A DNA stretch of 64,000 nucleotides from assembly GCA_944325195.1 (NCBI GenBank), contig CALUZB010000008.1, forward strand, positions 62,001 through 126,000. The letters are read 5' to 3'. The DNA comes from an uncultured Desulfovibrionaceae bacterium. Lineage in GTDB: Bacteria; Desulfobacterota; Desulfovibrionia; Desulfovibrionales; Desulfovibrionaceae. The notes below the pieces were generated by a model. The model did not search any database. It worked only from the letters and a program-made list of their open reading frames with translations, and was not told the DNA's origin. A program made the translations under genes and the position numbers. Below are positions 1 through 64,000 of this stretch, in pieces (the stretch's first letter is position 1; the number at the start of each line of letters is the position of its first letter).

Positions 1-855
1 TTCCGCCTGTCGGAAGCCGACTTGCCTGACTCCCGCCGCGCGGAGGACAGGTCGGCTCTTGCCTCCGCTGCCGCTCCCCTCTCCTTTAAACCGCCTGAAT
101 TGCAGACTCAAACAGAGAGTTCCGCCGATCCGGCGGACTTCGCACAAGCGGCGGATTTAACTCTCCCCCTGCTGGAGCTGAAACAGGTGAACGTGTTTCT
201 CGAGCGCAAACATGTGCTGCACGACATCAACTGGACAGTGCAGAAAGGCGAAAACTGGGCAGTGCTGGGAGAAAACGGTTCAGGCAAAACCACCTTGCTG
301 CGCTGCCTCTGGGGGGAAGTACATCCCGCCCTGGGCGGCGTTCTGGCCTGGTTCGGCAACCCCGGTCCCCACAACCAGGCACTCCTGCACCGGCAATTCG
401 GCCTGGTTTCCCACCGCCTGCAAACAGCCGTTCCCCCCGACATGCCGGTTGCGGATCTGGTGGTGTCCGGCTTTTTCGCCAGCCTGGATCTGTATCAGCC
501 GCCTTCAGCCGCCCGGCAACAGGCGGCCCTGGAACTGCTGGAAAAAATCGGTCTGGCTCACCTTGCAGAGCGGCGGGCGGGAACCCTTTCGTATGGTCAG
601 TTGCGCCGGGTGCTACTGGCCCGCGCCCTGGTGCACAAACCGGTTCTTCTGTTCCTTGATGAGCCCTGCTCCGGGCTTGACGCCGCATCCAGAGCCGCCT
701 TTCTACTCACCCTGGCCGAAGCCGCCCAAAACGGAAGCACACAGCTTATCCACGTCACCCACCATGAAACCGATCTGGTCGGCATAACCAGCCACGTCCT
801 CTGCCTGGAACAGGGAAAAATCGTTTACAGCGGGACCTATCCGCACAAACTGTAA
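1..855 (+). CDS. ABC ATPase, ModF-like, C-terminal part (5' end outside window)
   Basis: The frame is open to the left edge, so the start lies outside the window; the TTG at 22 is unlikely to be the real start. After a linker of about 50 low-complexity residues there is one ABC domain. Counting from 22 it has Walker A GENGSGKTT (about 83-91), signature LSYGQ in place of LSGGQ (189-193), Walker B LLFLDEP (209-215) and an H-loop in THH (about 247). The altered signature, the end of the domain and the linker before it resemble the second half of the two-domain ModF/photorepair ATPases, which lack membrane domains. No permease is visible. The substrate or role is unknown; a stand-alone ATPase is the alternative. 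Confidence 0.8.
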   Translation, partial: FRLSEADLPDSRRAEDRSALASAAAPLSFKPPELQTQTESSADPADFAQAADLTLPLLELKQVNVFLERKHVLHDINWTVQKGENWAVLGENGSGKTTLLRCLWGEVHPALGGVLAWFGNPGPHNQALLHRQFGLVSHRLQTAVPPDMPVADLVVSGFFASLDLYQPPSAARQQAALELLEKIGLAHLAERRAGTLSYGQLRRVLLARALVHKPVLLFLDEPCSGLDAASRAAFLLTLAEAAQNGSTQLIHVTHHETDLVGITSHVLCLEQGKIVYSGTYPHKL

Positions 856-1314
856 CAGCTCTCAAGATTGATTCGCTCTGAAGGGCCGCCGCACATAGGC
901 TTTCGGCCCGACATGCGGCGGCATTTGACGGAAAACAGCCTGAAGGCGTTGAGGGTGCTTCTGGGGGGAAGCGTCACCTTCCGGCCCGGTTTTTCAACTG
1001 AGCGGGCATAAGACGGACGCCCGCTAACAGCAAACATATAATTAATACGTATTACCTATTAATCGAGTAGGAAATGAATAATATTTCAAGATCCATTTCA
1101 TTAACCGCAGCTTCCAATCTGAGATTAACATCACCCCATCGGGCTGAAATTGACTGCAAACGGCATCACAACCCCCAAATCTCACCGGCACAAAGGAAAG
1201 AAGCATGACAAAGCCCCGCGCTTTTCACTTGCCTTTGCCGCAAAAAGCGAATAGAAAAGATGTCTGTTCAGGCGGTTTTTGCTGACCTGGCCATAATAAG
1301 TTCGAGGGAGTAAT
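856..1314. other. Intergenic region upstream of pyrR
   Basis: No convincing gene. A 9-bp inverted repeat (885-893 with 914-922, loop 20) follows the ABC gene but has no T-run, so a terminator is doubtful. The stretch 1036-1110 is AT-rich and contains a 9-bp imperfect inverted repeat (1071-1079 with 1091-1099, one mismatch) that could be an operator. No PyrR-type anti-terminator leader was recognised. Confidence 0.4.
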
Positions 1315-1848
1315 ATGCAAACTCAAACCATAGCCAATGCAGAAGAAATCAAACGCACCATTGAACGTCTTGCCTACGAAATACTCGAGCGCAAAGGCAA
1401 CTGCGAAAACCTGGCCCTACTGGGAATACAACGCCGCGGCGTGAGCATTGCAGCCCGGCTCAAAGACATTCTGGAAAAAAAACTTGGCCGCAAACTGCCG
1501 TTCGGCGAGCTGGATATCAACCTTTACCGCGACGACTGGACCAGCCTTGCTCATAAACCGGTTATCGGGCCTACCAACATTCCGTTCGACCTTTCACAAT
1601 ACGAAGTATTGCTTGTGGATGACGTGCTGTTCACCGGACGTACCATTCGGGCCGCCCTGGAAGCCTTAGGCGATCATGGCCGCCCCCAGAAAGTTGAGTT
1701 GTTGACTCTGATTGACCGGGGCAACCGCGAACTTCCCATTCAGGCCGACTTTATCGGCAAAACAGTGCAGACCGGACGCAATGACCATGTGGACGTGGCT
1801 GTAGCTGAAATTGACGGCAACGACACAATTACCCTGAACCGGAAATAA
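1315..1848 (+). CDS. pyrR: PyrR, bifunctional pyrimidine regulator / uracil phosphoribosyltransferase
   Basis: 177 residues, the usual PyrR length. A type I phosphoribosyltransferase fold is shown by the PRPP loop VLLVDDVLFTGRT (about 98-110), with a GIQRRG segment near 38-42 as in PyrR. PyrR enzymes form UMP from uracil and PRPP; in Gram-positives they also bind pyr mRNA. Whether RNA regulation operates here cannot be told from the sequence, since no pyr genes or anti-terminator are adjacent. The ATG has a good ribosome site (AGGGAG, 6-7 bases upstream). The gene appears to stand alone. Confidence 0.9.
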   Translation: MQTQTIANAEEIKRTIERLAYEILERKGNCENLALLGIQRRGVSIAARLKDILEKKLGRKLPFGELDINLYRDDWTSLAHKPVIGPTNIPFDLSQYEVLLVDDVLFTGRTIRAALEALGDHGRPQKVELLTLIDRGNRELPIQADFIGKTVQTGRNDHVDVAVAEIDGNDTITLNRK

Positions 1849-2357
1849 TCCGTTTTCAGCCGCTGCCTCCGTCCCCGTCGCTCTGCAACAGGAGCCCTCC
1901 GGTTTTTGTTTGCCGGTTATCAGGGCAGATGCCGCTTGGAAACTGCGGGGCTGTCTGTCCGAAAGTTTCTGCCCGGAAATTGAGACGCGGCAACAGGCTT
2001 GGATACAGACAGGAGCAATCGGTAACAGTGGGTTGTTCCGCTGGTTCAGGTTCTTGCTGCAATATTGCAGGCTAAACCTGCTTTTTGCCGTTAAACAACG
2101 CTTCCCGCGTTAAAATACTCCGGATATCGGTGATTATGAACAGACTCGGGGCAGATTTAGTTCGCTTTTCCCGGGCTGCTGCCCCATCGAGTTGTCTGTT
2201 TGAATTATCAGTAAGGTTTGCCTGGAATGTCAACCGGCAATCACCCGACACACCACCGCCATAAGGCGGCGTCTGAGCTTTATCAGCATTAAACCACCCG
2301 GCCGCGACTGCCGTTCGCTTTACATAAACAGCCCGTCCTGCAAATGTACTGGTCTGT
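1849..2357. other. Intergenic region between pyrR and radA (convergent)
   Basis: No gene recognised. It contains a short hairpin followed by a T-run (2067-2086, listed separately) and a minus-strand hairpin CCGCC-ttat-GGCGG near 2257-2271 that could end radA transcripts but has no T-tract. Confidence 0.4.
2067..2086 (+). terminator. Possible weak intrinsic terminator
   Basis: GCAGG-ctaaa-CCTGC, a 5-bp stem with a 5-base loop, is followed by TTTTT. It lies about 220 bases past pyrR and is on the correct strand. The stem is short, so confidence is low. Confidence 0.35.
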
Positions 2358-3710
2358 TTACTTTCTGAACAAACTCTGTTGAAGCTGCATGATAGTTTCA
2401 ATGCCGCTCTGCCCGCAACGACTCGGAGACGGACAGAAAATCGGCGCATACCCCAGGCGGTTCGCCTGCTTGAACCGCACATCATGTGCGGATACCGGAC
2501 GAATCTGCCCGTTCAAATCCACTTCGCCCCAGAACACACAACGCTCCGGCAAGGGGATATCATAAAACGAGGAAAGCACCGCCACAACCAGCCCAAGATC
2601 CATGCCCGGCTCCTGAATTTTCAGACCGCCGCCCACTTTCGCATAAATGTCCACCTGTCCGAAATTGAGTTTCAGCCGCTTTTCCAGTACCGCCAGCAGC
2701 AGGTGCAGGCGGTTGACGTCAAAGCCGACTGCCGCCCGCCGGGGTATGCTCAAAAACGAACGCGACACCAGGGCCTGCACCTCTACCGCAAAAGGGCGAT
2801 GTCCGTCCGCCGCCATCACCACCGCCGTGCCGCTGAGGGCGGGGTTGCGCGCCCCCAGAAAGAACGTGGACGGATCTTCCACTACCGTCATGCCTTGGCC
2901 GCGCATTTCAAACACCAGCAACTCCTGGTTGGGGCCGAATCGGTTCTTCAAAACCCGCAACAGCCGAAAAGTGAACTGGCGGTCGCCCTCCAGGGAAATG
3001 ACCGTATCAACCATATGCTCCAGCAATTTCGGACCGGCCAGTTGCCCGTCTTTGGTCACATGCCCCACCAGCAGCAGGGTTGTGCCGCAGGCGCGGCAAC
3101 GCTCAATCAGCTCGGTAGCCACAGCCCGCACTTGCGATACCGATCCGGGCAGGCCCTCAGCCAGAGATGAACCCATGGTCTGCACGGAATCCACAACCAG
3201 CAGGGCCGGCGCTTTTCCCGGTTCCAAACCGGCCAGCACATCGTCCAACCGGCTGCCGGCAACAGCGTTAAGATTGGGGCCCAGCACCTTAAGCCGTTCG
3301 GCTCTGGCCTTGATCTGCCCCAGTCCTTCCTCGCCGCTGGCATACAATACTTCACGCCCGGCCGCAGCCACTGCCCCGGCCACCTGCAGCAGCAAAGTGG
3401 ATTTGCCTATGCCCGGCTCACCGCCCACCAGAATGGCCGCTCCAGGAACCAGCCCTTTACCCAAAATGTAATCCAGATCGGAAAACCCCGTACCGTAGGG
3501 GGCCTCATGCTCATGAGAAAAGTCTTGCAGCAACACAATCTTCGGGCCGGGCGAGCCTAACCCGGATGCGCTTTTCCTATGCCCGGCAGGTGCTTTTGTT
3601 TCCTGATGAGCCTCAAGCGTGTTCCATTCCCGACAGTTGGGACATTGCCCTTTCCACTGCAGACTTCTGGCGCCGCAATTGGCGCAAATGAAAATTTCCT
3701 TAACGCTCAT
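2358..3710 (-). CDS. radA: RadA/Sms DNA repair protein
   Basis: 450 residues from the chosen ATG. An N-terminal C4 zinc finger (Cys 9, 12, 23, 26) is followed by a RecA-like ATPase with Walker A GGEPGIGKST (about 96-105), the RadA-specific KNRFG motif (255-259) and a C-terminal Lon-protease-like domain. RadA drives branch migration of recombination intermediates. The chosen start overlaps the 3' end of pth by 11 bp and has GGGAA upstream. An in-frame ATG at 3734 lies further inside pth and is less likely because the zinc finger begins right after the 3710 start. The overlap with pth suggests co-transcription and translational coupling. Confidence 0.95.
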   Translation of the reverse strand: MSVKEIFICANCGARSLQWKGQCPNCREWNTLEAHQETKAPAGHRKSASGLGSPGPKIVLLQDFSHEHEAPYGTGFSDLDYILGKGLVPGAAILVGGEPGIGKSTLLLQVAGAVAAAGREVLYASGEEGLGQIKARAERLKVLGPNLNAVAGSRLDDVLAGLEPGKAPALLVVDSVQTMGSSLAEGLPGSVSQVRAVATELIERCRACGTTLLLVGHVTKDGQLAGPKLLEHMVDTVISLEGDRQFTFRLLRVLKNRFGPNQELLVFEMRGQGMTVVEDPSTFFLGARNPALSGTAVVMAADGHRPFAVEVQALVSRSFLSIPRRAAVGFDVNRLHLLLAVLEKRLKLNFGQVDIYAKVGGGLKIQEPGMDLGLVVAVLSSFYDIPLPERCVFWGEVDLNGQIRPVSAHDVRFKQANRLGYAPIFCPSPSRCGQSGIETIMQLQQSLFRK

Positions 3711-4329
3711 CAGAGATTCCCGGTTTATTGTCAATCCCCGGAGTGAACGAATTGACCTCGCTCATCACCTTATTAAAGTCCCGGCAAGTGTAGTCCAAGC
3801 TCATGACCGCCGCAAACTCCGTAACCTTGCGCAGTACTTCCGCTTCTTCCGGGCGAAACCGGGCCAGTACATAATCAGCCACATCGCCGTGAACCGGTTT
3901 GCCCACCCCCAGACGCAAGCGGACAAAATCCTGCGAGCCCAAGTGAGCGGCAATGGACTTCAGCCCGTTGTGCCCGGCTGTGCCGCCGCCCCGCTTAAGC
4001 TTCAACCGTCCCAAAGGCAAATCCACCTCGTCGTGAAGCACAAACACCGTCTCCACCGGCAGGCGATAAAAATGAACCAGCGCGCCCACAGCCTCTCCAC
4101 TCAGGTTCATATAAGTTTCCGGCTTACACAACAGCCAGTCGCCCCCGCCTATTCCGGCTCTCCACAAGCGCATCGGCACTTTCGGCCCCTTGGCGACATT
4201 TACGACTGCACCCCGCCGGCCGAGCAGCTCCAGAATCTCGTCAAGCACCATCCAGCCGAAATTATGCCGGGTGTGTTCATATTGTTTGCCGGGGTTGCCG
4301 AGAGCCACAATCAGCCCGCTCAAATCCAT
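3700..4329 (-). CDS. pth: Peptidyl-tRNA hydrolase
   Basis: 209 residues. It carries the Pth family signatures: GNPGKQYEHTRHNFG with the catalytic His22, KPETYMNLSG (69-78) and HDEVDLPLG (99-107). The enzyme releases tRNA from peptidyl-tRNAs dropped by ribosomes. It is first in a two-gene unit with radA, whose start lies inside the last codons of pth. The residues after about 190 exceed the common core and are probably a disordered tail. Confidence 0.95.
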   Translation of the reverse strand: MDLSGLIVALGNPGKQYEHTRHNFGWMVLDEILELLGRRGAVVNVAKGPKVPMRLWRAGIGGGDWLLCKPETYMNLSGEAVGALVHFYRLPVETVFVLHDEVDLPLGRLKLKRGGGTAGHNGLKSIAAHLGSQDFVRLRLGVGKPVHGDVADYVLARFRPEEAEVLRKVTEFAAVMSLDYTCRDFNKVMSEVNSFTPGIDNKPGISDER

Positions 4330-4580
4330 ACCTTACCGCCTTCACACAAATTGACTGAATTGTCCGACAAACCGGACTGTTCCGCGCGCAACCACTATAA
4401 CCAACTTCAGCCAAACTGCCTACCAATTTATCCGCCGTTGATATACAACACCATGCAAAGCGATGCCGAATGCTGCGCAAAGTTCAATTACCTCTTGCAT
4501 AAACCCGGCTTAGAAGGTATTATTCACAGGATTGTCTTTTAAAGCGGATAACTTAACACTTTTCCGAACCGGGTTAACAT

Positions 4581-5405
4581 ATGATTATCGTCTGCCCCAA
4601 GTGCTCTACAAAATTCAACTTGCCCGATGATAAGGTAAGCCCTCTGCGCAAAGCAAAATGCAGTTTTTGCGGCAACATCTTCGCTATGGCCGCCGGAATG
4701 GATGAAGCAGCCTTTGCCCAGCTCCCCGGTCTTGGTTTAACCAACCCCAAAGAAGAAGAAAAGCCTCAAGCAACCCACGGAACAACGCCCGACGCCCCGC
4801 CCCCCCCCGCCCGCAAAAAGCGTGGCAAGATGCTGCCCATCATTTTCGGCGGGCTTCTGGTGTTGCTCATTGCGGCAGGCGCCGCTCTCTACTTTATGGG
4901 AATAATCAGAATCGGCCCGGAAACCGCCCCCGACAACACGGAACTGATCTCCAAAGACGAAAACAACGCCGGCGCTCAAAACGCTACAAATCTGTTGGGA
5001 AATGATGAAGAAATCAAAGACATCATTTTCCAGAACACCAAGCAGTATTTTGTGAACAACGAAAAACTGGGGCAGATTTTTGTTGTTGAGGGCAAAACCA
5101 TCAACAATTACCGCACTCCCAAAGAGCTGATCCGCATTGAAGCCGACCTGTTGGATGAACACGGTACGGTGGTTGCCAGCAAGCAGCAGTTTTGCGGAGT
5201 GACCTTAACGATGTTCCAACTTCAAATCCTTTCTGAAGAGGAAATTGAAAAGGCTTTGAACAACAATATCGAAATTCTGGCCAACAATCTGAATATTCAG
5301 CCGGGGGGCTCCGTTTCGTTTATGACCGTGTTCGTAAATCCGCCGCCCAGTATCAGCACCCTGTTCCTGAAAGTGGTTGACGCCAAAGATTCACCAACTA
5401 ACTAA
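4581..5405 (+). CDS. Zinc-ribbon, single-pass membrane protein (DUF3426-like)
   Basis: 274 residues. The N-terminus is an MJ0042-type zinc ribbon (Cys5, Cys8, then CSFC near 27-30). A proline-rich linker, one transmembrane helix (about 86-108, LPIIFGGLLVLLIAAG) and a C-terminal domain of the DUF3426 type follow. This layout is common in delta- and gammaproteobacteria; function is unknown. The zinc ribbon would be cytoplasmic and the C-terminal domain periplasmic. The start is divergent from pth, with about 250 bp between them. The ribosome site is weak. Confidence 0.8.
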   Translation: MIIVCPKCSTKFNLPDDKVSPLRKAKCSFCGNIFAMAAGMDEAAFAQLPGLGLTNPKEEEKPQATHGTTPDAPPPPARKKRGKMLPIIFGGLLVLLIAAGAALYFMGIIRIGPETAPDNTELISKDENNAGAQNATNLLGNDEEIKDIIFQNTKQYFVNNEKLGQIFVVEGKTINNYRTPKELIRIEADLLDEHGTVVASKQQFCGVTLTMFQLQILSEEEIEKALNNNIEILANNLNIQPGGSVSFMTVFVNPPPSISTLFLKVVDAKDSPTN

Positions 5406-6036
5406 AAGCCGTCCCTGAAACGCATTCCAGGGTCGGGCAGAATCCGCGCGGCGGCAACTCCGCCTGAACACTGCAGCAGCAAAGCCCGGATGTCGCCTTG
5501 CGCTTGGGAAGGGTTTGTATCCACTCCCAAGCTTCCGTCCCGTTTGATACCCCGCCCAAGAGTCGCTCACGATTTTTGTATGTGATGCTGCTGGTAAACT
5601 GTCCGCAAGACGATTTCTGAAATGAGTTTTTGGATGCAGCCCGGTTTAACCGGCTCACCCCTGAAACCATTGACATTTTCCGCTCTTCTCTTTGAATCCA
5701 GCTCGCTTTTTGGTAAGTCCGCCTGAAGCAAATGGGCGTGTTCGGCGACAAAGGCGTTGAAGTGTCCTGAAATCATCAAATTGTTTAATGCAGCCTTTTC
5801 AATGAATTTTCGTTTAAATACGCCAAAACAAGGAATTTTTCGTCTTATATCGCCCTATAACTACAATTATCGCAGGAACAAACAACCCGTATCCCAAAGA
5901 AAATGCAATAATCTTGTATTTTCACTTGACCTTAATGCAATAATAGGGCAATCAATATATTGCTAAGCCGCATGGTCATGAGGGCTGTCCTCACGCCGGG
6001 TTGCGGGATTATTTTATTTTAGTGAGGTTTTATTTC
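5406..6036. other. Intergenic region before the RRM protein gene
   Basis: No gene can be supported. A minus-strand open frame at 5567-5779 (70 codons, beginning MMISGHFNAF) reads protein-like but matches nothing I recognise and overlaps another open frame. AT-rich DNA at 5780-5960 probably holds the promoter of the downstream RRM gene; a possible -10 is TAATAG near 5941. The leader before that gene is long, as is common for cold-inducible RNA-binding proteins. Confidence 0.35.
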
Positions 6037-6303
6037 ATGCCTAAGTCTATTTATGTGGGCAATTTGCCTTGGTCTGCTACTGAAGAACAAATTCAAGGTC
6101 TTTTTCAGCCCTATGGAAACGTTCTTTCCGTAAAACTTATTTCCGATCGTGAAACCGGTAGAGCCAGAGGATTCGGCTTTGTCGAAATGGAAGATCCGGA
6201 AGCCGCCGCTGCTATTGAGGCCTTAGATAATTCCAGTTTCGGAGGCAGAACTCTGCGGGTGAACGAAGCTCGCCCAAAAGAGCCCAAAGCTCCCCGTTTT
6301 TAA
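6037..6303 (+). CDS. RRM-domain RNA-binding protein
   Basis: 88 residues, almost entirely one RNA recognition motif. RNP2 is IYVGNL (residues 4-9) and RNP1 is RGFGFVEM (about 47-54). Bacterial RRM proteins of this size bind single-stranded RNA and are often cold- or stress-induced. The ATG at 6037 is chosen over an upstream TTG at 6001 because the RRM begins at once and GTGAGG lies upstream. A strong terminator follows directly, so the transcript is probably monocistronic. Confidence 0.92.
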   Translation: MPKSIYVGNLPWSATEEQIQGLFQPYGNVLSVKLISDRETGRARGFGFVEMEDPEAAAAIEALDNSSFGGRTLRVNEARPKEPKAPRF

Positions 6304-6313
6304 CGAACCTCAG

Positions 6314-6338
6314 AAGCCCCGCTTGCCGGGGCTTTTTT
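6314..6338 (+). terminator. Intrinsic terminator of the RRM gene
   Basis: AAGCCCCG-cttgc-CGGGGCTT, an 8-bp perfect stem, is followed by a T-run to 6338. It starts 10 bases after the stop codon. Confidence 0.92.
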
Positions 6339-6732
6339 ATACTGATTCAGTTTGCGGCTGATTGCGGAATATATTCCAGACAGCGCCTACAGCCCCGCCC
6401 CTTAAAGGATATATTCCAATAAACAGCAACATTTAATCCCCGCTCTTTCAAGTTCACCCCCCCCTTGAAACATAGCGGACTGCTGCGGTAACTTTTATCC
6501 GTCCCAGCAGTAAATAGCGCTTGCATTGAATTGGAAAAGGAAGTATTAAGCGCGGGCATGCCGCTGACAAAGCGAATTGCATTTTTATCGTGCAAGCCTC
6601 TAGGCAAGCATCGGCTTTAATGCTAAGTTGACTCATGTTGAGGAAGCAGTATCGCATGAGCGGATGATCTAACAAGCATTCGGCGGTCTCAACCCGGCCG
6701 GTTTTCCTGCGACAGCACAGGAGGTTTATTGA
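6339..6732. other. Intergenic region upstream of the SLOG-like gene
   Basis: No gene recognised. It contains two copies of a near-identical palindrome: GGAATATATTCC at 6366-6377 and GGATATATTCC at 6407-6417. Their centres are about 40 bp (four helical turns) apart, so they could be paired operator sites. Confidence 0.4.
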
Positions 6733-7290
6733 ATGATGCTAAATCCCAAAGACTGCATTTTATATAGCGGTGGCGCTACAGGTGCGGAAGCGTTTTTCGG
6801 CGCAACAGCGGAAAGCTATGGAGTTCAGGAAGTGAACTACAGCTTCGACGGCCACCAGGCAGAGCGCAACAGAGGTATTCGTGTGCTTACCTCAGAAGAG
6901 TTGGCCTTAAAAGACGTAAGCCTTGCCTATGTGTCCCGGTTGATGAACCGGGAATATACCCGCGCCCCCCTATTCAGAAAGGTGCTGCAATCCATCTGCT
7001 GGCAGGTATCCAGCGGCGAAGAAATCTTTGTAATCGGAAGCGTTCAGGAAGACGGCACAGTGAAAGGCGGTACCGGCTGGGGAGCGGAGTTCGCTAAAAT
7101 CTGCAACAAGCCCCTGTTTGTGTTTGACCAGGAAAGAGGTATTTGGTTCGCCTGGATGGAAAGCGAATGGGTTGAGGCCGGTCAGCCGCAAATTTCCACC
7201 CGCCACTTCACAGGCACCGGAACCAGGTTCATTACCGATACAGGTAAAAACGCTATTGATGATCTGTTCGCCAGAAGTTTCGGACGCTAG
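6733..7290 (+). CDS. SLOG/Rossmann-type nucleotide-binding protein, unknown function
   Basis: 185 residues. The N-terminal YSGGATGAEAFFG (about 11-23) and the later VKGGTGWGAEFAK (about 115-127) are glycine motifs like those of the SLOG superfamily (DprA, LOG, YpsA), which bind nucleotides or nucleotide-derived ligands. There is no visible catalytic LOG motif (PGGxGTxxE), so it is probably a sensor or binding protein. It has an excellent ribosome site (AGGAGG, 8 bases before ATG) and its own terminator, so it forms a single-gene unit. Confidence 0.65.
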   Translation: MMLNPKDCILYSGGATGAEAFFGATAESYGVQEVNYSFDGHQAERNRGIRVLTSEELALKDVSLAYVSRLMNREYTRAPLFRKVLQSICWQVSSGEEIFVIGSVQEDGTVKGGTGWGAEFAKICNKPLFVFDQERGIWFAWMESEWVEAGQPQISTRHFTGTGTRFITDTGKNAIDDLFARSFGR

Positions 7291-7326
7291 GCCGAAAAAG
7301 CGAAGGCAGATTTCCATTAATCAACC

Positions 7327-7352
7327 AAAGGCGGCCTTGGGCCGCCTTTCTT
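7327..7352 (+). terminator. Intrinsic terminator of the SLOG-like gene
   Basis: AAGGCGGCC-ttg-GGCCGCCTT, a 9-bp perfect stem, followed by TCTTGTT. It starts 37 bases past the stop codon. Confidence 0.8.
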
Positions 7353-7377
7353 GTTCAGGTTACACAACAGCCGGAAC

Positions 7378-7634
7378 TCACACCAGTTTAATGTCAATTT
7401 CCCGCTCCAACAGATAATAACGGATATTCGCCATCACCGTATCGTCCGCAATGCCCTGATCCGCCAGAATAATCCGGCCCGGGTTCAGGGCCGCCATGCG
7501 CTCTGCTCCAGATCCAGGGAGAAGCCGTCCAGTTGCATGGCTCCGCTCTGTTCCGACAGCCCCGCCTGTGACAGTTCCGAATTGTCCGCCGCAATTGCGG
7601 GCGCCTGTTCTGCAAGATCCTGTTCCCGGCTCAT
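7378..7634 (-). pseudogene. Small conserved-looking gene downstream of htrA, apparent frameshift
   Basis: An ATG at 7634, 24 bases past the htrA stop and with ribosome site AGGAAGG, opens a 49-codon frame that ends at 7485. Near 7499-7506 the frame one base back continues as QERMAALNPGRIILADQG and runs to a stop at 7378, giving about 85 residues in total. Loss of one G from CAGGAGCGC (now CAGAGCGC) would explain the break. The second half could also start at its own ATG at 7497 (39 residues). I do not recognise the family. It is probably co-transcribed with htrA. A sequencing error cannot be excluded. Confidence 0.55.
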
Positions 7635-7658
7635 TTTCCCTTCCTGTTATTCATGCGG

Positions 7659-9014
7659 CTAACGCTCCACCAGCATAACATGGTAGTTCCCACGTCCTCT
7701 TCCAACCACCAGCATCAATTTGTTATCGAGACTGCTGTTATTAATCGCCCGCACAAAATCCTGCATGGAAGCCATGCTCTGGCCGGAAATACCGCGCACC
7801 ACATCGCCTTTTTCCATGCCTATTTCCGCTGCCGGGCTGCCCGGGCGCACTGCGGTAACCAGCAGGGCCGCGTCCTGCGGGCTTACCCGAATACCCCATT
7901 TGCGGTAAGCCAATTCTTCCGCCATTTCCCGGCTGAACAGCACCGGAACGAATTCCAACTGACGCAGCGCACCCTCGCGCCACACTTCCAGACGCACCTT
8001 GGAATTCTGGGTGAGCGAGCGCAACAATAGCTGGTAATGCTTGCGGTTTTTCACTGCCTGGTTATTCAGTTTCAGGATAACGTCGCCAGCCTGCAAACCG
8101 GCCTTGCGGGCGGGGCTGTTTTCCGCGAAATCGGTAACCAGAAATCCGGCCAGACTGTTCAGGCCCAGATAGGAAGCCAGAGCCGGATCGATATCCTGTC
8201 CGAAAACGCCGAACCAGACCGGACTTACCGCCCCCTGGTCAACCAGTTCATAAGCCACTTCCAGAATTTTAGCCGATGGAATGGCGAACCCGATGCCCTC
8301 CGCCTTGGCCAGCATGGCTGAATTGATCCCGATAACCCGCCCGTTCAGATTGATCAGGGGCCCGCCGGAGTTTCCCGGGTTGATGGCCGCATCGGTCTGG
8401 ATCAGATCGGTAAAATAGCTGCTGCGGGTATTCAGGCTGCGCCCCAGCGCCGACACCACCCCGGTGGTAATAGTGTGGCTGAACCCGTATGGATTGCCGA
8501 TGGCGATTACGGTTTCTCCCGGCATAATCCGGTCGGAATCGCCCAGATCAGCTTCAGGAAGATTGCGTGCATCGGGTATGCGGAGCACAGCCAAGTCAAA
8601 ATCCGGCCCTGAGCCCACCAGTTCGGCGTTGAACGAGCGCCCGTCCTGCAGGCGCACGCTGATTTGAGAGGCTCCGGCAATCACATGCGCGTTGGTAATT
8701 ACCAGTCCCTCCCGGCCGTCCACAATCACCCCGGAGCCCAGACTACTGGTTTCCCGTTGCCGCTCGCCAAAACGCTGCCGCAGGAAATCGTCGATGAACG
8801 GGTCGCTGATCATGCCCTGAAACGGGCTTACCGATGTGGTCTTGGTGGTGACAATATTCACCACGGCCGGGGCCACCTTATCTACCGCCCGCACAATGTC
8901 GCTTTTGCGCAAAGCCAGTTCCTGCGGGCTTTCCGGGGAAATTTCAAGGGCCGCAACCGCCTGACCGGGCGTAAACGCAAGCAAGGCGATGCAGAGGAAA
9001 AGGGATCTCAACAT
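7659..9014 (-). CDS. HtrA/DegP periplasmic serine protease
   Basis: 451 residues from the ATG at 9014, chosen because it has AGGAAG upstream and begins a clean signal peptide (LRSLFLCIALLAFTPGQAVA); a further upstream TTG-type frame is rejected. The trypsin-like domain has the triad His110 (ITNAHV), Asp140 (DFDLAVL) and Ser216 (GNSGGPL). Two PDZ domains fill about 270-450. The family degrades or refolds misfolded envelope proteins. It is degP/degQ-like; which subtype cannot be decided. A small frameshifted gene follows. Confidence 0.95.
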   Translation of the reverse strand: MLRSLFLCIALLAFTPGQAVAALEISPESPQELALRKSDIVRAVDKVAPAVVNIVTTKTTSVSPFQGMISDPFIDDFLRQRFGERQRETSSLGSGVIVDGREGLVITNAHVIAGASQISVRLQDGRSFNAELVGSGPDFDLAVLRIPDARNLPEADLGDSDRIMPGETVIAIGNPYGFSHTITTGVVSALGRSLNTRSSYFTDLIQTDAAINPGNSGGPLINLNGRVIGINSAMLAKAEGIGFAIPSAKILEVAYELVDQGAVSPVWFGVFGQDIDPALASYLGLNSLAGFLVTDFAENSPARKAGLQAGDVILKLNNQAVKNRKHYQLLLRSLTQNSKVRLEVWREGALRQLEFVPVLFSREMAEELAYRKWGIRVSPQDAALLVTAVRPGSPAAEIGMEKGDVVRGISGQSMASMQDFVRAINNSSLDNKLMLVVGRGRGNYHVMLVER

Positions 9015-9295
9015 AATAACTTCCTGTTCGGCGTGTTTCGGACGAACGCACAAAAAAACGGAGCGGCAACTGTTGGAAGCAACAACCCGCCGACGCACTG
9101 CCCTGAGCCAGCAGTCGGCGCCGGCCGCGCCTGAGAGCAAGCGACTTTGCCTTCAGAGACAGACCGTCCGGGCGAAGCCCGTCTCAAGGGCCGGGCATTC
9201 AACATTACAGAGCGGTTTCGCGGCGAATGCTCTCAAGTTGTTCGGTTTACCTCACGGGGGAGCGGAGATACACCCGCCCCCCTTGATTTTCAGAG

Positions 9296-10453
<1,158 letters not shown>

Positions 10454-10517
10454 TCAGCACAGCAACTCCACAGCAACTCCGAACCGTTGCTTACGGCGAA
10501 TTCGCCGGGGTGCGCAC

Positions 10518-11018
10518 TCATGCGGGCTCTTTATGCTCGGGCTGCAACGAACGGCGCATGGCCACTGTTCCGGTGCGGGCAACTTCCCGCACTCCATACT
10601 TCTGCAACAAAGCCAGAAAAGCCGACAATTTCTCCTGATCGCCCGAAACTTCCAGGATCAAATCAGAATGGCCCACATCCACTACTTTGCAGCGGAAAAT
10701 ATCGGCCAGGCGCAAAATCTCTTCGCGCGCGCCCTCTTCCGCGCCCACACGCACCAGCATCATTTCCCGTTCCACGGTTGCCTGCGCGCTGAAGTCAATT
10801 ACCTTAACCACGGTAATCAGTTTGCGCAATTGCTTGACTATCTGTTCCAGGATCTGATCGTCACCGAAAGTGGTAATGGTCATGTGCGAGGTTTCCGGGT
10901 CGGGCGTGGGCGCAACATTCAAGGATTCAATGTTGAACCCCCTGCCGCTGAACAGACCTGACACACGGGAAAGTACGCCCGGTTCGTTTTCAACCAGAAC
11001 TGAAAGTACATGCCGCAT
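10518..11018 (-). CDS. ilvN: Acetolactate synthase small (regulatory) subunit
   Basis: 166 residues. An N-terminal ACT domain (VLVENEPGVLSRVSGLFSGR, about 7-26) is followed by the C-terminal IlvN/IlvH domain. The family activates the catalytic subunit and confers valine feedback inhibition. AGGAG lies 9 bases before ATG. It sits between ilvB and ilvC on the same strand. Confidence 0.96.
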   Translation of the reverse strand: MRHVLSVLVENEPGVLSRVSGLFSGRGFNIESLNVAPTPDPETSHMTITTFGDDQILEQIVKQLRKLITVVKVIDFSAQATVEREMMLVRVGAEEGAREEILRLADIFRCKVVDVGHSDLILEVSGDQEKLSAFLALLQKYGVREVARTGTVAMRRSLQPEHKEPA

Positions 11019-11141
11019 TCTACGAACTCCTTGACACGAGTTTTAAACCAAGCAGATTGATCTATGTTTGCAATATCGCCGCCGGGGCCCCTCCAGCCGA
11101 CTGCGGCTTTCCGCGCCCGCCGACTCTTCATTCCCCGCTCA

Positions 11142-12899
11142 TCAGGCCAGCAACATTTCATCCAGGCCGGAACCGGCCGGAACCATGGGATAGACGTTTT
11201 CTTCCGGCTCCACCTGAATATCGACAATCGCCGCTTTGCTGGAGAACAAAGCCTCTTTCAAAACACTTTCCAGCACCGACGGGTCAGTAACGCGATAGCC
11301 GTCCAGGCCATAAGCCTCGGCCAGTTTCACAAAATCGGGCTGCACTTCCATGCCCACCGCCTGATAATTTCCGTTATAGAAGAACTGTTGCAATTGCCGG
11401 ACCATGCCCAGATAACGATTGTTCAGAATGATCACTTTTACCGGCAGGTGATTGGCGGCAATGGTTCCAAGCTCCTGAAGGTTCATCTGGACAGAGCCGT
11501 CGCCGGCCACATCAATCACCAGACTATCGGGCCGGGCCAGTTGCGCGCCCAGAGCGGCCGGAAGTCCGTAGCCCATAGTTCCCAACCCGCCGGACGTAAG
11601 CAGGGTGCGCGGTCTGGAAAACGGATAGAACTGGGCCACCCACATCTGATGCTGCCCCACCTCGGTGGTGATAATGGTCTTATCTTCATGTGCACCCACC
11701 AGTCTGTACAGGGTTTCAATCACAGTCTGGGGCCGGATAAATCCTGTGCTTAATTCCGGGCTGACAGCCGGATTTTCAACCGGATTTTGCCCGGCTGCGG
11801 CACGGCAAACATGCGCCGGGTTCGCCGCACATTCCCGACGCCAGATTTCCAGTTGCTCCAGCCATTCCCTACTGCTGATTGCCCCCGGCACTTCCTGCTT
11901 TTCCAGCAGATTCTCAAGCTCCTCCAGGGCCAGACGACAATCGGCAACCACCGGTATGCTTACCGCCACGCTTTTGCGGATTGAAGTGGGATCAATATCG
12001 ATGTGGATAATTCCGGCGTTGGGAGCAAATGCGGCTACCCGCCCGGTTACCCGATCATCAAAACGCGCCCCTACGGCAATCAGCAAATCACACTTGCTCA
12101 CCGCCATGTTGGCGGGATAAAGTCCGTGCATTCCCAGCATTCCCAGATGCAGAGGGCTGGTTCCGTCAAATGCGCCCAAACCCATCAGGGTGCTGGTTAC
12201 CGGTATCTGATAGCGGTTGGCCAGCCGGGTGAGAACGGCGCCGGCATCGGCCATAATGACTCCACCGCCCGCCAGAAAGAGGGGGCTTCTGGCTTCCGAC
12301 ACGGCTTTGGCGGCCCGGCGCAATTGGTTGATATTCGGTTTCAGGTTGGGATTATAAGTACGCAAACGCACCGGTTCATCGGGATATGAAAACTCCATGC
12401 TCTCGTTCAGCACGTTTCTGGGCAGCTCCACCAACACCGGGCCGGGACGCCCGGAACGGGCGATGTAAAAAGCGCGCCGCACAATCTGCGGCAGTTCTTT
12501 CACACTCTGAACCATATAGTTATGTTTTGTGCAGGGACGGGTTATGCCCAGAATATCCACTTCCTGGAAAGCATCGTTGCCGATTAAGTTTACCGGCACC
12601 TGCCCGGTGAACACTACCAGCGGAATGGAGTCGGCATAAGCTGTGGCTATTCCGGTAACCGTATTGGTGGCCCCGGGGCCGGACGTGACCAGGCATACTC
12701 CGGTTTTACCGCTGGCCCGGGCATAGCCGTCGGCCGCATGCACCGCGCCCTGCTCATGCCGCACCAGCACATGGCGGATATTAAACGCGGGCATGGCGTC
12801 GTAAATATCCAGGGTCACCCCGCCCGGATAACCGAACATCACATCCACCCCTTCTCTTTCTATGCACTCGAGCAAAATCTGGGCCCCGTTTTTTGCCAT
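11142..12899 (-). CDS. ilvB: Acetolactate synthase large (catalytic) subunit
   Basis: 585 residues from the ATG at 12899 (GAGGTGA upstream); the frame is open 17 codons further but AHAS proteins begin near MAKNGAQILLECIE. The thiamine-pyrophosphate glutamate lies in VRHEQGAVHAADGYAR. The ThDP/Mg motif GDGSVQMNLQELGT ends in LNN. The enzyme condenses pyruvate to acetolactate, or pyruvate and 2-ketobutyrate to acetohydroxybutyrate. It is first of ilvB-ilvN-ilvC. No attenuator leader peptide was recognised upstream. Confidence 0.97.
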   Translation of the reverse strand: MAKNGAQILLECIEREGVDVMFGYPGGVTLDIYDAMPAFNIRHVLVRHEQGAVHAADGYARASGKTGVCLVTSGPGATNTVTGIATAYADSIPLVVFTGQVPVNLIGNDAFQEVDILGITRPCTKHNYMVQSVKELPQIVRRAFYIARSGRPGPVLVELPRNVLNESMEFSYPDEPVRLRTYNPNLKPNINQLRRAAKAVSEARSPLFLAGGGVIMADAGAVLTRLANRYQIPVTSTLMGLGAFDGTSPLHLGMLGMHGLYPANMAVSKCDLLIAVGARFDDRVTGRVAAFAPNAGIIHIDIDPTSIRKSVAVSIPVVADCRLALEELENLLEKQEVPGAISSREWLEQLEIWRRECAANPAHVCRAAAGQNPVENPAVSPELSTGFIRPQTVIETLYRLVGAHEDKTIITTEVGQHQMWVAQFYPFSRPRTLLTSGGLGTMGYGLPAALGAQLARPDSLVIDVAGDGSVQMNLQELGTIAANHLPVKVIILNNRYLGMVRQLQQFFYNGNYQAVGMEVQPDFVKLAEAYGLDGYRVTDPSVLESVLKEALFSSKAAIVDIQVEPEENVYPMVPAGSGLDEMLLA

Positions 12900-13588
12900 A
12901 ATCACCTCATAATCCATTGCTGCACTTACGTAATGCTTAAAATTATTCAACTGTTACAAGCAGGCGTTGGGAAGCCCGATTTATCCGGCCGACGTTTTCT
13001 TCCACAATGTCACATTTTCCGCCTGCAAGTGCGGGAACATTAAATTTGACCACAGAGACTCTCAGCCATTACCCTGAACCGGAGTTTGAGGCCGGACCAA
13101 ATCCGCTGTGCAGTTTAAACCTTGCCGCCCCATTACACTCTTAAAGCTGGCCTGAACAGACGGACAAGTCGGCTGGAAAAACGCTTTTTCAGCATTGTCC
13201 ACGTCTGAGGGGTCGGCGCAAAAGCACACTCCCTGTCATGACCATTAACCCATTAGAAGCAGGAGCAGAGAAAAAGGTTCCACAGGCTTTGCCGATTGTC
13301 AACTCTTTTTCGCGTGAAGGAGGGGGCGGGATCGGACTTTACAGAATTTCATCAGACCAAGATCCGCGACAGTCCGACAACATGAGCCACTGCCCAAACA
13401 GTAAAGGCCTCTTGCGGCGCGCTTCCCCTAAACGGACTTCCACCAGCCGACAGGATTTTTGAAAAGGTGCAGGTCTGCTCTTATCTCTTGCGCTTGAGCT
13501 TATCACTGAACAGCAGGGCGCCCCATATGCGATAATCCCGCAGTCGCTGTTCCGGCCGGGGGAGCTGATTTAATTCAATACCACCATG
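12900..13588. other. Intergenic region between ilvB and the MerR-family gene
   Basis: Both flanking genes are on the minus strand. No convincing gene. It contains repeat copy 2 (13275-13330), whose TTGACA reads toward ilvB, and otherwise featureless DNA. Confidence 0.4.
13275..13330 (-). repeat. Dispersed intergenic element, copy 2
   Basis: On the minus strand: CCGCCCCCT, a short A-rich stretch, TTGACA (13297-13302), ATCGGCAAAGCCTG. The second half of the dyad is degenerate. It reads toward ilvB, about 380 bp from its start. Confidence 0.6.
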
Positions 13589-14404
13589 TCATCCTATCTT
13601 AACAATATATTTTGCAACATAATCAGGATTTGTGTCGATAAGGATATAACTCATCTGATCATACACATAAACATCACTAAGAATCTGCAATTTCATCTTG
13701 GATATTTCATCAATCATAAGGTTTAGTATATCTATATGGCTATCAATATCTCCTCTGTGAAAGATGCATGCGTAACGTCCGCATGGGATTTCTTTTGCAT
13801 TTACATGTTCTGTCTCAAATATATTCCTGAAAAGATAACACATTCTATAGTTGCCGCCTATGGCATATTCTTTTGGAATAACATAGCCTAATGGGCAATC
13901 GACAGTATTGCCTGATGTCAGATTATCAAGCAAATAATCAGAATAACATTCCACGCTGGTTTCCCGATTGAGCATTTTATCCGGTTCAACCGGATAAAAA
14001 TACACAATTTCAGCTCTGCGTTCCTCAAAAAAAATCATATCGAAAGGTTTGGCAACACTTTCCTCCGTCATTGCAACAAGCTGTTTCAGCTTAGACAGAC
14101 GGTGTGCAAGGCGAGTCTGTTTCTCCTGCAAGAATAGGACTTGTTCCTTAAGCAGATCCAGATAGCCATATTTTTCCCAATCGCTGCGACGTTTTTTTAT
14201 CTCTTCAAGTGTGCAGCCACCTTCCTTTAACAGAGAAATCAAATCAAAATCAAAATATTGTTCAGCCCCATACACGCGATATCCGTTATCCGCAATATAT
14301 TTGGGCTTGAGCAGACCTTTTCTGTCGTAATGCAGCAAAGTGTCTTTTGTAGTTCGGCAGATGCGCGCAAATTCCCCCACCTTCAAAAGTTTTTTCTTTT
14401 TCAT
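13589..14404 (-). CDS. MerR-family regulator, BmrR/BltR-like
   Basis: 271 residues. The N-terminal winged helix has the MerR signature (KVGEFARICRTTKDTLLHYD, then GYRVYGAEQ). A dimerisation coiled coil spans about 80-120, and a C-terminal effector domain of GyrI/BmrR type follows. BmrR relatives bind hydrophobic cationic drugs and activate exporter genes. It is divergent from an MFS transporter, with a MerR-type promoter between them. The gene is clearly more AT-rich than its neighbours, suggesting transfer. GAGG lies upstream of the ATG. The effector is unknown. Confidence 0.85.
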   Translation of the reverse strand: MKKKKLLKVGEFARICRTTKDTLLHYDRKGLLKPKYIADNGYRVYGAEQYFDFDLISLLKEGGCTLEEIKKRRSDWEKYGYLDLLKEQVLFLQEKQTRLAHRLSKLKQLVAMTEESVAKPFDMIFFEERRAEIVYFYPVEPDKMLNRETSVECYSDYLLDNLTSGNTVDCPLGYVIPKEYAIGGNYRMCYLFRNIFETEHVNAKEIPCGRYACIFHRGDIDSHIDILNLMIDEISKMKLQILSDVYVYDQMSYILIDTNPDYVAKYIVKIG

Positions 14405-14414
14405 AAAAAGCCTC

Positions 14415-14445
14415 TTGACCTCTGTCTTACCCAGCAGTTTACACT
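14415..14445 (+). promoter_or_regulatory. MerR-type promoter with 19-bp spacer
   Basis: -35 TTGACC (14415-14420) and -10 TACACT (14440-14445) are separated by 19 bp. This overlong spacing is the hallmark of promoters untwisted by MerR-family activators. It reads toward the MFS gene at 14522 and lies just outside the regulator's start, so the regulator probably activates the exporter and overlaps its own promoter. Confidence 0.7.
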
Positions 14446-14521
14446 ATGCAGCTGTCGAACGCAAATCCAGCCATAAGCAGGCTGAAATTCTCCATACACA
14501 AATAACAAAGGAGTTTTTTGC

Positions 14522-15664
14522 ATGAAATGGTCTGAATTTACAAACACCCGCACTGCCTGTGCATATTTTTTCATTTGTCCAGGACTGACTTATGGAATTC
14601 TTACATCTCGTCTTCCCGCACTGAAAGAGCAAACCGGAGCGGACGAAGCCCAAATCGGCCTGCTTTTACTTTGCCTTGGGCTTACCAGTCTAGTAGCGCT
14701 TTTCAGCAGCGGTTGGCTCATTGCCCTGTGGGGAAGCAGATTGGTCCTGCGAATCGGCTCGCTTACACTGCTTATTGCCGTTACTCTTTGCGGGCTGGCC
14801 ACCAGTCCGTTTTCCCTGGGAGCGGCATGTGTGTTAACAGGGCTCAGCATGGGGCTTGTGGACGTATCAATGAACACACAGGCTATCCAGGTTGAGCGTC
14901 GTTATTCAGCTATATGCATGCCCTTTATGCACGCTTCATACAGCCTCGGCGGTGTGGTGGGGGCGCTGACAGGCGCATTGTTTGCGGGTTTTGGTCTGGG
15001 GCCGTTCACAAATGCGGTGTGCGTTCTCGGCTTGTACGCATGCTTTCGACCGTGGGCTGTTCCAAAGCTGCTGACGGATGAGCCTGTTGAACCGGTAACG
15101 CGGCAGAATACTACCCGTCATACCTTACCGCTTTTTGTCGTAATGTGCGGTGTACTGTCCATGCTCACCTATTCGGCGGAGGGCTCTGTAGCGGAATGGG
15201 GAAGTCTGCTGCTTTTTACGGTAAAAGGAGCCAGCGAATCCACATCGGCATTTGTGTTTGCCGCATTTTCTGCCACAACAGTGCTTTGCCGCTTGTTTGG
15301 AGATCAATTACGCAGTTCTCTCGGGGATTTTACTCTGGCTTTCTTCGGCGCACTACTCTCCGTCTGCGGCATGTCGCTTGTCCTGTTCGCCGCAAACCCT
15401 GTTATCTGCCTTGTGGGTTATGCATTCATGGGAACCGGACTTTCCCCTATCATTCCCATTTTATTCAGCCGTGCCGGCAGCTATCCCGGCGTCACTCCAG
15501 CAAAGGCAAGCACCGTTGTATCTGTGCTGTCGTATAGCGGACTATTATTTTTCCCTCCGTTACTCGGCTTTGTCGCCCAAAGGCATGGGCTGGAGAATGC
15601 GTTGATGGGAATTCTTGCCGTCTGTGTTATGATCACCGTAGGAACACTTTTATTAAGGAAGTAA
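14522..15664 (+). CDS. MFS transporter, YbjJ/fucose-permease-like
   Basis: 380 residues with about 12 hydrophobic segments from residue 11 to the C-terminus. The loop GSRLVLRIGS after helix 2 and the segment GLSMGLVDVSMNTQA in helix 4 resemble the YbjJ/FucP-type branch of the major facilitator superfamily. The substrate cannot be deduced; pairing with a BmrR-like regulator suggests export of small organic compounds. The start has AAGGAG 8-9 bases upstream of ATG. The pair forms a two-gene accessory module. Confidence 0.82.
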   Translation: MKWSEFTNTRTACAYFFICPGLTYGILTSRLPALKEQTGADEAQIGLLLLCLGLTSLVALFSSGWLIALWGSRLVLRIGSLTLLIAVTLCGLATSPFSLGAACVLTGLSMGLVDVSMNTQAIQVERRYSAICMPFMHASYSLGGVVGALTGALFAGFGLGPFTNAVCVLGLYACFRPWAVPKLLTDEPVEPVTRQNTTRHTLPLFVVMCGVLSMLTYSAEGSVAEWGSLLLFTVKGASESTSAFVFAAFSATTVLCRLFGDQLRSSLGDFTLAFFGALLSVCGMSLVLFAANPVICLVGYAFMGTGLSPIIPILFSRAGSYPGVTPAKASTVVSVLSYSGLLFFPPLLGFVAQRHGLENALMGILAVCVMITVGTLLLRK

Positions 15665-15731
15665 TGTAAATGCAGGCTGAGAACAAATTTTGCAGGGAAC
15701 TGGGTTATGAATAAAAATATATCTTTCAATA

Positions 15732-15839
15732 GTGGCTGAAGCAAATATCCATATAATGGAATTGGTCGCGGGATATCTGATTCATAATGATAAATTCTAT
15801 CCGCGTGTCACATTATCTGAAGCTTTAGGTACAAAATAA
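15732..15839 (+). pseudogene. Short protein-like fragment, unrecognised
   Basis: A 35-residue frame (GTG start possible) reading AEANIHIMELVAGYL and ending in VTLSEALGTK. The composition is protein-like and AT-rich. No ribosome site and no family recognised. Probably a remnant. Confidence 0.25.
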
Positions 15840-15888
15840 GCCCGTGTTGGGTGGGGATGGAGCTGTGCAGTTCTCACCCGGTGTTTTA

Positions 15889-15981
15889 CAGATTTGTGTT
15901 AAATCCGAATATGCCTTTATGGCTCTTTCAATATTAAACAAATTTGCCGTGCATATTCCTAAAACAACGAATATGCAATAG
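15889..15981 (+). pseudogene. Possible N-terminal fragment of an Rrf2-family regulator
   Basis: The 30 residues QICVKSEYAFMALSILNKF and following resemble the first helix of Rrf2-type regulators, which begin like MxISxKSEYALxALLxLA. There is no ATG at the expected place and the frame stops after 30 residues, so this would be a decayed remnant. Confidence 0.35.
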
Positions 15982-16340
15982 TGTTACCTGTCAATCAAAT
16001 GCTCTGTAACTGCCAAGCATGAGTTTAAATCTTACTAATGTCTGTCTGCAGGAATTTATTTATAATTCTGTCGGATAATATCCACAGTCCGGTTCGCCTT
16101 ACGACCTTTCAAGATTTGAATGTAAACTACCGGAAAGAGCAAATCCTTATTTGGAAATCTGCAATTGAAACCAACGCCGCCCTACACATGGAAACGCAAT
16201 TTTCAAAATTAAGGCGCACACTGATGCACATTCACCGGTGTGCGCCCAAGTATTCCAATTACCGCTTAAACCAAGGGCCTGACAAACTGTTCACCCGTTT
16301 TTTCGTGGTCACAAATCCAATTTCCCGGCCTCAACCCAAA

Positions 16341-16571
16341 CTACCTTCCGGCTTCCAGAGATTCCAGCTTAGCGTAAAGCTTGGTCTTCCCTTCCAACTT
16401 CTGCTTCTTTATCCGTTTCATTTCCTGCTCTTCCGCAGGGCTGCGCACAGCTTTGCCCTCAAACTTCTCAATCTGCTTTTTAAAAAGCACATGCTCTTCC
16501 CACAAAGCTTTAACTTCCGGGTCTATGGCAGCATATTTATCCACCAATTTCTGAACTTCTTCCGGCTGCAT
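16341..16571 (-). CDS. DUF465 (YdcH-like) small protein
   Basis: 76 residues, highly charged and helical, with the DUF465 core KRIKKQKLEGKTKLYAKLE near the C-terminus. The function of the family is not established. It has an excellent ribosome site (AGGAGGG) and follows divIVA and yggT on the same strand, suggesting an operon of division-associated genes. Confidence 0.85.
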   Translation of the reverse strand: MQPEEVQKLVDKYAAIDPEVKALWEEHVLFKKQIEKFEGKAVRSPAEEQEMKRIKKQKLEGKTKLYAKLESLEAGR

Positions 16572-16621
16572 AAACGCCCTCCTAAGTTAAATGTTCCACC
16601 CGCACCGCGCGGGCACCCAAA

Positions 16622-17122
16622 CTACTCCACTACTGTCGCATTTACAAGGTCAACCTGGTCCTGCAGGTCGTCATCAGTCTCGCTTTCCATATCCAGCAAC
16701 TTCAGATGCTGCTCCACCATCGAACGGATGCGCATTTCAAACTGAGTCTTCAGCTTGCGGGTTTCGGCAATGCTTTCGTTAAGCTGAGCCAAGCGCAAAT
16801 TACCCTGTTGCATCAGACTTTCAGCCCTGGTGTGAGCTGAATCGATAATCAACTGAGCCTCTTTCTGAGCGGTGGCTTTCAAACTGTCAGTTAATTTCTG
16901 AGTGGTTATCAGGGTGTCGCGCAGGGTTGCTTCTCGGCCTCTGTGCTCCACAAGCTGCGCTTCCAGAATAGCCACCTGGTTGGCCAGATTGGTCTTTTCT
17001 TCCGTGAGGTGTCCGATAGTATCGGCAATGTCCTGAAGATACTCGTCCACCTCCGTAGTGTTATAGCCCCGAAGCGAACGGCTGAAACTGTGATTTAAGA
17101 TATCGATTTTACTAACACTCAT
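16622..17122 (-). CDS. DivIVA-domain protein
   Basis: 166 residues. The N-terminal DivIVA membrane-binding motif is present (SKIDILNHSFSRSLRGYNTTEVDEYL, about 4-29 in two parts). A long coiled coil spans about 30-140, and an acidic C-terminal tail follows. DivIVA proteins mark curved membranes and cell poles. Deltaproteobacterial members commonly sit next to yggT, as here (18 bp gap). Confidence 0.9.
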   Translation of the reverse strand: MSVSKIDILNHSFSRSLRGYNTTEVDEYLQDIADTIGHLTEEKTNLANQVAILEAQLVEHRGREATLRDTLITTQKLTDSLKATAQKEAQLIIDSAHTRAESLMQQGNLRLAQLNESIAETRKLKTQFEMRIRSMVEQHLKLLDMESETDDDLQDQVDLVNATVVE

Positions 17123-17140
17123 TGGAAAAGCCTTGCCCGG

Positions 17141-17440
17141 TTACATGCCCAGCGCATAATCCCGGATGGTTTTAACCACCCCGATCTGAATAAATTTAGC
17201 CAACAGAACCACAACCACCGGCGAGAAATCTATTCCCGCCGCATATACGAACGGCAGCACCCGCCGCACCTTCTGGAATACGGGTTCGGTCAAAGCCCGC
17301 AACACCCTGACTATGGGATTGTAGGGACTTGCGTTAACCCAACTCATCACGCATGCGATCAGGACAATCCAGAAATAAACTTCCAGAACAGTATCAAGGA
17401 TATAGGCTACGCCCAAAAGTATATTATTAACGGCCAGCAT
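17141..17440 (-). CDS. YggT-family membrane protein
   Basis: 99 residues with two hydrophobic segments (about 5-35 and 68-90) and the conserved loop SWVNASPYNPIVRVLRALTEP. YggT/YlmG proteins are linked to envelope and division functions; the mechanism is unclear. GGAGG lies 4-5 bases before the ATG. It is upstream of divIVA on the same strand. Confidence 0.92.
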   Translation of the reverse strand: MLAVNNILLGVAYILDTVLEVYFWIVLIACVMSWVNASPYNPIVRVLRALTEPVFQKVRRVLPFVYAAGIDFSPVVVVLLAKFIQIGVVKTIRDYALGM

Positions 17441-17901
17441 CGCTCCTCCAAGGTTTAGATCAGTTTCACTTTGAGATTGCGCTTTATGGCGGGCCTGTTT
17501 GCCCGCGCCAACTCTAAGGGGCCTGTCACACTATTTCGCTGATTAAGGTATTATCCGCAATCAACGTGATGGATATACCACCAGGTTCAGCAACTCTACC
17601 TGAAGCAGAATGCACTGTATTTCCGGTTTGCGGCAGACAAACCGCTTGAGCAGTTTTTTAGGATCAGTGCGCTGCCGGACTACATTATTATACTCAGTCA
17701 TCTCAAACAATTGCATTACAACACAATGCCCTTGCAACGTCAATAACCGGATCTCAAATCTCTGACAACTTCAGCCGGATTAAACCGGATAATCATTTAC
17801 AGCTTATCGTTTTGAGGAATTAAAATACTCCGGATTTTGCTTGTGACGCGCAGCGACACTGCCCACATTCCACCTTGCGGCAATTTGTCAAGAATTTTCC
17901 T
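17441..17901. other. Intergenic region upstream of yggT
   Basis: No gene. It contains a 6-bp GC hairpin near 17484-17503 without a T-run, and repeat copy 3 at its right end, whose TTGACA reads toward yggT about 445 bp away. Confidence 0.4.
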
Positions 17902-17926
17902 TCAACCCCTTACAGGGCAAGCGGTA
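17873..17926 (-). repeat. Dispersed intergenic element, copy 3 (overlaps HAD gene end)
   Basis: On the minus strand: CCGCTTGCCCTGTAAGGGG, an A-rich stretch, TTGACA (17886-17891), AATTGCCGCAAGG. It is the most divergent copy. Its left part codes the last residues (CPVRG and stop) of the HAD gene. Confidence 0.5.
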
Positions 17927-18618
17927 TGAATCACTCTCCTCATTGTGAAGAACTCTTTCAAGGCGGCAAGCATCTGCCCGAACCCGGGAACAGGCACAGC
18001 CGATTCCAGGTCGGGGTTTTTAAAGGAAGCAAACACCAGATTGGCACTTTGCGCTGTTTGAGCGTCAAGCCGACTGTCGCCCACAAACATAACCATGTCG
18101 GGCTCAATGCCCCAATCCTGCAAAATGAACAAGGCCCCCTCCGGCGCAGGCTTGGGAGCACAGCTGGACGCGGTCACTATCGGGTTGAAATACTCCTTCA
18201 AGTGAAACCTTTCCAGTAAATCATCAGCGAAAGTAGAACGGTTGGTGTGCACAGCCAACTTCACCCCCACCCCGCGCAGAAACTGCAGCAAATCATAAAT
18301 GCCGGGCTCTGCTCTGATATAGGGAATTACGTCACGCACATAATCAATGCTTTGAACCGCCTCGCGCAAACGGCCCATAAAACCCGGCGGGATAACGTGC
18401 TCAAGCGACTGGCTGCTGGTGTGCATGTGCACAAACTCCTCCTGCGCCTTGCTCATTGGGGGAAGACCGAAATAGGCTCGAGCCAGATTATAGAAACGGG
18501 TATTGGATTCTTCGGAATCCAGCAGCACACCGTCGCAATCAAAAATAACACCTGCCAGCCCACACGGCAAAGCCCGGCTCAGTTGTCCGGCCAGTGGCGA
18601 GATTTGCTCTCCGTTCAC
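17902..18618 (-). CDS. HAD-family phosphatase (phosphoglycolate-phosphatase-like)
   Basis: 238 residues. HAD motif I is FDCDGVLLDSE (about 25-35), motif II is the Thr in HTNRST, motif III is the Lys in APKPAPEG, and motif IV is VGDSRLDAQTA. A helical cap lies between motifs I and II (type C1). The substrate is unknown. The start overlaps the stop of the upstream 326-residue gene (ATGA overlap), indicating coupling. The last residues are encoded inside a dispersed repeat copy. Confidence 0.9.
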   Translation of the reverse strand: MNGEQISPLAGQLSRALPCGLAGVIFDCDGVLLDSEESNTRFYNLARAYFGLPPMSKAQEEFVHMHTSSQSLEHVIPPGFMGRLREAVQSIDYVRDVIPYIRAEPGIYDLLQFLRGVGVKLAVHTNRSTFADDLLERFHLKEYFNPIVTASSCAPKPAPEGALFILQDWGIEPDMVMFVGDSRLDAQTAQSANLVFASFKNPDLESAVPVPGFGQMLAALKEFFTMRRVIHTACPVRG

Positions 18619-19595
18619 TTGCCCTCCTGTTCACTGTTGTCGAAGATAAAGGTGATCTCTTTGCGCACTGCTCCTTCAAGATAGAGCAGACGTTTCAAAA
18701 GCGGAGAGTTGTACGCTGAAAGCAGCAGGGGGTATGGAATTCTGCACTGAGCCAGTCTTTGCGCCCAATCCCTGTGACCGCTTGCCGCCCAACGTTCCGC
18801 CTGCCCGGGAGAAAGCGCCGTGACCTTGGGGCGCCCGCTCTCTTCCGGACTGAGTTCCGCCAACAGTTTTTCAAGATAAAATCCGGTTGTGTAATAACAG
18901 GTTTCAGCAGGGGTCAGACACAGGGCGCCAAGCAGGGAAGCGGCCCACTTCACCTGCAGATCTTCCGGAGCAATGCCGCTTTCCTGCATAATCAAGTCAA
19001 CCATTCCCTCTATACTGGTGGAATGCGGTTGCTCACCACACTCTCCCACTCCGGCGCCTGCATCAAAAGCCCCAACAGCCCCCGGCTCGCTCAGACTTTC
19101 CCGTAACTGTCCGCTCGCCTGACCAAGTTTATTCAAAAGCGCTTTAATCTCCAGAATATTCTCTTCCTGACTCCAGGCCAGCAGCAAATTCTTCTGAGCC
19201 TGCTCGTGAATCTCCCGGCGCAGCTTATCGTCATTTGGTAGTTTCGGCTCAATTCTGCCGCCGCCCGCGACAAACCGCTTCAAGTCCTCATTTTCAACCG
19301 GACTCAACGCACCCCAGAACTCCGCCGCCATTCGACGGGCCGCTGCAACCGCAAGCCCGTCCGCAGCCGCCTGAAAACCGATTAAATCGTTCAGACAAGC
19401 CGCGGCCTGTTTGGGACTGTAAACCAAGTCGGGCGAAACATAGTGCCTGCACCCGCCCGCCCGGTCAACGCTTTCCGCCAGCCCCGGGCTCATGAACCGC
19501 ACTTCAGCCAATACCGGACGGGGCAGAAATTCAACCACCAGTTCCGGGTGCAGCACCGGTAAAAAAACCAACAGCTCATTTTTTATGTTTTCCAT
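18615..19595 (-). CDS. Uncharacterised protein, coupled to HAD phosphatase gene
   Basis: 326 residues, no signal peptide or membrane segment. It is mostly helical, with a charged central region and a low-complexity insert near 168-190. No domain is recognised. Overlap with the HAD gene by 4 bp suggests related roles. It is probably lineage-specific to Desulfovibrionales. The ribosome site is weak (CAGG). Confidence 0.65.
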   Translation of the reverse strand: MENIKNELLVFLPVLHPELVVEFLPRPVLAEVRFMSPGLAESVDRAGGCRHYVSPDLVYSPKQAAACLNDLIGFQAAADGLAVAAARRMAAEFWGALSPVENEDLKRFVAGGGRIEPKLPNDDKLRREIHEQAQKNLLLAWSQEENILEIKALLNKLGQASGQLRESLSEPGAVGAFDAGAGVGECGEQPHSTSIEGMVDLIMQESGIAPEDLQVKWAASLLGALCLTPAETCYYTTGFYLEKLLAELSPEESGRPKVTALSPGQAERWAASGHRDWAQRLAQCRIPYPLLLSAYNSPLLKRLLYLEGAVRKEITFIFDNSEQEGK

Positions 19596-19656
19596 AGAAC
19601 CTGAATTTCAGCGGAGACGGTTAAGCAATAACCAGCACTCCACCTGTCTGAAGTTA

Positions 19657-20421
19657 TCAGCCTTTCCGCTTTACAATCACCACGCAGGCCATGCGCCGGA
19701 TTTCCTCTCTATCTATCAGTTCGTGGTAGCTGTCCTGGCGCCCGTCCGGACCCGGGTCAGACCAGCCCTGTACATGCACTTTGTCGTCGTCTGCCTTTAA
19801 AAACTTTTTAACAGACGCTGTGCCGTTGAGCTTTTCAATATAAACCGCATCCCCGGGCTCAATGGAAGCCGCCGGGTCGCAAAAAAGAACATACCCCTGC
19901 CTGATGCCTTCCGGTTGCATGCTGGAGCCGACGGCAATTACTGCAAATGTGTTGGGGTTATAGGGATAATCCACAGGCAAGCTCACTCTAAGCGCCATGT
20001 TTCCAGGCGAGTACCAACGCGAATCGCCACAATTGCCAAGGCCGATGACCGGAACCTCCTGCCATTTGGCATTAAACCAGGGATCATCATTCGTTGGGGC
20101 ATACACAGGTACAGGATGATTCCAGCCATGCCGATTCTCATCAGTCTTTTCAGTTGAACGTCCGTTTACATACTTGGGGCCTTTCCCGGCCACAAGCCAA
20201 TCTAAACAAATGTTTAGTTCAAATGCAAGTCTGCTGATAAGAATTATATCGGGAGCTCTAAGCCCTTTCATATAATTCGACAACGACATACTGGATATTC
20301 CAAGCTTGCCGGCCAGCTCGGCTTGAGTAAGGCCGGAGTCTTTCCAAACTGACCGGATTCTTTGCCCCAACTCTTTTCGCTCTTGAGGCTGCTCATGTCT
20401 TTCTGTGTCGCGTATGTTCAT
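19657..20421 (-). CDS. Phage-type repressor: HTH_XRE + S24 peptidase-like domain
   Basis: 254 residues. The N-terminal XRE helix-turn-helix spans about 17-75 (LTQAELAGKLGISSMSLSNY is the HTH core). The C-terminal LexA/CI-type domain has the nucleophile Ser167 in GSSM and the lysine at 205-206 (SVKKF). Repressors of this type silence lytic or mobile-element genes, and the S24 dyad allows RecA-stimulated self-cleavage. A perfect operator-like palindrome lies 46-71 bp upstream. No other phage genes adjoin, so it is either a domesticated repressor or a remnant. Confidence 0.9.
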   Translation of the reverse strand: MNIRDTERHEQPQERKELGQRIRSVWKDSGLTQAELAGKLGISSMSLSNYMKGLRAPDIILISRLAFELNICLDWLVAGKGPKYVNGRSTEKTDENRHGWNHPVPVYAPTNDDPWFNAKWQEVPVIGLGNCGDSRWYSPGNMALRVSLPVDYPYNPNTFAVIAVGSSMQPEGIRQGYVLFCDPAASIEPGDAVYIEKLNGTASVKKFLKADDDKVHVQGWSDPGPDGRQDSYHELIDREEIRRMACVVIVKRKG

Positions 20422-20466
20422 TTATCCCAGCAAGCTCCAGCTTGCCCTTTATAAAAAACATTTGAT

Positions 20467-20492
20467 TAATTATAAACAATCATTTATAATTA
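20467..20492. promoter_or_regulatory. Operator-like palindrome of the S24 repressor
   Basis: TAATTATAAA-caatca-TTTATAATTA: two perfect 10-bp arms with a 6-bp spacer, just upstream of the repressor. Position and symmetry suggest autoregulation and control of the divergent small gene. Confidence 0.65.
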
Positions 20493-20613
20493 GGGAGCAG
20501 GCTTTATATGCAAACGTTTAAGAATACTAGCGGCGGCCGGAATGGTCAACCACACTCTTGTCCACTATTAAAAGATAATACGCATTTCATGCTTGTCATT
20601 ACGGGGCTTTCTG

Positions 20614-20820
20614 ATGGAAAGAAAAAAAAACGGTAAACAGGGCCGGTTGGAAAATAACTATCCGGAAGGTCAAGTTGACACATATATGCTCATCAATAAG
20701 GACGATTGGCTGAAAATCAAAAAGGCCTGTCAAATCATAAGCCGCGCATGTAAGGACATTGAGGCATGTTTGCCCCCGGACGATTCCGAACAAATCCTGC
20801 GCATTGCCCGAAAAGGCTGA
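20614..20820 (+). CDS. Small unknown protein divergent from S24 repressor
   Basis: 68 residues, charged, with the segment INKDDWLKIKKACQIISRAC. No family is recognised. It occupies the position that Cro-like or excisionase genes take in phage control regions, but no clear HTH is visible. The ATG at 20614 is chosen; an in-frame TTG at 20593 is also possible. The ribosome site is weak. Confidence 0.5.
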   Translation: MERKKNGKQGRLENNYPEGQVDTYMLINKDDWLKIKKACQIISRACKDIEACLPPDDSEQILRIARKG

Positions 20821-21008
20821 CCGCCCCCTCCCGTACATGGACAAAGTCATTTAAAGTGTTAATATACGCTTGTCAGAGTATGCAAGTTGGGCTATGGAGT
20901 TTTCACAAGCTTGTAAACAACTTTATCAGGATTCAGAATTACGATTATACCCCTCTTTGAATGCCCAGCCCATTGCCTGCAGACCGGATTTATCGAAGTC
21001 GTATATTT

Positions 21009-22004
21009 ATGAATGATTCTTTAACCACCACATTGGAATTCGACAACCCGGATCAGGCCAACGAATTGTTCGGCCCCCAGAACCAAAATCTGGCGTTGAT
21101 TTCGGGTATGTGCGGCGTGGCATTGAACAGCCGCGGCGCTTCTCTGACAATATCCACAAAAACCAGGGAAGATCTGCAGAATGTTTCCGATTTGCTGGCC
21201 CAGCTTTATACTTTGCTGGGACAGGGGCGCCGACTTTCTCCGGAAGACATTTCTTCCGCCTGCACAATGTTCAAAAAAACTCCCGGACTTGACCTTAAAC
21301 AAATAATGCACAAGCCGTCTTCGCTTTCCGGGTTGCGCCGGCAGATTGCCGCCCGTTCCCTGAACCAGCAGACCTATCTGACCGCCCTGGAACAGACTGA
21401 AATGGTTTTTGCCATCGGACCGGCCGGTACCGGAAAAACCTATCTGGCGGTAGCAGCAGCCGTATCCGCATTGCTGAATAAACAAGTCAAACGCATCATT
21501 CTTACCCGCCCGGCAGTTGAGGCCGGCGAAAAACTCGGTTATCTGCCCGGCGATCTGGCCGATAAGGTCAACCCTTATTTACGTCCGCTTTATGACTCTC
21601 TGAACGACATGCTTGACCCGGCAAGGGTGAGCGAAATGATTGAAACAGGCATTATTGAAGTCGCTCCGCTGGCTTTTATGCGCGGGCGCACTCTGAACAA
21701 CGCTTATATCATCCTGGATGAAGCGCAAAACACCACCCCGGAACAGATGAAAATGTTTCTGACCAGACTGGGGGCCGGCTCGCGCGCGGTAATTACCGGC
21801 GACATAACCCAGATAGACCTGCCCACGAACAGCCGGGCAGGAAACGAACGCTCCGGGTTAGTGCAGGCCTCGCGAATTCTGCAGAATGTGCAGGGTATTC
21901 GTTTCATCCACTTTGAGGAATCAGATGTGGTGCGCCACCCGCTGGTCGCCCGCATAGTCAACGCTTATGAACGCTATCAGAAAAATTCCCTGTCCATCTC
22001 ATAA
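21009..22004 (+). CDS. phoH: PhoH-family ATPase/RNA-binding protein
   Basis: 331 residues. An N-terminal KH-like region is followed by the PhoH P-loop ATPase domain: Walker A GPAGTGKT (about 137-144) and Walker B YIILDEAQN (about 225-233), plus the family segment LTRPAVEAGEKLGYLPGD. PhoH is linked to RNA metabolism and ribosome assembly, typically beside ybeY. The ATG at 21009 fits the family's usual start; an ATG at 20961 would add 16 residues. It is followed at once by pgpH. Confidence 0.92.
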   Translation: MNDSLTTTLEFDNPDQANELFGPQNQNLALISGMCGVALNSRGASLTISTKTREDLQNVSDLLAQLYTLLGQGRRLSPEDISSACTMFKKTPGLDLKQIMHKPSSLSGLRRQIAARSLNQQTYLTALEQTEMVFAIGPAGTGKTYLAVAAAVSALLNKQVKRIILTRPAVEAGEKLGYLPGDLADKVNPYLRPLYDSLNDMLDPARVSEMIETGIIEVAPLAFMRGRTLNNAYIILDEAQNTTPEQMKMFLTRLGAGSRAVITGDITQIDLPTNSRAGNERSGLVQASRILQNVQGIRFIHFEESDVVRHPLVARIVNAYERYQKNSLSIS

Positions 22005-24174
22005 GGGCAATGCCCTTACCCAATTAATTTGCTGGTTTAAAAGCTACCAGGGGAAACTCGGCCTGGCCTGCCTCGGACTGGTTCTGATCCTTCTGTCCGC
22101 TCTGGCCGCCATTAACCTGGGTGAGCGCCCCCGCTATTTCGCAGTGGGAGAAATGGCCAGCCGCGATGTAATCTCAAACCGTGACATGGTGGTGGAAGAT
22201 ACCCACGCCACGCAAATTAAACGGGAGCAGGTGGGGCGCCTGCAGCCGGGCGTATTCGATCTGCATCAGGAAACCGCTTTCGCTCTGCGCGCCAAGGTGC
22301 AGGAAATATTCACCCTGCTCAACCAATCCGCCCCGGACGACTGGGACAACATCGCCCTGGTTCTCGAGCGAAACTACAATCTTAAAGCCGACAATGACCT
22401 CATTCGCATCTGGAGCGAGCCGGAATTTCAGGAGATTGTGGGCCAGCATGTCCTCCCCTATTTAGATCCGCTGATTAGAGAAGGCGTGGTTGGGGATTTC
22501 CGTGAGTTTCTTGAACATCGCGGCGGAATAATCATTCAGGATCCTGTCCAGGCCCGCGAGGATTTTCTGTCGGAAACAGCGAATATTCCCGACTTGCGCG
22601 AGCTTGAAGCCTCTCTTTCTCAATTTCTGAAGAATAAAATCAAAACTACCCAAAGAATAAATCAGGCGGTAACCGGTTTTATCACGCCGCTGATTTCCCC
22701 AAGCCTTACCCTTAACCGGGAAAGCACCAACGAAATGGCCCGGCGGGCCGCCCTGCAGGTGGAGCCGGTAACCTACCATGTGCATCGCGGGGAACCCATT
22801 GTGCGCCAAGGCGAAAGGGTTACCCCGGAGCAGCAGTTGAAACTCACCGCTCTGTGGCAAAACCAGAGTTCCAACTTCAACCTGGCGCGCTTTGCAGGCA
22901 TCCTGTTGATCTCGGCAATCCTGGCTGCCGGCCTGTTTATCTCGCCCAGCGGCAAAAAAGGCTCATCACTTACCCAGCGGGACTTGTTTTTCATCGCATT
23001 GTTGCTGGGCTGCTTCGTATTTCTTAACAAACTGCTGGTCACTCACGCCCAGGGAGCCGTGGAGCAGCCCCTGTTTTCAACCGCGGTAATGCCCTACCTG
23101 TTCCCGGTGGCCGGGGTGGCCGGTCTGAACTCTCTGGTATTCTCGGCCCGGCGCTATTGTGTGCTGGGGCTGCTTCTGTCGTTTTTCTGCACAATGAACG
23201 CCAAAGCCGGTATGGATCTGTTTTTGTTTTACTTCCTGGGAGCAATGTGGAACACTTGGCTGGTTTCCCGTACTCAAAACCGGCATGAAATGTTCTTTTC
23301 AGTACTGCCGCTGACTGTAGGACTCACCGTCATCTGGCTGGGCTGCGCCGCGTTTTCCAATCTCGATGTAAACCTGTGGTCGCCCGCTCTGAGCGCAGTG
23401 CTGTTAAACTCAGTCATCTCTCTGTTGCTGGCCTTCGCTCTTTCACCCATTCTGGAAATAATCTTCCGCTATACCACCCGCTTCCGACTGATGGAGTTGA
23501 TGAACCTGGAACAGCCATTGCTGCAGCAACTGATGATGACCGCCCCCGGCACCTATCACCATTCGCTGGTGGTTTCCAACCTGGTTGAGGCGGCGGCCAA
23601 ACAGGTTGGAGCCAACGCAATGCTGTGCAAGGTGGCGGCCCTTTACCACGATATCGGCAAGCTGACCAAGCCGGATTATTTCATTGAAAATCTGCTGGGA
23701 CGGCCGAATAAACACGACAATCTGGCCCCCTCCATGTCGGCAATGATTCTGGTGGCCCATGTGAAACGGGGGGTGGAACTGGCCCAGGAATATAAACTGG
23801 GAGCGGAAATTACCGACATCATCCGCCAACACCACGGCAACAACGTTATCAAATACTTCTACCAGAAAGCCCTGGATTCCGGTGAGCAACCGAATATTGA
23901 GGACTACCGCTATCCCGGGCCCCGCCCGCAAACCAAAGAGGCGGCAATCGTCATGCTTGCAGATGTGGTGGAAGCTTCCAGCCGCACCCTGGCTGATCCC
24001 ACGCCCAGCCGTGTTCAGAAGCATATTCAGAATATGGTGCAAATGGTTTTTTCAGAGGGACAGCTTGATGAATCCCAGCTCACCTTCCGTGACCTGAATA
24101 AAATCAGCGAGGCGTTCATGCGCATTCTGACCGGCATTTTCCACCACCGCATTGAATATCCGGAGGCTAAATAA
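21967..24174 (+). CDS. PgpH-type 7TM-HD c-di-AMP phosphodiesterase
   Basis: 735 residues. Order: one N-terminal membrane helix (about 31-50), extracellular 7TMR-HDED domain (about 55-300), seven membrane helices (about 310-500) and a cytoplasmic HD domain. The HD domain has YHHSLVV and LYHDIGK (about 534-572) and later HH residues (RQHHGNN). Family members hydrolyse c-di-AMP to pApA. The start overlaps the end of phoH by 38 bp, suggesting coupling; a later start is possible. No diadenylate cyclase gene is in the window. Confidence 0.9.
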   Translation: MNAIRKIPCPSHKGNALTQLICWFKSYQGKLGLACLGLVLILLSALAAINLGERPRYFAVGEMASRDVISNRDMVVEDTHATQIKREQVGRLQPGVFDLHQETAFALRAKVQEIFTLLNQSAPDDWDNIALVLERNYNLKADNDLIRIWSEPEFQEIVGQHVLPYLDPLIREGVVGDFREFLEHRGGIIIQDPVQAREDFLSETANIPDLRELEASLSQFLKNKIKTTQRINQAVTGFITPLISPSLTLNRESTNEMARRAALQVEPVTYHVHRGEPIVRQGERVTPEQQLKLTALWQNQSSNFNLARFAGILLISAILAAGLFISPSGKKGSSLTQRDLFFIALLLGCFVFLNKLLVTHAQGAVEQPLFSTAVMPYLFPVAGVAGLNSLVFSARRYCVLGLLLSFFCTMNAKAGMDLFLFYFLGAMWNTWLVSRTQNRHEMFFSVLPLTVGLTVIWLGCAAFSNLDVNLWSPALSAVLLNSVISLLLAFALSPILEIIFRYTTRFRLMELMNLEQPLLQQLMMTAPGTYHHSLVVSNLVEAAAKQVGANAMLCKVAALYHDIGKLTKPDYFIENLLGRPNKHDNLAPSMSAMILVAHVKRGVELAQEYKLGAEITDIIRQHHGNNVIKYFYQKALDSGEQPNIEDYRYPGPRPQTKEAAIVMLADVVEASSRTLADPTPSRVQKHIQNMVQMVFSEGQLDESQLTFRDLNKISEAFMRILTGIFHHRIEYPEAK

Positions 24175-24176
24175 AC

Positions 24177-24914
24177 ATGGCCCGCCACTTGCAAACGTCG
24201 GCCCGGCCCGCATCATCGCCCTCAAGCGGCCGGATGCTCATGATCGGTCCGCCCCAGCCCTGTCTTGTCCCCCCAGCCGCACCAAACACCCCGGTGGTTG
24301 TGCGCTGTGAACGTCCGCATCTGAAATCGCTGGTACCATTCAGCCTGCGGGAAACAACCTCGATTTTGACAGAAATGCTCCATGCGCTTGCAAACTTAAG
24401 CCACAACGCCCCTACCCGCCTGGAATGCCTGATCTGTTCCGATAATTATATGGAATGCCTGAACCGCGATTTTCTGAATACGCCCGGCCCCACCAACACC
24501 CTGGCCTTTGAAGCCGATGCTGTTTTCTCCGATTTCAGCGCACGCTTTCCTTCCGGGATGTTGGGAAAGCTGAGCAAAATGACTGAGGCCGGAGAAACAC
24601 CTACAGGAAAAATGACGGACGATAAAAGCCTAGACCTGGGCACATTGACTTTCCCCAGTACAGCTCCCGGATGCGGTCAGATCTATTTTTGCGCCGGTCA
24701 ATATGCCCGCGAGCTTATCCTGTACGGACAGGATCCGGAAGAATACGCCGTTTTTCTGCTGGCCCACGCCCTTACCCACACGGCCGGTCTTGACCACGGC
24801 CTGGAAATGGACAAGATTTCAAACCAACTGGTTCTGGTCGGCATGGAATGCGTCCACCGCCTCAATCCGAATAAGCAGCCGCAGTTTACAAATATTAAGG
24901 ACGTTTTAAATTGA
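24177..24914 (+). CDS. ybeY: YbeY-like endoribonuclease, divergent with an insertion
   Basis: 245 residues, against about 150-170 for typical YbeY. The metal motif H-x3-H-x5-H is kept as HALTHTAGLDH (His197, 201, 207). TNTLAFE (about 106-112) corresponds to the usual TDVLSFP strand. There is an N-terminal extension of about 40 residues and an insert (about 115-155, KLSKMTEAGETPTGKMTDDK). YbeY acts in rRNA maturation. Position directly after phoH and pgpH supports the call. The usual GYDH end of the motif has become GLDH. Confidence 0.82.
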   Translation: MARHLQTSARPASSPSSGRMLMIGPPQPCLVPPAAPNTPVVVRCERPHLKSLVPFSLRETTSILTEMLHALANLSHNAPTRLECLICSDNYMECLNRDFLNTPGPTNTLAFEADAVFSDFSARFPSGMLGKLSKMTEAGETPTGKMTDDKSLDLGTLTFPSTAPGCGQIYFCAGQYARELILYGQDPEEYAVFLLAHALTHTAGLDHGLEMDKISNQLVLVGMECVHRLNPNKQPQFTNIKDVLN

Positions 24915-25114
24915 CCTGAAGCCAAAATTAAAATAATGCTCTGAGTGAGAGAGCAGACCTTTCCTTCATAGAAGGCAAAGCGCTCTGCTCCGAATCAGGC
25001 ATACGGTCTGTTTCAGCCGGGAACAGACGGCCGCCCGGACCGGCATTACCTTTGTTTGCTTTGCAACGGTAAGAAAACTCTGACCTTATGGTGTGACAGT
25101 TTCAAGAGGTGAAC

Positions 25115-25420
25115 ATGAGTGCAGCCCCAAATTCCACAGTTGAAGAACTTACGGTAAATTATGAAGAAAACGGTATTCTGGTGGTTAAAGAGCTGGACAA
25201 GGTGATTTTAAGCAAAGGCGCCTGGGCCACAGTGATGTTCCGCTTCCAGCAATGGGAACCGGCAAAGTCGGCATACAGTCCGGACAAATATGTGATCCGA
25301 CGTTACCGGAAAATGGGCGGAGAGTATAAGCAGCAATCCAAATTCGTAATTTCAAGCGCGGCCCAGGCGGAAAAAATCATTGAAGCCCTTGGGGAATGGC
25401 TGAAAAATGCGGAAGCCTGA
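25115..25420 (+). CDS. PC4/YdbC-like ssDNA-binding protein
   Basis: 101 residues. The central part (ELDKVILSKGAWATVMFRFQQW then KYVIRRYRKMGGEYKQQSKF, in two blocks) fits the PC4 fold, known from eukaryotic coactivator p15 and bacterial YdbC, which bind single-stranded DNA. The ATG at 25115 has AGAGGTG upstream; a GTG at 25109 is less likely. Its last codons overlap the start of nth by 14 bp, suggesting a shared transcript and a role in DNA metabolism. The family call rests on pattern memory only. Confidence 0.65.
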   Translation: MSAAPNSTVEELTVNYEENGILVVKELDKVILSKGAWATVMFRFQQWEPAKSAYSPDKYVIRRYRKMGGEYKQQSKFVISSAAQAEKIIEALGEWLKNAEA

Positions 25421-26135
25421 ACGCGAACCCAAAGCACATCTGCAGTCGCGCACTGATGCCATTCTGCGCATTCTGGCGGAAGTTTACCCCACTCCCATGC
25501 CCCAGCTTGAGTTCATGAACCCATGGGAACTGATGGTGGCTACCATTCTGGCCGCCCAGTGTACGGACGAGAGGGTGAACAAAGTCACTCCGGCCCTGTT
25601 TTCCCGCTGGCCCGGCCCAGCGGAAATGGCGCGGGCGGACGTGGCGGAGGTGGAACAGGTTATCCGCTCCACCGGCCTGTTCCGCAGCAAAGCTAAAAAT
25701 CTGGTGGCCAATGCCAAACGCCTGATGGAACATTACAACGGCCAGGTGCCGGACCGCATGGACGCCCTGATCAGCCTGGCCGGGGTTGCCCGTAAAACCG
25801 CTAATATTGTGCTGTGGGGCGGATTCGGCAAGAATGAGGGCGTGGCGGTGGATACACACGTCGGGCGGATCAGCAGGCGTCTGGGTTTGAGCAAAAGCGA
25901 TAATCCGGTGGTGGTTGAAAAAGACCTGATGCGACTGTTCCCCCAGGATAGTTGGGGAGATCTGAACCACCGCCTGGTCTGGTTCGGTCGCGACGTCTGC
26001 CAGGCCCGCACCCCCCGGTGCCCGCAATGCCCGTTGTTCGAGCTGTGCCCGAAAATCGGCCTGAGCAGTGATTACAAACCCTTGCCCAAACAATCGCACA
26101 CAGCGACAAAACCCCGCTCCCCCGATGCCGATTAA
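25407..26135 (+). CDS. nth: Endonuclease III
   Basis: 242 residues. The helix-hairpin-helix LAGVARKTAN carries the catalytic Lys, followed by the catalytic Asp in AVDTHVGRISRRLGL. The C-terminal iron-sulfur loop has the classic C-x6-C-x2-C-x5-C spacing (CQARTPRCPQCPLFELC). The enzyme removes oxidised pyrimidines and cleaves abasic sites. The HhH reads LAGVARK instead of the common LPGVGRK, a mild variation. It overlaps the PC4-like gene. Confidence 0.95.
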   Translation: MRKPEREPKAHLQSRTDAILRILAEVYPTPMPQLEFMNPWELMVATILAAQCTDERVNKVTPALFSRWPGPAEMARADVAEVEQVIRSTGLFRSKAKNLVANAKRLMEHYNGQVPDRMDALISLAGVARKTANIVLWGGFGKNEGVAVDTHVGRISRRLGLSKSDNPVVVEKDLMRLFPQDSWGDLNHRLVWFGRDVCQARTPRCPQCPLFELCPKIGLSSDYKPLPKQSHTATKPRSPDAD

Positions 26136-26488
26136 CTTTGAAATTTGCAATTCCCACTTCCGGATAAGTCTGCGTCGGCATCAGCACTCAAAGGAGTTGC
26201 GCTTATGCTTCTGAAACGGCAAACTACTCCCGCAGCCGTGAAGCTTTTTTGCCGGAAAGGCTTTGAAATGAGGCGGGCAAGAGACAGATACTGCCTGCAC
26301 CGGGACTGGCATCAACTGCTCCACACAGGCTGCATTCCAAACAGCTTTCGCTTGCATAATTGCCGGAAACTGTTTAAGGAATACACATTATTCCCGCCCG
26401 CAAAGGGCCGGTTCGGAGATGAACACGTCGCAAAATAGTTATGGAAGGAAGCGGTCGGCCGCAGTAGTCTGACATTGTGGAGCAAAAC
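26136..26488. other. Intergenic region between nth and cheV
   Basis: It holds only a possible small gene (26205-26438, listed separately). No other feature is recognised. Confidence 0.4.
26205..26438 (+). CDS. Possible small unknown protein
   Basis: 77 residues from an ATG with a strong ribosome site (AAAGGAG, 8 bases upstream), which is the main argument for it. Basic, with three cysteines (FCRKG, YCLHRDW, NCRKLF). No family is recognised. It could be chance. Confidence 0.3.
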   Translation: MLLKRQTTPAAVKLFCRKGFEMRRARDRYCLHRDWHQLLHTGCIPNSFRLHNCRKLFKEYTLFPPAKGRFGDEHVAK

Positions 26489-27451
26489 ATGTCTGAACAT
26501 ACAAATATCTTAGAAACCTCAGGCAATGAGCTGGAAATCATCGAATTCTACATAGATGAAATCGATGCTGACGGAAAACCATACCGCAGCTATTTCGGAA
26601 TGAACGTGGCCAAAGTGCTGGAAATTATCCGGCAGCCGGAAATAACCAACGTGCCCAATGATCACCACCCTGCAGCCCGCGGTACCTTCAATTTGCGCAA
26701 CCGGGTTCTGCCGCTGGTCAATCTGGCCATGTGGTTGGGAAAAGAGCCGCAAACACGCGAAACCGATAAAGTGATTGTTTCCGAATTCAGCGGAGTGGTA
26801 ACCGCCTTTCTGGTTTCCGGCGTCACCAATATTCACCGCCTGACCTGGGATATGGTCGAACCGCCCAATTCCTACATCGCCAATTTCTCGCAATACTCTC
26901 TCACCGGGATAATCCGACTGGAAAACAGAATTTTGTTCATTCTCGACATGGAACATATCGTAGCCAGCATGAGCAAGCAGTTGGACTGGGATTGGGAAAA
27001 TATAGAGTTTGAAGAAATGAACCCGAGCTTCGGCGAGGGCTGCAAAGTGCTGATTGCCGACGACTCTCTGCCCATTCGCCGTATGATGACGAAAGTGCTG
27101 GAAAATGCCGGTTTCAGCGTTGACGTGGCCTCTACCGGTAAAGAGGCTCTGGACAAGCTGATGCGCTACAAACTCGATGCCCAGCAGAAAAAGGCGCCCA
27201 TGTTCGAGTACGTGGACCTGGTAGTTTCGGATATTGAAATGCCGGAAATGGACGGGCACACCTTCCTGAGCAACGTAAATGCCGATCCGGTGCTCTCCTG
27301 CATTCCGGTGGTGCTGTTCTCATCGCACATTACGGAAGCGCTGCGCCAAAAAGGCGAACAATTGAGGGCAGCGGCCCAGATATCAAAGCCGGATATGCCC
27401 CAACTGGCAAAAAAAGTGCGTGCAATCATCCACGAACGCTGCGGGAAATAG
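26489..27451 (+). CDS. cheV: CheV-type chemotaxis coupling protein
   Basis: 320 residues. A CheW-like domain (about 12-165) is followed by a receiver domain with acidic pair Asp191/192, phospho-acceptor Asp248 (VVSDIEMPEMDG) and the Lys in ISKPD. CheV couples chemoreceptors to CheA and adapts by phosphorylation. The ATG at 26489 is chosen because a GGAG ribosome site lies 7 bases upstream; the GTG at 26477 overlaps that site. No chemoreceptor or cheA gene is nearby, so this is a solitary chemotaxis gene. Confidence 0.93.
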   Translation: MSEHTNILETSGNELEIIEFYIDEIDADGKPYRSYFGMNVAKVLEIIRQPEITNVPNDHHPAARGTFNLRNRVLPLVNLAMWLGKEPQTRETDKVIVSEFSGVVTAFLVSGVTNIHRLTWDMVEPPNSYIANFSQYSLTGIIRLENRILFILDMEHIVASMSKQLDWDWENIEFEEMNPSFGEGCKVLIADDSLPIRRMMTKVLENAGFSVDVASTGKEALDKLMRYKLDAQQKKAPMFEYVDLVVSDIEMPEMDGHTFLSNVNADPVLSCIPVVLFSSHITEALRQKGEQLRAAAQISKPDMPQLAKKVRAIIHERCGK

Positions 27452-27993
27452 TGCTTAAACAGCCCTAAAGAAAACCGGAGCCTTAAACGCGCCCCGCACT
27501 GAAACTTAACCTGACCGTGCCGGTATCAGCAACCCTTGAAGCGTGTTGCATTCCGCACAACCGGCGGCAGAGTATTCAACCTCGCCAATTGAAGACGTAA
27601 GTCGCGCTTCGACTTTTCACGCACTGTTCACGGCTCCCACCAAGCTTCAGGGCTTTACCACCTGTTGTCTTTTTCAGAATTTCAGCTATATCTGAAAACA
27701 AGTCAGCCGGCCGGGAAGTGTACTTCCCCAACAAGCTGACCTGATTTTTAATGTATATCTGTCAATCTTCCGAACATTAAGGCAAACGCCTAAATAATTC
27801 CATTAAATGGGAGCATCGCCTAGAAGTACACGTTCTTAGACATAACGGTCTTTCGTTCCCTAATTCAGGCTTAACATATTGCGCCTAACCGCCCGCAAGC
27901 CGGATCTGCGGCTGCCGGCCCAGACCTTGTCACAGTACCCGGCGGCATAAGCCATAACAGGACGACGTCCTTTAATTCTTCATAAGGAGTGTT
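27452..27993. other. Intergenic region upstream of the autotransporter
   Basis: No gene. It contains a two-part hairpin after cheV (listed separately), a small hairpin TTTCAG-ctatat-CTGAAA near 27681-27698, and a 13-bp palindrome AGGACG-a-CGTCCT (27959-27971) in the leader just upstream of the autotransporter ribosome site. Confidence 0.4.
27702..27748 (+). terminator. Possible terminator after cheV
   Basis: Outer arms GTCAGC (27702-27707) and GCTGAC (27735-27740) enclose an inner near-perfect hairpin GGGAAGT/ACTTCCC. CTGATTTTTA follows. The T-run begins four bases after the stem. It lies about 250 bases past cheV. Confidence 0.45.
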
Positions 27994-30900
27994 ATGTTGC
28001 GCAAATTCAGTTATCTCGTACTGGTTATTCTGACTATGCTTGCCACCCGCCCGCCAACTTGGGCGGCCACCCCCTTTGACGTGCCGGACAGGGATGGCCT
28101 GTTCCGCTTTCTGCTGCTGGAGCCGGGTGAAATGGGCGAAAGCCTTGAAGACGATGATGAGCCCTCAGCTTTCGATCTGAGCCGGCAGGAGCTTGCAGCC
28201 ATGCGCGTGGGCGCTGATTACTGGCGGCAGTTGCTGCAGCCGGGCGCGGCCAACACCAGCCCTCTGCTCATCCAGGTGCGCACGGTAAATGAATACGACG
28301 ATAACGCCAGCGCCTACAGTCCGACTCTGGAAACCGGCCCGTTTGCGGGCTACACCCTACTCTCCGGGGCTCTAGTCGGGAACTGGTTCGGGGAAAGCGG
28401 CAGCGCCTACAATAATCTGCTGGCCTACATTGAAATCAACCGGGGCTCGAACCCCAGCGGAGAATGGTACACCGGGCCCATGGCCTCGCTTCCCCAAAAC
28501 GGCGACCTGGCTGACCTGGCTTCCACGCTTCTGCACGAGTTAGGACACGCCTTGGGTATGATGGCAGCTATTGATGATAACACCGCCTCCTTATCAGACC
28601 TTTCCTTTGCAGACAACATCAACCTCTGGACCACGGGCCTGCGCGATATCAACGGCAACGCCGCCCAACCGGGTATGGTTATCAGACCTACCCCGGCCGC
28701 CGGCGCATTCGTTACCAACGGGGATATAGCCTACAGCGGCGTTTACTTCACCGGCAAGCATGTGCAGGAAGTGCTCAACGGGGCTGAAATTGCCTTTGCC
28801 AGCGATCCGGACGGCTCCAGAGACGGCGGCACGCCCCCCTCTCCGGTTCCCGGCCTCCCAATCAACGGCTGGGAAGGCGGAAGCCCGGAATTCAGCCACA
28901 TCGAGTTGCAGAACAGCCTGATGAGCCACCAGGCCTATCGCAACTGGAATACTTTCATGGAAGCGGAACTGGCCGCCATGCAGGACGTGGGCCTGCAAAT
29001 CGACCGCCGTGACTGGTACGGCTATTCCATCTATAATAGCGGCACAGCAGGCGACCTGCGCGAATTTGTCAACACCAACCCCTACTACGCCCGCAGCAAC
29101 GGCACCCGGCTGGAAGGCCAGCCCAACCTCACCCCCTGGGGAGTTGGCCTGCATGTGTACGGCAGTTATAACAACATCACCCAAGCGGCGGATCTGCTGG
29201 CGGACGGAGCCTACGCCCTGGGCATTCGAGTGGAGGGCTCCGGCAACCAGCTCAGCGTGGCACCCGGTGTGCGGGTGCATGCCGACGGCACAGGCGGCAC
29301 GGCCCTGCTGGTTTCCTACGGCAAGGAGCATTCCCTGACGCTGCAGGGGGAGGCCCAAGCCCTGGGACAAGGCGGCATAGCCGCGCGCTTTGATTTCGGC
29401 GACAATGAAATGGGCAATAATATGGAATATCGGGGCTCGTATATCCGTACTACCGGAGATTATGACGAGGCCACCCGAACCTGGGATATTGATACCCGGG
29501 CCACGCTCCCAGACGAGTTGGAAGGCCCACTGGTCAACAGTTTCAATGTGACCGGACGTCTGGCCGGCAGTGCCGCCGCCATTTATATTTCTGAAAATGC
29601 CCTGGTGGAGAACATCAACATCATGTCCGGGGCGGAAATCAGCGGCGACATCATCTCCAAGTGGGATCCGGAAGATCCGCGCATTCAATACAGCGGCCCC
29701 AGCACTGATCTGCACACCACTCTGACTTTCGGCCTTACCCCGGACAGCCTGGGCGCAGCCACCGCCACGCCGGATCAGAACTTTGCCCTGACCTTGAATG
29801 ACGGCATATACGGAGCTGAAAGCCTGGATATGAGCGTGGAGGGCGGCCGACTGAACATAGCAGGGCCGGTGGAGGTTTATTCACTGGAAAACAACGCTCA
29901 TCTGGCCCTGTACGGGCTGAACCCGGTAATGGTCACAGACAACTTCACCAATACCGCCGAGGCCACTCTGGAAACCGGGTTCAACGCCGCCGGTCAGGTA
30001 ACCGGGGTTATGGCCGCCGGGGCCGATGTGGACGGGAACTGGTTTCTGACCCCACTACCAGACTTCTACTCCAGCAACAACTACATCACGCCGCAGACCG
30101 CCGTCACGCTTACAGACGGAACTCCGGTATCCGGATTTTCCAGTGTGGCCTTGGGGCAGAACAGCTCCCCCACTCTGAGCTTCGCCTTATTAAGTACCGA
30201 TCCAAACGCTCCCACCATCAGCGCAAGCCGTGCCCCCGACGCCTACAGCCGATATGCCGAAAACCAAGGTGCGGCCAATCTTGGGCGCTCCCTGCCGGAA
30301 ATTGCAGAACTGGCCCGGGGGGATATGCGCGCCCTGTTTACCGCCCTGGACTTTTCCCGCCCGGACGGAAACACGGTGCAAAGCGCCCTTGCTCAATTGA
30401 GCGCCGAACCCTACGATATCGCGGCCCGAACAGCCTTGCGCCAACAACAGGAGTTCAACACCATGTTGTTGGGGCGGCTGTTGAGCAATGAAGCTGCACG
30501 GCGCCACGCCGCCCGGCAAGCCGCCGTCAACGCGCCCGCCGCAGGCGATACACCGGATAACGAATACCCAACCGCAAACCACAATCCAGGCACTGACGCG
30601 CCCGCCCATACCTGGCAGGCCTGGCTTACTCCTTTCGGCTCCGCCGCCCGACAAAAAGATCACAACGGCACGGCCGGTTGGTCCAGTAGCGGCATAGGGG
30701 CATTGGGCGGCATCGAGCAGAGCCTGGACAGCGGCCTGACCTGGGGGCTGCACCTGGCGTTTGCCGCCCGCGATACCGACATCAACGGGCACCACGATGC
30801 CCGACTGAGCACCCAAGGCATCTATCTCGGCAGTCAGGCCCTATATAACCCGGAGCAGTGGGACGGTTTCTATCTTACAGGTCAGGCCCGACTGGGTGTT

Positions 30901-31458
30901 GAAGAAAATAAGCTGCAGAGGAATATCTCCTTTAACGGCTATCATCGCCAAAATGAAAGCGATTGGACCGGCCTGGCCGGCGGCGCTCTGTTGGGAGCAG
31001 GAAAAGACTGGACTTGGGAAAACCTTACTGCCGGGCCGCTGGCCTGGGCGGAATACGGATTTGCCCACCGCCCCAGCCTGAACGAAACAGGTGGAGGCGC
31101 CAGCAGCCTTGACCTGGACAACGAGCTATACCAAAGCCTGAGCTTTGCTTTAGGCGCGCACGTCGGCGCTGCCGCACAACTTACTGACAAGCTTGATCTG
31201 CAGGCCGATCTACTCGCTGCCTGGCGTCATGAATTGCTGGACAATCCCTTCCACAGCAGCGCCGTCTTTCAGGGCTATGAAAGCGTGGGGTTCGAGTCTG
31301 CCACTGAACTGGTGGGGCGCGACGCCCTTCTGCTGCAGGGCAGCATGCGCATAGATCATGTGGATAACGTGTTTACTCAACTGGAGTTAGGCGGTGAGTT
31401 CTTCCGAACCGACAATGCGGCGATAAACGTTTCTTTAAGTGTGGGCTGGGAATTTTAA
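27994..31458 (+). CDS. Type V autotransporter with zincin-like passenger
   Basis: 1154 residues. Signal peptide at about 1-25. The passenger contains the zinc-protease motif HELGHALGM (His181, Glu182, His185), followed by a conserved-looking block LMSHQAYRNWNTFMEAELAAMQDVG (about 308-332, in parts) and then a beta-helix-like region rich in short repeats (about 340-800). The last ~280 residues form an autotransporter beta-barrel ending in the typical aromatic terminus (VGWEF). The passenger would be exported to the cell surface. The third metzincin ligand expected in HExxHxxGxxH/D is absent (Ala at that place), so proteolysis is uncertain. AAGGAG precedes ATG; a strong terminator follows. Confidence 0.88.
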   Translation: MLRKFSYLVLVILTMLATRPPTWAATPFDVPDRDGLFRFLLLEPGEMGESLEDDDEPSAFDLSRQELAAMRVGADYWRQLLQPGAANTSPLLIQVRTVNEYDDNASAYSPTLETGPFAGYTLLSGALVGNWFGESGSAYNNLLAYIEINRGSNPSGEWYTGPMASLPQNGDLADLASTLLHELGHALGMMAAIDDNTASLSDLSFADNINLWTTGLRDINGNAAQPGMVIRPTPAAGAFVTNGDIAYSGVYFTGKHVQEVLNGAEIAFASDPDGSRDGGTPPSPVPGLPINGWEGGSPEFSHIELQNSLMSHQAYRNWNTFMEAELAAMQDVGLQIDRRDWYGYSIYNSGTAGDLREFVNTNPYYARSNGTRLEGQPNLTPWGVGLHVYGSYNNITQAADLLADGAYALGIRVEGSGNQLSVAPGVRVHADGTGGTALLVSYGKEHSLTLQGEAQALGQGGIAARFDFGDNEMGNNMEYRGSYIRTTGDYDEATRTWDIDTRATLPDELEGPLVNSFNVTGRLAGSAAAIYISENALVENINIMSGAEISGDIISKWDPEDPRIQYSGPSTDLHTTLTFGLTPDSLGAATATPDQNFALTLNDGIYGAESLDMSVEGGRLNIAGPVEVYSLENNAHLALYGLNPVMVTDNFTNTAEATLETGFNAAGQVTGVMAAGADVDGNWFLTPLPDFYSSNNYITPQTAVTLTDGTPVSGFSSVALGQNSSPTLSFALLSTDPNAPTISASRAPDAYSRYAENQGAANLGRSLPEIAELARGDMRALFTALDFSRPDGNTVQSALAQLSAEPYDIAARTALRQQQEFNTMLLGRLLSNEAARRHAARQAAVNAPAAGDTPDNEYPTANHNPGTDAPAHTWQAWLTPFGSAARQKDHNGTAGWSSSGIGALGGIEQSLDSGLTWGLHLAFAARDTDINGHHDARLSTQGIYLGSQALYNPEQWDGFYLTGQARLGVEENKLQRNISFNGYHRQNESDWTGLAGGALLGAGKDWTWENLTAGPLAWAEYGFAHRPSLNETGGGASSLDLDNELYQSLSFALGAHVGAAAQLTDKLDLQADLLAAWRHELLDNPFHSSAVFQGYESVGFESATELVGRDALLLQGSMRIDHVDNVFTQLELGGEFFRTDNAAINVSLSVGWEF

Positions 31459-31463
31459 TCCGC

Positions 31464-31530
31464 GCCGCCGCCGGCTGTTTTCAGAAACAAACATAAAACA
31501 GTCGGAGCGGCGGCTTTTCCGCCGATTTTT
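31464..31530 (+). terminator. Intrinsic terminator of the autotransporter, with overlapping second hairpin
   Basis: Long stem GCCGCCG (31464-31470) with CGGCGGC (31508-31514), continued by CCGGCTGTTTT with AAAACAGTCGG, then TTTT. The last arm can instead pair as GGCGG-cttttCCGCC, followed by GATTTTT, so two alternative terminator hairpins overlap. Confidence 0.88.
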
Positions 31531-32013
<483 letters not shown>

Positions 32014-33579
32014 GTGCGTTTAACTTTAACCCATAAATTCGTCGGGGCTATTCTGATTGCACTGATAACCTGCTGCACCGTGGTTCTTTGCGTTTCCATC
32101 CATTTTATGCGGATACCTTTGGACCAGGAGCTTGATCAAGACATCCGCGAAATGCAGCACATCCTCTATACCGTAAACAACACAATCATTACCAACTTTA
32201 AAAAACAGGTGACGCTTCTGACCCGTAATCCGCAGTTAATAAATGCCGTAAGAGATTTTGACTATGAGCAGGTTATGCTCCTCTCCAAACAGTTCATGCA
32301 AGATACAAATATTGATTTTATAACTGTATCCAACAAAACCGGCATGGTAATCTGGCATGGGCATTCACATAAATGGCAAAACCTCATGGAAACATCTGTT
32401 GAAAAGATAAACAAAGAGCAATTAGTGGCTGTTGCATCTAAAACTGAATCTCTCTATTCTTTACGGGTCAGCCAACCTGTACGGTCAGAAGATGAGCTTG
32501 TGGGCACACTTTCCATTGGTATTGATCTGACCACTCCAGACTATATCGACTGGCTTAAAAGCTTAAGCAGTATGGAAATAGCCTTCTTCAAGGACGATGT
32601 ATGCATAATGAGCAGCATCATCAGAGACGGCAAACATCTTGTGGGCGAGAAACTGAAGCCAAGGATAGCTGAAGCAGTGTTAAAAAACGGCGAAATCTGC
32701 TTCATACATGATGATATTTTCGGCTCTGAATACAATGCGGCCTATTGGCCGTTGAAAACCACAGATGGAAAAATTGTCGGAATATGGTTTGCGGGCATGC
32801 CAATTGATAAGATGCTGGAACTTGAACGACTGGGCATAATGAAAAGCATTTGCATCACGATTATTCTGCTTATCATCATGCTGGTTATTTTCAGCGCCAT
32901 TGGTCTACACATCAGCGCGCCTGTGCGGGAGATAACCCGCTACATTATTGACGTATCAAACAATAAAAAAGGAGCCGCACTGCATATTTACAGCAACGAC
33001 GATATGGGCAAACTGTCTGAACATCTGCGCAATATGGTGCTGTCTTTACAGGCCCGTACTGAACAGTTCCGCGAGTTGTCTTACCGCGATCAACTGACCG
33101 GGCTGTGGAACCGGCGCTATTTCATGGAGTCAATCCAACGTGAAATAGCTCTGTCGATTCGCCATGGATATGAACTGAGCCTCGGCATAGCCGATATCGA
33201 CCACTTCAAAAAAGTTAACGATACCTATGGGCACGATGCGGGAGATGTAGTATTGAAGCATATTGCCGATATCCTGCGGCAAAATCTGCGCAGTTCCGAT
33301 ATTGTGGCCCGCTACGGCGGAGAAGAATTCATTATCTTACTGCATAACACAAATCTGGAAGAAGCAACCAAGCTGTTCGAACATCTGCGCCGGCTTTGTG
33401 AGCAGTCAAGTGTGACCGTAAACAACCAATCCATTTGTGTAACCGTGAGCTTCGGACTGGTCACGCTCCCGAAAGATACACAGCTTCCGGAAGAAGCACT
33501 GATAAAACACGCCGATATGGCGCTGTACCAATCAAAAAGAAATGGACGCAACCAAGTTACAGCAAGGATGGCAATCTGA
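32014..33579 (+). CDS. Membrane diguanylate cyclase (Cache-HAMP-GGDEF)
   Basis: 521 residues. First membrane helix at about 10-30, periplasmic Cache-like sensor (about 35-280), second helix (about 284-306), HAMP (about 306-355) and GGDEF domain. The active site is GGEEF (about 434-438), with an intact inhibitory site RSSD five residues before it, so the enzyme should make c-di-GMP with product inhibition. The start is GTG with CCGGAG upstream. The ligand is unknown. An SSR tract upstream could make expression phase-variable. Confidence 0.93.
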   Translation: MRLTLTHKFVGAILIALITCCTVVLCVSIHFMRIPLDQELDQDIREMQHILYTVNNTIITNFKKQVTLLTRNPQLINAVRDFDYEQVMLLSKQFMQDTNIDFITVSNKTGMVIWHGHSHKWQNLMETSVEKINKEQLVAVASKTESLYSLRVSQPVRSEDELVGTLSIGIDLTTPDYIDWLKSLSSMEIAFFKDDVCIMSSIIRDGKHLVGEKLKPRIAEAVLKNGEICFIHDDIFGSEYNAAYWPLKTTDGKIVGIWFAGMPIDKMLELERLGIMKSICITIILLIIMLVIFSAIGLHISAPVREITRYIIDVSNNKKGAALHIYSNDDMGKLSEHLRNMVLSLQARTEQFRELSYRDQLTGLWNRRYFMESIQREIALSIRHGYELSLGIADIDHFKKVNDTYGHDAGDVVLKHIADILRQNLRSSDIVARYGGEEFIILLHNTNLEEATKLFEHLRRLCEQSSVTVNNQSICVTVSFGLVTLPKDTQLPEEALIKHADMALYQSKRNGRNQVTARMAI

Positions 33580-33730
33580 ATAACATTGCACCCGCCCCAT
33601 CAAGCCTTTCAGCTTAAAGCAAATCGTGAGCACTCGCGCCGCAGACAATGGAGCGGGTCCGCCGCGGCCTGAACCGCTGACTTTAAAATATATCACAAAG
33701 TCAATCGCCCTGGAGCCCTCTTACATAGCC

Positions 33731-33823
33731 TTATCGGCAGATGACCGGCGCAGCGGAAAACACAATCAGCAGCAGAGTAATCATCCCAACGGATAGCTTA
33801 AGCTTCGGCAAGCGCGGCAGCAC
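33731..33823 (-). CDS. Possible 30-residue single-helix peptide after znuB
   Basis: GTG-started frame, 20 bases past znuB: a basic start (LPRLPKLKL), one hydrophobic helix (MITLLLIVFSAAPV) and a short end (ICR). It resembles small membrane peptides, but the start has a badly placed ribosome site. Low confidence. Confidence 0.25.
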   Translation of the reverse strand: MLPRLPKLKLSVGMITLLLIVFSAAPVICR

Positions 33824-33842
33824 CTTTCCGGTTTTACCGCCT

Positions 33843-34691
33843 CTACCGCTTTTTCGGCAACGCTCTGAGATTATTCAGCTTCGCCCATAACAGGCTGACC
33901 GCAAAAACCGTACTGGCAACCAGAATGATCATGGCTCCGGCGGCAAGGTCAAATATGGCGGCAAGGATCAGGCCAGTCACGCAAAAAAAACCGCTGGCCA
34001 GCACCGCCAGCAACATCACCCCCCGGAAGGTTCCGGCATGACGCGCGGCCACAGCCGGCGGAAGAGTAAACAAAGCCATAACCAGAAGCAGGCCCACTAC
34101 TCTGATCAACATCACCACGCACACAGCCGCCAGCACTACCAGTAAATGATGCAGAAAGTTTGTGGGCAAACCCCGGCTGGCTGCAAAATCACGGTCAAAG
34201 GTAAAGGCCAGCAGGCTTTGGAAACCGGCTGCCGTCAGGGTGAGCACCAACCCGTCCAGCGCCAGCATCAGCAGAATATCATTATCCGATACAGCCAGAA
34301 TATTGCCGAACAGATAGGTACCCAAATCGGCCCGGTAGCCGGGCGTAAGATCAATCAGCACAATACCGGTTGCCATGCCCACAGCCCAAAGCACTCCGAT
34401 CAAGATTTCATTATTGGTTTTACTCCGCAGCGACAATACCGACATCAACAGAGCGGCGGCAACTGAAAAGGCCAAAGTCAGCGGCAGTACCGGCAAGCCG
34501 AGGAACAAGGCGAGACCCACCCCGCCATAAGCGGTGTGCGCCACCCCACCGGCCAGAAACAACATACGGTTGGCCGCCACCAAAGTTCCCACCACCCCAC
34601 AGGCCACAGACGCCAGCAAACCGGCCAGCAGGGCGTTCTGCATGAACGGCATACTGAGCACTGTTCCCAAATCAATAACATCGGGCTGCAT
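33843..34691 (-). CDS. znuB: Zinc/manganese-type ABC transporter permease
   Basis: 282 residues with 7-8 hydrophobic helices, ABC-3 family. The ATG at 34691 is chosen because it shares its A with the TAA stop of the upstream ATPase (TAATG overlap); a start 20 codons upstream would lie inside that gene. Together with the ATPase and the histidine-rich binding protein it forms a metal importer, most likely for zinc. Confidence 0.9.
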   Translation of the reverse strand: MQPDVIDLGTVLSMPFMQNALLAGLLASVACGVVGTLVAANRMLFLAGGVAHTAYGGVGLALFLGLPVLPLTLAFSVAAALLMSVLSLRSKTNNEILIGVLWAVGMATGIVLIDLTPGYRADLGTYLFGNILAVSDNDILLMLALDGLVLTLTAAGFQSLLAFTFDRDFAASRGLPTNFLHHLLVVLAAVCVVMLIRVVGLLLVMALFTLPPAVAARHAGTFRGVMLLAVLASGFFCVTGLILAAIFDLAAGAMIILVASTVFAVSLLWAKLNNLRALPKKR

Positions 34692-35578
34692 TACAACCAA
34701 CCTTCCCGCCCACTGCCGGCACTGTCTGAAGGCGGACTGCAATGGGCGCATTCTTCACACTGATCCGCCCGGCTGTGCGGAATATGCTTGATGAAGTGGT
34801 CAAATGGGCACGACTGAGGGTGAGTACCATAGAGGATTTCCAGCATTTCCCGATTGGGGGTGTTGCCCGGGGCGGAGATGATTTCACGATTGACTGTGGC
34901 TATTGAAGTAAGCGGGCCGGTGGTGAGGGAAATATCGTGGCTGACCATTATAATGGTCATGGGCCCCCGGCCTGAGGCGGAGTTTGCTGCATTTTCAAAG
35001 TCAGCACGGGAAAGTCCGGCCAGGAACTCATAAAAGCAGAACTTCCCTTGCGGATCTATGCTGGCTGTGGGCTCGTCCAACAGCAGGATCTCCGGGTCGG
35101 ACGCAAGTGCCCGGGCAATCAGCACCCGTTGCTTCTGGCCGCCGGAAAGTTCGCTTACCTGCCGCTCGGCACAATCGGCAAGTCCAACCATGCGCAAGGC
35201 CTCACGGGCCCGCCCGGCCCCCTCGCCCCGCCGGCTCCAATGCCGCCCGAACCCCAGAGGCAAGGCCCGCCGATTCACCTGCCCGGTCAACACTGCCTCA
35301 AATACCGTAATGGGAATATTAAAGGAAGCCGTGGAAAATTGCGGCACATAACCGATTTTATGCCGCATCCCGGCGGGCGGCTGCCCGAAAATCCGCACAG
35401 AACCGGACTGAGGTTGCAACAACCCCAGAATCAACCTGGTTAAGGTGGTTTTACCGCCGCCGTTCGGCCCGAAAAGACCTACAAACTCGCCGACTCCCAC
35501 CCGCAAAGAGGCATTCACCAGCACCGGCTCAACATCATAAGCGAAACTGACCTTATCTATCTCCACAGCCCACGACAT
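34691..35578 (-). CDS. znuC: Zinc-type ABC transporter ATPase with Cys/His-rich tail
   Basis: 295 residues. Walker A GPNGGGKTT (about 39-47), signature LSGGQ (about 140-144), Walker B LLLDEP, H-loop in VSHD. The ATG at 35578 has GGAAAAG upstream; more distal starts lack a site. After the ATPase domain there is an unusual C-terminal tail with CPFDHFIKHIPH and CEECAHC, a likely metal-binding segment. It sits between the binding protein and permease genes. Confidence 0.9.
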   Translation of the reverse strand: MSWAVEIDKVSFAYDVEPVLVNASLRVGVGEFVGLFGPNGGGKTTLTRLILGLLQPQSGSVRIFGQPPAGMRHKIGYVPQFSTASFNIPITVFEAVLTGQVNRRALPLGFGRHWSRRGEGAGRAREALRMVGLADCAERQVSELSGGQKQRVLIARALASDPEILLLDEPTASIDPQGKFCFYEFLAGLSRADFENAANSASGRGPMTIIMVSHDISLTTGPLTSIATVNREIISAPGNTPNREMLEILYGTHPQSCPFDHFIKHIPHSRADQCEECAHCSPPSDSAGSGREGWL

Positions 35579-35725
35579 AAGCTTTTCCATAGTGGTTGAA
35601 AGCATTGAAAGCAACTGGCTATCGGTATTGAAAACCTGGGGGACAGTCCTGTCCAACCCCCTGGACAACCCGCAACCTGCCGCAGCGGCAAAGCAAGCAC
35701 ACCTGAAAGATAAACAAATGAGTGC

Positions 35726-36832
35726 TCACTTTGTGTCGCCCTGACTGCTGATAGCCGCCGCAGCTTCCCTGATGGCCTGCAACGGATTATAGCCCAGCGG
35801 GTCCAGCAACTCCACCCGGCCGCCCGGCAGATGTGCGGCCACAGTTTCCGCCACTCCCGGGTTGAACTCTTTCTGAACAAAGATAACGCTTATTCCTTTA
35901 GAGCGCGCTTCCTGGATAGTGATGGCCAGACTGGTAGGCGTGGGTTCCTTGCCGTCATGCTCCACCGCCATTTGGGTAAGCGCATATTCCCTGGCAAAAT
36001 AGCTCCAGGAAGGATGAAACACCAGGAAAATCCGTTTGCTTTCCGGTAATCCGGCCAACAGACTTTTTGCATCAGCGTCAACAGCATCAATCTGAGCAAC
36101 CAAGGCCTGATAGTTCTTATCAAAATAGGCCGCCTGCTCCGGCATCTGCTCCGAAAGACCGGCGCAAACCACCGCCGCCAAACGCTTCAGCAGGGTTGGG
36201 GACATCCACACATGCGGGTCATTCCCGTCATAGTCATGATGTTCATGCCCCAAATGCTCTTGAGCGGAATGGGCCGCCGGAGTGTTTGCAGCGGCCGGCC
36301 CCTGTCCGCCTTCAGAAGCGGAAGCACCCGCTTCAGCGGGGTTTGTTTTTCCCCCAACTGTTTTCCCGTCCGCCTCGCCGGAAGTCTTCATCTCTCCCGC
36401 CCCGGCAAACCCGGAAGGGGTATAACCATGCGCATTTGCCAGAAGCAACCGGTCATGGACGAGCGGCCCAATCAGATCAACCACCTGCAACTTGCAGTCC
36501 AGAGAGCCCAAGCGCCCCAGCCACACTTCCTCCACCGGAGTTCCCAGATTGAAGTAGATGTCCGCCTGACTGAAAATGGCCAGTTGCGACGACTTTGGTT
36601 CAAAGGTGTGCGGATCGTACCCCGCCGGAATCAGGGAGATGGAGTCCACAAACTCCCCGCCGATGCGGTCGATGATAAACCGGATCGGGGGCAGAGAACA
36701 GGCCGCTTTAACCCGTGGCGTTCCGGCCGGATAATCATTTTTAAATGCGGTTTCCGATTCGGGCGACTGAGAAAAAGCAGGAAGAGAAGAACACCACAAT
36801 GCGGCGATGACAAAAACAATTTTCCTTAGCAT
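35726..36832 (-). CDS. znuA: Zinc-type periplasmic binding protein (cluster A-I)
   Basis: 368 residues with a signal peptide (LRKIVFVIAALWCSSLPAFS). Metal ligands expected in the family are visible: His in GYDPHTFEP, His in NDPHVWMSP and His in VFHPSWSYF. A flexible insert (about 150-215) ends in the His-rich HLGHEHHDYD, typical of ZnuA zinc-acquisition loops. The ATG at 36832 has AGGAACAGG upstream. It is first of the three-gene importer unit. No clear Zur box was identified. Confidence 0.9.
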   Translation of the reverse strand: MLRKIVFVIAALWCSSLPAFSQSPESETAFKNDYPAGTPRVKAACSLPPIRFIIDRIGGEFVDSISLIPAGYDPHTFEPKSSQLAIFSQADIYFNLGTPVEEVWLGRLGSLDCKLQVVDLIGPLVHDRLLLANAHGYTPSGFAGAGEMKTSGEADGKTVGGKTNPAEAGASASEGGQGPAAANTPAAHSAQEHLGHEHHDYDGNDPHVWMSPTLLKRLAAVVCAGLSEQMPEQAAYFDKNYQALVAQIDAVDADAKSLLAGLPESKRIFLVFHPSWSYFAREYALTQMAVEHDGKEPTPTSLAITIQEARSKGISVIFVQKEFNPGVAETVAAHLPGGRVELLDPLGYNPLQAIREAAAAISSQGDTK

Positions 36833-36918
36833 TACCTGTTCCTCAAAGGATTTTAGAAGTAGCTTTCCGGCGCAAACCGCGCGTTCAGCCAACATGTATC
36901 AAAACTACTTTACGGTTT

Positions 36919-36975
36919 AAAACCGCCCCTTTGGGGTGAAAACATTTGACAATCGGCCTTGCCGATGATTAGCTT
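36919..36975 (+). repeat. Dispersed intergenic element, copy 4
   Basis: CCCCTTTGGGG, then TTGACA (36946-36951) and a perfect ATCGGC-ctt-GCCGAT dyad (36952-36966), then GATTAGCTTA. This is the best-conserved copy. It reads toward ispG. Confidence 0.7.
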
Positions 36976-37140
36976 ACCCCCACCTTTTCCGCAAACTGCG
37001 GAGATTAATCCACAGCGAATGAAAGCCGGTTTGCGGAAGATGTGAGGCTAAAGCCACCCGGGGAGTGAATATGATATCTGTTTTCTTTAAAATTCACAAA
37101 CGACTTTTTCAGCGTAGTTGTCTTATCTGAAATACAAGTC

Positions 37141-37200
37141 TGAACCGCTCCTTTCCAGGGAAAACGGATTGACAAAATGACAAAGCCGATGAAATAATTC
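37141..37200 (+). repeat. Dispersed intergenic element, copy 5
   Basis: TGAACCGCTCCTTTCCAGGG, AAAACGGA, TTGACA (37169-37174), then AAAGCCGATGAAATAAT. Only the right half of the dyad (GCCGAT) is kept. It reads toward ispG; an AATAAT sits 18 bp after TTGACA. Confidence 0.6.
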
Positions 37201-37256
37201 TAACCCCGCCCCAAGGCGTGGTAATGTAAGCCGAACAATCGGCTGTGGACGGGAAC

Positions 37257-38348
37257 ATGCAAATCACAAACGAGCACATCAAGCGTAAACCAACCCGTGA
37301 AGTAAACATCGGTGGCGTGCGCATCGGCGGCAATAACCCCATTCGCGTGCAGAGCATGACCAATACCGACACCCGCGATGTAGCGGCCACCCTGGCCCAG
37401 ATCAACCGTCTGGCCGCTGCCGGCTGCGAACTGGTGCGTCTGGCCGTGCTGAATGAGGAAGCCGCGCGGGCCATTGGCAAGCTCAAAGCCGCCTCTCCCC
37501 TGCCCCTGGTGGCCGACATCCACTTCGACGCCCGCCTGGCCGTGGCCGCACTGGAAAACGGGGCGGACGCCCTGCGCATCAATCCCGGCAACATCGGCAG
37601 TCGGGCCAGAGTGGCTGAGGTGGCGGCGGCGGCCAAAAGCAAAGGCGCGCCGATCCGCATCGGGGTGAACAGCGGCTCGGTGGAAAAGGAACTTTTGCGT
37701 AAATACGGCGGCCCCACCCCGGAAGCGCTGGTGGAAAGCGCTCTGGGACATGTGCGTATTCTGGAAGATCTGGATTTCTTTGATATCAAAATTTCCATTA
37801 AATCATCATCTGTAATGGATACCATTGACGGCTATACCAGGCTTTCCGCTGCCTGCGACTATCCCCTGCATCTGGGCGTAACTGAGGCCGGAACAGCCAT
37901 GCGCGGAACCGTAAAATCAGCAATCGGCATCGGGGTATTGCTGTGGCAAGGCATTGGTGATACTTTGCGGGTTTCCCTCACTGCCGATCCGGTGGCGGAA
38001 ATTCCGGTGGCCTGGGAAATCCTGCGGGCCCTGAATCTGCGCCGACGCGGGCCGGAAATTGTGTCATGCCCCACTTGCGGCCGCACTGAAGTGGATTTGA
38101 TCGGGTTGACGGAAAAAGTGGAACAACGCCTGGCAGGCGAAACCGTGCCCATAAAAGTGGCGGTAATGGGCTGCGTGGTCAACGGGCCCGGCGAGGCGCG
38201 CGAGGCCGACATCGGACTGGCTGGCGGCCGGGGCAAAGGCATTATTTTCCGTCACGGTGAAATCATCCGCAAAGCGGGAAGCGAACAGGAATTGCTCGAC
38301 GCGTTCATGGAAGAATTGGACCTTTTGTTGAAACAAAAAAGAGGCTAA
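37257..38348 (+). CDS. ispG: IspG, HMBPP-forming iron-sulfur enzyme of the MEP pathway
   Basis: 363 residues, the common bacterial two-domain form. A TIM barrel ([10 protein letters not shown] start, then [15 protein letters not shown]) is followed by the ferredoxin-like domain with cluster ligands Cys at about 270 and 273 (SCPTCGR) and 305 ([10 protein letters not shown]), plus the Glu of GPGE. It converts MEcPP to HMBPP. The ATG at 37257 has GACGGGA upstream; a GTG at 37245 would add four residues. It begins the unit ispG-proS. Confidence 0.96.
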
Positions 38349-38350
38349 AT

Positions 38351-40075
38351 ATGCGTTTCAGTCAATATTACATCCCCACCCTGAAAGAGGCTCCGGCCGA
38401 TGCCGAGGTAATCAGCCACAAGCTGCTGGTGCGCGCGGGCATGATCCGCAAACTGACCAGCGGCATTTACACCTATCTGCCCCTGGGGGTGCGCGCCCTT
38501 GAACGGGTTTCCCGGATTGTGCGGGAAGAAATGAACAAAGCCGGCGCCCTGGAAATCTTCATGCCCACCGTGCAGCCGTCCGACTTGTGGGAAGAAAGCG
38601 GACGCTGGCAGAAATACGGCAAAGAACTGCTACGTTTCAAAGACCGCAATGACCGCGACTACTGCCTCGGGCCCACCCATGAGGAAGTGGTTACCGCCCT
38701 GCTGCGCGGCGAAATCCGCTCCTACCGCCAGATGCCGCTCAATGTTTACCAGATTCAGACCAAATTCCGGGACGAAATCCGCCCCCGCTTCGGTCTGATG
38801 CGCGGCCGTGAGTTCGTGATGAAGGACGCCTACTCGTTCGACTGCGACGACGCCGGGGCAGATAAAAGCTATGAAATCATGTACCGCGCCTATGAAAACA
38901 TCTTCCGGCGCATGGGTCTGAAATTCCGGGCTGTGGAAGCCGATTCCGGGGCTATCGGCGGCAATTTCTCGCATGAATTCATGGTGCTGGCCGATACCGG
39001 TGAAGATGTGATTGCAGTAGCCAGCGACGGCCCTTACGCCGCCAATCTGGAACGGGCTGAGGCGGCCTGGTCCGGACAGGAAGCGCCCCTTTCCCAAACC
39101 GCTTATGAAGAAGTGCATACTCCCGACTGTCCCACTGTGGAAGCGGTGTGCAGGTTGCTGAGTGTTCCGGCTACTCAGATTGTTAAAACCATGCTCTACA
39201 ATGCCGACGGCGAAATCGTGGCCGCCCTGGTGCGCGGCGACCGCGAGGTAAATGAAATCAAACTGAAGAACCTGGTGGGGGCAACTGAGCTGGAACTGGT
39301 TACGGCCGAGGAAATCGCCACAGTCAGCGGCGGCAACATCGGTTCGATCGGGCCGGTAGGACTGAAGGTGAAACGTATTTTCGCAGACCGGGAGCTTTTG
39401 GGCGGCAATGATTGGATTGTGGGCGCGAATAAGCCCGACGCCCACCTGCTCCATGTGGATTTCAAACGCGACGCCGTAATTGAAGCTTACAAAGACCTGC
39501 GTCAGGTGCAGGAGGGCGACCCCTGCCCGCGCGGCGGCGGCAAGCTCACTCTCACCCGCGGCATTGAGGTTGGGCATGTGTTTAAACTGGGTCTGAAATA
39601 TTCCGAAGCCATGAACGCCAAATTCCTGGACGAAAACGGCAAGGAAAAATTCATGGTAATGGGCTGCTACGGTATCGGCATTTCCCGGGTGGTGGCCGCA
39701 GCCATTGAACAGAACCACGATGAATACGGGATCAAATTCCCGCCGCCTCTGGCCCCGTTCCATGTTTCCCTGCTCAATCTGGATATCCGCTCGGAACAAG
39801 TCAATGCCAAGGCGGACGAAATTTACGAATTCCTGCAGGCCGAAGGCATTGAGACCTTATATGACGACCGCGACGAGCGCCCCGGCGTGAAATTCAAAGA
39901 TGCCGATCTGATCGGCTCGCCCATTCAACTGGTAGTGGGCGGCAAGGGCCTGGAGCGCGGCATTGTTGAGGCAAAAGACCGGCGTACCAATGAAAAAATC
40001 GAGCTCTCCCTGGAGAACTTCAAGCGGAACTTTAAAGACTGGCGGGAGCAGGTCTGGGCTGGCTGGGGGCTTTAA
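38351..40075 (+). CDS. proS: Prolyl-tRNA synthetase (bacterial type with INS domain)
   Basis: 574 residues. Class II motifs are visible: motif 1 region near 40-80, motif 2 ([18 protein letters not shown], about 137-154) and motif 3 ([13 protein letters not shown], about 438-450). Between motifs 2 and 3 lies the INS editing domain (about 225-400). A C-terminal anticodon-binding domain follows. It starts 2 bp after ispG, so the two are co-transcribed. Confidence 0.97.
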
Positions 40076-40381
40076 CCCGGCTTTTCTTTGCCGTCCCCAG
40101 GCAAACCGTTCTCGGCAATTAATTTGAGTCGGGCGGTAGATGAGTAAAGCACACTTAGCGAACGTCGGGTATGGATTTGGCTCTATAAACTTGAAAAGTC
40201 TGCACACGCGGCGAGAATTTACAGCTAATCCTCGCCGCGTGATGCTTAAGAAAGCTGTTTTCCAACTATCAGATAAGCAACTAAGCAAATCCCAGACAAA
40301 TATTAAAGTTACAGAACCGCAGCTCTCCGGCGAACTTTCATCATTTCCCGTCAGAGGCTGCACTCCCGATTATTAACAGGC
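40076..40381. other. Gap between proS and xseA, with long hairpin
   Basis: A perfect 11-bp inverted repeat CACGCGGCGAG (40205-40215) / CTCGCCGCGTG (40231-40241) with a 15-base loop lies here. No T-run follows, so it is not a plain terminator. A 78-codon frame around it (40140-40376) lacks a clear ribosome site and recognisable sequence and is not called. Confidence 0.5.
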
Positions 40382-41950
40382 ATGTCAAAGATTTACACTG
40401 TTCAGGAACTAGCCCAATTACTCAAGGGAAACCTGGAAACCAGATTTCCCTTTGCCTGGGTAAGAGGGCAGGTGTCAAACCTCTCCCGTCCCGGCTCCGG
40501 GCATATCTATTTCACCTTAAAAGACGAAAATGCCTGTCTGGACGCGGTGTGGTTCAGACAGTTGCAACGGCAAACCGGCGAGTTCAACCCTCTGACCGGT
40601 GAGGTTTACACGGACGGGGCGCGGCCGCACCCGGCTCAATCCTTACGCAACGGCGAGGAGATCCTCTGCGCCGGGAAAATCACTCTCTACCCGCCGCAAG
40701 GGCGGTTACAAATGGTGGTGGAACTGGCTCAGCCGGTGGGCGTGGGGATGTTGCAGCAGGAATTTGAACGCCTGAAGCAGGAACTCTGGGGCCGGGGCTG
40801 GTTCGCCCTGGAGCGCAAACGTTCCCTGCCCGCCAACCCCATACGGGTAGCGGTGGTTACCGCCCCTTCCGGCGCGGTAATTCACGATTTTCTGCGCATT
40901 GCCGAAACCAGGGGCTGTGGCGGAGAAATCCGCCTTTACCCCAGTCTGGTCCAGGGCGAGGGCGCGCCGGAAAGCATTGTGAGCGCTCTCTCTGAAGTTT
41001 TCGCTCAGGCCTGGGCTGAGGTGGTTGTGCTGATTCGCGGCGGCGGTTCGCTGGAAGATTTATGGGCATTTAACAGCGAAAGCGTGGCTGAGGCCATAGT
41101 AAACAGCCCCATTCCGGTGGTTACAGGTATTGGGCACGAACCGGATGTGAGTATTGCCGATCTGGCCGCCGATGTGCGCGCCGCCACCCCCAGCCATGCG
41201 GCCCAACTGCTCTGGCAGGAAAAGTCCAGCTTGGCCCAGCAAGTGGACGAGCAGGAAATCCGGCTGCAACGCCTGGCTTTGCGCCGATTGGAAAGTCTGG
41301 AAGCAAAACTGGCCCGCATTTCCGGAAACCTGCAGTTTCTGTCGCCTATATCCCGGTTGGAGCGCGACAAGGAAAGGCTGGTCGCCTTACAACAGCGCCT
41401 TGAAGAAAAGCTTGCAGCCCAACTGCAAGGCAAAACGCAAACTCTGCAGATGCTGGGGCGCGATCTGGCCCGTTCTTTTTCCCCTGCAAACCTGCAAACC
41501 CGGGAAATACAAGTGAATAACCTGTTCTCCCGCCTGGCAACGCGCCTTTCAAACCGCATTGCCCAACTGGAGGCCGGGCTTATTCCGGAATCGCACATCT
41601 TTTCCTTGCTTAACCAGAGCCTGATGCGGTATGAAAGTAAATTGCCCTCACCCAGGCTTCTGGCCGCGCGCGCGAACATGCGCCTGGAGCGGGCGGAAAG
41701 CGGTCTGGCCCTGGCCGAAACCCGGTTGGAAAGTCTGAACCCGTTGCGCCCGTTGGCCCGTGGTTATGCCCTAGTACAAGACGGAAACGGACGGATTATT
41801 TCCGATGCGGCTCAAGCCGCGGCCGGCCAGCAGGTGAAAATCATGCTGGGCAGAGGAAGTCTGGAAGCGGAGGTGACTGCAGTTCACCCCGACTTCCTTC
41901 ATGGCTCTGAACCGCCCCTTCTCAAGGGAAAACAGGGAAAAACCGATTGA
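40382..41950 (+). CDS. xseA: Exodeoxyribonuclease VII large subunit
   Basis: 522 residues, longer than the usual ~400-460. An N-terminal OB-fold (about 1-115) is followed by the catalytic domain with VAVVTAPSGAVIHDF, IRGGGSLEDLWAFN and VVTGIGHEPDVSIADLAAD (each in separate places), then a long coiled coil. The enzyme degrades single-stranded DNA with XseB, whose gene is two genes on. The last residues (EPPLLKGKQGKTD) are encoded by a dispersed repeat copy, and the stop codon is the TGA of its TTGACA. Confidence 0.95.
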   Translation: MSKIYTVQELAQLLKGNLETRFPFAWVRGQVSNLSRPGSGHIYFTLKDENACLDAVWFRQLQRQTGEFNPLTGEVYTDGARPHPAQSLRNGEEILCAGKITLYPPQGRLQMVVELAQPVGVGMLQQEFERLKQELWGRGWFALERKRSLPANPIRVAVVTAPSGAVIHDFLRIAETRGCGGEIRLYPSLVQGEGAPESIVSALSEVFAQAWAEVVVLIRGGGSLEDLWAFNSESVAEAIVNSPIPVVTGIGHEPDVSIADLAADVRAATPSHAAQLLWQEKSSLAQQVDEQEIRLQRLALRRLESLEAKLARISGNLQFLSPISRLERDKERLVALQQRLEEKLAAQLQGKTQTLQMLGRDLARSFSPANLQTREIQVNNLFSRLATRLSNRIAQLEAGLIPESHIFSLLNQSLMRYESKLPSPRLLAARANMRLERAESGLALAETRLESLNPLRPLARGYALVQDGNGRIISDAAQAAAGQQVKIMLGRGSLEAEVTAVHPDFLHGSEPPLLKGKQGKTD

Positions 41951-41975
41951 CAAAACGGCAATGTCGATGAATGCT
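41907..41975 (+). repeat. Dispersed intergenic element, copy 6 (overlaps xseA end)
   Basis: CTGAACCGCCCCTTCTCAAGGG, A-rich stretch, TTGACA (41947-41952), AAACGGCAATGTCGATGA. The CGGC-aat-GTCG dyad has one mismatch. The left part is translated as the C-terminus of XseA. Confidence 0.65.
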
Positions 41976-42089
41976 TTTTCACAGTCCCGTTCAAGGGGGA
42001 CACCCGCGCAGGCTTCCGTTGACCGGCTGTTTCAATGAAAACAGAGCCGGACAAAGCCTGGCGGTTTAACCAGCCGTAAGGAAGATAAG

Positions 42090-43115
42090 ATGACTGAAAC
42101 ACGATTTCACCGCCATTTTCTGCTGTTCATAATGATTTTTGCGTATGCGTGCCTGCTGCTCCCGACCTTGGGTTGTGCCCAGTCCGGTGGGGACGTCTCC
42201 CCTACCCAAGCGGCGCCACAGCCGGAATCCATGGCTCAGGCGGCATCCGCCGCCCGGACAGCCCAGTATCAACCGGAAATCAACATCACCTGCCCGGCCG
42301 ATGTGCTCAACGGTCAGGCTTTTGTGCTCAAGGTCAACTCTCCCCACCTGGAACGAATTGATCTGAGCTGGACGGGTAAGCAACTGAGCATAACCGCCAC
42401 ACCCGCTGCCGGAGGCGGCATGGAGGCCATAGCCCTGCTGCCGGTTGATTTAAACAGCAAGCCCGGCTTGAAACCGCTTGACCTGACCATTGTGGACAAC
42501 GGTCGGAAAATTCAGGAGAACCTGACTATACGGGTATCTGAAAAGCGATACCCCCGGCAGGAACTTAAAGTGGAGCCCAAGTTTGTGCAGCTTTCTAAGC
42601 CCGACTTGGAGCGCAGTCGAGCAGAAAGCAAACGGGTTAAAGCCGTGCTGGCCAAATGCAGCCCGGAACGTTACTGGCAATTGCCTTTTGTGCGCCCGGT
42701 GCCCGGTTCGGTGAGCAGCCTGTTCGGGGTGGCCCGCGTGTTCAACGGTGAGCCGCGCAGTGCCCACAAGGGTCTGGATTTACGCGGCGCAACCGGCACG
42801 CCGATTGTCGCTTGCGCGGCCGGGCGGGTGGTGCTGGCCGACAATCTGTTCTTCTCAGGAAATGTGGTTTACCTTGATCACGGATTGGGCGTGTTCACCA
42901 TGTATTGCCATATGTCGGAAATCAAGGTGAAAGAAGGTGACTTTGTAAACGCGGGCGATCTGCTCGGTCTGGTCGGCGCTACCGGCCGGGTTACCGGGCC
43001 GCACCTGCACCTTTCCGCCACTGTGCTCGGCACCAGCGTGGACCCGCAAGTACTGTTGGATCTGAACCCGAACGACATCCCGCCCTATGCTGCCGGTAAC
43101 ATCAATGTAAATTAA
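42090..43115 (+). CDS. M23-family peptidoglycan endopeptidase
   Basis: 341 residues. N-terminal hydrophobic signal (about 8-28) with a cysteine in TLGCAQ that could be lipidated, although the lipobox is imperfect. A beta-sandwich-like region (about 60-155) precedes the LytM/M23 domain with zinc ligands in HKGLDLRG and HLH of TGPHLHLS, and YCHMSE. The motifs look complete, so it should be active on cell-wall peptides. GGAAG lies upstream of ATG. It sits between xseA and xseB, as in Desulfovibrio relatives. Confidence 0.92.
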   Translation: MTETRFHRHFLLFIMIFAYACLLLPTLGCAQSGGDVSPTQAAPQPESMAQAASAARTAQYQPEINITCPADVLNGQAFVLKVNSPHLERIDLSWTGKQLSITATPAAGGGMEAIALLPVDLNSKPGLKPLDLTIVDNGRKIQENLTIRVSEKRYPRQELKVEPKFVQLSKPDLERSRAESKRVKAVLAKCSPERYWQLPFVRPVPGSVSSLFGVARVFNGEPRSAHKGLDLRGATGTPIVACAAGRVVLADNLFFSGNVVYLDHGLGVFTMYCHMSEIKVKEGDFVNAGDLLGLVGATGRVTGPHLHLSATVLGTSVDPQVLLDLNPNDIPPYAAGNINVN

Positions 43116-43132
43116 CCCATTGGAACACATAG

Positions 43133-43384
43133 ATGAGTGATGTGAAAAAAACAAGCTTTGAAGAACAGATGAAGCGCCTGCAGGCAATAGTCGCAGAGCT
43201 TGAAAACAACGATATCGAACTGGAAAAAAGCGTGGCCCTGTATAAAGAGGGGGTTGAGCTGGCCCGCGCCTGCCGCGAGCAGCTTGCAGCCGCCCGTCAG
43301 GAAGTGAGCGTGCTCACAGAGGGAATTTTCACCCCGTTCAAGGAGTTGGACAATGAATTTGGAAACCATGAAGAAGAAGCTTAA
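43133..43384 (+). CDS. xseB: Exodeoxyribonuclease VII small subunit
   Basis: 83 residues with the XseB signature SFEEQMKRLQAIVAELEN followed by LEKSVALYKEGVELA. It binds the XseA coiled coil. It overlaps the start of ispA by 32 bp, the usual xseB-ispA-dxs arrangement. Confidence 0.95.
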   Translation: MSDVKKTSFEEQMKRLQAIVAELENNDIELEKSVALYKEGVELARACREQLAAARQEVSVLTEGIFTPFKELDNEFGNHEEEA

Positions 43385-44261
43385 AGCCGACGCCGGGCAA
43401 GTTGAGGAGTTTCTGGCCCACTGCCTGGATCAGATGGATATGCCAAACAGGCTGAAGGAATCCATGCTTTACAGTCTGTTGGCCGGTGGCAAACGCCTGC
43501 GCCCGGTGTTGTGCCTGGCGGTTGCCGAAATGTTCGGAGCCCGTCGCGACGCCGTGCTGCCCTTTGCAGCCGGGCTGGAGTTCATTCACACCTACTCGCT
43601 GGTGCACGACGATTTACCGGCCATGGACGACGACGATCTGCGCCGGGGCAAGCCCACCAACCACAAGGTTTACGGCGAAGCCATGGCTATTCTGACCGGA
43701 GACGCCCTGCTCACCGAGGCTTTCGGGCTCATGGCCGCTTGCGCCACCGACATCCCGGCAGAAAGAGTGCTCAAGGCCATTGCCCACACAGCTTGTTCTG
43801 TAGGAGCGGTAGGTATGGTAGGCGGACAGGTGCTCGACCTGCTGCATACGGAAGCAAAAGGAGCCGGTCGGAAAGGCGGTCTGGACGATCTGGCGGAAAT
43901 TCACGCCCGCAAAACCGGCGCCCTGATCTGCACAGCCTGCGTCAGTGGGGCCCTGCTGGCCGGGGCTTCTCAAGCCGATTGCGAAGCCGTGGCCGCCTGG
44001 TCAACGGCTTTGGGTGCAGCCTTCCAGATTGCCGACGATATTCTGGACGAAGTGGGCGATACCGAAACTCTGGGCAAACCGGCCGGCTCAGATGCCGCTC
44101 AAGGCAAAACCACCTATCCGGCTCTGTTGGGAATAGAAAAGAGCCGCGAACTGGCCCGCCAAAAGGCCGATGAAGCAATTGCCGCGCTTGCTCCCTTCTC
44201 CGGCCCGCAAAAGGATTTTCTGACGGCAATTACCAACTACGCGGTGGAACGCAGCTTTTAG
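43353..44261 (+). CDS. ispA: Farnesyl diphosphate synthase (short-chain prenyltransferase)
   Basis: 302 residues. The first aspartate-rich motif is in VHDDLPAMDDDDLRRGKPT (about 87-105) and the second is DDILD (about 229-233). GGKRLRP is near 46-52. It makes FPP from IPP and DMAPP for quinones and undecaprenol. The start has AAGGAG 7 bases upstream, inside xseB. Confidence 0.96.
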   Translation: MNLETMKKKLKADAGQVEEFLAHCLDQMDMPNRLKESMLYSLLAGGKRLRPVLCLAVAEMFGARRDAVLPFAAGLEFIHTYSLVHDDLPAMDDDDLRRGKPTNHKVYGEAMAILTGDALLTEAFGLMAACATDIPAERVLKAIAHTACSVGAVGMVGGQVLDLLHTEAKGAGRKGGLDDLAEIHARKTGALICTACVSGALLAGASQADCEAVAAWSTALGAAFQIADDILDEVGDTETLGKPAGSDAAQGKTTYPALLGIEKSRELARQKADEAIAALAPFSGPQKDFLTAITNYAVERSF

Positions 44262-44427
44262 AGCTAACTTTAAGTAAAATAAGCTGGAGAATAAAGAGTG
44301 TTATCGGCACAGGAGTCCCGCTGCCGGCCCACCGCAGGCTACAGGGGCGAAGCGGGCGTTATTGCCGTTCTCTCTGCAGCAAAACCGCCGCCCAATCCGG
44401 CGGCAAACCAGATTAACAGGATATTTT

Positions 44428-46323
44428 ATGGCTCTTAAAGCTTTTCCGCAACATCTTCTTCCGAAAATCAACCGCCCTTCTGACCTGGCCGGTTTAAGCA
44501 GTGACGAACTGGCAAAGCTGGCCGCGGAAATTCGCGAGGAAATCATCTTTGTGGTGTCTCAAAACGGCGGACACCTCGCTCCTTCTTTGGGAGTAGTGGA
44601 GCTGACAATCGCCCTCCTAAAAACATTTAACCCCCGGCAGGACAAAATGATCTGGGACGTGGGGCATCAGACTTATGCCTACAAACTGCTGACCGGTCGC
44701 CGCGACAGTTTCCATACACTGCGCAAACATAACGGCATCTGCGGATTCCCCAAGCGCGACGAAAGCCCGTTCGACCACTTCGGTACCGGGCACTCCTCCA
44801 CTTCTATTTCCGCGGCATTGGGCATGGCCATGGCCCGCGACCTGAAAGGCGAAAAACACCATGTGCTGGCTATTATCGGCGATGGTTCAATGACCGCCGG
44901 AATAGCCTTTGAGGGTCTGAACCAGGCCGGTCACGAAGGACGCCGCCTGATTGTAATCCTGAACGATAATGAAATGTCCATTTCCAAAAACGTAGGCGCG
45001 CTTTCTTTATTGCTTTCCCGCGGACTTTCCACCAAACTGGCCCGCCGCACCATGAGTGAGGTTGAGAATTTTCTGTCGTCAGTGCCTGGAATAGGGGAAA
45101 ACATCATCTCCATTCTGCACAGAAGTCAAAGCAGTCTGAAAACTTTTTTCACACCCGGCATGTTGTTTGAAGCTTTGGGGTTCGACTATGTCGGCCCGGT
45201 TGACGGGCACGATGTGGAAAAAATGTGTGAAATTTTCAGTATGGCCAAAGCTGCCGATGCCCCGGTGCTGATACATGTGCTGACCAAAAAGGGTAAAGGT
45301 TACGAACCGGCTGAAAACAACCCCACCCGCTTCCACGGGGTGGGCCGCTTCGAACCGAAAACAGGTGAAAGCGAGAAAATAGCCGGGGCCGGGCCCACCT
45401 ACACAGAATGTTTCGGCAACGCCTTGCTGGAGCTGGCTGAAAAAGACAAGCGCATTGTGGCGATTACCGCGGCTATGCCCGGCGGTACCGGATTGGATAA
45501 ATTCGCCGAACGATTCCCTGATCGCTATGTGGACGTTGGTATTTGCGAACAACACGCGGTCACCTTTGCGGGCGGTCTGGCCACTCAAGGTATAAAACCG
45601 GTAGTAGCCATTTATTCCACCTTCATGCAGCGGGCCTATGACCAGGTGTTGCACGACATCTGCATCCAGGGCCTGCCGGTGGTGCTTTGTCTGGACCGGG
45701 CCGGTCTGGTGGGGGAAGACGGCGCTACTCATCACGGCGCCTTTGATCTGAGCTTTCTGCGCCACATTCCGGGCATCAGCATACTTGCTCCCCGCAACGG
45801 TGCTGAAATCAAAGCCATGCTGGCGGCAGCGCTGGAGCATGGCGGACCGGTGGCCCTGCGCTACCCCCGGGGACGCACTCAGGAAGTGGGGGAACTTGCA
45901 GTTCCGCTTGAATGGGGAAAAGGCGAATTGATTCAACAGGGTGAGGAAATCGCTGTAATCGCCGTCGGCAGCACTGTCAACTTCGCCAATGAGGCAGTTA
46001 GAGCCTTTGAAAATACCCACAATCAAAAGATTACCCTGTTCAGCAGCCGGTTTGTCAAACCTTTGCCCTACGAGCAGATCCGGCAGTTGGCCCAAACCCA
46101 TTCCAGATTGCTTCTTTTAGAAGAGAATACGCTGGCCGGTGGATTTTCCGGGGCAGTGCTGGAATATTTAACTGATGAAGGGCTTGCCGAAAATCTGGTT
46201 ATTCGCCGCCTGGGCCTTCCTGACTGCTTCGTGCAGCATGGTTCCACCTCTCTGCTTTTGAACGAACTGCATCTGGATGCAACCGGAATTCTGGCGGAGT
46301 TGGAGCAACTAACCACTCCCTGA
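44428..46323 (+). CDS. dxs: 1-deoxy-D-xylulose-5-phosphate synthase
   Basis: 631 residues. The ThDP motif is GDGSMTAGIAFEGLNQAGH ending in LNDNEMSIS. GHSSTSIS and the transketolase-type EQHAVTFAGGLA are present. It condenses pyruvate and glyceraldehyde-3-phosphate, the entry step of the MEP route that IspG later serves. The ATG at 44428 (AGGAT upstream) matches the family start; an upstream ATG at 44362 would add 22 atypical residues. Confidence 0.96.
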   Translation: MALKAFPQHLLPKINRPSDLAGLSSDELAKLAAEIREEIIFVVSQNGGHLAPSLGVVELTIALLKTFNPRQDKMIWDVGHQTYAYKLLTGRRDSFHTLRKHNGICGFPKRDESPFDHFGTGHSSTSISAALGMAMARDLKGEKHHVLAIIGDGSMTAGIAFEGLNQAGHEGRRLIVILNDNEMSISKNVGALSLLLSRGLSTKLARRTMSEVENFLSSVPGIGENIISILHRSQSSLKTFFTPGMLFEALGFDYVGPVDGHDVEKMCEIFSMAKAADAPVLIHVLTKKGKGYEPAENNPTRFHGVGRFEPKTGESEKIAGAGPTYTECFGNALLELAEKDKRIVAITAAMPGGTGLDKFAERFPDRYVDVGICEQHAVTFAGGLATQGIKPVVAIYSTFMQRAYDQVLHDICIQGLPVVLCLDRAGLVGEDGATHHGAFDLSFLRHIPGISILAPRNGAEIKAMLAAALEHGGPVALRYPRGRTQEVGELAVPLEWGKGELIQQGEEIAVIAVGSTVNFANEAVRAFENTHNQKITLFSSRFVKPLPYEQIRQLAQTHSRLLLLEENTLAGGFSGAVLEYLTDEGLAENLVIRRLGLPDCFVQHGSTSLLLNELHLDATGILAELEQLTTP

Positions 46324-46615
46324 AACCGCTTTCAGTGAACCTGTGTTCATTCAAATGCTTGGGCAACACGCATGCAACAGCAGCCGCAATATCGCACTTA
46401 CCGGATTGGCGACACATTCTATAAAAGGCATTTGGGTAATTCTCCGGGCTCACAGCGTAACACAGCCCACCGGCAGTCTTCCACCGGTTATAAAAGCTCA
46501 CTCAAGGCCCCGCCCGGCAGCGATCCTTTCAGAATGAGTCTCATCACCACCTTCACCTCTTCCCCCGCTTGCTTCAAAGCGTTATCAGCGCCGGAAGTTT
46601 CGTAGGAAAACACCT

Positions 46616-46816
46616 TCACTCCGTCACTCTCTTTTTTACAGGGCAGAAAACCTCATCCCAACTGATGCCCTCTCTTTGCATATAGGCATGCAATCTGTCG
46701 GCTTCCGGCCTGAAAAGCATGCGCCCCTTGGCATACGCAGCGTGGCATTTACACACCAGACGCAAAGATACCCCTGCTTCCCTTGCCAAATCACTAACAG
46801 TGCAACATCTTTTCAT
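46616..46816 (-). CDS. Small HTH-like protein of the regulator island
   Basis: 66 residues. CTVSDLAREAGVSLRLVCKC looks like a helix-turn-helix of MerR/AlpA type, followed by a helical tail with two more cysteine or metal-like positions (VFCPVKK). A strong ribosome site AGGGGGAA precedes the ATG. It follows the 65-residue gene by 9 bp on the same strand, so the two form an operon divergent from the 47.1-kb regulator. Function unknown. Confidence 0.55.
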   Translation of the reverse strand: MKRCCTVSDLAREAGVSLRLVCKCHAAYAKGRMLFRPEADRLHAYMQREGISWDEVFCPVKKRVTE

Positions 46817-46825
46817 AGTTTCCCC

Positions 46826-47023
46826 CTAATCATATGCACGCCCACCGGCGCAGTCGATATTAATGATACATGTATCACCCAGGTTGACTTTCAGCTCGTC
46901 TCTTTCAGGATAATGCCCAACACATCTCCCAAGGCCGCCAACTGTGAGCCCCATATAAAGCCAACCGCACAGTTCCGATTGCTTATTGCCGACAATTGAG
47001 TTATTGTCTGATTTAAATTTCAT
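46826..47023 (-). CDS. Small unknown protein of the regulator island
   Basis: 65 residues, GGGAATCTG upstream of ATG. It contains LGDTCIINIDCAGG near the C-terminus and no recognised domain. Upstream gene of a two-gene unit with the HTH-like protein, divergent from the HTH/coiled-coil regulator. The palindrome GACAAT-tgagtt-ATTGTC (46991-47008) lies inside its first codons. Confidence 0.45.
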   Translation of the reverse strand: MKFKSDNNSIVGNKQSELCGWLYMGLTVGGLGRCVGHYPERDELKVNLGDTCIINIDCAGGRAYD

Positions 47024-47078
47024 CAGATTCCCAGTTTACATAATCAATTTCAGTTCGTATGAGTCAGATTTATTTTTA

Positions 47079-47111
47079 CAATTTAAACTTGAATGTGTCA
47101 ATTTAAAATTG
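47079..47111. promoter_or_regulatory. Two tandem operator-like palindromes before the 47.1-kb regulator
   Basis: CAATTTAAACTTG (47079-47091) and CAATTTAAAATTG (47099-47111) are spaced exactly 20 bp start to start, two helical turns. The second lies between a possible -35 TTGAAT (47089-47094) and -10 AATAAC (47112-47117), 17 bp apart. Likely sites for autorepression by the HTH protein. A third copy lies inside the gene. Confidence 0.65.
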
Positions 47112-47127
47112 AATAACGGATTGCCTT

Positions 47128-47604
47128 ATGCCTGTTACCCTGGGTAAGCGACTTGAATTCCTGATCAGGAAAATGAACATAAATCAGAGTGAATTCGCGG
47201 AGTTAAGTGGATTAAAACGGGCTGTAGTTTCCAGTTATACCCGCGATGTGAACCTCCCCCGCGCGGAGACCCTGACCTTATGGGCCAATCAATTTAAAAT
47301 TGATATTCACTGGCTGCTTACCGGCGAGGGAGAACCTTTCCTGGCTCCGCCGGCACCAGAAGCGGCTGCAGTCCAGGCCGGGGCAGAGACCATTGAGCTG
47401 TTGAAAAAAGCGGTAGAAGCACAAGAACGTACCATTGCTTTGCAAGATAAAATTCTGGACGATGAAAAGAAACGCCGAGCCCGTCTGGAAAGAGAACTGG
47501 AGCTTGCCCGGGGCGAAATTGAACGTCTGGAGCAGCAAATAACCACCCTCAATGATCATGAGTTCATGCCCGGACCTGTAAAAACAGACGAAGCTAAAAT
47601 TTAA
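47128..47604 (+). CDS. HTH regulator with C-terminal coiled coil
   Basis: 158 residues. The XRE/CI-type helix-turn-helix is about 6-70 (INQSEFAELSGLKRAVVSSY is the HTH core, ending IHWLLTGEGEPF). It is followed by a coiled coil (about 88-145). No S24 domain, so no self-cleavage. The coiled coil should set its oligomeric state. Palindromic sites lie before and inside the gene. It is followed by a related HTH/coiled-coil gene. Confidence 0.8.
   Translation: MPVTLGKRLEFLIRKMNINQSEFAELSGLKRAVVSSYTRDVNLPRAETLTLWANQFKIDIHWLLTGEGEPFLAPPAPEAAAVQAGAETIELLKKAVEAQERTIALQDKILDDEKKRRARLERELELARGEIERLEQQITTLNDHEFMPGPVKTDEAKI
47290..47302. promoter_or_regulatory. Intragenic third palindrome in the regulator gene
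   Basis: CAATTTAAAATTG, identical to the second upstream site, in the codons for NQFKIDI. With flanks the symmetry extends to ATCAATTTAAAATTGAT. It lies 191 bp from the second upstream site, a distance that could support DNA looping. Confidence 0.6.
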
Positions 47605-47703
47605 ACCCGCCTTCCAGGGAGGAAGCCGATGAGGGAAACCTTTTTCCAAAAATCCGCTGTTGGGCCATACCCGGCAAAAGCGCGACAGCATAGGGGTAAA
47701 AGC

Positions 47704-48159
47704 ATGTTCAAACCGGAAGATCTCACTAAATTCAAGCAGTGGTTGTTTGAAGCCACAGGCCTGGAAAATATGAGTGAACTTGCCCTGGCTATGGGAGTGG
47801 AAGAACTTGAACTCCGGCTGCAGTTCAAATCGGGAGAGTTTCCCCTGACCTGGTTGGTATCGTTGGCAGAGCGGGAGCAGTGCAGTCTGGATCTGATTTT
47901 ATTCGGCCGCTCTTCCGGCAAACCTATGCCGGCAGCGCCTTTGCCCGCCTTTCAACCTAATTGTGACACCGATGTCCCTGCAGCAACGGAGTGGGAGCTA
48001 AATGAGCTGAAAAATCAGATAAAAGCCCTGAAAGCAACTAACGCAGCCCTGGAAGCTCATAACAAACTGCTGGTGGACGCTTTGGCCGACCGTGCAGCCA
48101 GACCGCAAGGCAGCAAGGTCTGGCTGCAGGAAGCCGCAGCAGATTATGGAGAGACCTGA
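47704..48159 (+). CDS. Second HTH (CI-like)/coiled-coil protein
   Basis: 151 residues. FKQWLFEATGLENMSELALAMGV and the following LTWLVSLAEREQCSLDLILFGR fit the N-terminal domain of phage CI-type repressors. A coiled coil follows (about 98-128). The ATG at 47704 has AGGGG upstream and starts directly at the domain; an ATG at 47629 with GGAGGAA would add 25 residues. It parallels the preceding gene in layout, suggesting a paired regulator system or hetero-oligomer. Confidence 0.7.
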   Translation: MFKPEDLTKFKQWLFEATGLENMSELALAMGVEELELRLQFKSGEFPLTWLVSLAEREQCSLDLILFGRSSGKPMPAAPLPAFQPNCDTDVPAATEWELNELKNQIKALKATNAALEAHNKLLVDALADRAARPQGSKVWLQEAAADYGET

Positions 48160-48465
48160 GGAAGACTCTTTAACAGGACATACCTGTCCCCTGCTGCGCT
48201 TCCTTATACAGCTTTAATACACCCGTTCGTTTATCACATGCCGGGAACGATTTACTTTATATGGAAACGACACCCGTTTGTAATCCCTAAACCACACTTG
48301 CCAGACTTTTATCGGTCAGGATACCAGTCAAAACCTCAGACTGATTTGTCAATCAATTCAAAATCGCTTTCTTCTTAAGCTGCGGGAAACACAGGCTTAT
48401 TTCCCACCTCACGCCACACCTGATTTAAAGTTAAGATGTTTGTTCCGGTCTGCCCCCCAAAACGG
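48160..48465. other. Intergenic region after the regulator island
   Basis: No gene recognised. A TTGACA-type box on the minus strand lies near 48338-48343 without the rest of the dispersed element. Confidence 0.4.
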
Positions 48466-48489
48466 GAAGAAGGCCTTGCGGCCTTCTTC
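48466..48489 (-). terminator. Hairpin terminator of the RcnB-like gene
   Basis: GAAGAAGGCC-(4)-GGCCTTCTTC, a perfect 10-bp stem, lies 28 bases past the minus-strand gene's stop. On the minus strand it is followed by CCCGTTTT. Confidence 0.7.
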
Positions 48490-48517
48490 ATATTGGGAGG
48501 AGTGGGATTATGGCTAA

Positions 48518-49063
48518 TTATTCAAATACGCCGGTAAGCACTTCGGTGACCACATTGTTGTTGTTGTCCACCAAGACCAGGTCCTGGCCTACGATCAACC
48601 AGTCGTAACCGTCGTAATGGGGAAGCCTGCTCTTCAGCGGCTCCGAAACTACTTCGCGCACGATGTTGCTGTTTGTATCGAAAAAGTATCCACGCACGAT
48701 TTTCCCCTGATATTGGGCGGGGAGCGCGGGACGCCCCAACATATTCGCCTCACGGGCTATTTCCCTGGCCTGAGCCGGTGTAAGGTCCAGAGTGGGAGCC
48801 TGTACGGGAGAATTCATCACTTTCACATCGTTATCCATGGTTCTGACATCGTTAACCATCATATTTTCGCGCATCTCCTGATTGCGCTCAATGGCTCTTT
48901 CCATTTTCTGGCGGTTTTCAGAATCGGTATTTCTGAAAATGTTTTTCTCCGCCTGTTCAGGGCTGTCCATATCTCCATCGCCCGCGTAAGCGGTTCCACC
49001 CAAGGCGAATACCGCCATAAAAGCGGCCGGCAAAATCTTTTTATTCAGGATTATCCTTTTCAT
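48518..49063 (-). CDS. Secreted RcnB-like periplasmic protein
   Basis: 181 residues with a clear signal peptide (KKILPAAFMAVFALGGTAYA, about 8-27). The middle is charged and Met/Asn-rich (about 35-85). The C-terminal part, YDWLIVGQDLVLVDNNNNVV, resembles RcnB/DUF1236-type domains, which have YEWxxVGxDxVLxxxxTGxI. RcnB proteins have been linked to metal homeostasis; here only the fold resemblance is claimed. Single gene with its own terminator. The upstream region holds a palindrome between TTGACA boxes. Confidence 0.6.
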   Translation of the reverse strand: MKRIILNKKILPAAFMAVFALGGTAYAGDGDMDSPEQAEKNIFRNTDSENRQKMERAIERNQEMRENMMVNDVRTMDNDVKVMNSPVQAPTLDLTPAQAREIAREANMLGRPALPAQYQGKIVRGYFFDTNSNIVREVVSEPLKSRLPHYDGYDWLIVGQDLVLVDNNNNVVTEVLTGVFE

Positions 49064-49790
49064 AATATCAACTCCACAAATTTAAGGTTTAAATCAATGC
49101 CGCGCACCACTTAGTGAAACGACCATGTCAAGCGCGACGCGGCAGCAAGCCGTTACAGCCGGAAGCATCTTTTAAAAACCGGCAAGCTTCCGACCAGGAG
49201 CAACCACAAGTGAGGCATCAATCAGTACATTGCCTTGCAAAGCTCCAGTAACATCCCGCACTATCGTCTGATCGGATATGCGAGCGGCGGCGGGTTTGCT
49301 GTTAAGCTAACCGCTCACAACTGTAACCTGTCAATATATAGCTATTCACATTTATATTAAAGCTATCAGGATATCTGATAACTGTCAATCTATAAAATAA
49401 TAAATTTGTGCTTAATTAATGTACATATCTGGGATCAGGATACGTTTCAACCTGCAGCAGAACGCTTCCGGACACGTTGCGCACCGACTTATTGACCATG
49501 TCCTGATACCGGAAGAATTCATGCTCTTCAGCCAAGTTGTGCACGTCAACAAACCTTCCTGTCAGCGGCAAGCAGGAGCATTAACGCCGCCAAGGGAGCC
49601 AAGACCGGTTGGGGCGCACCCCTTTCCGTTCCGGGGAACAATCAGAGGAGCGGTTCTCCCGATAATGCCGGAAGCACCCCCAGCCCGGGGTGTCCGGAGC
49701 AGGCCGTCACTTTCACCGCGCAATCAGATTTGAGCTTGAAATCCTGATGCGTCTGGAATAAAATCAACTATTCTATTTGAGGTTGCTATC
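49064..49790. other. Intergenic region between RcnB-like gene and lemA
   Basis: No convincing gene; a 104-codon plus frame at 49419-49733 lacks a ribosome site and coding character. AT-rich DNA at 49325-49420 carries minus-strand promoter-like boxes (listed separately). Confidence 0.4.
49329..49388 (-). promoter_or_regulatory. Promoter/operator-like region upstream of the RcnB-like gene
   Basis: Two minus-strand TTGACA boxes (49329-49334 and 49383-49388), each next to a TATA-rich stretch. After the second, 17 bp separate it from TAGCTT, and this spacer holds the palindrome TATCAG-gatat-CTGATA (49364-49380). They lie 266-325 bp upstream of the gene. Confidence 0.35.
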
Positions 49791-50393
49791 ATGAAAAAAT
49801 TCGGCATTTTATTTATTGTGGCAATAATTGCCGCTCTTGCTTTGTTTATGTGGGGCAAAAACAAATATAACACTATGGTCAATATGGATGAACAGGTGAA
49901 GACCGCCTGGTCGCAAGTAGAAAACCAATATCAACGTCGCCTCGACCTGATTCCCAATCTGGTGAACACGGTCAAGGCCTATGCCGCACACGAGCGGGCC
50001 ACCTTGGAGGGGGTAATCAACGCCCGGGCCAACGCCGCTAAAACCACCATTCAGGCGGACGGGTTGAACACGGCTTCCATGCAGCAATTTCAGGCCGCCC
50101 AGGGTGAGCTGTCCTCTGCCCTTTCCCGACTGATGGTGGTGGTGGAGCGTTATCCCAATCTCAAAGCCAACGAAAATTTCCGTGAACTCCAAGTTCAGCT
50201 TGAAGGCACTGAAAACCGGATTGCTGTGGAGCGGATGCGCTTCAATGAAACCGCGCAGGCATACAACACCTATATCCGCACTTTCCCTAACAACGCAATA
50301 GCCGGTTTTCTGGGATTTGAACAAAGGCCCTACTTTGCCGCCCGTGAGGGAGCAGACCGGGCTCCGGTAGTGGACTTTGGAGATGCAGAGTAG
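49791..50393 (+). CDS. LemA-family membrane protein
   Basis: 200 residues. One N-terminal membrane helix (about 4-22) is followed by the four-helix LemA domain with QVENQYQRRLDLIPNLVNTV (about 42-61) and the conserved end FNETAQAYNTYIRTFPN. Function is not settled. It is commonly paired with TPM-domain proteins, as here (next gene 39 bp on). GAGG lies upstream of ATG. Confidence 0.95.
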   Translation: MKKFGILFIVAIIAALALFMWGKNKYNTMVNMDEQVKTAWSQVENQYQRRLDLIPNLVNTVKAYAAHERATLEGVINARANAAKTTIQADGLNTASMQQFQAAQGELSSALSRLMVVVERYPNLKANENFRELQVQLEGTENRIAVERMRFNETAQAYNTYIRTFPNNAIAGFLGFEQRPYFAAREGADRAPVVDFGDAE

Positions 50394-50432
50394 ATTAAAA
50401 ACGCGCCGGCTGCGATTTAGGAGCTTTTCAGT

Positions 50433-51587
50433 ATGGTTGGCCTGAACTTAAAACACACTTTCAAGCCGGTTGTTGCAGGCCTCTGTCTGCTTGCCCTGCT
50501 TGCGGCTGCGGCGGCAGCGCCGTTTTCCACATCTCGTCCGCTTACCCCACTGCTCTCCGGGCTGTTCCCTGCAGCCTATGCCCAGACAGCAACTGAGCCG
50601 GTTGCAGGCACACCGCACCAGGACAAAAACAGTCCCCCCAGCCCGGCAAAACCGGCCACAGTAAGCGTGGAGAGCGTTCCCAATGTAAATCTGCAAGACC
50701 CGAACCGCTATGTGAGCAACCCGGACGGGATTATCAGCCCTGCTGACGAGGCGGAAATCAACCGCATGGCCGCCGAGTTGGAACGCGATCTGGGCGTGCA
50801 GGTGGCGGTGGTTGCCTTAAACAGCATCGGCTCCAACCACTACCGCCAGTTCGCCACCGACTTGTTTCAGCATTGGGGGGTAGGTCAGAAAGGAGAAGAC
50901 AACGGTCTGCTGATCCTGCTGGTGCTTGACCCGGCCCAGCGTTCAGTGACCTTTGAAACCGGTTATGGTCTGGAAGGTGTTCTTCCCGACGTAATCGCCT
51001 ATCGCATTCAACAGGAATATATGATTCCCGCCCTGAAAAACGGCGACTACAGCCGGGGTATGCGCGAAGGTATGGCCGCGGTTTCCCGACATTTACGCGC
51101 CAGCGGTTATGAAAGCGGCGCCCCTGTGCCTGCTGCCCGGACAGGATCAGTGGTATCAGAAAGCAGCTCTCACACAAACAGCACTTCCGGCATGTGGCCC
51201 CTGCTGATTTTCTGTGCGCCTTTCCTGCTTGTATTTTATTTTGCCTGGCGCAAGGTGCGGCCTAGGATTTGCCCCAATTGCGGTAAAAAGACCCTTAAAC
51301 TGACCGAACGCCAGATTGTTGTCCCGCCAAGCTCCAGCGCGGAGGGTACAGCCCTGGATATCTGGAAATGCACCAACTGCGGCTATGTGGATAAGCAGAA
51401 GCGCAGAATACCCCGATATCGCCACAATTCAGCCAGAGGAACAGGGAGCGGACTGGCCGTGTTGGGAGGTCTGGCTCTGGGCGGATTGGCCGGCCGACGT
51501 TCCGGCGGTGGCTTCGGCAGTGGACGTTCCGGCGGCGGTTTCGGCGGAGGACGCTCTGGGGGGGGCGGCGCTTCAAGCCGATTTTAA
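50433..51587 (+). CDS. TPM-domain protein with zinc ribbon and Gly-rich tail
   Basis: 384 residues. Signal/anchor (about 12-30), TPM domain (about 85-215: PDGIISPADEAEINRMAAEL, then GYGLEGVLPD), membrane helix (about 249-268), zinc ribbon (CPNCGKKTLK, then CTNCGYVDKQ) and a terminal stretch of GGGFG/SGRSGGG repeats. TPM proteins are implicated in photosystem repair and unknown roles in bacteria. AGGAG lies 8 bases before ATG. It pairs with LemA. Confidence 0.92.
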   Translation: MVGLNLKHTFKPVVAGLCLLALLAAAAAAPFSTSRPLTPLLSGLFPAAYAQTATEPVAGTPHQDKNSPPSPAKPATVSVESVPNVNLQDPNRYVSNPDGIISPADEAEINRMAAELERDLGVQVAVVALNSIGSNHYRQFATDLFQHWGVGQKGEDNGLLILLVLDPAQRSVTFETGYGLEGVLPDVIAYRIQQEYMIPALKNGDYSRGMREGMAAVSRHLRASGYESGAPVPAARTGSVVSESSSHTNSTSGMWPLLIFCAPFLLVFYFAWRKVRPRICPNCGKKTLKLTERQIVVPPSSSAEGTALDIWKCTNCGYVDKQKRRIPRYRHNSARGTGSGLAVLGGLALGGLAGRRSGGGFGSGRSGGGFGGGRSGGGGASSRF

Positions 51588-51714
51588 CACGCATTTCTGA
51601 GTTCAAGACAGAGCGGAAGAATGAAAGCGGGCGAAAATCTCGCACAACTGTTCGCCCGCCGTCCCAGCAAGCTGTTACTGCCCTTAACCTTATAAAGCCG
51701 ATATAAGAAACAAC

Positions 51715-51742
51715 AAAGCGAGGGAAATGGTTCCCTCGCTTT
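51715..51742. terminator. Symmetric hairpin, terminator for converging genes
   Basis: AAAGCGAGGGAA-(4)-TTCCCTCGCTTT, a perfect 12-bp stem between the TPM gene (+) and the minus-strand gene ending at 51813. T-richness follows on the minus side (GTTGTTTCTT). It probably works in both directions. Confidence 0.75.
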
Positions 51743-51812
51743 CAAATGCAGTGGCAATATCGCCGACCGGTATGCAGGTAACTCTCCACCGCGTTCAGGT
51801 TTGCAATCCTGT

Positions 51813-52316
51813 TCAGGCGGGAAACGCCGCTTCAAGATATTCACCCAAGCTGCGGTTTACCTGTTCCATATAATTCCCATCGCCACAAGCTATGGGTTTG
51901 ACCAGGTCCTTATGCCCGGGGCAATGGATTTCACAGCGAAGCATCTTATCTGTAGGGCTGTCTATTTTAAAATAAACATAAGGGTGGTTAACTATATGCA
52001 AGCGCACATAAAACCACTCGGGCATCACTTCACCCAACAAACAATCAACCGGCTGGCCCAGATTTCTCACCGGCTCGTCTGTAATGCAAAAATACAGACT
52101 GTCGGGAGCATCACATGTAGCGCCGTAAAAATAGGCTTTATAGGAAAACGGGAGCCAGTCCGTTCGCATCTCCATTCCCAAACGGATATCCGCCAGCACC
52201 CGGCGCATCTGGCAAAGACATTCCGCTTCGCCGGTGCAGCCTAAAAGACCGCTTCCCGGCGGTTTGGCACCATGCAGCTCATACTGCTCTAAATGGTAGT
52301 AAGGATCAAAGTTCAT
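51813..52316 (-). CDS. Uncharacterised soluble protein
   Basis: 167 residues, no signal or membrane helix. Rich in Cys, Tyr and His, including CTGEAECLC, YFCITDEP and RCEIHCPGH. No family recognised. ATG at 52316 is chosen for GGAG 7-9 bases upstream. A symmetric terminator follows. Confidence 0.55.
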   Translation of the reverse strand: MNFDPYYHLEQYELHGAKPPGSGLLGCTGEAECLCQMRRVLADIRLGMEMRTDWLPFSYKAYFYGATCDAPDSLYFCITDEPVRNLGQPVDCLLGEVMPEWFYVRLHIVNHPYVYFKIDSPTDKMLRCEIHCPGHKDLVKPIACGDGNYMEQVNRSLGEYLEAAFPA

Positions 52317-52427
52317 ATATATACTCCACAAAATATGCGGTTATCGTTGGTATTAATCAAATCAGATAAAGCTAATATAGATTTTTCTAATAACAATTGC
52401 AAGCCGATTTTATTGATGACCAAAGCT

Positions 52428-52724
52428 TTAAAACAACCGAAAACGCACCAATAAGAGGGAAATGATTACAGCCAGAAACACCTGGGTAAGAAGCAACACT
52501 AGATCGGAGTCGATCAGGGCAAATGCGCTTACAAGCATCACCCCGCTCCCCATGCAAACGCTGCATAGACTTAGAAACAGAAAAGGCGGCTTCAGCAATG
52601 AGCGCGTGGGCAGTTGAAGCTGCTCTGAACGGCTTAACTTACGAGCAGAATAAACTGCCATCAGATAACAAATTGCCCCGCTCACTTGGAAAATCAAGCC
52701 GAAAACAAGCAGCCACCAATGCAT
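52428..52724 (-). CDS. Small membrane protein, unknown
   Basis: 98 residues with three hydrophobic helices (about 4-24, 45-66, 74-95) and a basic loop (YSARKLSRSEQ). ATG at 52724 with AGGGGAAG upstream. No family recognised. Confidence 0.5.
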   Translation of the reverse strand: MHWWLLVFGLIFQVSGAICYLMAVYSARKLSRSEQLQLPTRSLLKPPFLFLSLCSVCMGSGVMLVSAFALIDSDLVLLLTQVFLAVIISLLLVRFRLF

Positions 52725-52751
52725 AGCTTCCCCTGAAGACAACAATAACAA

Positions 52752-53018
52752 CTGAATTGACTGTTTGGAAGTTGATATATTTTCACCCTGCCGTCAAGTC
52801 AGCGGCAAATCCATTGCCTCATCATTTCATGCGGGTTATATTTATCACCGTCCCCCCTACTCGTCTTCAAACGATGAGACTTACTGGATCAGTCCGACTC
52901 CGGCTAATCCGCGGACAACAAAACAACCAGGTAAGGCGTAATAAAGGGGGACATATGCACGCACAGATCAAACCATAATAAAGCCAAACAGACAGGTAAA
53001 GATTTTTTAAAATAACTA
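52752..53018. other. Intergenic region before tRNA-fMet
   Basis: No gene recognised; the right end leads into the tRNA promoter. Confidence 0.4.
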
Positions 53019-53047
53019 TTGACACATACACAGAATAGAGATATTCT
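53019..53047 (+). promoter_or_regulatory. Strong sigma-70 promoter of tRNA-fMet
   Basis: -35 TTGACA (53019-53024), 17-bp spacer, -10 TATTCT (53042-53047), 28 bases before the mature tRNA. Confidence 0.85.
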
Positions 53048-53075
53048 TTCTTCTTAGTTGAACCGTAAAAATTGT

Positions 53076-53152
<77 letters not shown>

Positions 53153-53160
53153 GGAATTTC

Positions 53161-53195
53161 AAGCCCTTATGGGATCCAACCATAAGGGCTTTTTT
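53161..53195 (+). terminator. Intrinsic terminator of tRNA-fMet
   Basis: AAGCCCTTATGG-(7)-CCATAAGGGCTT, a perfect 12-bp stem, followed by TTTTT. It starts 9 bases past the tRNA. Confidence 0.95.
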
Positions 53196-53234
53196 AATTT
53201 CCTAACTTATTTAACCAAACAGGATTTTTATTAA

Positions 53235-53339
53235 ATGAAGATTGAGCTTGATTAGCGCGGCTTTTTCGAGATTGAAACACCTGCCGATGTAGAAAAGTCC
53301 GGTGGGCATGTAACAAGAAGCACAATAAGCATTATGTAA
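53235..53339 (+). pseudogene. Short broken frame, possibly a transposon-associated remnant
   Basis: MKIELD, stop, RGFFEIETPADVEKSGGHV, ending at 53339. An in-frame TAG interrupts it. The pattern faintly recalls small transposon-encoded proteins of the DUF2080 type, but this is unverified. Confidence 0.25.
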
Positions 53340-53441
53340 AAAATTGATGCATATAGCTCGTCCAGGAAGTCTTTCAGTCCGCCCCACTGCTAACTAACTA
53401 CCTTTTAATCAGTCTTCTAACTACCATAGTTTTGTAAAGTT

Positions 53442-53608
53442 TCACTCTACAAGGCTTTGTTGTTCCTTCCATTGACCGTGCTTAATGATACAAATAATGC
53501 CGCTGAGCACTTTCAGGACATCCACACGGGCAACAATCCGTATGATAGTGAAAATAAAGGCCTTATATGTTCAAGCTGTTCATAGGAAAGATAGAAAATT
53601 GGGTTCAT
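53442..53608 (-). pseudogene. IS5-family transposase N-terminal remnant
   Basis: The first frame reads YLSYEQLEHIRPLFSLSYG, then shifts to DVLKVLSGIICIIKHGQWKE. Intact IS5-type transposases have LSDEQxxRIxPxFPxxxGxxRVDDRRVLSGIIYVIRHGLQWKDAP. A frameshift, loss of Leu in GLQW, and loss of everything after about 55 residues show decay. No terminal repeats were identified. Confidence 0.7.
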
Positions 53609-53668
53609 TATGTCCCTCATGAACACAACTACAAACTTTTCTCAGTGTTGTAATTTATAAATTTGAGC

Positions 53669-53986
53669 CTAGCAACTTGTTCCTAACAGAAAGTGAAGTT
53701 CCTCGGCACTTAATTTCATCTCGCAAGGCATGACAGATGCACTCCTGCATCTGGGGCTTACAGAGAGGATCTCCTCCAACCGAAAGGCAAGTTCATGCAT
53801 CCATTCTTCAAGCTGACCTGGAGATACACCCAGCTCTTCACCGACTTCATCGGAAATCTTGATGTTCAGAAGAAATTCCTTTATTATAGAAACATCAAAT
53901 AAACTTGACGATACCACATTCCCCATATCAGGTGCTCCATATTGTTTTTTGTGTTCAGCCTCTGGTTTATGCTGTTGTATATACAT
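53669..53986 (-). CDS. Small unknown protein
   Basis: 105 residues, acidic and helical (EEWMHELAFRLEEILS, EMKLSAEELHFLLG). No recognised family. No strong ribosome site is visible before the ATG at 53986. It may be part of the accessory region after the tRNA. Confidence 0.4.
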   Translation of the reverse strand: MYIQQHKPEAEHKKQYGAPDMGNVVSSSLFDVSIIKEFLLNIKISDEVGEELGVSPGQLEEWMHELAFRLEEILSVSPRCRSASVMPCEMKLSAEELHFLLGTSC

Positions 53987-54431
53987 GATTATGCTAAATA
54001 AAGTATTGCAGGCTGGCTATAAAATGTAGCAATTTACAACAGAAGCTTAAACCGAAATACAGATGAGAGCGCGGCAAGCTTCAACACCGACGGGTTCACC
54101 GTATTTTTCGAATGCAACAAAATATTACAAAGTCTGGCAGTTATCGCCTGATATGCTATAGAGCATTTTACCGGCACATCATATCCGGGAAAGCAGGGAA
54201 GCTCTCCGAATGTGTTTCGGGCGGAACGGGTGATTGCATTTCAGTTATGTAAACCTGTGGTATGATTTCAGAGCCTTTCTATATCTTATTGGGAAGGTCC
54301 AGGTGCTACAGAATGCCGGATCTGCCCAGGGTGAAACTTTCCCGTCACTAAACAGTAACCGCAAAGAAAATGTTGTAAACGACAGGTGCCGATCCGTGAT
54401 TGATACGGCCTTTTGACACATGGAGCAATAT
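53987..54431. other. Intergenic region before the response regulator
   Basis: No gene. An inverted repeat GAAGCTT/AAGCTTC about 35 bp apart (54042-54088 region) is the only structure noticed. Confidence 0.35.
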
Positions 54432-55187
54432 ATGTCCACAGAGGAAGAAGATTTCAGAATTCGCGCTTTGCTGATTGATGACGACTCTAGGCTGCAAATC
54501 AACGTACGCGATTTTTTAGAGCCCTATGGCTGTAAAATCTTGTTTCGCAATGACGGCAAAGACGTGGAGGCCGCCGTAAAAGAATTAAAACCGGATATAA
54601 TTTTGCTGGACGTCATGCTTCCCGGAGATGACGGTTTTGTCGTGCTGCAGCGGCTGCACACGGTCTCGCGGATACCGATAATTATGTTGACGGCGCGGGG
54701 TAACGATGCCGACCGTATTGTCGGCTTGGAAATGGGGGCTGACGACTATCTTGCCAAACCGTTCAATCCCAGAGAATTGCTGGCTAGAATCAAAGCCGTA
54801 CTGCGACGCGTCGCCCACGGCGAAGCTCACAACCCGTTGGGGAAACAGCCCGATATTCTAAACGTGGCTTCCTTCCAACTGGACCTGAAACGGCAAAGGC
54901 TTCACTCCGAAGGTAAAAGCATTGAATTGTCCTCAACAGAGTTCCACATTATCCGGACGTTCATGAGCAGACCTGACGAAGTTCTGTCCCGTGACGAAAT
55001 CCAGACGTTGGCTTTTGGAGAAAACTATTACTGCAACGACCGGAATATCGACGTTTATATCAGCCGGGTGCGCAATACCTTGCGCAAACTATGCGGCTCT
55101 TCCCCCATTCACACAGTATGGGGGGCGGGATATCGCTGGGTTAAGGACAAAGATGACAATGAAATCATGGCTCCGGAACAAAGCTGA
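54432..55187 (+). CDS. OmpR/PhoB-family response regulator
   Basis: 251 residues. The receiver domain has the acidic pair DDD (about 17-19), phospho-acceptor Asp in LLDVMLPGDDG, and Lys in AKPFNP. A winged-helix DNA-binding domain follows (SSTEFHIIRTF and DVYISRVRNTLRKL). The ATG at 54432 has GGAG 7-8 bases upstream; the ATG at 54420 overlaps that site. The partner kinase follows. Confidence 0.93.
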   Translation: MSTEEEDFRIRALLIDDDSRLQINVRDFLEPYGCKILFRNDGKDVEAAVKELKPDIILLDVMLPGDDGFVVLQRLHTVSRIPIIMLTARGNDADRIVGLEMGADDYLAKPFNPRELLARIKAVLRRVAHGEAHNPLGKQPDILNVASFQLDLKRQRLHSEGKSIELSSTEFHIIRTFMSRPDEVLSRDEIQTLAFGENYYCNDRNIDVYISRVRNTLRKLCGSSPIHTVWGAGYRWVKDKDDNEIMAPEQS

Positions 55188-55217
55188 GCTAATAACCATG
55201 CATTTGTTTACCCATCT

Positions 55218-56666
55218 ATGGCAAAGGGTCTTCGCTTACGCGCGCTCCTTCTTGTGCTGATTTCACATGTCGTAAGCTCCATTATATTCAGACTGGGTTA
55301 TGTAAACGACATGGATTTACAGTTCATTACTGAAGTTACCTCAAATATCACTTCAGTAATTGAGGGAAAAGATCTGGCATCCATTGAGCCGCTTGCTGAA
55401 TTTTTCAACAACTCCAAGAACAAACAACATAGGCTATGGCTTGAATCCCCGGACGGGAAAATTATCTTCGGAGAGCATACTCCGGAATTCATTCACCAAA
55501 ACCGGCGCCTTATGAACCCGTTAAACGCTCCGGACACTCCGGTAACTGTGTTCAAAAGCGATGATATATTTGACGAATTGTATTTGGCTCTGGCTCCGGT
55601 TCGACTGAAAGACGGCGACGCTATTGTCTGCATTTCTTTAATCAGAAGACCGCCGCCGCCTGTTTCCGCCCTGTTTCTGCAAGGCCTTACAGCCGTTTGT
55701 ATTATTGGAGGCATGTTGAGTATCTGGGTCACCTGGCACATCGCCCGCCCTCTTCACAGGCTTAGTTCAGAAGTGCTGTATATCGCCGACGGCCATTTTG
55801 AGGCGCATGTCAACGAACACGCTCCGAAAGAAATCTCACAGGTGGCCAAAGCAGTTAACCACATGGCTTACAGCCTTTCGCAGAACATAAAAAGTATGCG
55901 CGAACTGGTCGCCAACCTTTCGCACGAGATGCGTTCCCCACTGGCTCGCATGAGCATCTCTTCCGCTATAGTTGAAGAAGGACTGGATGTTCTGGTACAC
56001 GGATACGGAAAATACATTTCCTCTAACAACAATGGAGGTACCCGACTGATTACTGACGATGCAGGAGTACCTTTGGCTTGTGTGCATATTAAGTATATAC
56101 TGCAGGAAATCAATCACATGGAAAATTTAGTCAACTCATCCCTGTTAAGCTGCAGATTGGACTCACAGCACAACCAGCTTGAGTTGCAACCGGTTGATAT
56201 ATCCAGGCTCTGCACTAATATTGCGTTACGCCATGAAGCCCTGATAGAGGATAAAGGGTTGTCAGCCACTTTGGATATTCAGCCGGATCTTTGGGTATAT
56301 GGCGACAGAACCCTCCTGTCCATGCTTTTCTCAAACTTACTGGACAATGCGGTAAAATACACCGATAAAGGGGGGCTTATCCGTTTGAGCCTGGACAAAC
56401 AGAGAGATCTTGTCCGTTTGCGCATGGAAAACAGCCATGCCAGGCTTGAGGAAGCCGTGCTGTCCCAACTGTTTAAACCTTTTTTCAGAGACGTAGCCAC
56501 TGGTTGTTCTGAGGGAGTCGGTCTCGGTTTGACCTTGGTTAAAAAAATAGCCGCCTGCCATGACGGGTATGTTTTTGTGGAAAACAGCGATATCGGATTG
56601 CGATTCAGCGTATTTCTGCCGGGCATAAACACGCCGGGCAAACATACCCCGCAGCAGGCTGGCTGA
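55218..56666 (+). CDS. Sensor histidine kinase (5' end apparently frameshifted)
   Basis: 482 residues from the ATG at 55218. Membrane helix 1 (about 7-26), short periplasmic sensor, helix 2 (about 150-172), HAMP, HisKA with His in LVANLSHEMRSPLARMS (about 235), and HATPase with LLDNAVKYTDKGG and GVGLGLTLVKKI. The 55218 ATG has no ribosome site. In the next frame, an ATG at 55153 (AAGGAC upstream, overlapping the regulator's end) encodes KSWLRNKAELITMHLFTHLW and RVF, which reads as a normal kinase N-terminus, and stops at 55260. A one-base shift near 55230-55255 would join them. An insert of about 35 residues splits HisKA (DVLVHGYGKYISSNNNGGT). Confidence 0.85.
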   Translation: MAKGLRLRALLLVLISHVVSSIIFRLGYVNDMDLQFITEVTSNITSVIEGKDLASIEPLAEFFNNSKNKQHRLWLESPDGKIIFGEHTPEFIHQNRRLMNPLNAPDTPVTVFKSDDIFDELYLALAPVRLKDGDAIVCISLIRRPPPPVSALFLQGLTAVCIIGGMLSIWVTWHIARPLHRLSSEVLYIADGHFEAHVNEHAPKEISQVAKAVNHMAYSLSQNIKSMRELVANLSHEMRSPLARMSISSAIVEEGLDVLVHGYGKYISSNNNGGTRLITDDAGVPLACVHIKYILQEINHMENLVNSSLLSCRLDSQHNQLELQPVDISRLCTNIALRHEALIEDKGLSATLDIQPDLWVYGDRTLLSMLFSNLLDNAVKYTDKGGLIRLSLDKQRDLVRLRMENSHARLEEAVLSQLFKPFFRDVATGCSEGVGLGLTLVKKIAACHDGYVFVENSDIGLRFSVFLPGINTPGKHTPQQAG

Positions 56667-56990
56667 TTGCTTCGCCAGAATTTTAAATTCAGGGACAGTT
56701 TCAGGCAGTCGGTTAAGCTCCTGAAATAGACGGAACAGTTCTTCTTTATCTGTAGGGCAACCCAATTGTTACTTGAAGCCGGACTGGCTGTTCCCGCTCC
56801 CTCTTGCTGCCTGTCGGGCTAAAGTTTCTACTAAGTTGAAAATGCCTCTCTATCTGTCACACAGGCCAGATTGTTTCGCTGTTTTTCCGGCTTCTCCGCC
56901 CGGCTTATAAAATCCGCTTTATTTTCAGGCGGGTTTATGGCAAAAGATGCCTTGCAAGTCTCAAGGAACACAATTTAGGCACACTTGATT
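56667..56990. other. Intergenic region before the VUT/YhhQ gene
   Basis: No gene supported. No preQ1 riboswitch was recognised. A minus-strand frame beginning near 56765 is rejected (see rejected items). Confidence 0.4.
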
Positions 56991-57716
56991 ATGGAAACAC
57001 TCCCGTATTTCAACGAATTGCTGTGGTGTGGGTTCGCCCTGCTTGATTTAACCCTCACTCTGCTGGTTTTCCGCTTCTTCGGGCGTTTGGGGCTGTTCGC
57101 CCTGATCGTGATGAATGTGATTATCTGCAACATCCAGGTCATTAAGATCATTGAGTTGTTCGGAATAACCACCACTCTGGGCAACGTGCTGTACGGCGGC
57201 GTGTTTCTCATCACCGACATGCTGGGAGAATTTTACGGCAAAAAAGAAGCCCGCAAAGGGGTGCTGCTCGGCTTTGTAGCTCTGGTGCTGAGCATGGCCT
57301 ACATGAAAATAGCCACGCTCTACATTCCGGCCCAAAGCGACTTCATTCAACCCCACTTGGCCGCTATCTTCGACCTGATGCCCCGCATCGCCCTGGCCAG
57401 CCTGGCAGCATATGCCGTATCGCAGTTGCACGATGTGTGGGCCTTTCAATTCTGGCGGCGCAAAACCAAAGGGCGGATGCTCTGGCTGCGAAATAACGCT
57501 TCCACCTTGGTCAGCCAATTCATTGATACCCTGATTTTCTGCTCCATAGCTTTTATCGGCATGTTCGAGCCATACCAGGTAATGCAGATTTTCCTTTCCA
57601 CTTATCTGATCAAAGCACTGGTGGCCCTGATCGATACCCCGTTCATTTACGCCGGAAGAGAGGTATATCGGCGCTGGGTGAAAAACATGGAACATGATCA
57701 ACCCGACGTTTCCTAA
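56991..57716 (+). CDS. yhhQ: VUT/YhhQ-family queuosine precursor transporter
   Basis: 241 residues with about six hydrophobic helices. Family-typical segments are GVFLITDMLGEFYGKKEARKG (about 71-91, in parts), QLHDVWAFQFWRRKT and NNASTLVSQFIDTLIF. YhhQ (QPTR) imports queuosine precursors such as preQ0/preQ1. ATG at 56991 is preferred to the TTG at 56985. Monocistronic by position. Confidence 0.85.
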   Translation: METLPYFNELLWCGFALLDLTLTLLVFRFFGRLGLFALIVMNVIICNIQVIKIIELFGITTTLGNVLYGGVFLITDMLGEFYGKKEARKGVLLGFVALVLSMAYMKIATLYIPAQSDFIQPHLAAIFDLMPRIALASLAAYAVSQLHDVWAFQFWRRKTKGRMLWLRNNASTLVSQFIDTLIFCSIAFIGMFEPYQVMQIFLSTYLIKALVALIDTPFIYAGREVYRRWVKNMEHDQPDVS

Positions 57717-58238
57717 AAAGAGAATTGTAAGTCTGCCTCCGAACGCAAACTCCCCGCGCCTTTCCCACCTTTCTCTTCACTTTGCTCCACTGGAAAGCAG
57801 CTACTTGACCTTCTGCTGAATCTTCATAAGCTACTTAGCTTTCAAGGCATTTTCAGCTTGAAAGGTTAAACATTTCAATCACTGCTCTGTGATATGTTTA
57901 GCGGAAAAACACAGCTTCTCCGCAAAACGAACGACTCGGGGCGTCTGTCTGCACAGCGCTTAATTGCTTTGAATGCGCCCCCTCATATAAAAATAGTTTG
58001 ACAAGCGGCTGTACCGATGATTACTTATCCTGTAACCCTTTAAGGGACGCTCCGCATCAGCTCCCGGCCAGCTGTACAGACCGTCCGGGGGGAGGGAACG
58101 AACAGGGATGAATATATTATAAGGAGACACCGGCATTTACCTATTTTCAATGTTAAATGCTCTGACAGCAGGAAAGCGCTTCCGCCGCCAGCGCTGAAGC
58201 GAGTGTCTCAAAATCAATCAGCTCTAAAGGTGCACGTA
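57717..58238. other. Intergenic region between yhhQ and nadC
   Basis: It contains repeat copy 7. No gene. No NAD-related riboswitch or NrtR site was recognised. Confidence 0.4.
57971..58040 (+). repeat. Dispersed intergenic element, copy 7
   Basis: GCGCCCCCT, A-rich stretch, AATAG, TTGACA (57998-58003), AGCGGCTGTACCGATGATTACTTATCC. The AATAG before TTGACA and CTTATC after the dyad match copy 1. It reads toward nadC. Confidence 0.65.
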
Positions 58239-59156
58239 ATGCAAGACGTTGATTTCGACAAATTTTTTACCGGTGAAGCCCGTCACCACCTTTACAACAC
58301 CATTGCCGCTGCCCTGGAGGAAGACGGACCGGATTATACCACCCTGGCCATCTTCGAACCGGGTAAAACCATGCGAGCCGAATTGACAGCCAAGCAGAAA
58401 GCCGTGCTGGCCGGCATGCCCATCGTGCCTATGGTGCTGGAACTTACCGCTGAAGTAATCAACCCCAAAGATGCAGCCATATGGAAATGGTCCCCCCTGC
58501 TGGAAGATGGCTGTAAAATCCGTCCCGGCGACGTGCTGGGGGTGATGGAAGGCCCCGCCCGTCTGGTACTGCGGGCCGAACGGGTTATTTTGAATTTCCT
58601 GTGCCACCTCTCAGGAGTGGCCACCCTTACAGCTAAGTATGCCAAAGAACTGGAAGGAACCGGGGTTGTGTTGCTGGATACCCGCAAAACCCTGCCCGGT
58701 CTGCGCTATCCGGAAAAATACGCCGTGCAGGTGGGCGGCGGTAGCAACCATCGCTGTAATCTTGCGGAAATACTGCTGTTGAAAGACAACCACATCGACG
58801 CGGCCGGCGGCATACTTAAAGCAGTGGAAGTATTCCGTGCAACCTACTCGCCCTGCCCGCCCATAGAGGTGGAATGCCGTAACCTGAACGAAGTGAACGA
58901 GGCCATGCAGGCTGGAGTGAACCGGATTATGCTCGATAATATGGACGAAGAAGCGCTTGATCAGGCCCTGCAAACCATTCCCGCTGAATTTGAAGTGGAA
59001 ATAAGCGGCGGAGTGAGCTTTGAGGAACTGCGCCGCCTGGCTCATGTTTCAAAGCGCCGCCCTGATTTTATTTCCGTGGGTAAACTCACTCATTCCGCTC
59101 CTGCGGTGGACATCAGTCTCTGTTATTCCGGTTGTTCCAATTCCCAGTTGAACTGA
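58239..59156 (+). CDS. nadC: Quinolinate phosphoribosyltransferase
   Basis: 305 residues. Signatures: LNFLCHLSGVATLT, LLDTRKTLPGLRYPEKYAV, GGGSNHRCNL, LLKDNH, EVECRN and LDNM, all typical of NadC. It makes nicotinate mononucleotide from quinolinate and PRPP. The ATG at 58239 has AAGGTG upstream; the GTG at 58203 would add 12 residues. First of nadC-nadA-nadB. Confidence 0.95.
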   Translation: MQDVDFDKFFTGEARHHLYNTIAAALEEDGPDYTTLAIFEPGKTMRAELTAKQKAVLAGMPIVPMVLELTAEVINPKDAAIWKWSPLLEDGCKIRPGDVLGVMEGPARLVLRAERVILNFLCHLSGVATLTAKYAKELEGTGVVLLDTRKTLPGLRYPEKYAVQVGGGSNHRCNLAEILLLKDNHIDAAGGILKAVEVFRATYSPCPPIEVECRNLNEVNEAMQAGVNRIMLDNMDEEALDQALQTIPAEFEVEISGGVSFEELRRLAHVSKRRPDFISVGKLTHSAPAVDISLCYSGCSNSQLN

Positions 59157-59288
59157 CACGAAGTCGGCGCTTAATCGCGGTGCAGCGCAAGGACTTCAGT
59201 GGAAATACTGAAGGAAGTCTCCCGACTCAGAATTGTCAATCCATTTCCTCCTGAACCGGGAGTATTCATAACAATAAAGGCAATTCGC

Positions 59289-60332
59289 ATGAACACGCAA
59301 CAAAGAATTGAACAAGCCCGGAAAACTCTGGGGCAGGACCTGGTTATATTCGGACACCATTATCAAAACGATGCGGTGATCCGTCACGCCGATCACACGG
59401 GCGACTCGTTGGAACTGGCCAGAAAGTCCGGTAACAGCACAGCCAAACACATTGTTTTCTGCGGCGTGCACTTTATGGGCGAATCGGCCGCTCTGCTGGC
59501 CGAACCGGGACAAAACGTATATCTGCCGGAACCCAAGGCCGACTGCGTAATGGCCCGCATGGCTCCAGCCGCCCTGCTGGACAGGATCATGACCGCTTTA
59601 ACTGCCGATGGGCGCAAAGTTATTCCCCTCACTTATGTGAACTCGTCCCTGGCCGTGAAAGCGGTATGCGGCAAATACGGCGGTTCGGTATGCACCTCTT
59701 CCAACGGTGAAACCATGCTGGCCTGGGCCCGCACCCAAGGCGATGCAGTGCTGTTCGTTCCGGATCATAAGCTGGGGCGAAACATGGCCCGACGTCTGGG
59801 TATTCCCGAAACAGAGCAACTGATTCTGAACATCAGTAAAAACGGTCGTCTGGTGGAAGAACTGCAAAATGCCGGACGTCTGAACCAGGCGCGACTCCTG
59901 CTCTGGCCCGGCTGCTGCGCCATTCATGCCCGCTTCCATGTCGAGCATATCGACGCTGTCCGCAAAAATGCACCTGATGTTCAAGTGCTGGTGCACCCGG
60001 AATGCAGCCCGGAAGTGGTTGCTGCCGCCGACTTTGCCGGTTCCACTTCCGCTATTATTAAATATGTGGAAGAAGCCCGACGGGGAAGCGTCATTGCCAT
60101 CGGCACGGAAATTAATCTGGTCAGGCGCCTGCGCCATCGCTATGCCGGAGAAAAAGAGATTTTCCCTGTTCTGGATAGCGCCTGTTCGGATATGGCTAAG
60201 GTTACGGAAGAAAAGCTGGCCGCCCTGCTTGAGGATATTGTGAACGGACGGGCCTGCCCGCTGCAGATAGATCAGACCCAAGCGGACCACGCGCGCCGGG
60301 CCTTGCGCACAATGCTGGAAGTATGCTCCTAA
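59289..60332 (+). CDS. nadA: Quinolinate synthase
   Basis: 347 residues. NadA hallmarks are FGHHYQND, the cluster cysteines in KADCVMARMAP, GCCAIHARF and DSACSDM, and VHPECSPEVV. It condenses iminoaspartate (from NadB) with dihydroxyacetone phosphate on a [4Fe-4S] cluster. The ATG at 59289 starts directly before the domain with AAGG upstream; the frame is open upstream without a good site. Confidence 0.95.
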   Translation: MNTQQRIEQARKTLGQDLVIFGHHYQNDAVIRHADHTGDSLELARKSGNSTAKHIVFCGVHFMGESAALLAEPGQNVYLPEPKADCVMARMAPAALLDRIMTALTADGRKVIPLTYVNSSLAVKAVCGKYGGSVCTSSNGETMLAWARTQGDAVLFVPDHKLGRNMARRLGIPETEQLILNISKNGRLVEELQNAGRLNQARLLLWPGCCAIHARFHVEHIDAVRKNAPDVQVLVHPECSPEVVAAADFAGSTSAIIKYVEEARRGSVIAIGTEINLVRRLRHRYAGEKEIFPVLDSACSDMAKVTEEKLAALLEDIVNGRACPLQIDQTQADHARRALRTMLEVCS

Positions 60333-60530
60333 ACCGCCCGAGAACCGCCGTCTGCAAACAAAGCCAGCTTTGAGCGGACAGGTACCGACCGGTTCCGGAT
60401 ACAGTATAAGGCAGAGAACCGGTATCCCGGCGAGCACATCTGGAGGAACTTATTACATATAACCTGTTTGCGTCTATTCAACTTTTTATATATACTGACC
60501 TGAACTGTTAATTTAATCAGGGAGGCGATC

Positions 60531-62111
60531 ATGCCGCCTGTTTGTGATGTTTTGATTATCGGCGCCGGAATAGCGGGCTCCACCACAGCCCTGTGTCTGG
60601 CCGACGCCGGGTTTGAGGTGCTTCTGGTCAGCCCGGCTGGGCTAAGCCAAATGGGCAATTCCGCTATGGCCCAAGGGGGAATAGTCTTTCAGGCCGGGCA
60701 CGAGTCGCCCGCGGCTCTGGCCCGCGATATCATCCAGGCCGGAGACGGCGAAAACTACAGCGACGCCGTACAGTTTCTGTGCCGGGAAGGACCTGAGGCA
60801 GTGGAGCAGATTTTAATCAACCGCCTGGAAATTCCCTTTTCGCGCAGCCCGGCTTCCAGCTCACAAGAATGGGATCTGACCCTGGAGGGCGGCCATTCCG
60901 CCCAGCGCATTCTGCACTGCGCCGACTATACCGGCCGGGCCATTATGGAAGGATTTGAGCGGGCAGTGGACGCTCACCCCAATATCCGGGCGCTTAAATC
61001 CCGGGTGGCGGTAGATGTGATCACCTCCCACCACCACTGCCTGCTTTCAGAAGTCCGCTATCAATTGCCCAACCGCTGTCTGGGGGCCTATGTGTTCAAT
61101 GAGCTGAGCGGTGAGGTGGAAACTTTGCTGGCCCGCTTCACCGTGCTGGGCACCGGCGGCGTGGGGCAGCTTTATTTGCACTCCAGCAACAACCCGGCCG
61201 CTCTGGGCTCCGGCATAGCCATGGCCACCCGGGCCGGCGTGCATGTGAAAGACGCCGAGTACGTTCAGTTTCACCCCACCACCCTGTACCAGCCCAACGC
61301 GCCTCGCTTCCTGATTACCGAATCCATGCGCGGTGAAGGAGCGGTGCTTCTGAACAGCCGGGGTGAAGCCTTTATGTCACGCTATCACCCCAGAGCTGAT
61401 CTGGCCCCGCGCGACATAGTGTCGCGGGCGATTGTGCACGAAATGCTCGCACAGGGGCACGACTGCGTTTACCTTGACCCCAGCCCGATCCGCCAGAACC
61501 TGAAAGAACGTTTCCCCACCATTTACGATCACTGCCTGAAAAGCGGCCTGGACATCACCAATTCGCTTATTCCGGTAGTACCGGCGGCCCACTATTTCTG
61601 CGGCGGCATCCTTACCGACAGTCAGGGTCACACCTCGCTTTCCGGCCTGTATGCGGTGGGTGAGTGCGCCTGTACCGGCCTGCACGGCGCCAACCGCCTG
61701 GCCTCCACCTCACTGCTGGAAGGTCTGGTCTGGGGCCGGGCCGCAGCCCGCGACATTGCCGGAAAACTGGGACAGGGGGTCCGCTCCGACAAGGCGTTTT
61801 CCGCCATTCCCCCTTGGGAAAGCCCGGCCGGAGACGAACATAACGATGACCCCGCCCTGATTGCTCAGGACTGGTCAAACATTCGCCACACCATGTGGAA
61901 TTATGTGGGCATAACCCGCAGCAGCGCCCGCCTGCAACGGGCCTGCGACGAGTTGCGCAATCTTTCCCGACGCATTACCGATTTCTACCGGCGCACCCCC
62001 CTGTCGCGCCCGATCATCGAGCTGTTCCACGGCTGCAACGCCGCCCAGACTATTGCCGAAGCGGCCCGCCGCAATAAAATCAGCAAGGGCTGTCATTACC
62101 GGGTGGATTAA
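60531..62111 (+). CDS. nadB: L-aspartate oxidase
   Basis: 526 residues. FAD motif IIGAGIAGSTTAL (about 9-21), the flavin-site segments GNSAMAQGG, QFHPTTLY and RGEGAVLLN, and GLHGANRLASTSLLEGLVWG near 385-405. It oxidises aspartate to iminoaspartate for NadA. In anaerobes fumarate can be the acceptor. Strong ribosome site GGGAGG. Last of the NAD genes. Confidence 0.95.
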   Translation: MPPVCDVLIIGAGIAGSTTALCLADAGFEVLLVSPAGLSQMGNSAMAQGGIVFQAGHESPAALARDIIQAGDGENYSDAVQFLCREGPEAVEQILINRLEIPFSRSPASSSQEWDLTLEGGHSAQRILHCADYTGRAIMEGFERAVDAHPNIRALKSRVAVDVITSHHHCLLSEVRYQLPNRCLGAYVFNELSGEVETLLARFTVLGTGGVGQLYLHSSNNPAALGSGIAMATRAGVHVKDAEYVQFHPTTLYQPNAPRFLITESMRGEGAVLLNSRGEAFMSRYHPRADLAPRDIVSRAIVHEMLAQGHDCVYLDPSPIRQNLKERFPTIYDHCLKSGLDITNSLIPVVPAAHYFCGGILTDSQGHTSLSGLYAVGECACTGLHGANRLASTSLLEGLVWGRAAARDIAGKLGQGVRSDKAFSAIPPWESPAGDEHNDDPALIAQDWSNIRHTMWNYVGITRSSARLQRACDELRNLSRRITDFYRRTPLSRPIIELFHGCNAAQTIAEAARRNKISKGCHYRVD

Positions 62112-62437
62112 AACAATTTATGCTGCAAAAGAGGATAGACAACTGCTCTCCCAGCCGTTTTCAACCAAAGTCAAAGCCGTTCTCCGGGGTACAAGGAAGC
62201 AGACACCGCGCCGGACATAACTATAACAGTCAACCGCAAAAAGACATGAGTGCAATTGCGCTTATTTCCCATTTTGAAAACGGAATTGAACAGTCAGAGG
62301 CATTTTCAGTTAAAAACGCTAAAAACCATGTCTTCCGCCATTGAGACCTACGCAATCGATTTTTACCTTCATTCAGTAGCCGATAATAAGATTAAATCAG
62401 CCCAACTCTACCGGCCCCGCAGTTCCTTTGTAAAATC
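62112..62437. other. Intergenic region between nadB and the ferredoxin gene (convergent)
   Basis: No gene and no clear terminator hairpin were recognised. Confidence 0.4.
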
Positions 62438-62956
62438 TCATCCGTCCTTTTTTCTGGCCACAGAAGGACGGATAAATTCCAGCACTTCCCGGTAGGCCTC
62501 TTCCCATTCCGGGGTTCTCAGCCGGGCCAGCTCTTCCCGTTTGACGAACCGGATGGCCCCACAAGGGCACATTTCCATGCAGGCCGGGGGCATTCCTTCT
62601 TTGCGTCGCTCTTTACATAAGTCGCACTTATCCACCAAGGTGCTGGTGGCGGTGCTGAAAAACGCCGCATAAGGACAGGCGATCAGACAGGCCAGAGATG
62701 TACAGCCCCGGCAACGCATGTGGTCAAGCACCACTGCGCCGTCCTCATCACGCGACAAGGCTCCTTGCGGGCAGGCCCGCATACAGAACGCTGAGTCGCA
62801 ATGCATGCAATAAAGCGGGCGCACCAGCCCCACGCCGGAGCGCATCATCACAATTCTGGCACTGCCGTGCAGAAACTTGCATACAGCCTCGCACGATTCG
62901 CAACCAATGCACTTGCTGTAATCCACAAACAAGGTCATGCCCTGAAATTCACTCAT
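62438..62956 (-). CDS. Four-cluster ferredoxin-type electron-transfer protein
   Basis: 172 residues with four cysteine groups: CIGCESCEAVC, CMHCDSAFCMRACP, CRGCTSLACLIACP and CDLCKERRKEGMPPACMEMCP (16 cysteines, four [4Fe-4S] clusters). This is the DmsB/HycB/NrfC layout. Position after a GltD-like flavoprotein suggests it carries electrons in a glutamate-synthase-like complex, as in Desulfovibrio relatives. No Tat signal, so cytoplasmic. Confidence 0.9.
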   Translation of the reverse strand: MSEFQGMTLFVDYSKCIGCESCEAVCKFLHGSARIVMMRSGVGLVRPLYCMHCDSAFCMRACPQGALSRDEDGAVVLDHMRCRGCTSLACLIACPYAAFFSTATSTLVDKCDLCKERRKEGMPPACMEMCPCGAIRFVKREELARLRTPEWEEAYREVLEFIRPSVARKKDG

Positions 62957-62960
62957 TTTC

Positions 62961-63236
62961 TCAACCCCGCCTTAGATTGTTACTTTGAAAGCGCGTCGAT
63001 TCAAAAAGAAAGCCGCCCAGCTCCAGTTCGTTTCTCCGGTCAACCGCCTGGTTTAAACGCACTTCGAAAGTCGCCTCAGAAAGCTTACCAGCCAGTGCTG
63101 CCAAGCACAATCCGCCACAATTGTATATTTGGAGTGCTTCAGCCCCCGCATAAACATGCCGGTGATCCCGACAGGCTCCCCCTGATTCAAACACCTTGAG
63201 CGCCGCGTCCGGGCAACGGTACTTTGTCCGCTTCAT
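62961..63236 (-). CDS. Possible 91-residue protein between GltD-like and ferredoxin genes
   Basis: The frame overlaps the end of the GltD-like gene by 50 bp and ends 4 bp before the ferredoxin start, which argues for a real gene filling the gap. It contains the segment EALQIYNCGGLCLAALAGKL. No recognised domain and no clear ribosome site. Confidence 0.35.
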   Translation of the reverse strand: MKRTKYRCPDAALKVFESGGACRDHRHVYAGAEALQIYNCGGLCLAALAGKLSEATFEVRLNQAVDRRNELELGGFLFESTRFQSNNLRRG

Positions 63237-64000
63237 AGTCGTATTCGCTCTGGCGGTTCTGCTCCTTCAACTCCAGCCAGTGATCCAGCGATCTGGCGGC
63301 CCGCAGGCCGCTGTATATGGCCCGGCCGATTTTACTGGGCCCGGTAAGCACATCGCCCGCCACAAACACGTTCTCAATATTAGTCATGTGCAGCCAGTGC
63401 ACATCGCCCTTGCGCACATTGTCCAGGCCCAGTTCCCGCTTAAACGGCGGGGTGGGAATTTCTCCGATGGCCGTAACAGCCACATCGGCCGGAATGATTT
63501 CCTCTTCACCGCCGCCCACCCGCTGCACCTTAAGCCCGGTAAGGAAATCGTCTCCCAGAAACTCCACCGGAACCAGCTTTTCGCGCCACTCCAGATCGAA
63601 CATGGAGATCAGTTTGCCGATTTCATGCGAGCCGCTGGGAGCCTCTTTCATACTGCGTCTGTAAACTATACTTACGCTTTTCGCACCCAAGGCGTGCGCG
63701 CTGGTAACCACATCCACGGCCGAATGCCCGGCACCGATCACCACCAACCGCTTGCCCTTCACATCAGGCAGGTTGACATTGGTGGAAGCGTAATGCGCCG
63801 CCCGAATGGGAAACAGAAACTCCAGGCTGGAATAAACCCCGGGCAGATCCTCGCCGGGAATACCCAGCAGACGGGAGCGCCACGAACCGGTGCAGATCAT
63901 CACCGCGTCATATTTTTCCACCAGCTCCGACAAAATCACCATGTCGTAAGTAAAATGATCGCCCTCTTCCTCATACAGACGGGCATTGCTGCAAACCTTG
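63187..64000 (-). CDS. GltD-like NADPH/FAD oxidoreductase, C-terminal part (continues beyond window)
   Basis: The frame stays open to the right edge, so only the C-terminal ~271 residues are seen. They show the NADPH motif VVIGAGHSAVDVVTSA and the FAD segment FVAGDVLTGPSKIGRAI, as in the glutamate synthase small subunit family. The start lies outside the window. Together with the four-cluster ferredoxin it probably forms an electron-supplying unit of a glutamate synthase. Confidence 0.88.
   Translation of the reverse strand, partial: KVCSNARLYEEEGDHFTYDMVILSELVEKYDAVMICTGSWRSRLLGIPGEDLPGVYSSLEFLFPIRAAHYASTNVNLPDVKGKRLVVIGAGHSAVDVVTSAHALGAKSVSIVYRRSMKEAPSGSHEIGKLISMFDLEWREKLVPVEFLGDDFLTGLKVQRVGGGEEEIIPADVAVTAIGEIPTPPFKRELGLDNVRKGDVHWLHMTNIENVFVAGDVLTGPSKIGRAIYSGLRAARSLDHWLELKEQNRQSEYDYEADKVPLPGRGAQGV

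Follow-up and report, generated by a model that had tools for sequence, protein, structure and literature searches.

The locus and its genes

The stretch analysed here (the window) comprises 64,000 nucleotides of an uncultured member of the Desulfovibrionaceae. In its last third, a gene coding for a short HTH protein, HTH1, is followed on the same strand by a second one, HTH2, and faces two small open reading frames on the other strand, the whole lying between dxs and an RcnB-like gene. Three short palindromic sites accompany these genes, two of them upstream of HTH1 and one within its coding sequence. The features are as follows.

46616-46816, minus strand: ORF66, the second of the small ORFs, which begins 10 bp past ORF65 and is preceded by AGGGGG
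46826-47023, minus strand: ORF65, first small ORF past the divergent promoter candidate, with a GGGA-like ribosome site recognised by eye
47073-47101, minus strand: divergent promoter candidate, TTGACA-N17-TAAAAA (or N18-AAAAAT), a consensus match
47079-47091, strand not assigned: site 1, operator candidate 1, CAATTTAAACTTG, 5 of 6 arm pairs, filling the spacer of the minus-strand promoter candidate
47082-47109, plus strand: weak promoter candidate, TTTAAA-N16-TAAAAT, only a 9/12 consensus match, over sites 1 and 2
47099-47111, strand not assigned: site 2, operator candidate 2, CAATTTAAAATTG, overlapping the minus-strand -35
47128-47604, plus strand: HTH1, 158 aa, an N-terminal HTH_3/CI-type domain and one long C-terminal helix
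47290-47302, strand not assigned: site 3, intragenic exact copy of the 13-mer CAATTTAAAATTG, coding for Q-F-K-I in the conserved region of the HTH domain
47704-48159, plus strand: HTH2, 151 aa from the ATG at 47704 (the ORF opens at 47629), with a weak Phage_CI_repr match and a leucine-rich tail

HTH1 belongs to the CI/P22 c2/ImmR class of HTH repressors. It matches Pfam HTH_3 (PF01381; E 4.6e-8, 33.4 bits against a curated cut-off of 23) and a transcriptional repressor family in PHROG (2.2e-16), while its best NCBIfam match is DicA (PRK09706; 27.9 bits, below the cut-off of 101), with a weak match to RstR that is also below cut-off. The structural model (mean pLDDT 82, pTM 0.44) places five helices within residues 5-65, then a single 68-residue helix at 77-144. 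The nearest solved folds found by Foldseek are TP901-1 CI, P22 c2, DdrO, ImmR and 434 domains, and the modelled five-helix domain has the P22 c2/434-like fold, with matches to 1adr, 3jxb, 2or1 and 7t8i. In one heptad register 12 of the 18 a/d positions of the tail are hydrophobic, against 2-8 in the others; together with the 68-residue model helix, this pattern supports a long C-terminal helix, in which a first-pass annotation had seen a coiled coil. HTH2 is probably the second gene of the HTH1 operon. Its Phage_CI_repr match (E 0.0083, scanned from 47629) stays below the Pfam cut-off, and its matches in 288 genomes are at the level of the HTH domain only, with at most 38% identity.

On the opposite strand, ORF65 and ORF66 (46616-47023) are adjacent, apparently translationally coupled, and point away from HTH1. 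No family was found for ORF65 in Pfam, PHROG or NCBIfam and nothing convincing in the same collections for ORF66, which is HTH-like by eye only. Relatives are lacking, for ORF65 in 58 other genomes and for ORF66 in viral contigs and 198 further genomes from this family, so that these two ORFs may not be genes. No phage genes came to light around the module: ten other ORFs of the window gave cellular Pfam families or nothing, and dxs/ispA-like neighbours were recognised by eye. Pfam also found no Peptidase_M78 domain, that of the ImmA partner, in HTH2, ORF65, ORF66 or the RcnB-like neighbour.

No orthologue of HTH1 turned up in protein scans of genome contigs and viral contigs or in phages and plasmids, and the best other match in 149 whole genomes (its own included) has 41% identity over the HTH part only. 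In G001, the sole genome of the same genus, HTH1 has no match and different genes follow dxs in the stretch available, where the junction is incomplete, the other contig ending inside the RcnB-like gene.

Three palindromic sites

The first-pass annotation had listed three near-identical 13-bp palindromes at 47079, 47099 and 47290. The sequences are exactly there, with the spacings of 20 and 191 bp that it gave, and the intragenic copy is indeed identical to the second upstream site. As to symmetry, its description fits sites 2 and 3, which are perfect, while in site 1 one of the six arm pairs is broken. The palindrome of site 2 extends to 15 bp with its flanks and that of site 3, the longest of the three, to 17 bp (ATCAATTTAAAATTGAT, 47288-47304). 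From start to start, sites 1 and 2 are 1.9 helical turns apart, sites 2 and 3 18.2 turns, and sites 1 and 3 20.1 turns (211 bp), which is close to an integral spacing. A degraded further site, with two mismatches, lies upstream at 47045.

This three-site cluster exceeds chance. Under a Markov model the window is expected to hold 0.0076 exact copies of CAATTTAAAATTG in either orientation, and it holds two; the corresponding figures for CAATTTAAACTTG are 0.0041 and one. In the 2.48-Mb genome the sequence of sites 2 and 3 occurs in two places, both at this locus, that of site 1 in three, and the degenerate form CAANTTNAANTTG in nine, three of which fall inside these 224 bp, a clustering that nine random points reproduced in none of 200,000 placements. 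Apart from the pair of sites 2 and 3, which enters the list twice, as a 13-mer and as a 15-mer, the window has no perfect palindrome (arms of 6 bp, gap of 0-6) that recurs exactly within 300 bp; in 120 randomised windows there was no such palindrome and copy at all. Genome-wide, CAANTTNAANTTG is not in excess (nine places against eight for the reversed control), and a regulon of such sites across the genome was dropped on that ground.

Candidate divergent promoters and similar sites elsewhere

The predicted promoters, a strong match on the minus strand and a weak one on the plus strand, both lie over sites 1 and 2. The minus-strand candidate, which faces ORF65 and ORF66, is the only match to TTGACA-N17-TANNAW in the window, where 0.16 would be expected. 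It had been proposed that site 2 sits between a -35 and a -10; this is weakly true of the plus strand, the convincing match being the one on the minus strand. If these predictions hold, the asymmetry, with the divergent promoter strong, that of the repressor weak and the operators common to both, is the layout of a CI-type switch, for which lambda and DicA (excerpts of PMC10448788) and Rco (excerpts of PMC4207663) offer comparisons.

Comparable arrangements were sought by a scan for pairs of CAANTTNAANTTG sites spaced as they are here. Genome contigs yielded seven stretches; viral contigs yielded none with the fixed 7-base gap and six with a variable gap, the 13 stretches including near-duplicates (L088/L092 and L089/L091). 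Three of the 13 lie directly upstream of an HTH_3 gene (Pfam having been run on two genes of L090 and on genes of L079, L081, L089 and L093), and the other ten showed, by eye, no HTH repressor gene alongside. In L090 the tandem set includes the identical CAATTTAAAATTG, and the HTH_3 gene is followed by a Peptidase_M78 gene, that is, an ImmR/ImmA-like pair. Tandem CAA-N7-TTG sites precede HTH_3 plus Peptidase_S24 in L081 and HTH_3 plus aminotransferase in L079. Small as the sample is, it suggests that HTH_3 proteins use tandem CAA-N7-TTG palindromes as a form of operator. At 5879-5931 of the viral stretch L090, upstream of the HTH_3 gene, stand three operator-like sites, of which one carries a mismatch; L079 has, at 5395-6930, an HTH_3-aminotransferase fusion gene preceded immediately by a 33-bp double palindrome.

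A probable divergent switch

The explanation that we prefer, with a probability of roughly 65%, is that of an orphan divergent switch akin to CI and DicA, in which a pair of HTH1 dimers on sites 1 and 2 blocks the minus-strand promoter and sets the activity of its own. Dimers of HTH1 would occupy the two sites as an adjacent pair, shutting off the strong promoter of the two small ORFs; at the weak plus-strand promoter HTH1 would either repress its own synthesis or tune it, as happens at lambda PRM. Its main job looks like repression of the stronger divergent promoter. The anatomy of the locus gives good support to autoregulation at sites 1 and 2, since a HTH_3/CI-type protein is found with tandem palindromes over divergent promoter candidates and with similar sites elsewhere; autorepression alone, as first put forward, is narrower than what the layout suggests. 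The protein bound at the promoter sites could instead be HTH2, ORF66 or another factor.

That the sites are no operators at all, rather A/T-rich promoter elements (pieces of UP elements or of -35 boxes) resembling one another by composition, seems to us improbable. Two further genomic copies of CAATTTAAACTTG, at promoter-like places, speak for it, while two identical perfect palindromes and a near-copy, with a spacing of two turns upstream and beside a HTH_3 gene, speak against it, as do the position of the third site inside a coding frame and the comparable sites that precede other HTH_3 genes. The first of these genomic copies (G000:C3:100418; L034, 1501-1513) is just upstream of tRNA-Pro(CGG), against an apparent -35; the second (G000:C21:64062; L038, 1501-1513) has two minus-strand TTGACA promoter matches nearby, one of them TTGACA-N18-TATAGT.

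The intragenic site

Site 3, as the best palindrome, should bind HTH1 at least as well as sites 1 and 2 do, and it is likely to be bound if these are. What the binding might achieve is a separate matter: site 3 could anchor a loop, it could act as a roadblock to elongation on the messenger of its own gene, or it could be an accident of coding, and we slightly favour the accident over the other two taken together. By this account, to which we give even odds, the conserved F-x-I of HTH_3 repressors, when written in AT-rich codons, happens to spell an operator that has no role. The Q-F-K-I of site 3 indeed belongs to a stretch, F-x-I-x-x-x-W-L-L-x-G-E-G, which many of the homologues share. With the protein fixed, resampling of synonymous codons restored the exact site in 5.7% of cases with the codon usage of the window and in 6.6% with that of the gene itself, and came within one mismatch in 30% and 42%, respectively. 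Some homologues approach it at the aligned position, with GAATTTAATATTG (L005, 2 mismatches), CAATTTAATATAA (L003, 3) and AAATATCGAATTG (L017, 4), and no such operators were found upstream of these three genes; most other rows, in an alignment of 31 of the 34 loci (without L026, L032 and L044, and with the row of L029 in the wrong register), have 5-11 mismatches. Against an accident, some 6% is still small, the two extra palindromic end pairs of site 3 are not needed for the 13-bp match, and only 5.6e-5 exact copies of site 2 on either strand would be expected in the gene if the protein were not fixed. The apt probability depends on whether the protein is taken as given; we think the conditional figure of about 6% the fairer one, because homologues come near the site for coding reasons.

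It is possible, though we find it rather doubtful, that tetramers of HTH1 tie site 1 or 2 to site 3, closing a loop of about 200 bp that would tighten autorepression, with silent codons selected to that end. An exact copy of the 13-mer that also forms the most complete of the three palindromes, without a comparable repeat in the rest of the window or in its randomised versions, is what such selection might leave, and the Phe codon of site 3 is the only TTT among the five Phe codons of the gene. The C-terminal helix of the model also speaks for it, and the distances of 191 and 211 bp, judged from the sequence, would allow looping, the near-integral spacing of sites 1 and 3 in particular. All the same, synonymous choice alone produces the match at the rates just given, the searches gave no orthologue in which codon conservation could be looked for, and in none of 33 homologous loci is a perfect upstream palindrome repeated exactly within the gene. 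L016 alone shows a weak, A/T-rich case with one mismatch between upstream and intragenic copies; in this comparison starts were taken mechanically as the first ATG, and some upstream stretches are misplaced. Less probable again is a role without looping, with HTH1 on site 3 stopping elongating RNA polymerase, hence negative feedback on HTH1 at high protein level, or else occluding an internal promoter for HTH2. LacI does act as a roadblock at O3, yielding truncated lacI transcripts (excerpts of PMC3711431). A candidate for the internal promoter, CTGACC-N17-TAAAAT at 47272-47300, overlaps site 3; it is, however, a bare 9/12 consensus match, and the palindrome itself contains TAAAAT.

Relation to known systems

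For the divergent switch that we prefer, one close likeness is DicA/DicC of the cryptic prophage Qin in Escherichia coli, left in the chromosome, where a short CI-type repressor of 135 aa faces a small divergent gene, with operators over both promoters, much as predicted for HTH1; the excerpted account describes no intragenic operator (PMC10448788). HTH1 differs further by its long helical rod, and ORF65 and ORF66 are not recognisable as Cro or DicC. ImmR of ICEBs1 has the same HTH fold as HTH1 (7t8i), whereas its Peptidase_M78 partner, ImmA, is absent from the HTH1 locus; ImmR sites are near both promoters (excerpts of PMC4207663). The same excerpts present Rco of plasmid pLS20 as a tetrameric, looping HTH repressor, with overlapping divergent promoters and a weak one of its own; its operators, in contrast, are CAGTGAAA repeats, intergenic and 75 bp apart, and no intragenic site is described there (PMC4207663). 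The short tetrameric repressor gp33 of BPs works on divergent promoters, with a palindromic operator between the -35 and -10 of PR and a further one lying downstream of the promoter for gp33 itself; these operators, however, are intergenic and 113 bp apart, and the authors think that looping needs help (excerpts of PMC4557955). LacI is of another family, unrelated to HTH1. Its operator O3 lies at the far end of lacI. Bound to O3, within the unit transcribed for lacI itself, LacI halts its own mRNA (excerpts of PMC3711431).

Significance

An orphan CI/DicA-like switch is ordinary, and LacI already provides an example of an operator placed inside the transcription unit of its repressor; LacI O3, Rco and lambda all exist as precedents. 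The sole unusual possibility is an operator within the codons of the DNA-binding domain of the repressor. A phrase search of the literature, of limited coverage, returned no intragenic operators, and we make no claim that they are unreported. In its boldest form, which we regard as unlikely, a rod-shaped repressor would tie the operators at its promoter to another in its own HTH codons (F-x-I), so that protein and operator would co-evolve in the same nucleotides.

Should site 3 be functional, one set of bases would spell a conserved piece of the repressor's DNA-binding domain and at the same time serve this repressor as an operator, a case of dual coding. If it is idle, it is a warning that the AT-rich F-x-I codons of HTH_3 repressors yield operator-like palindromes. 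Either way, the locus is probably one more orphan CI-like switch, lodged between dxs and the RcnB-like gene.
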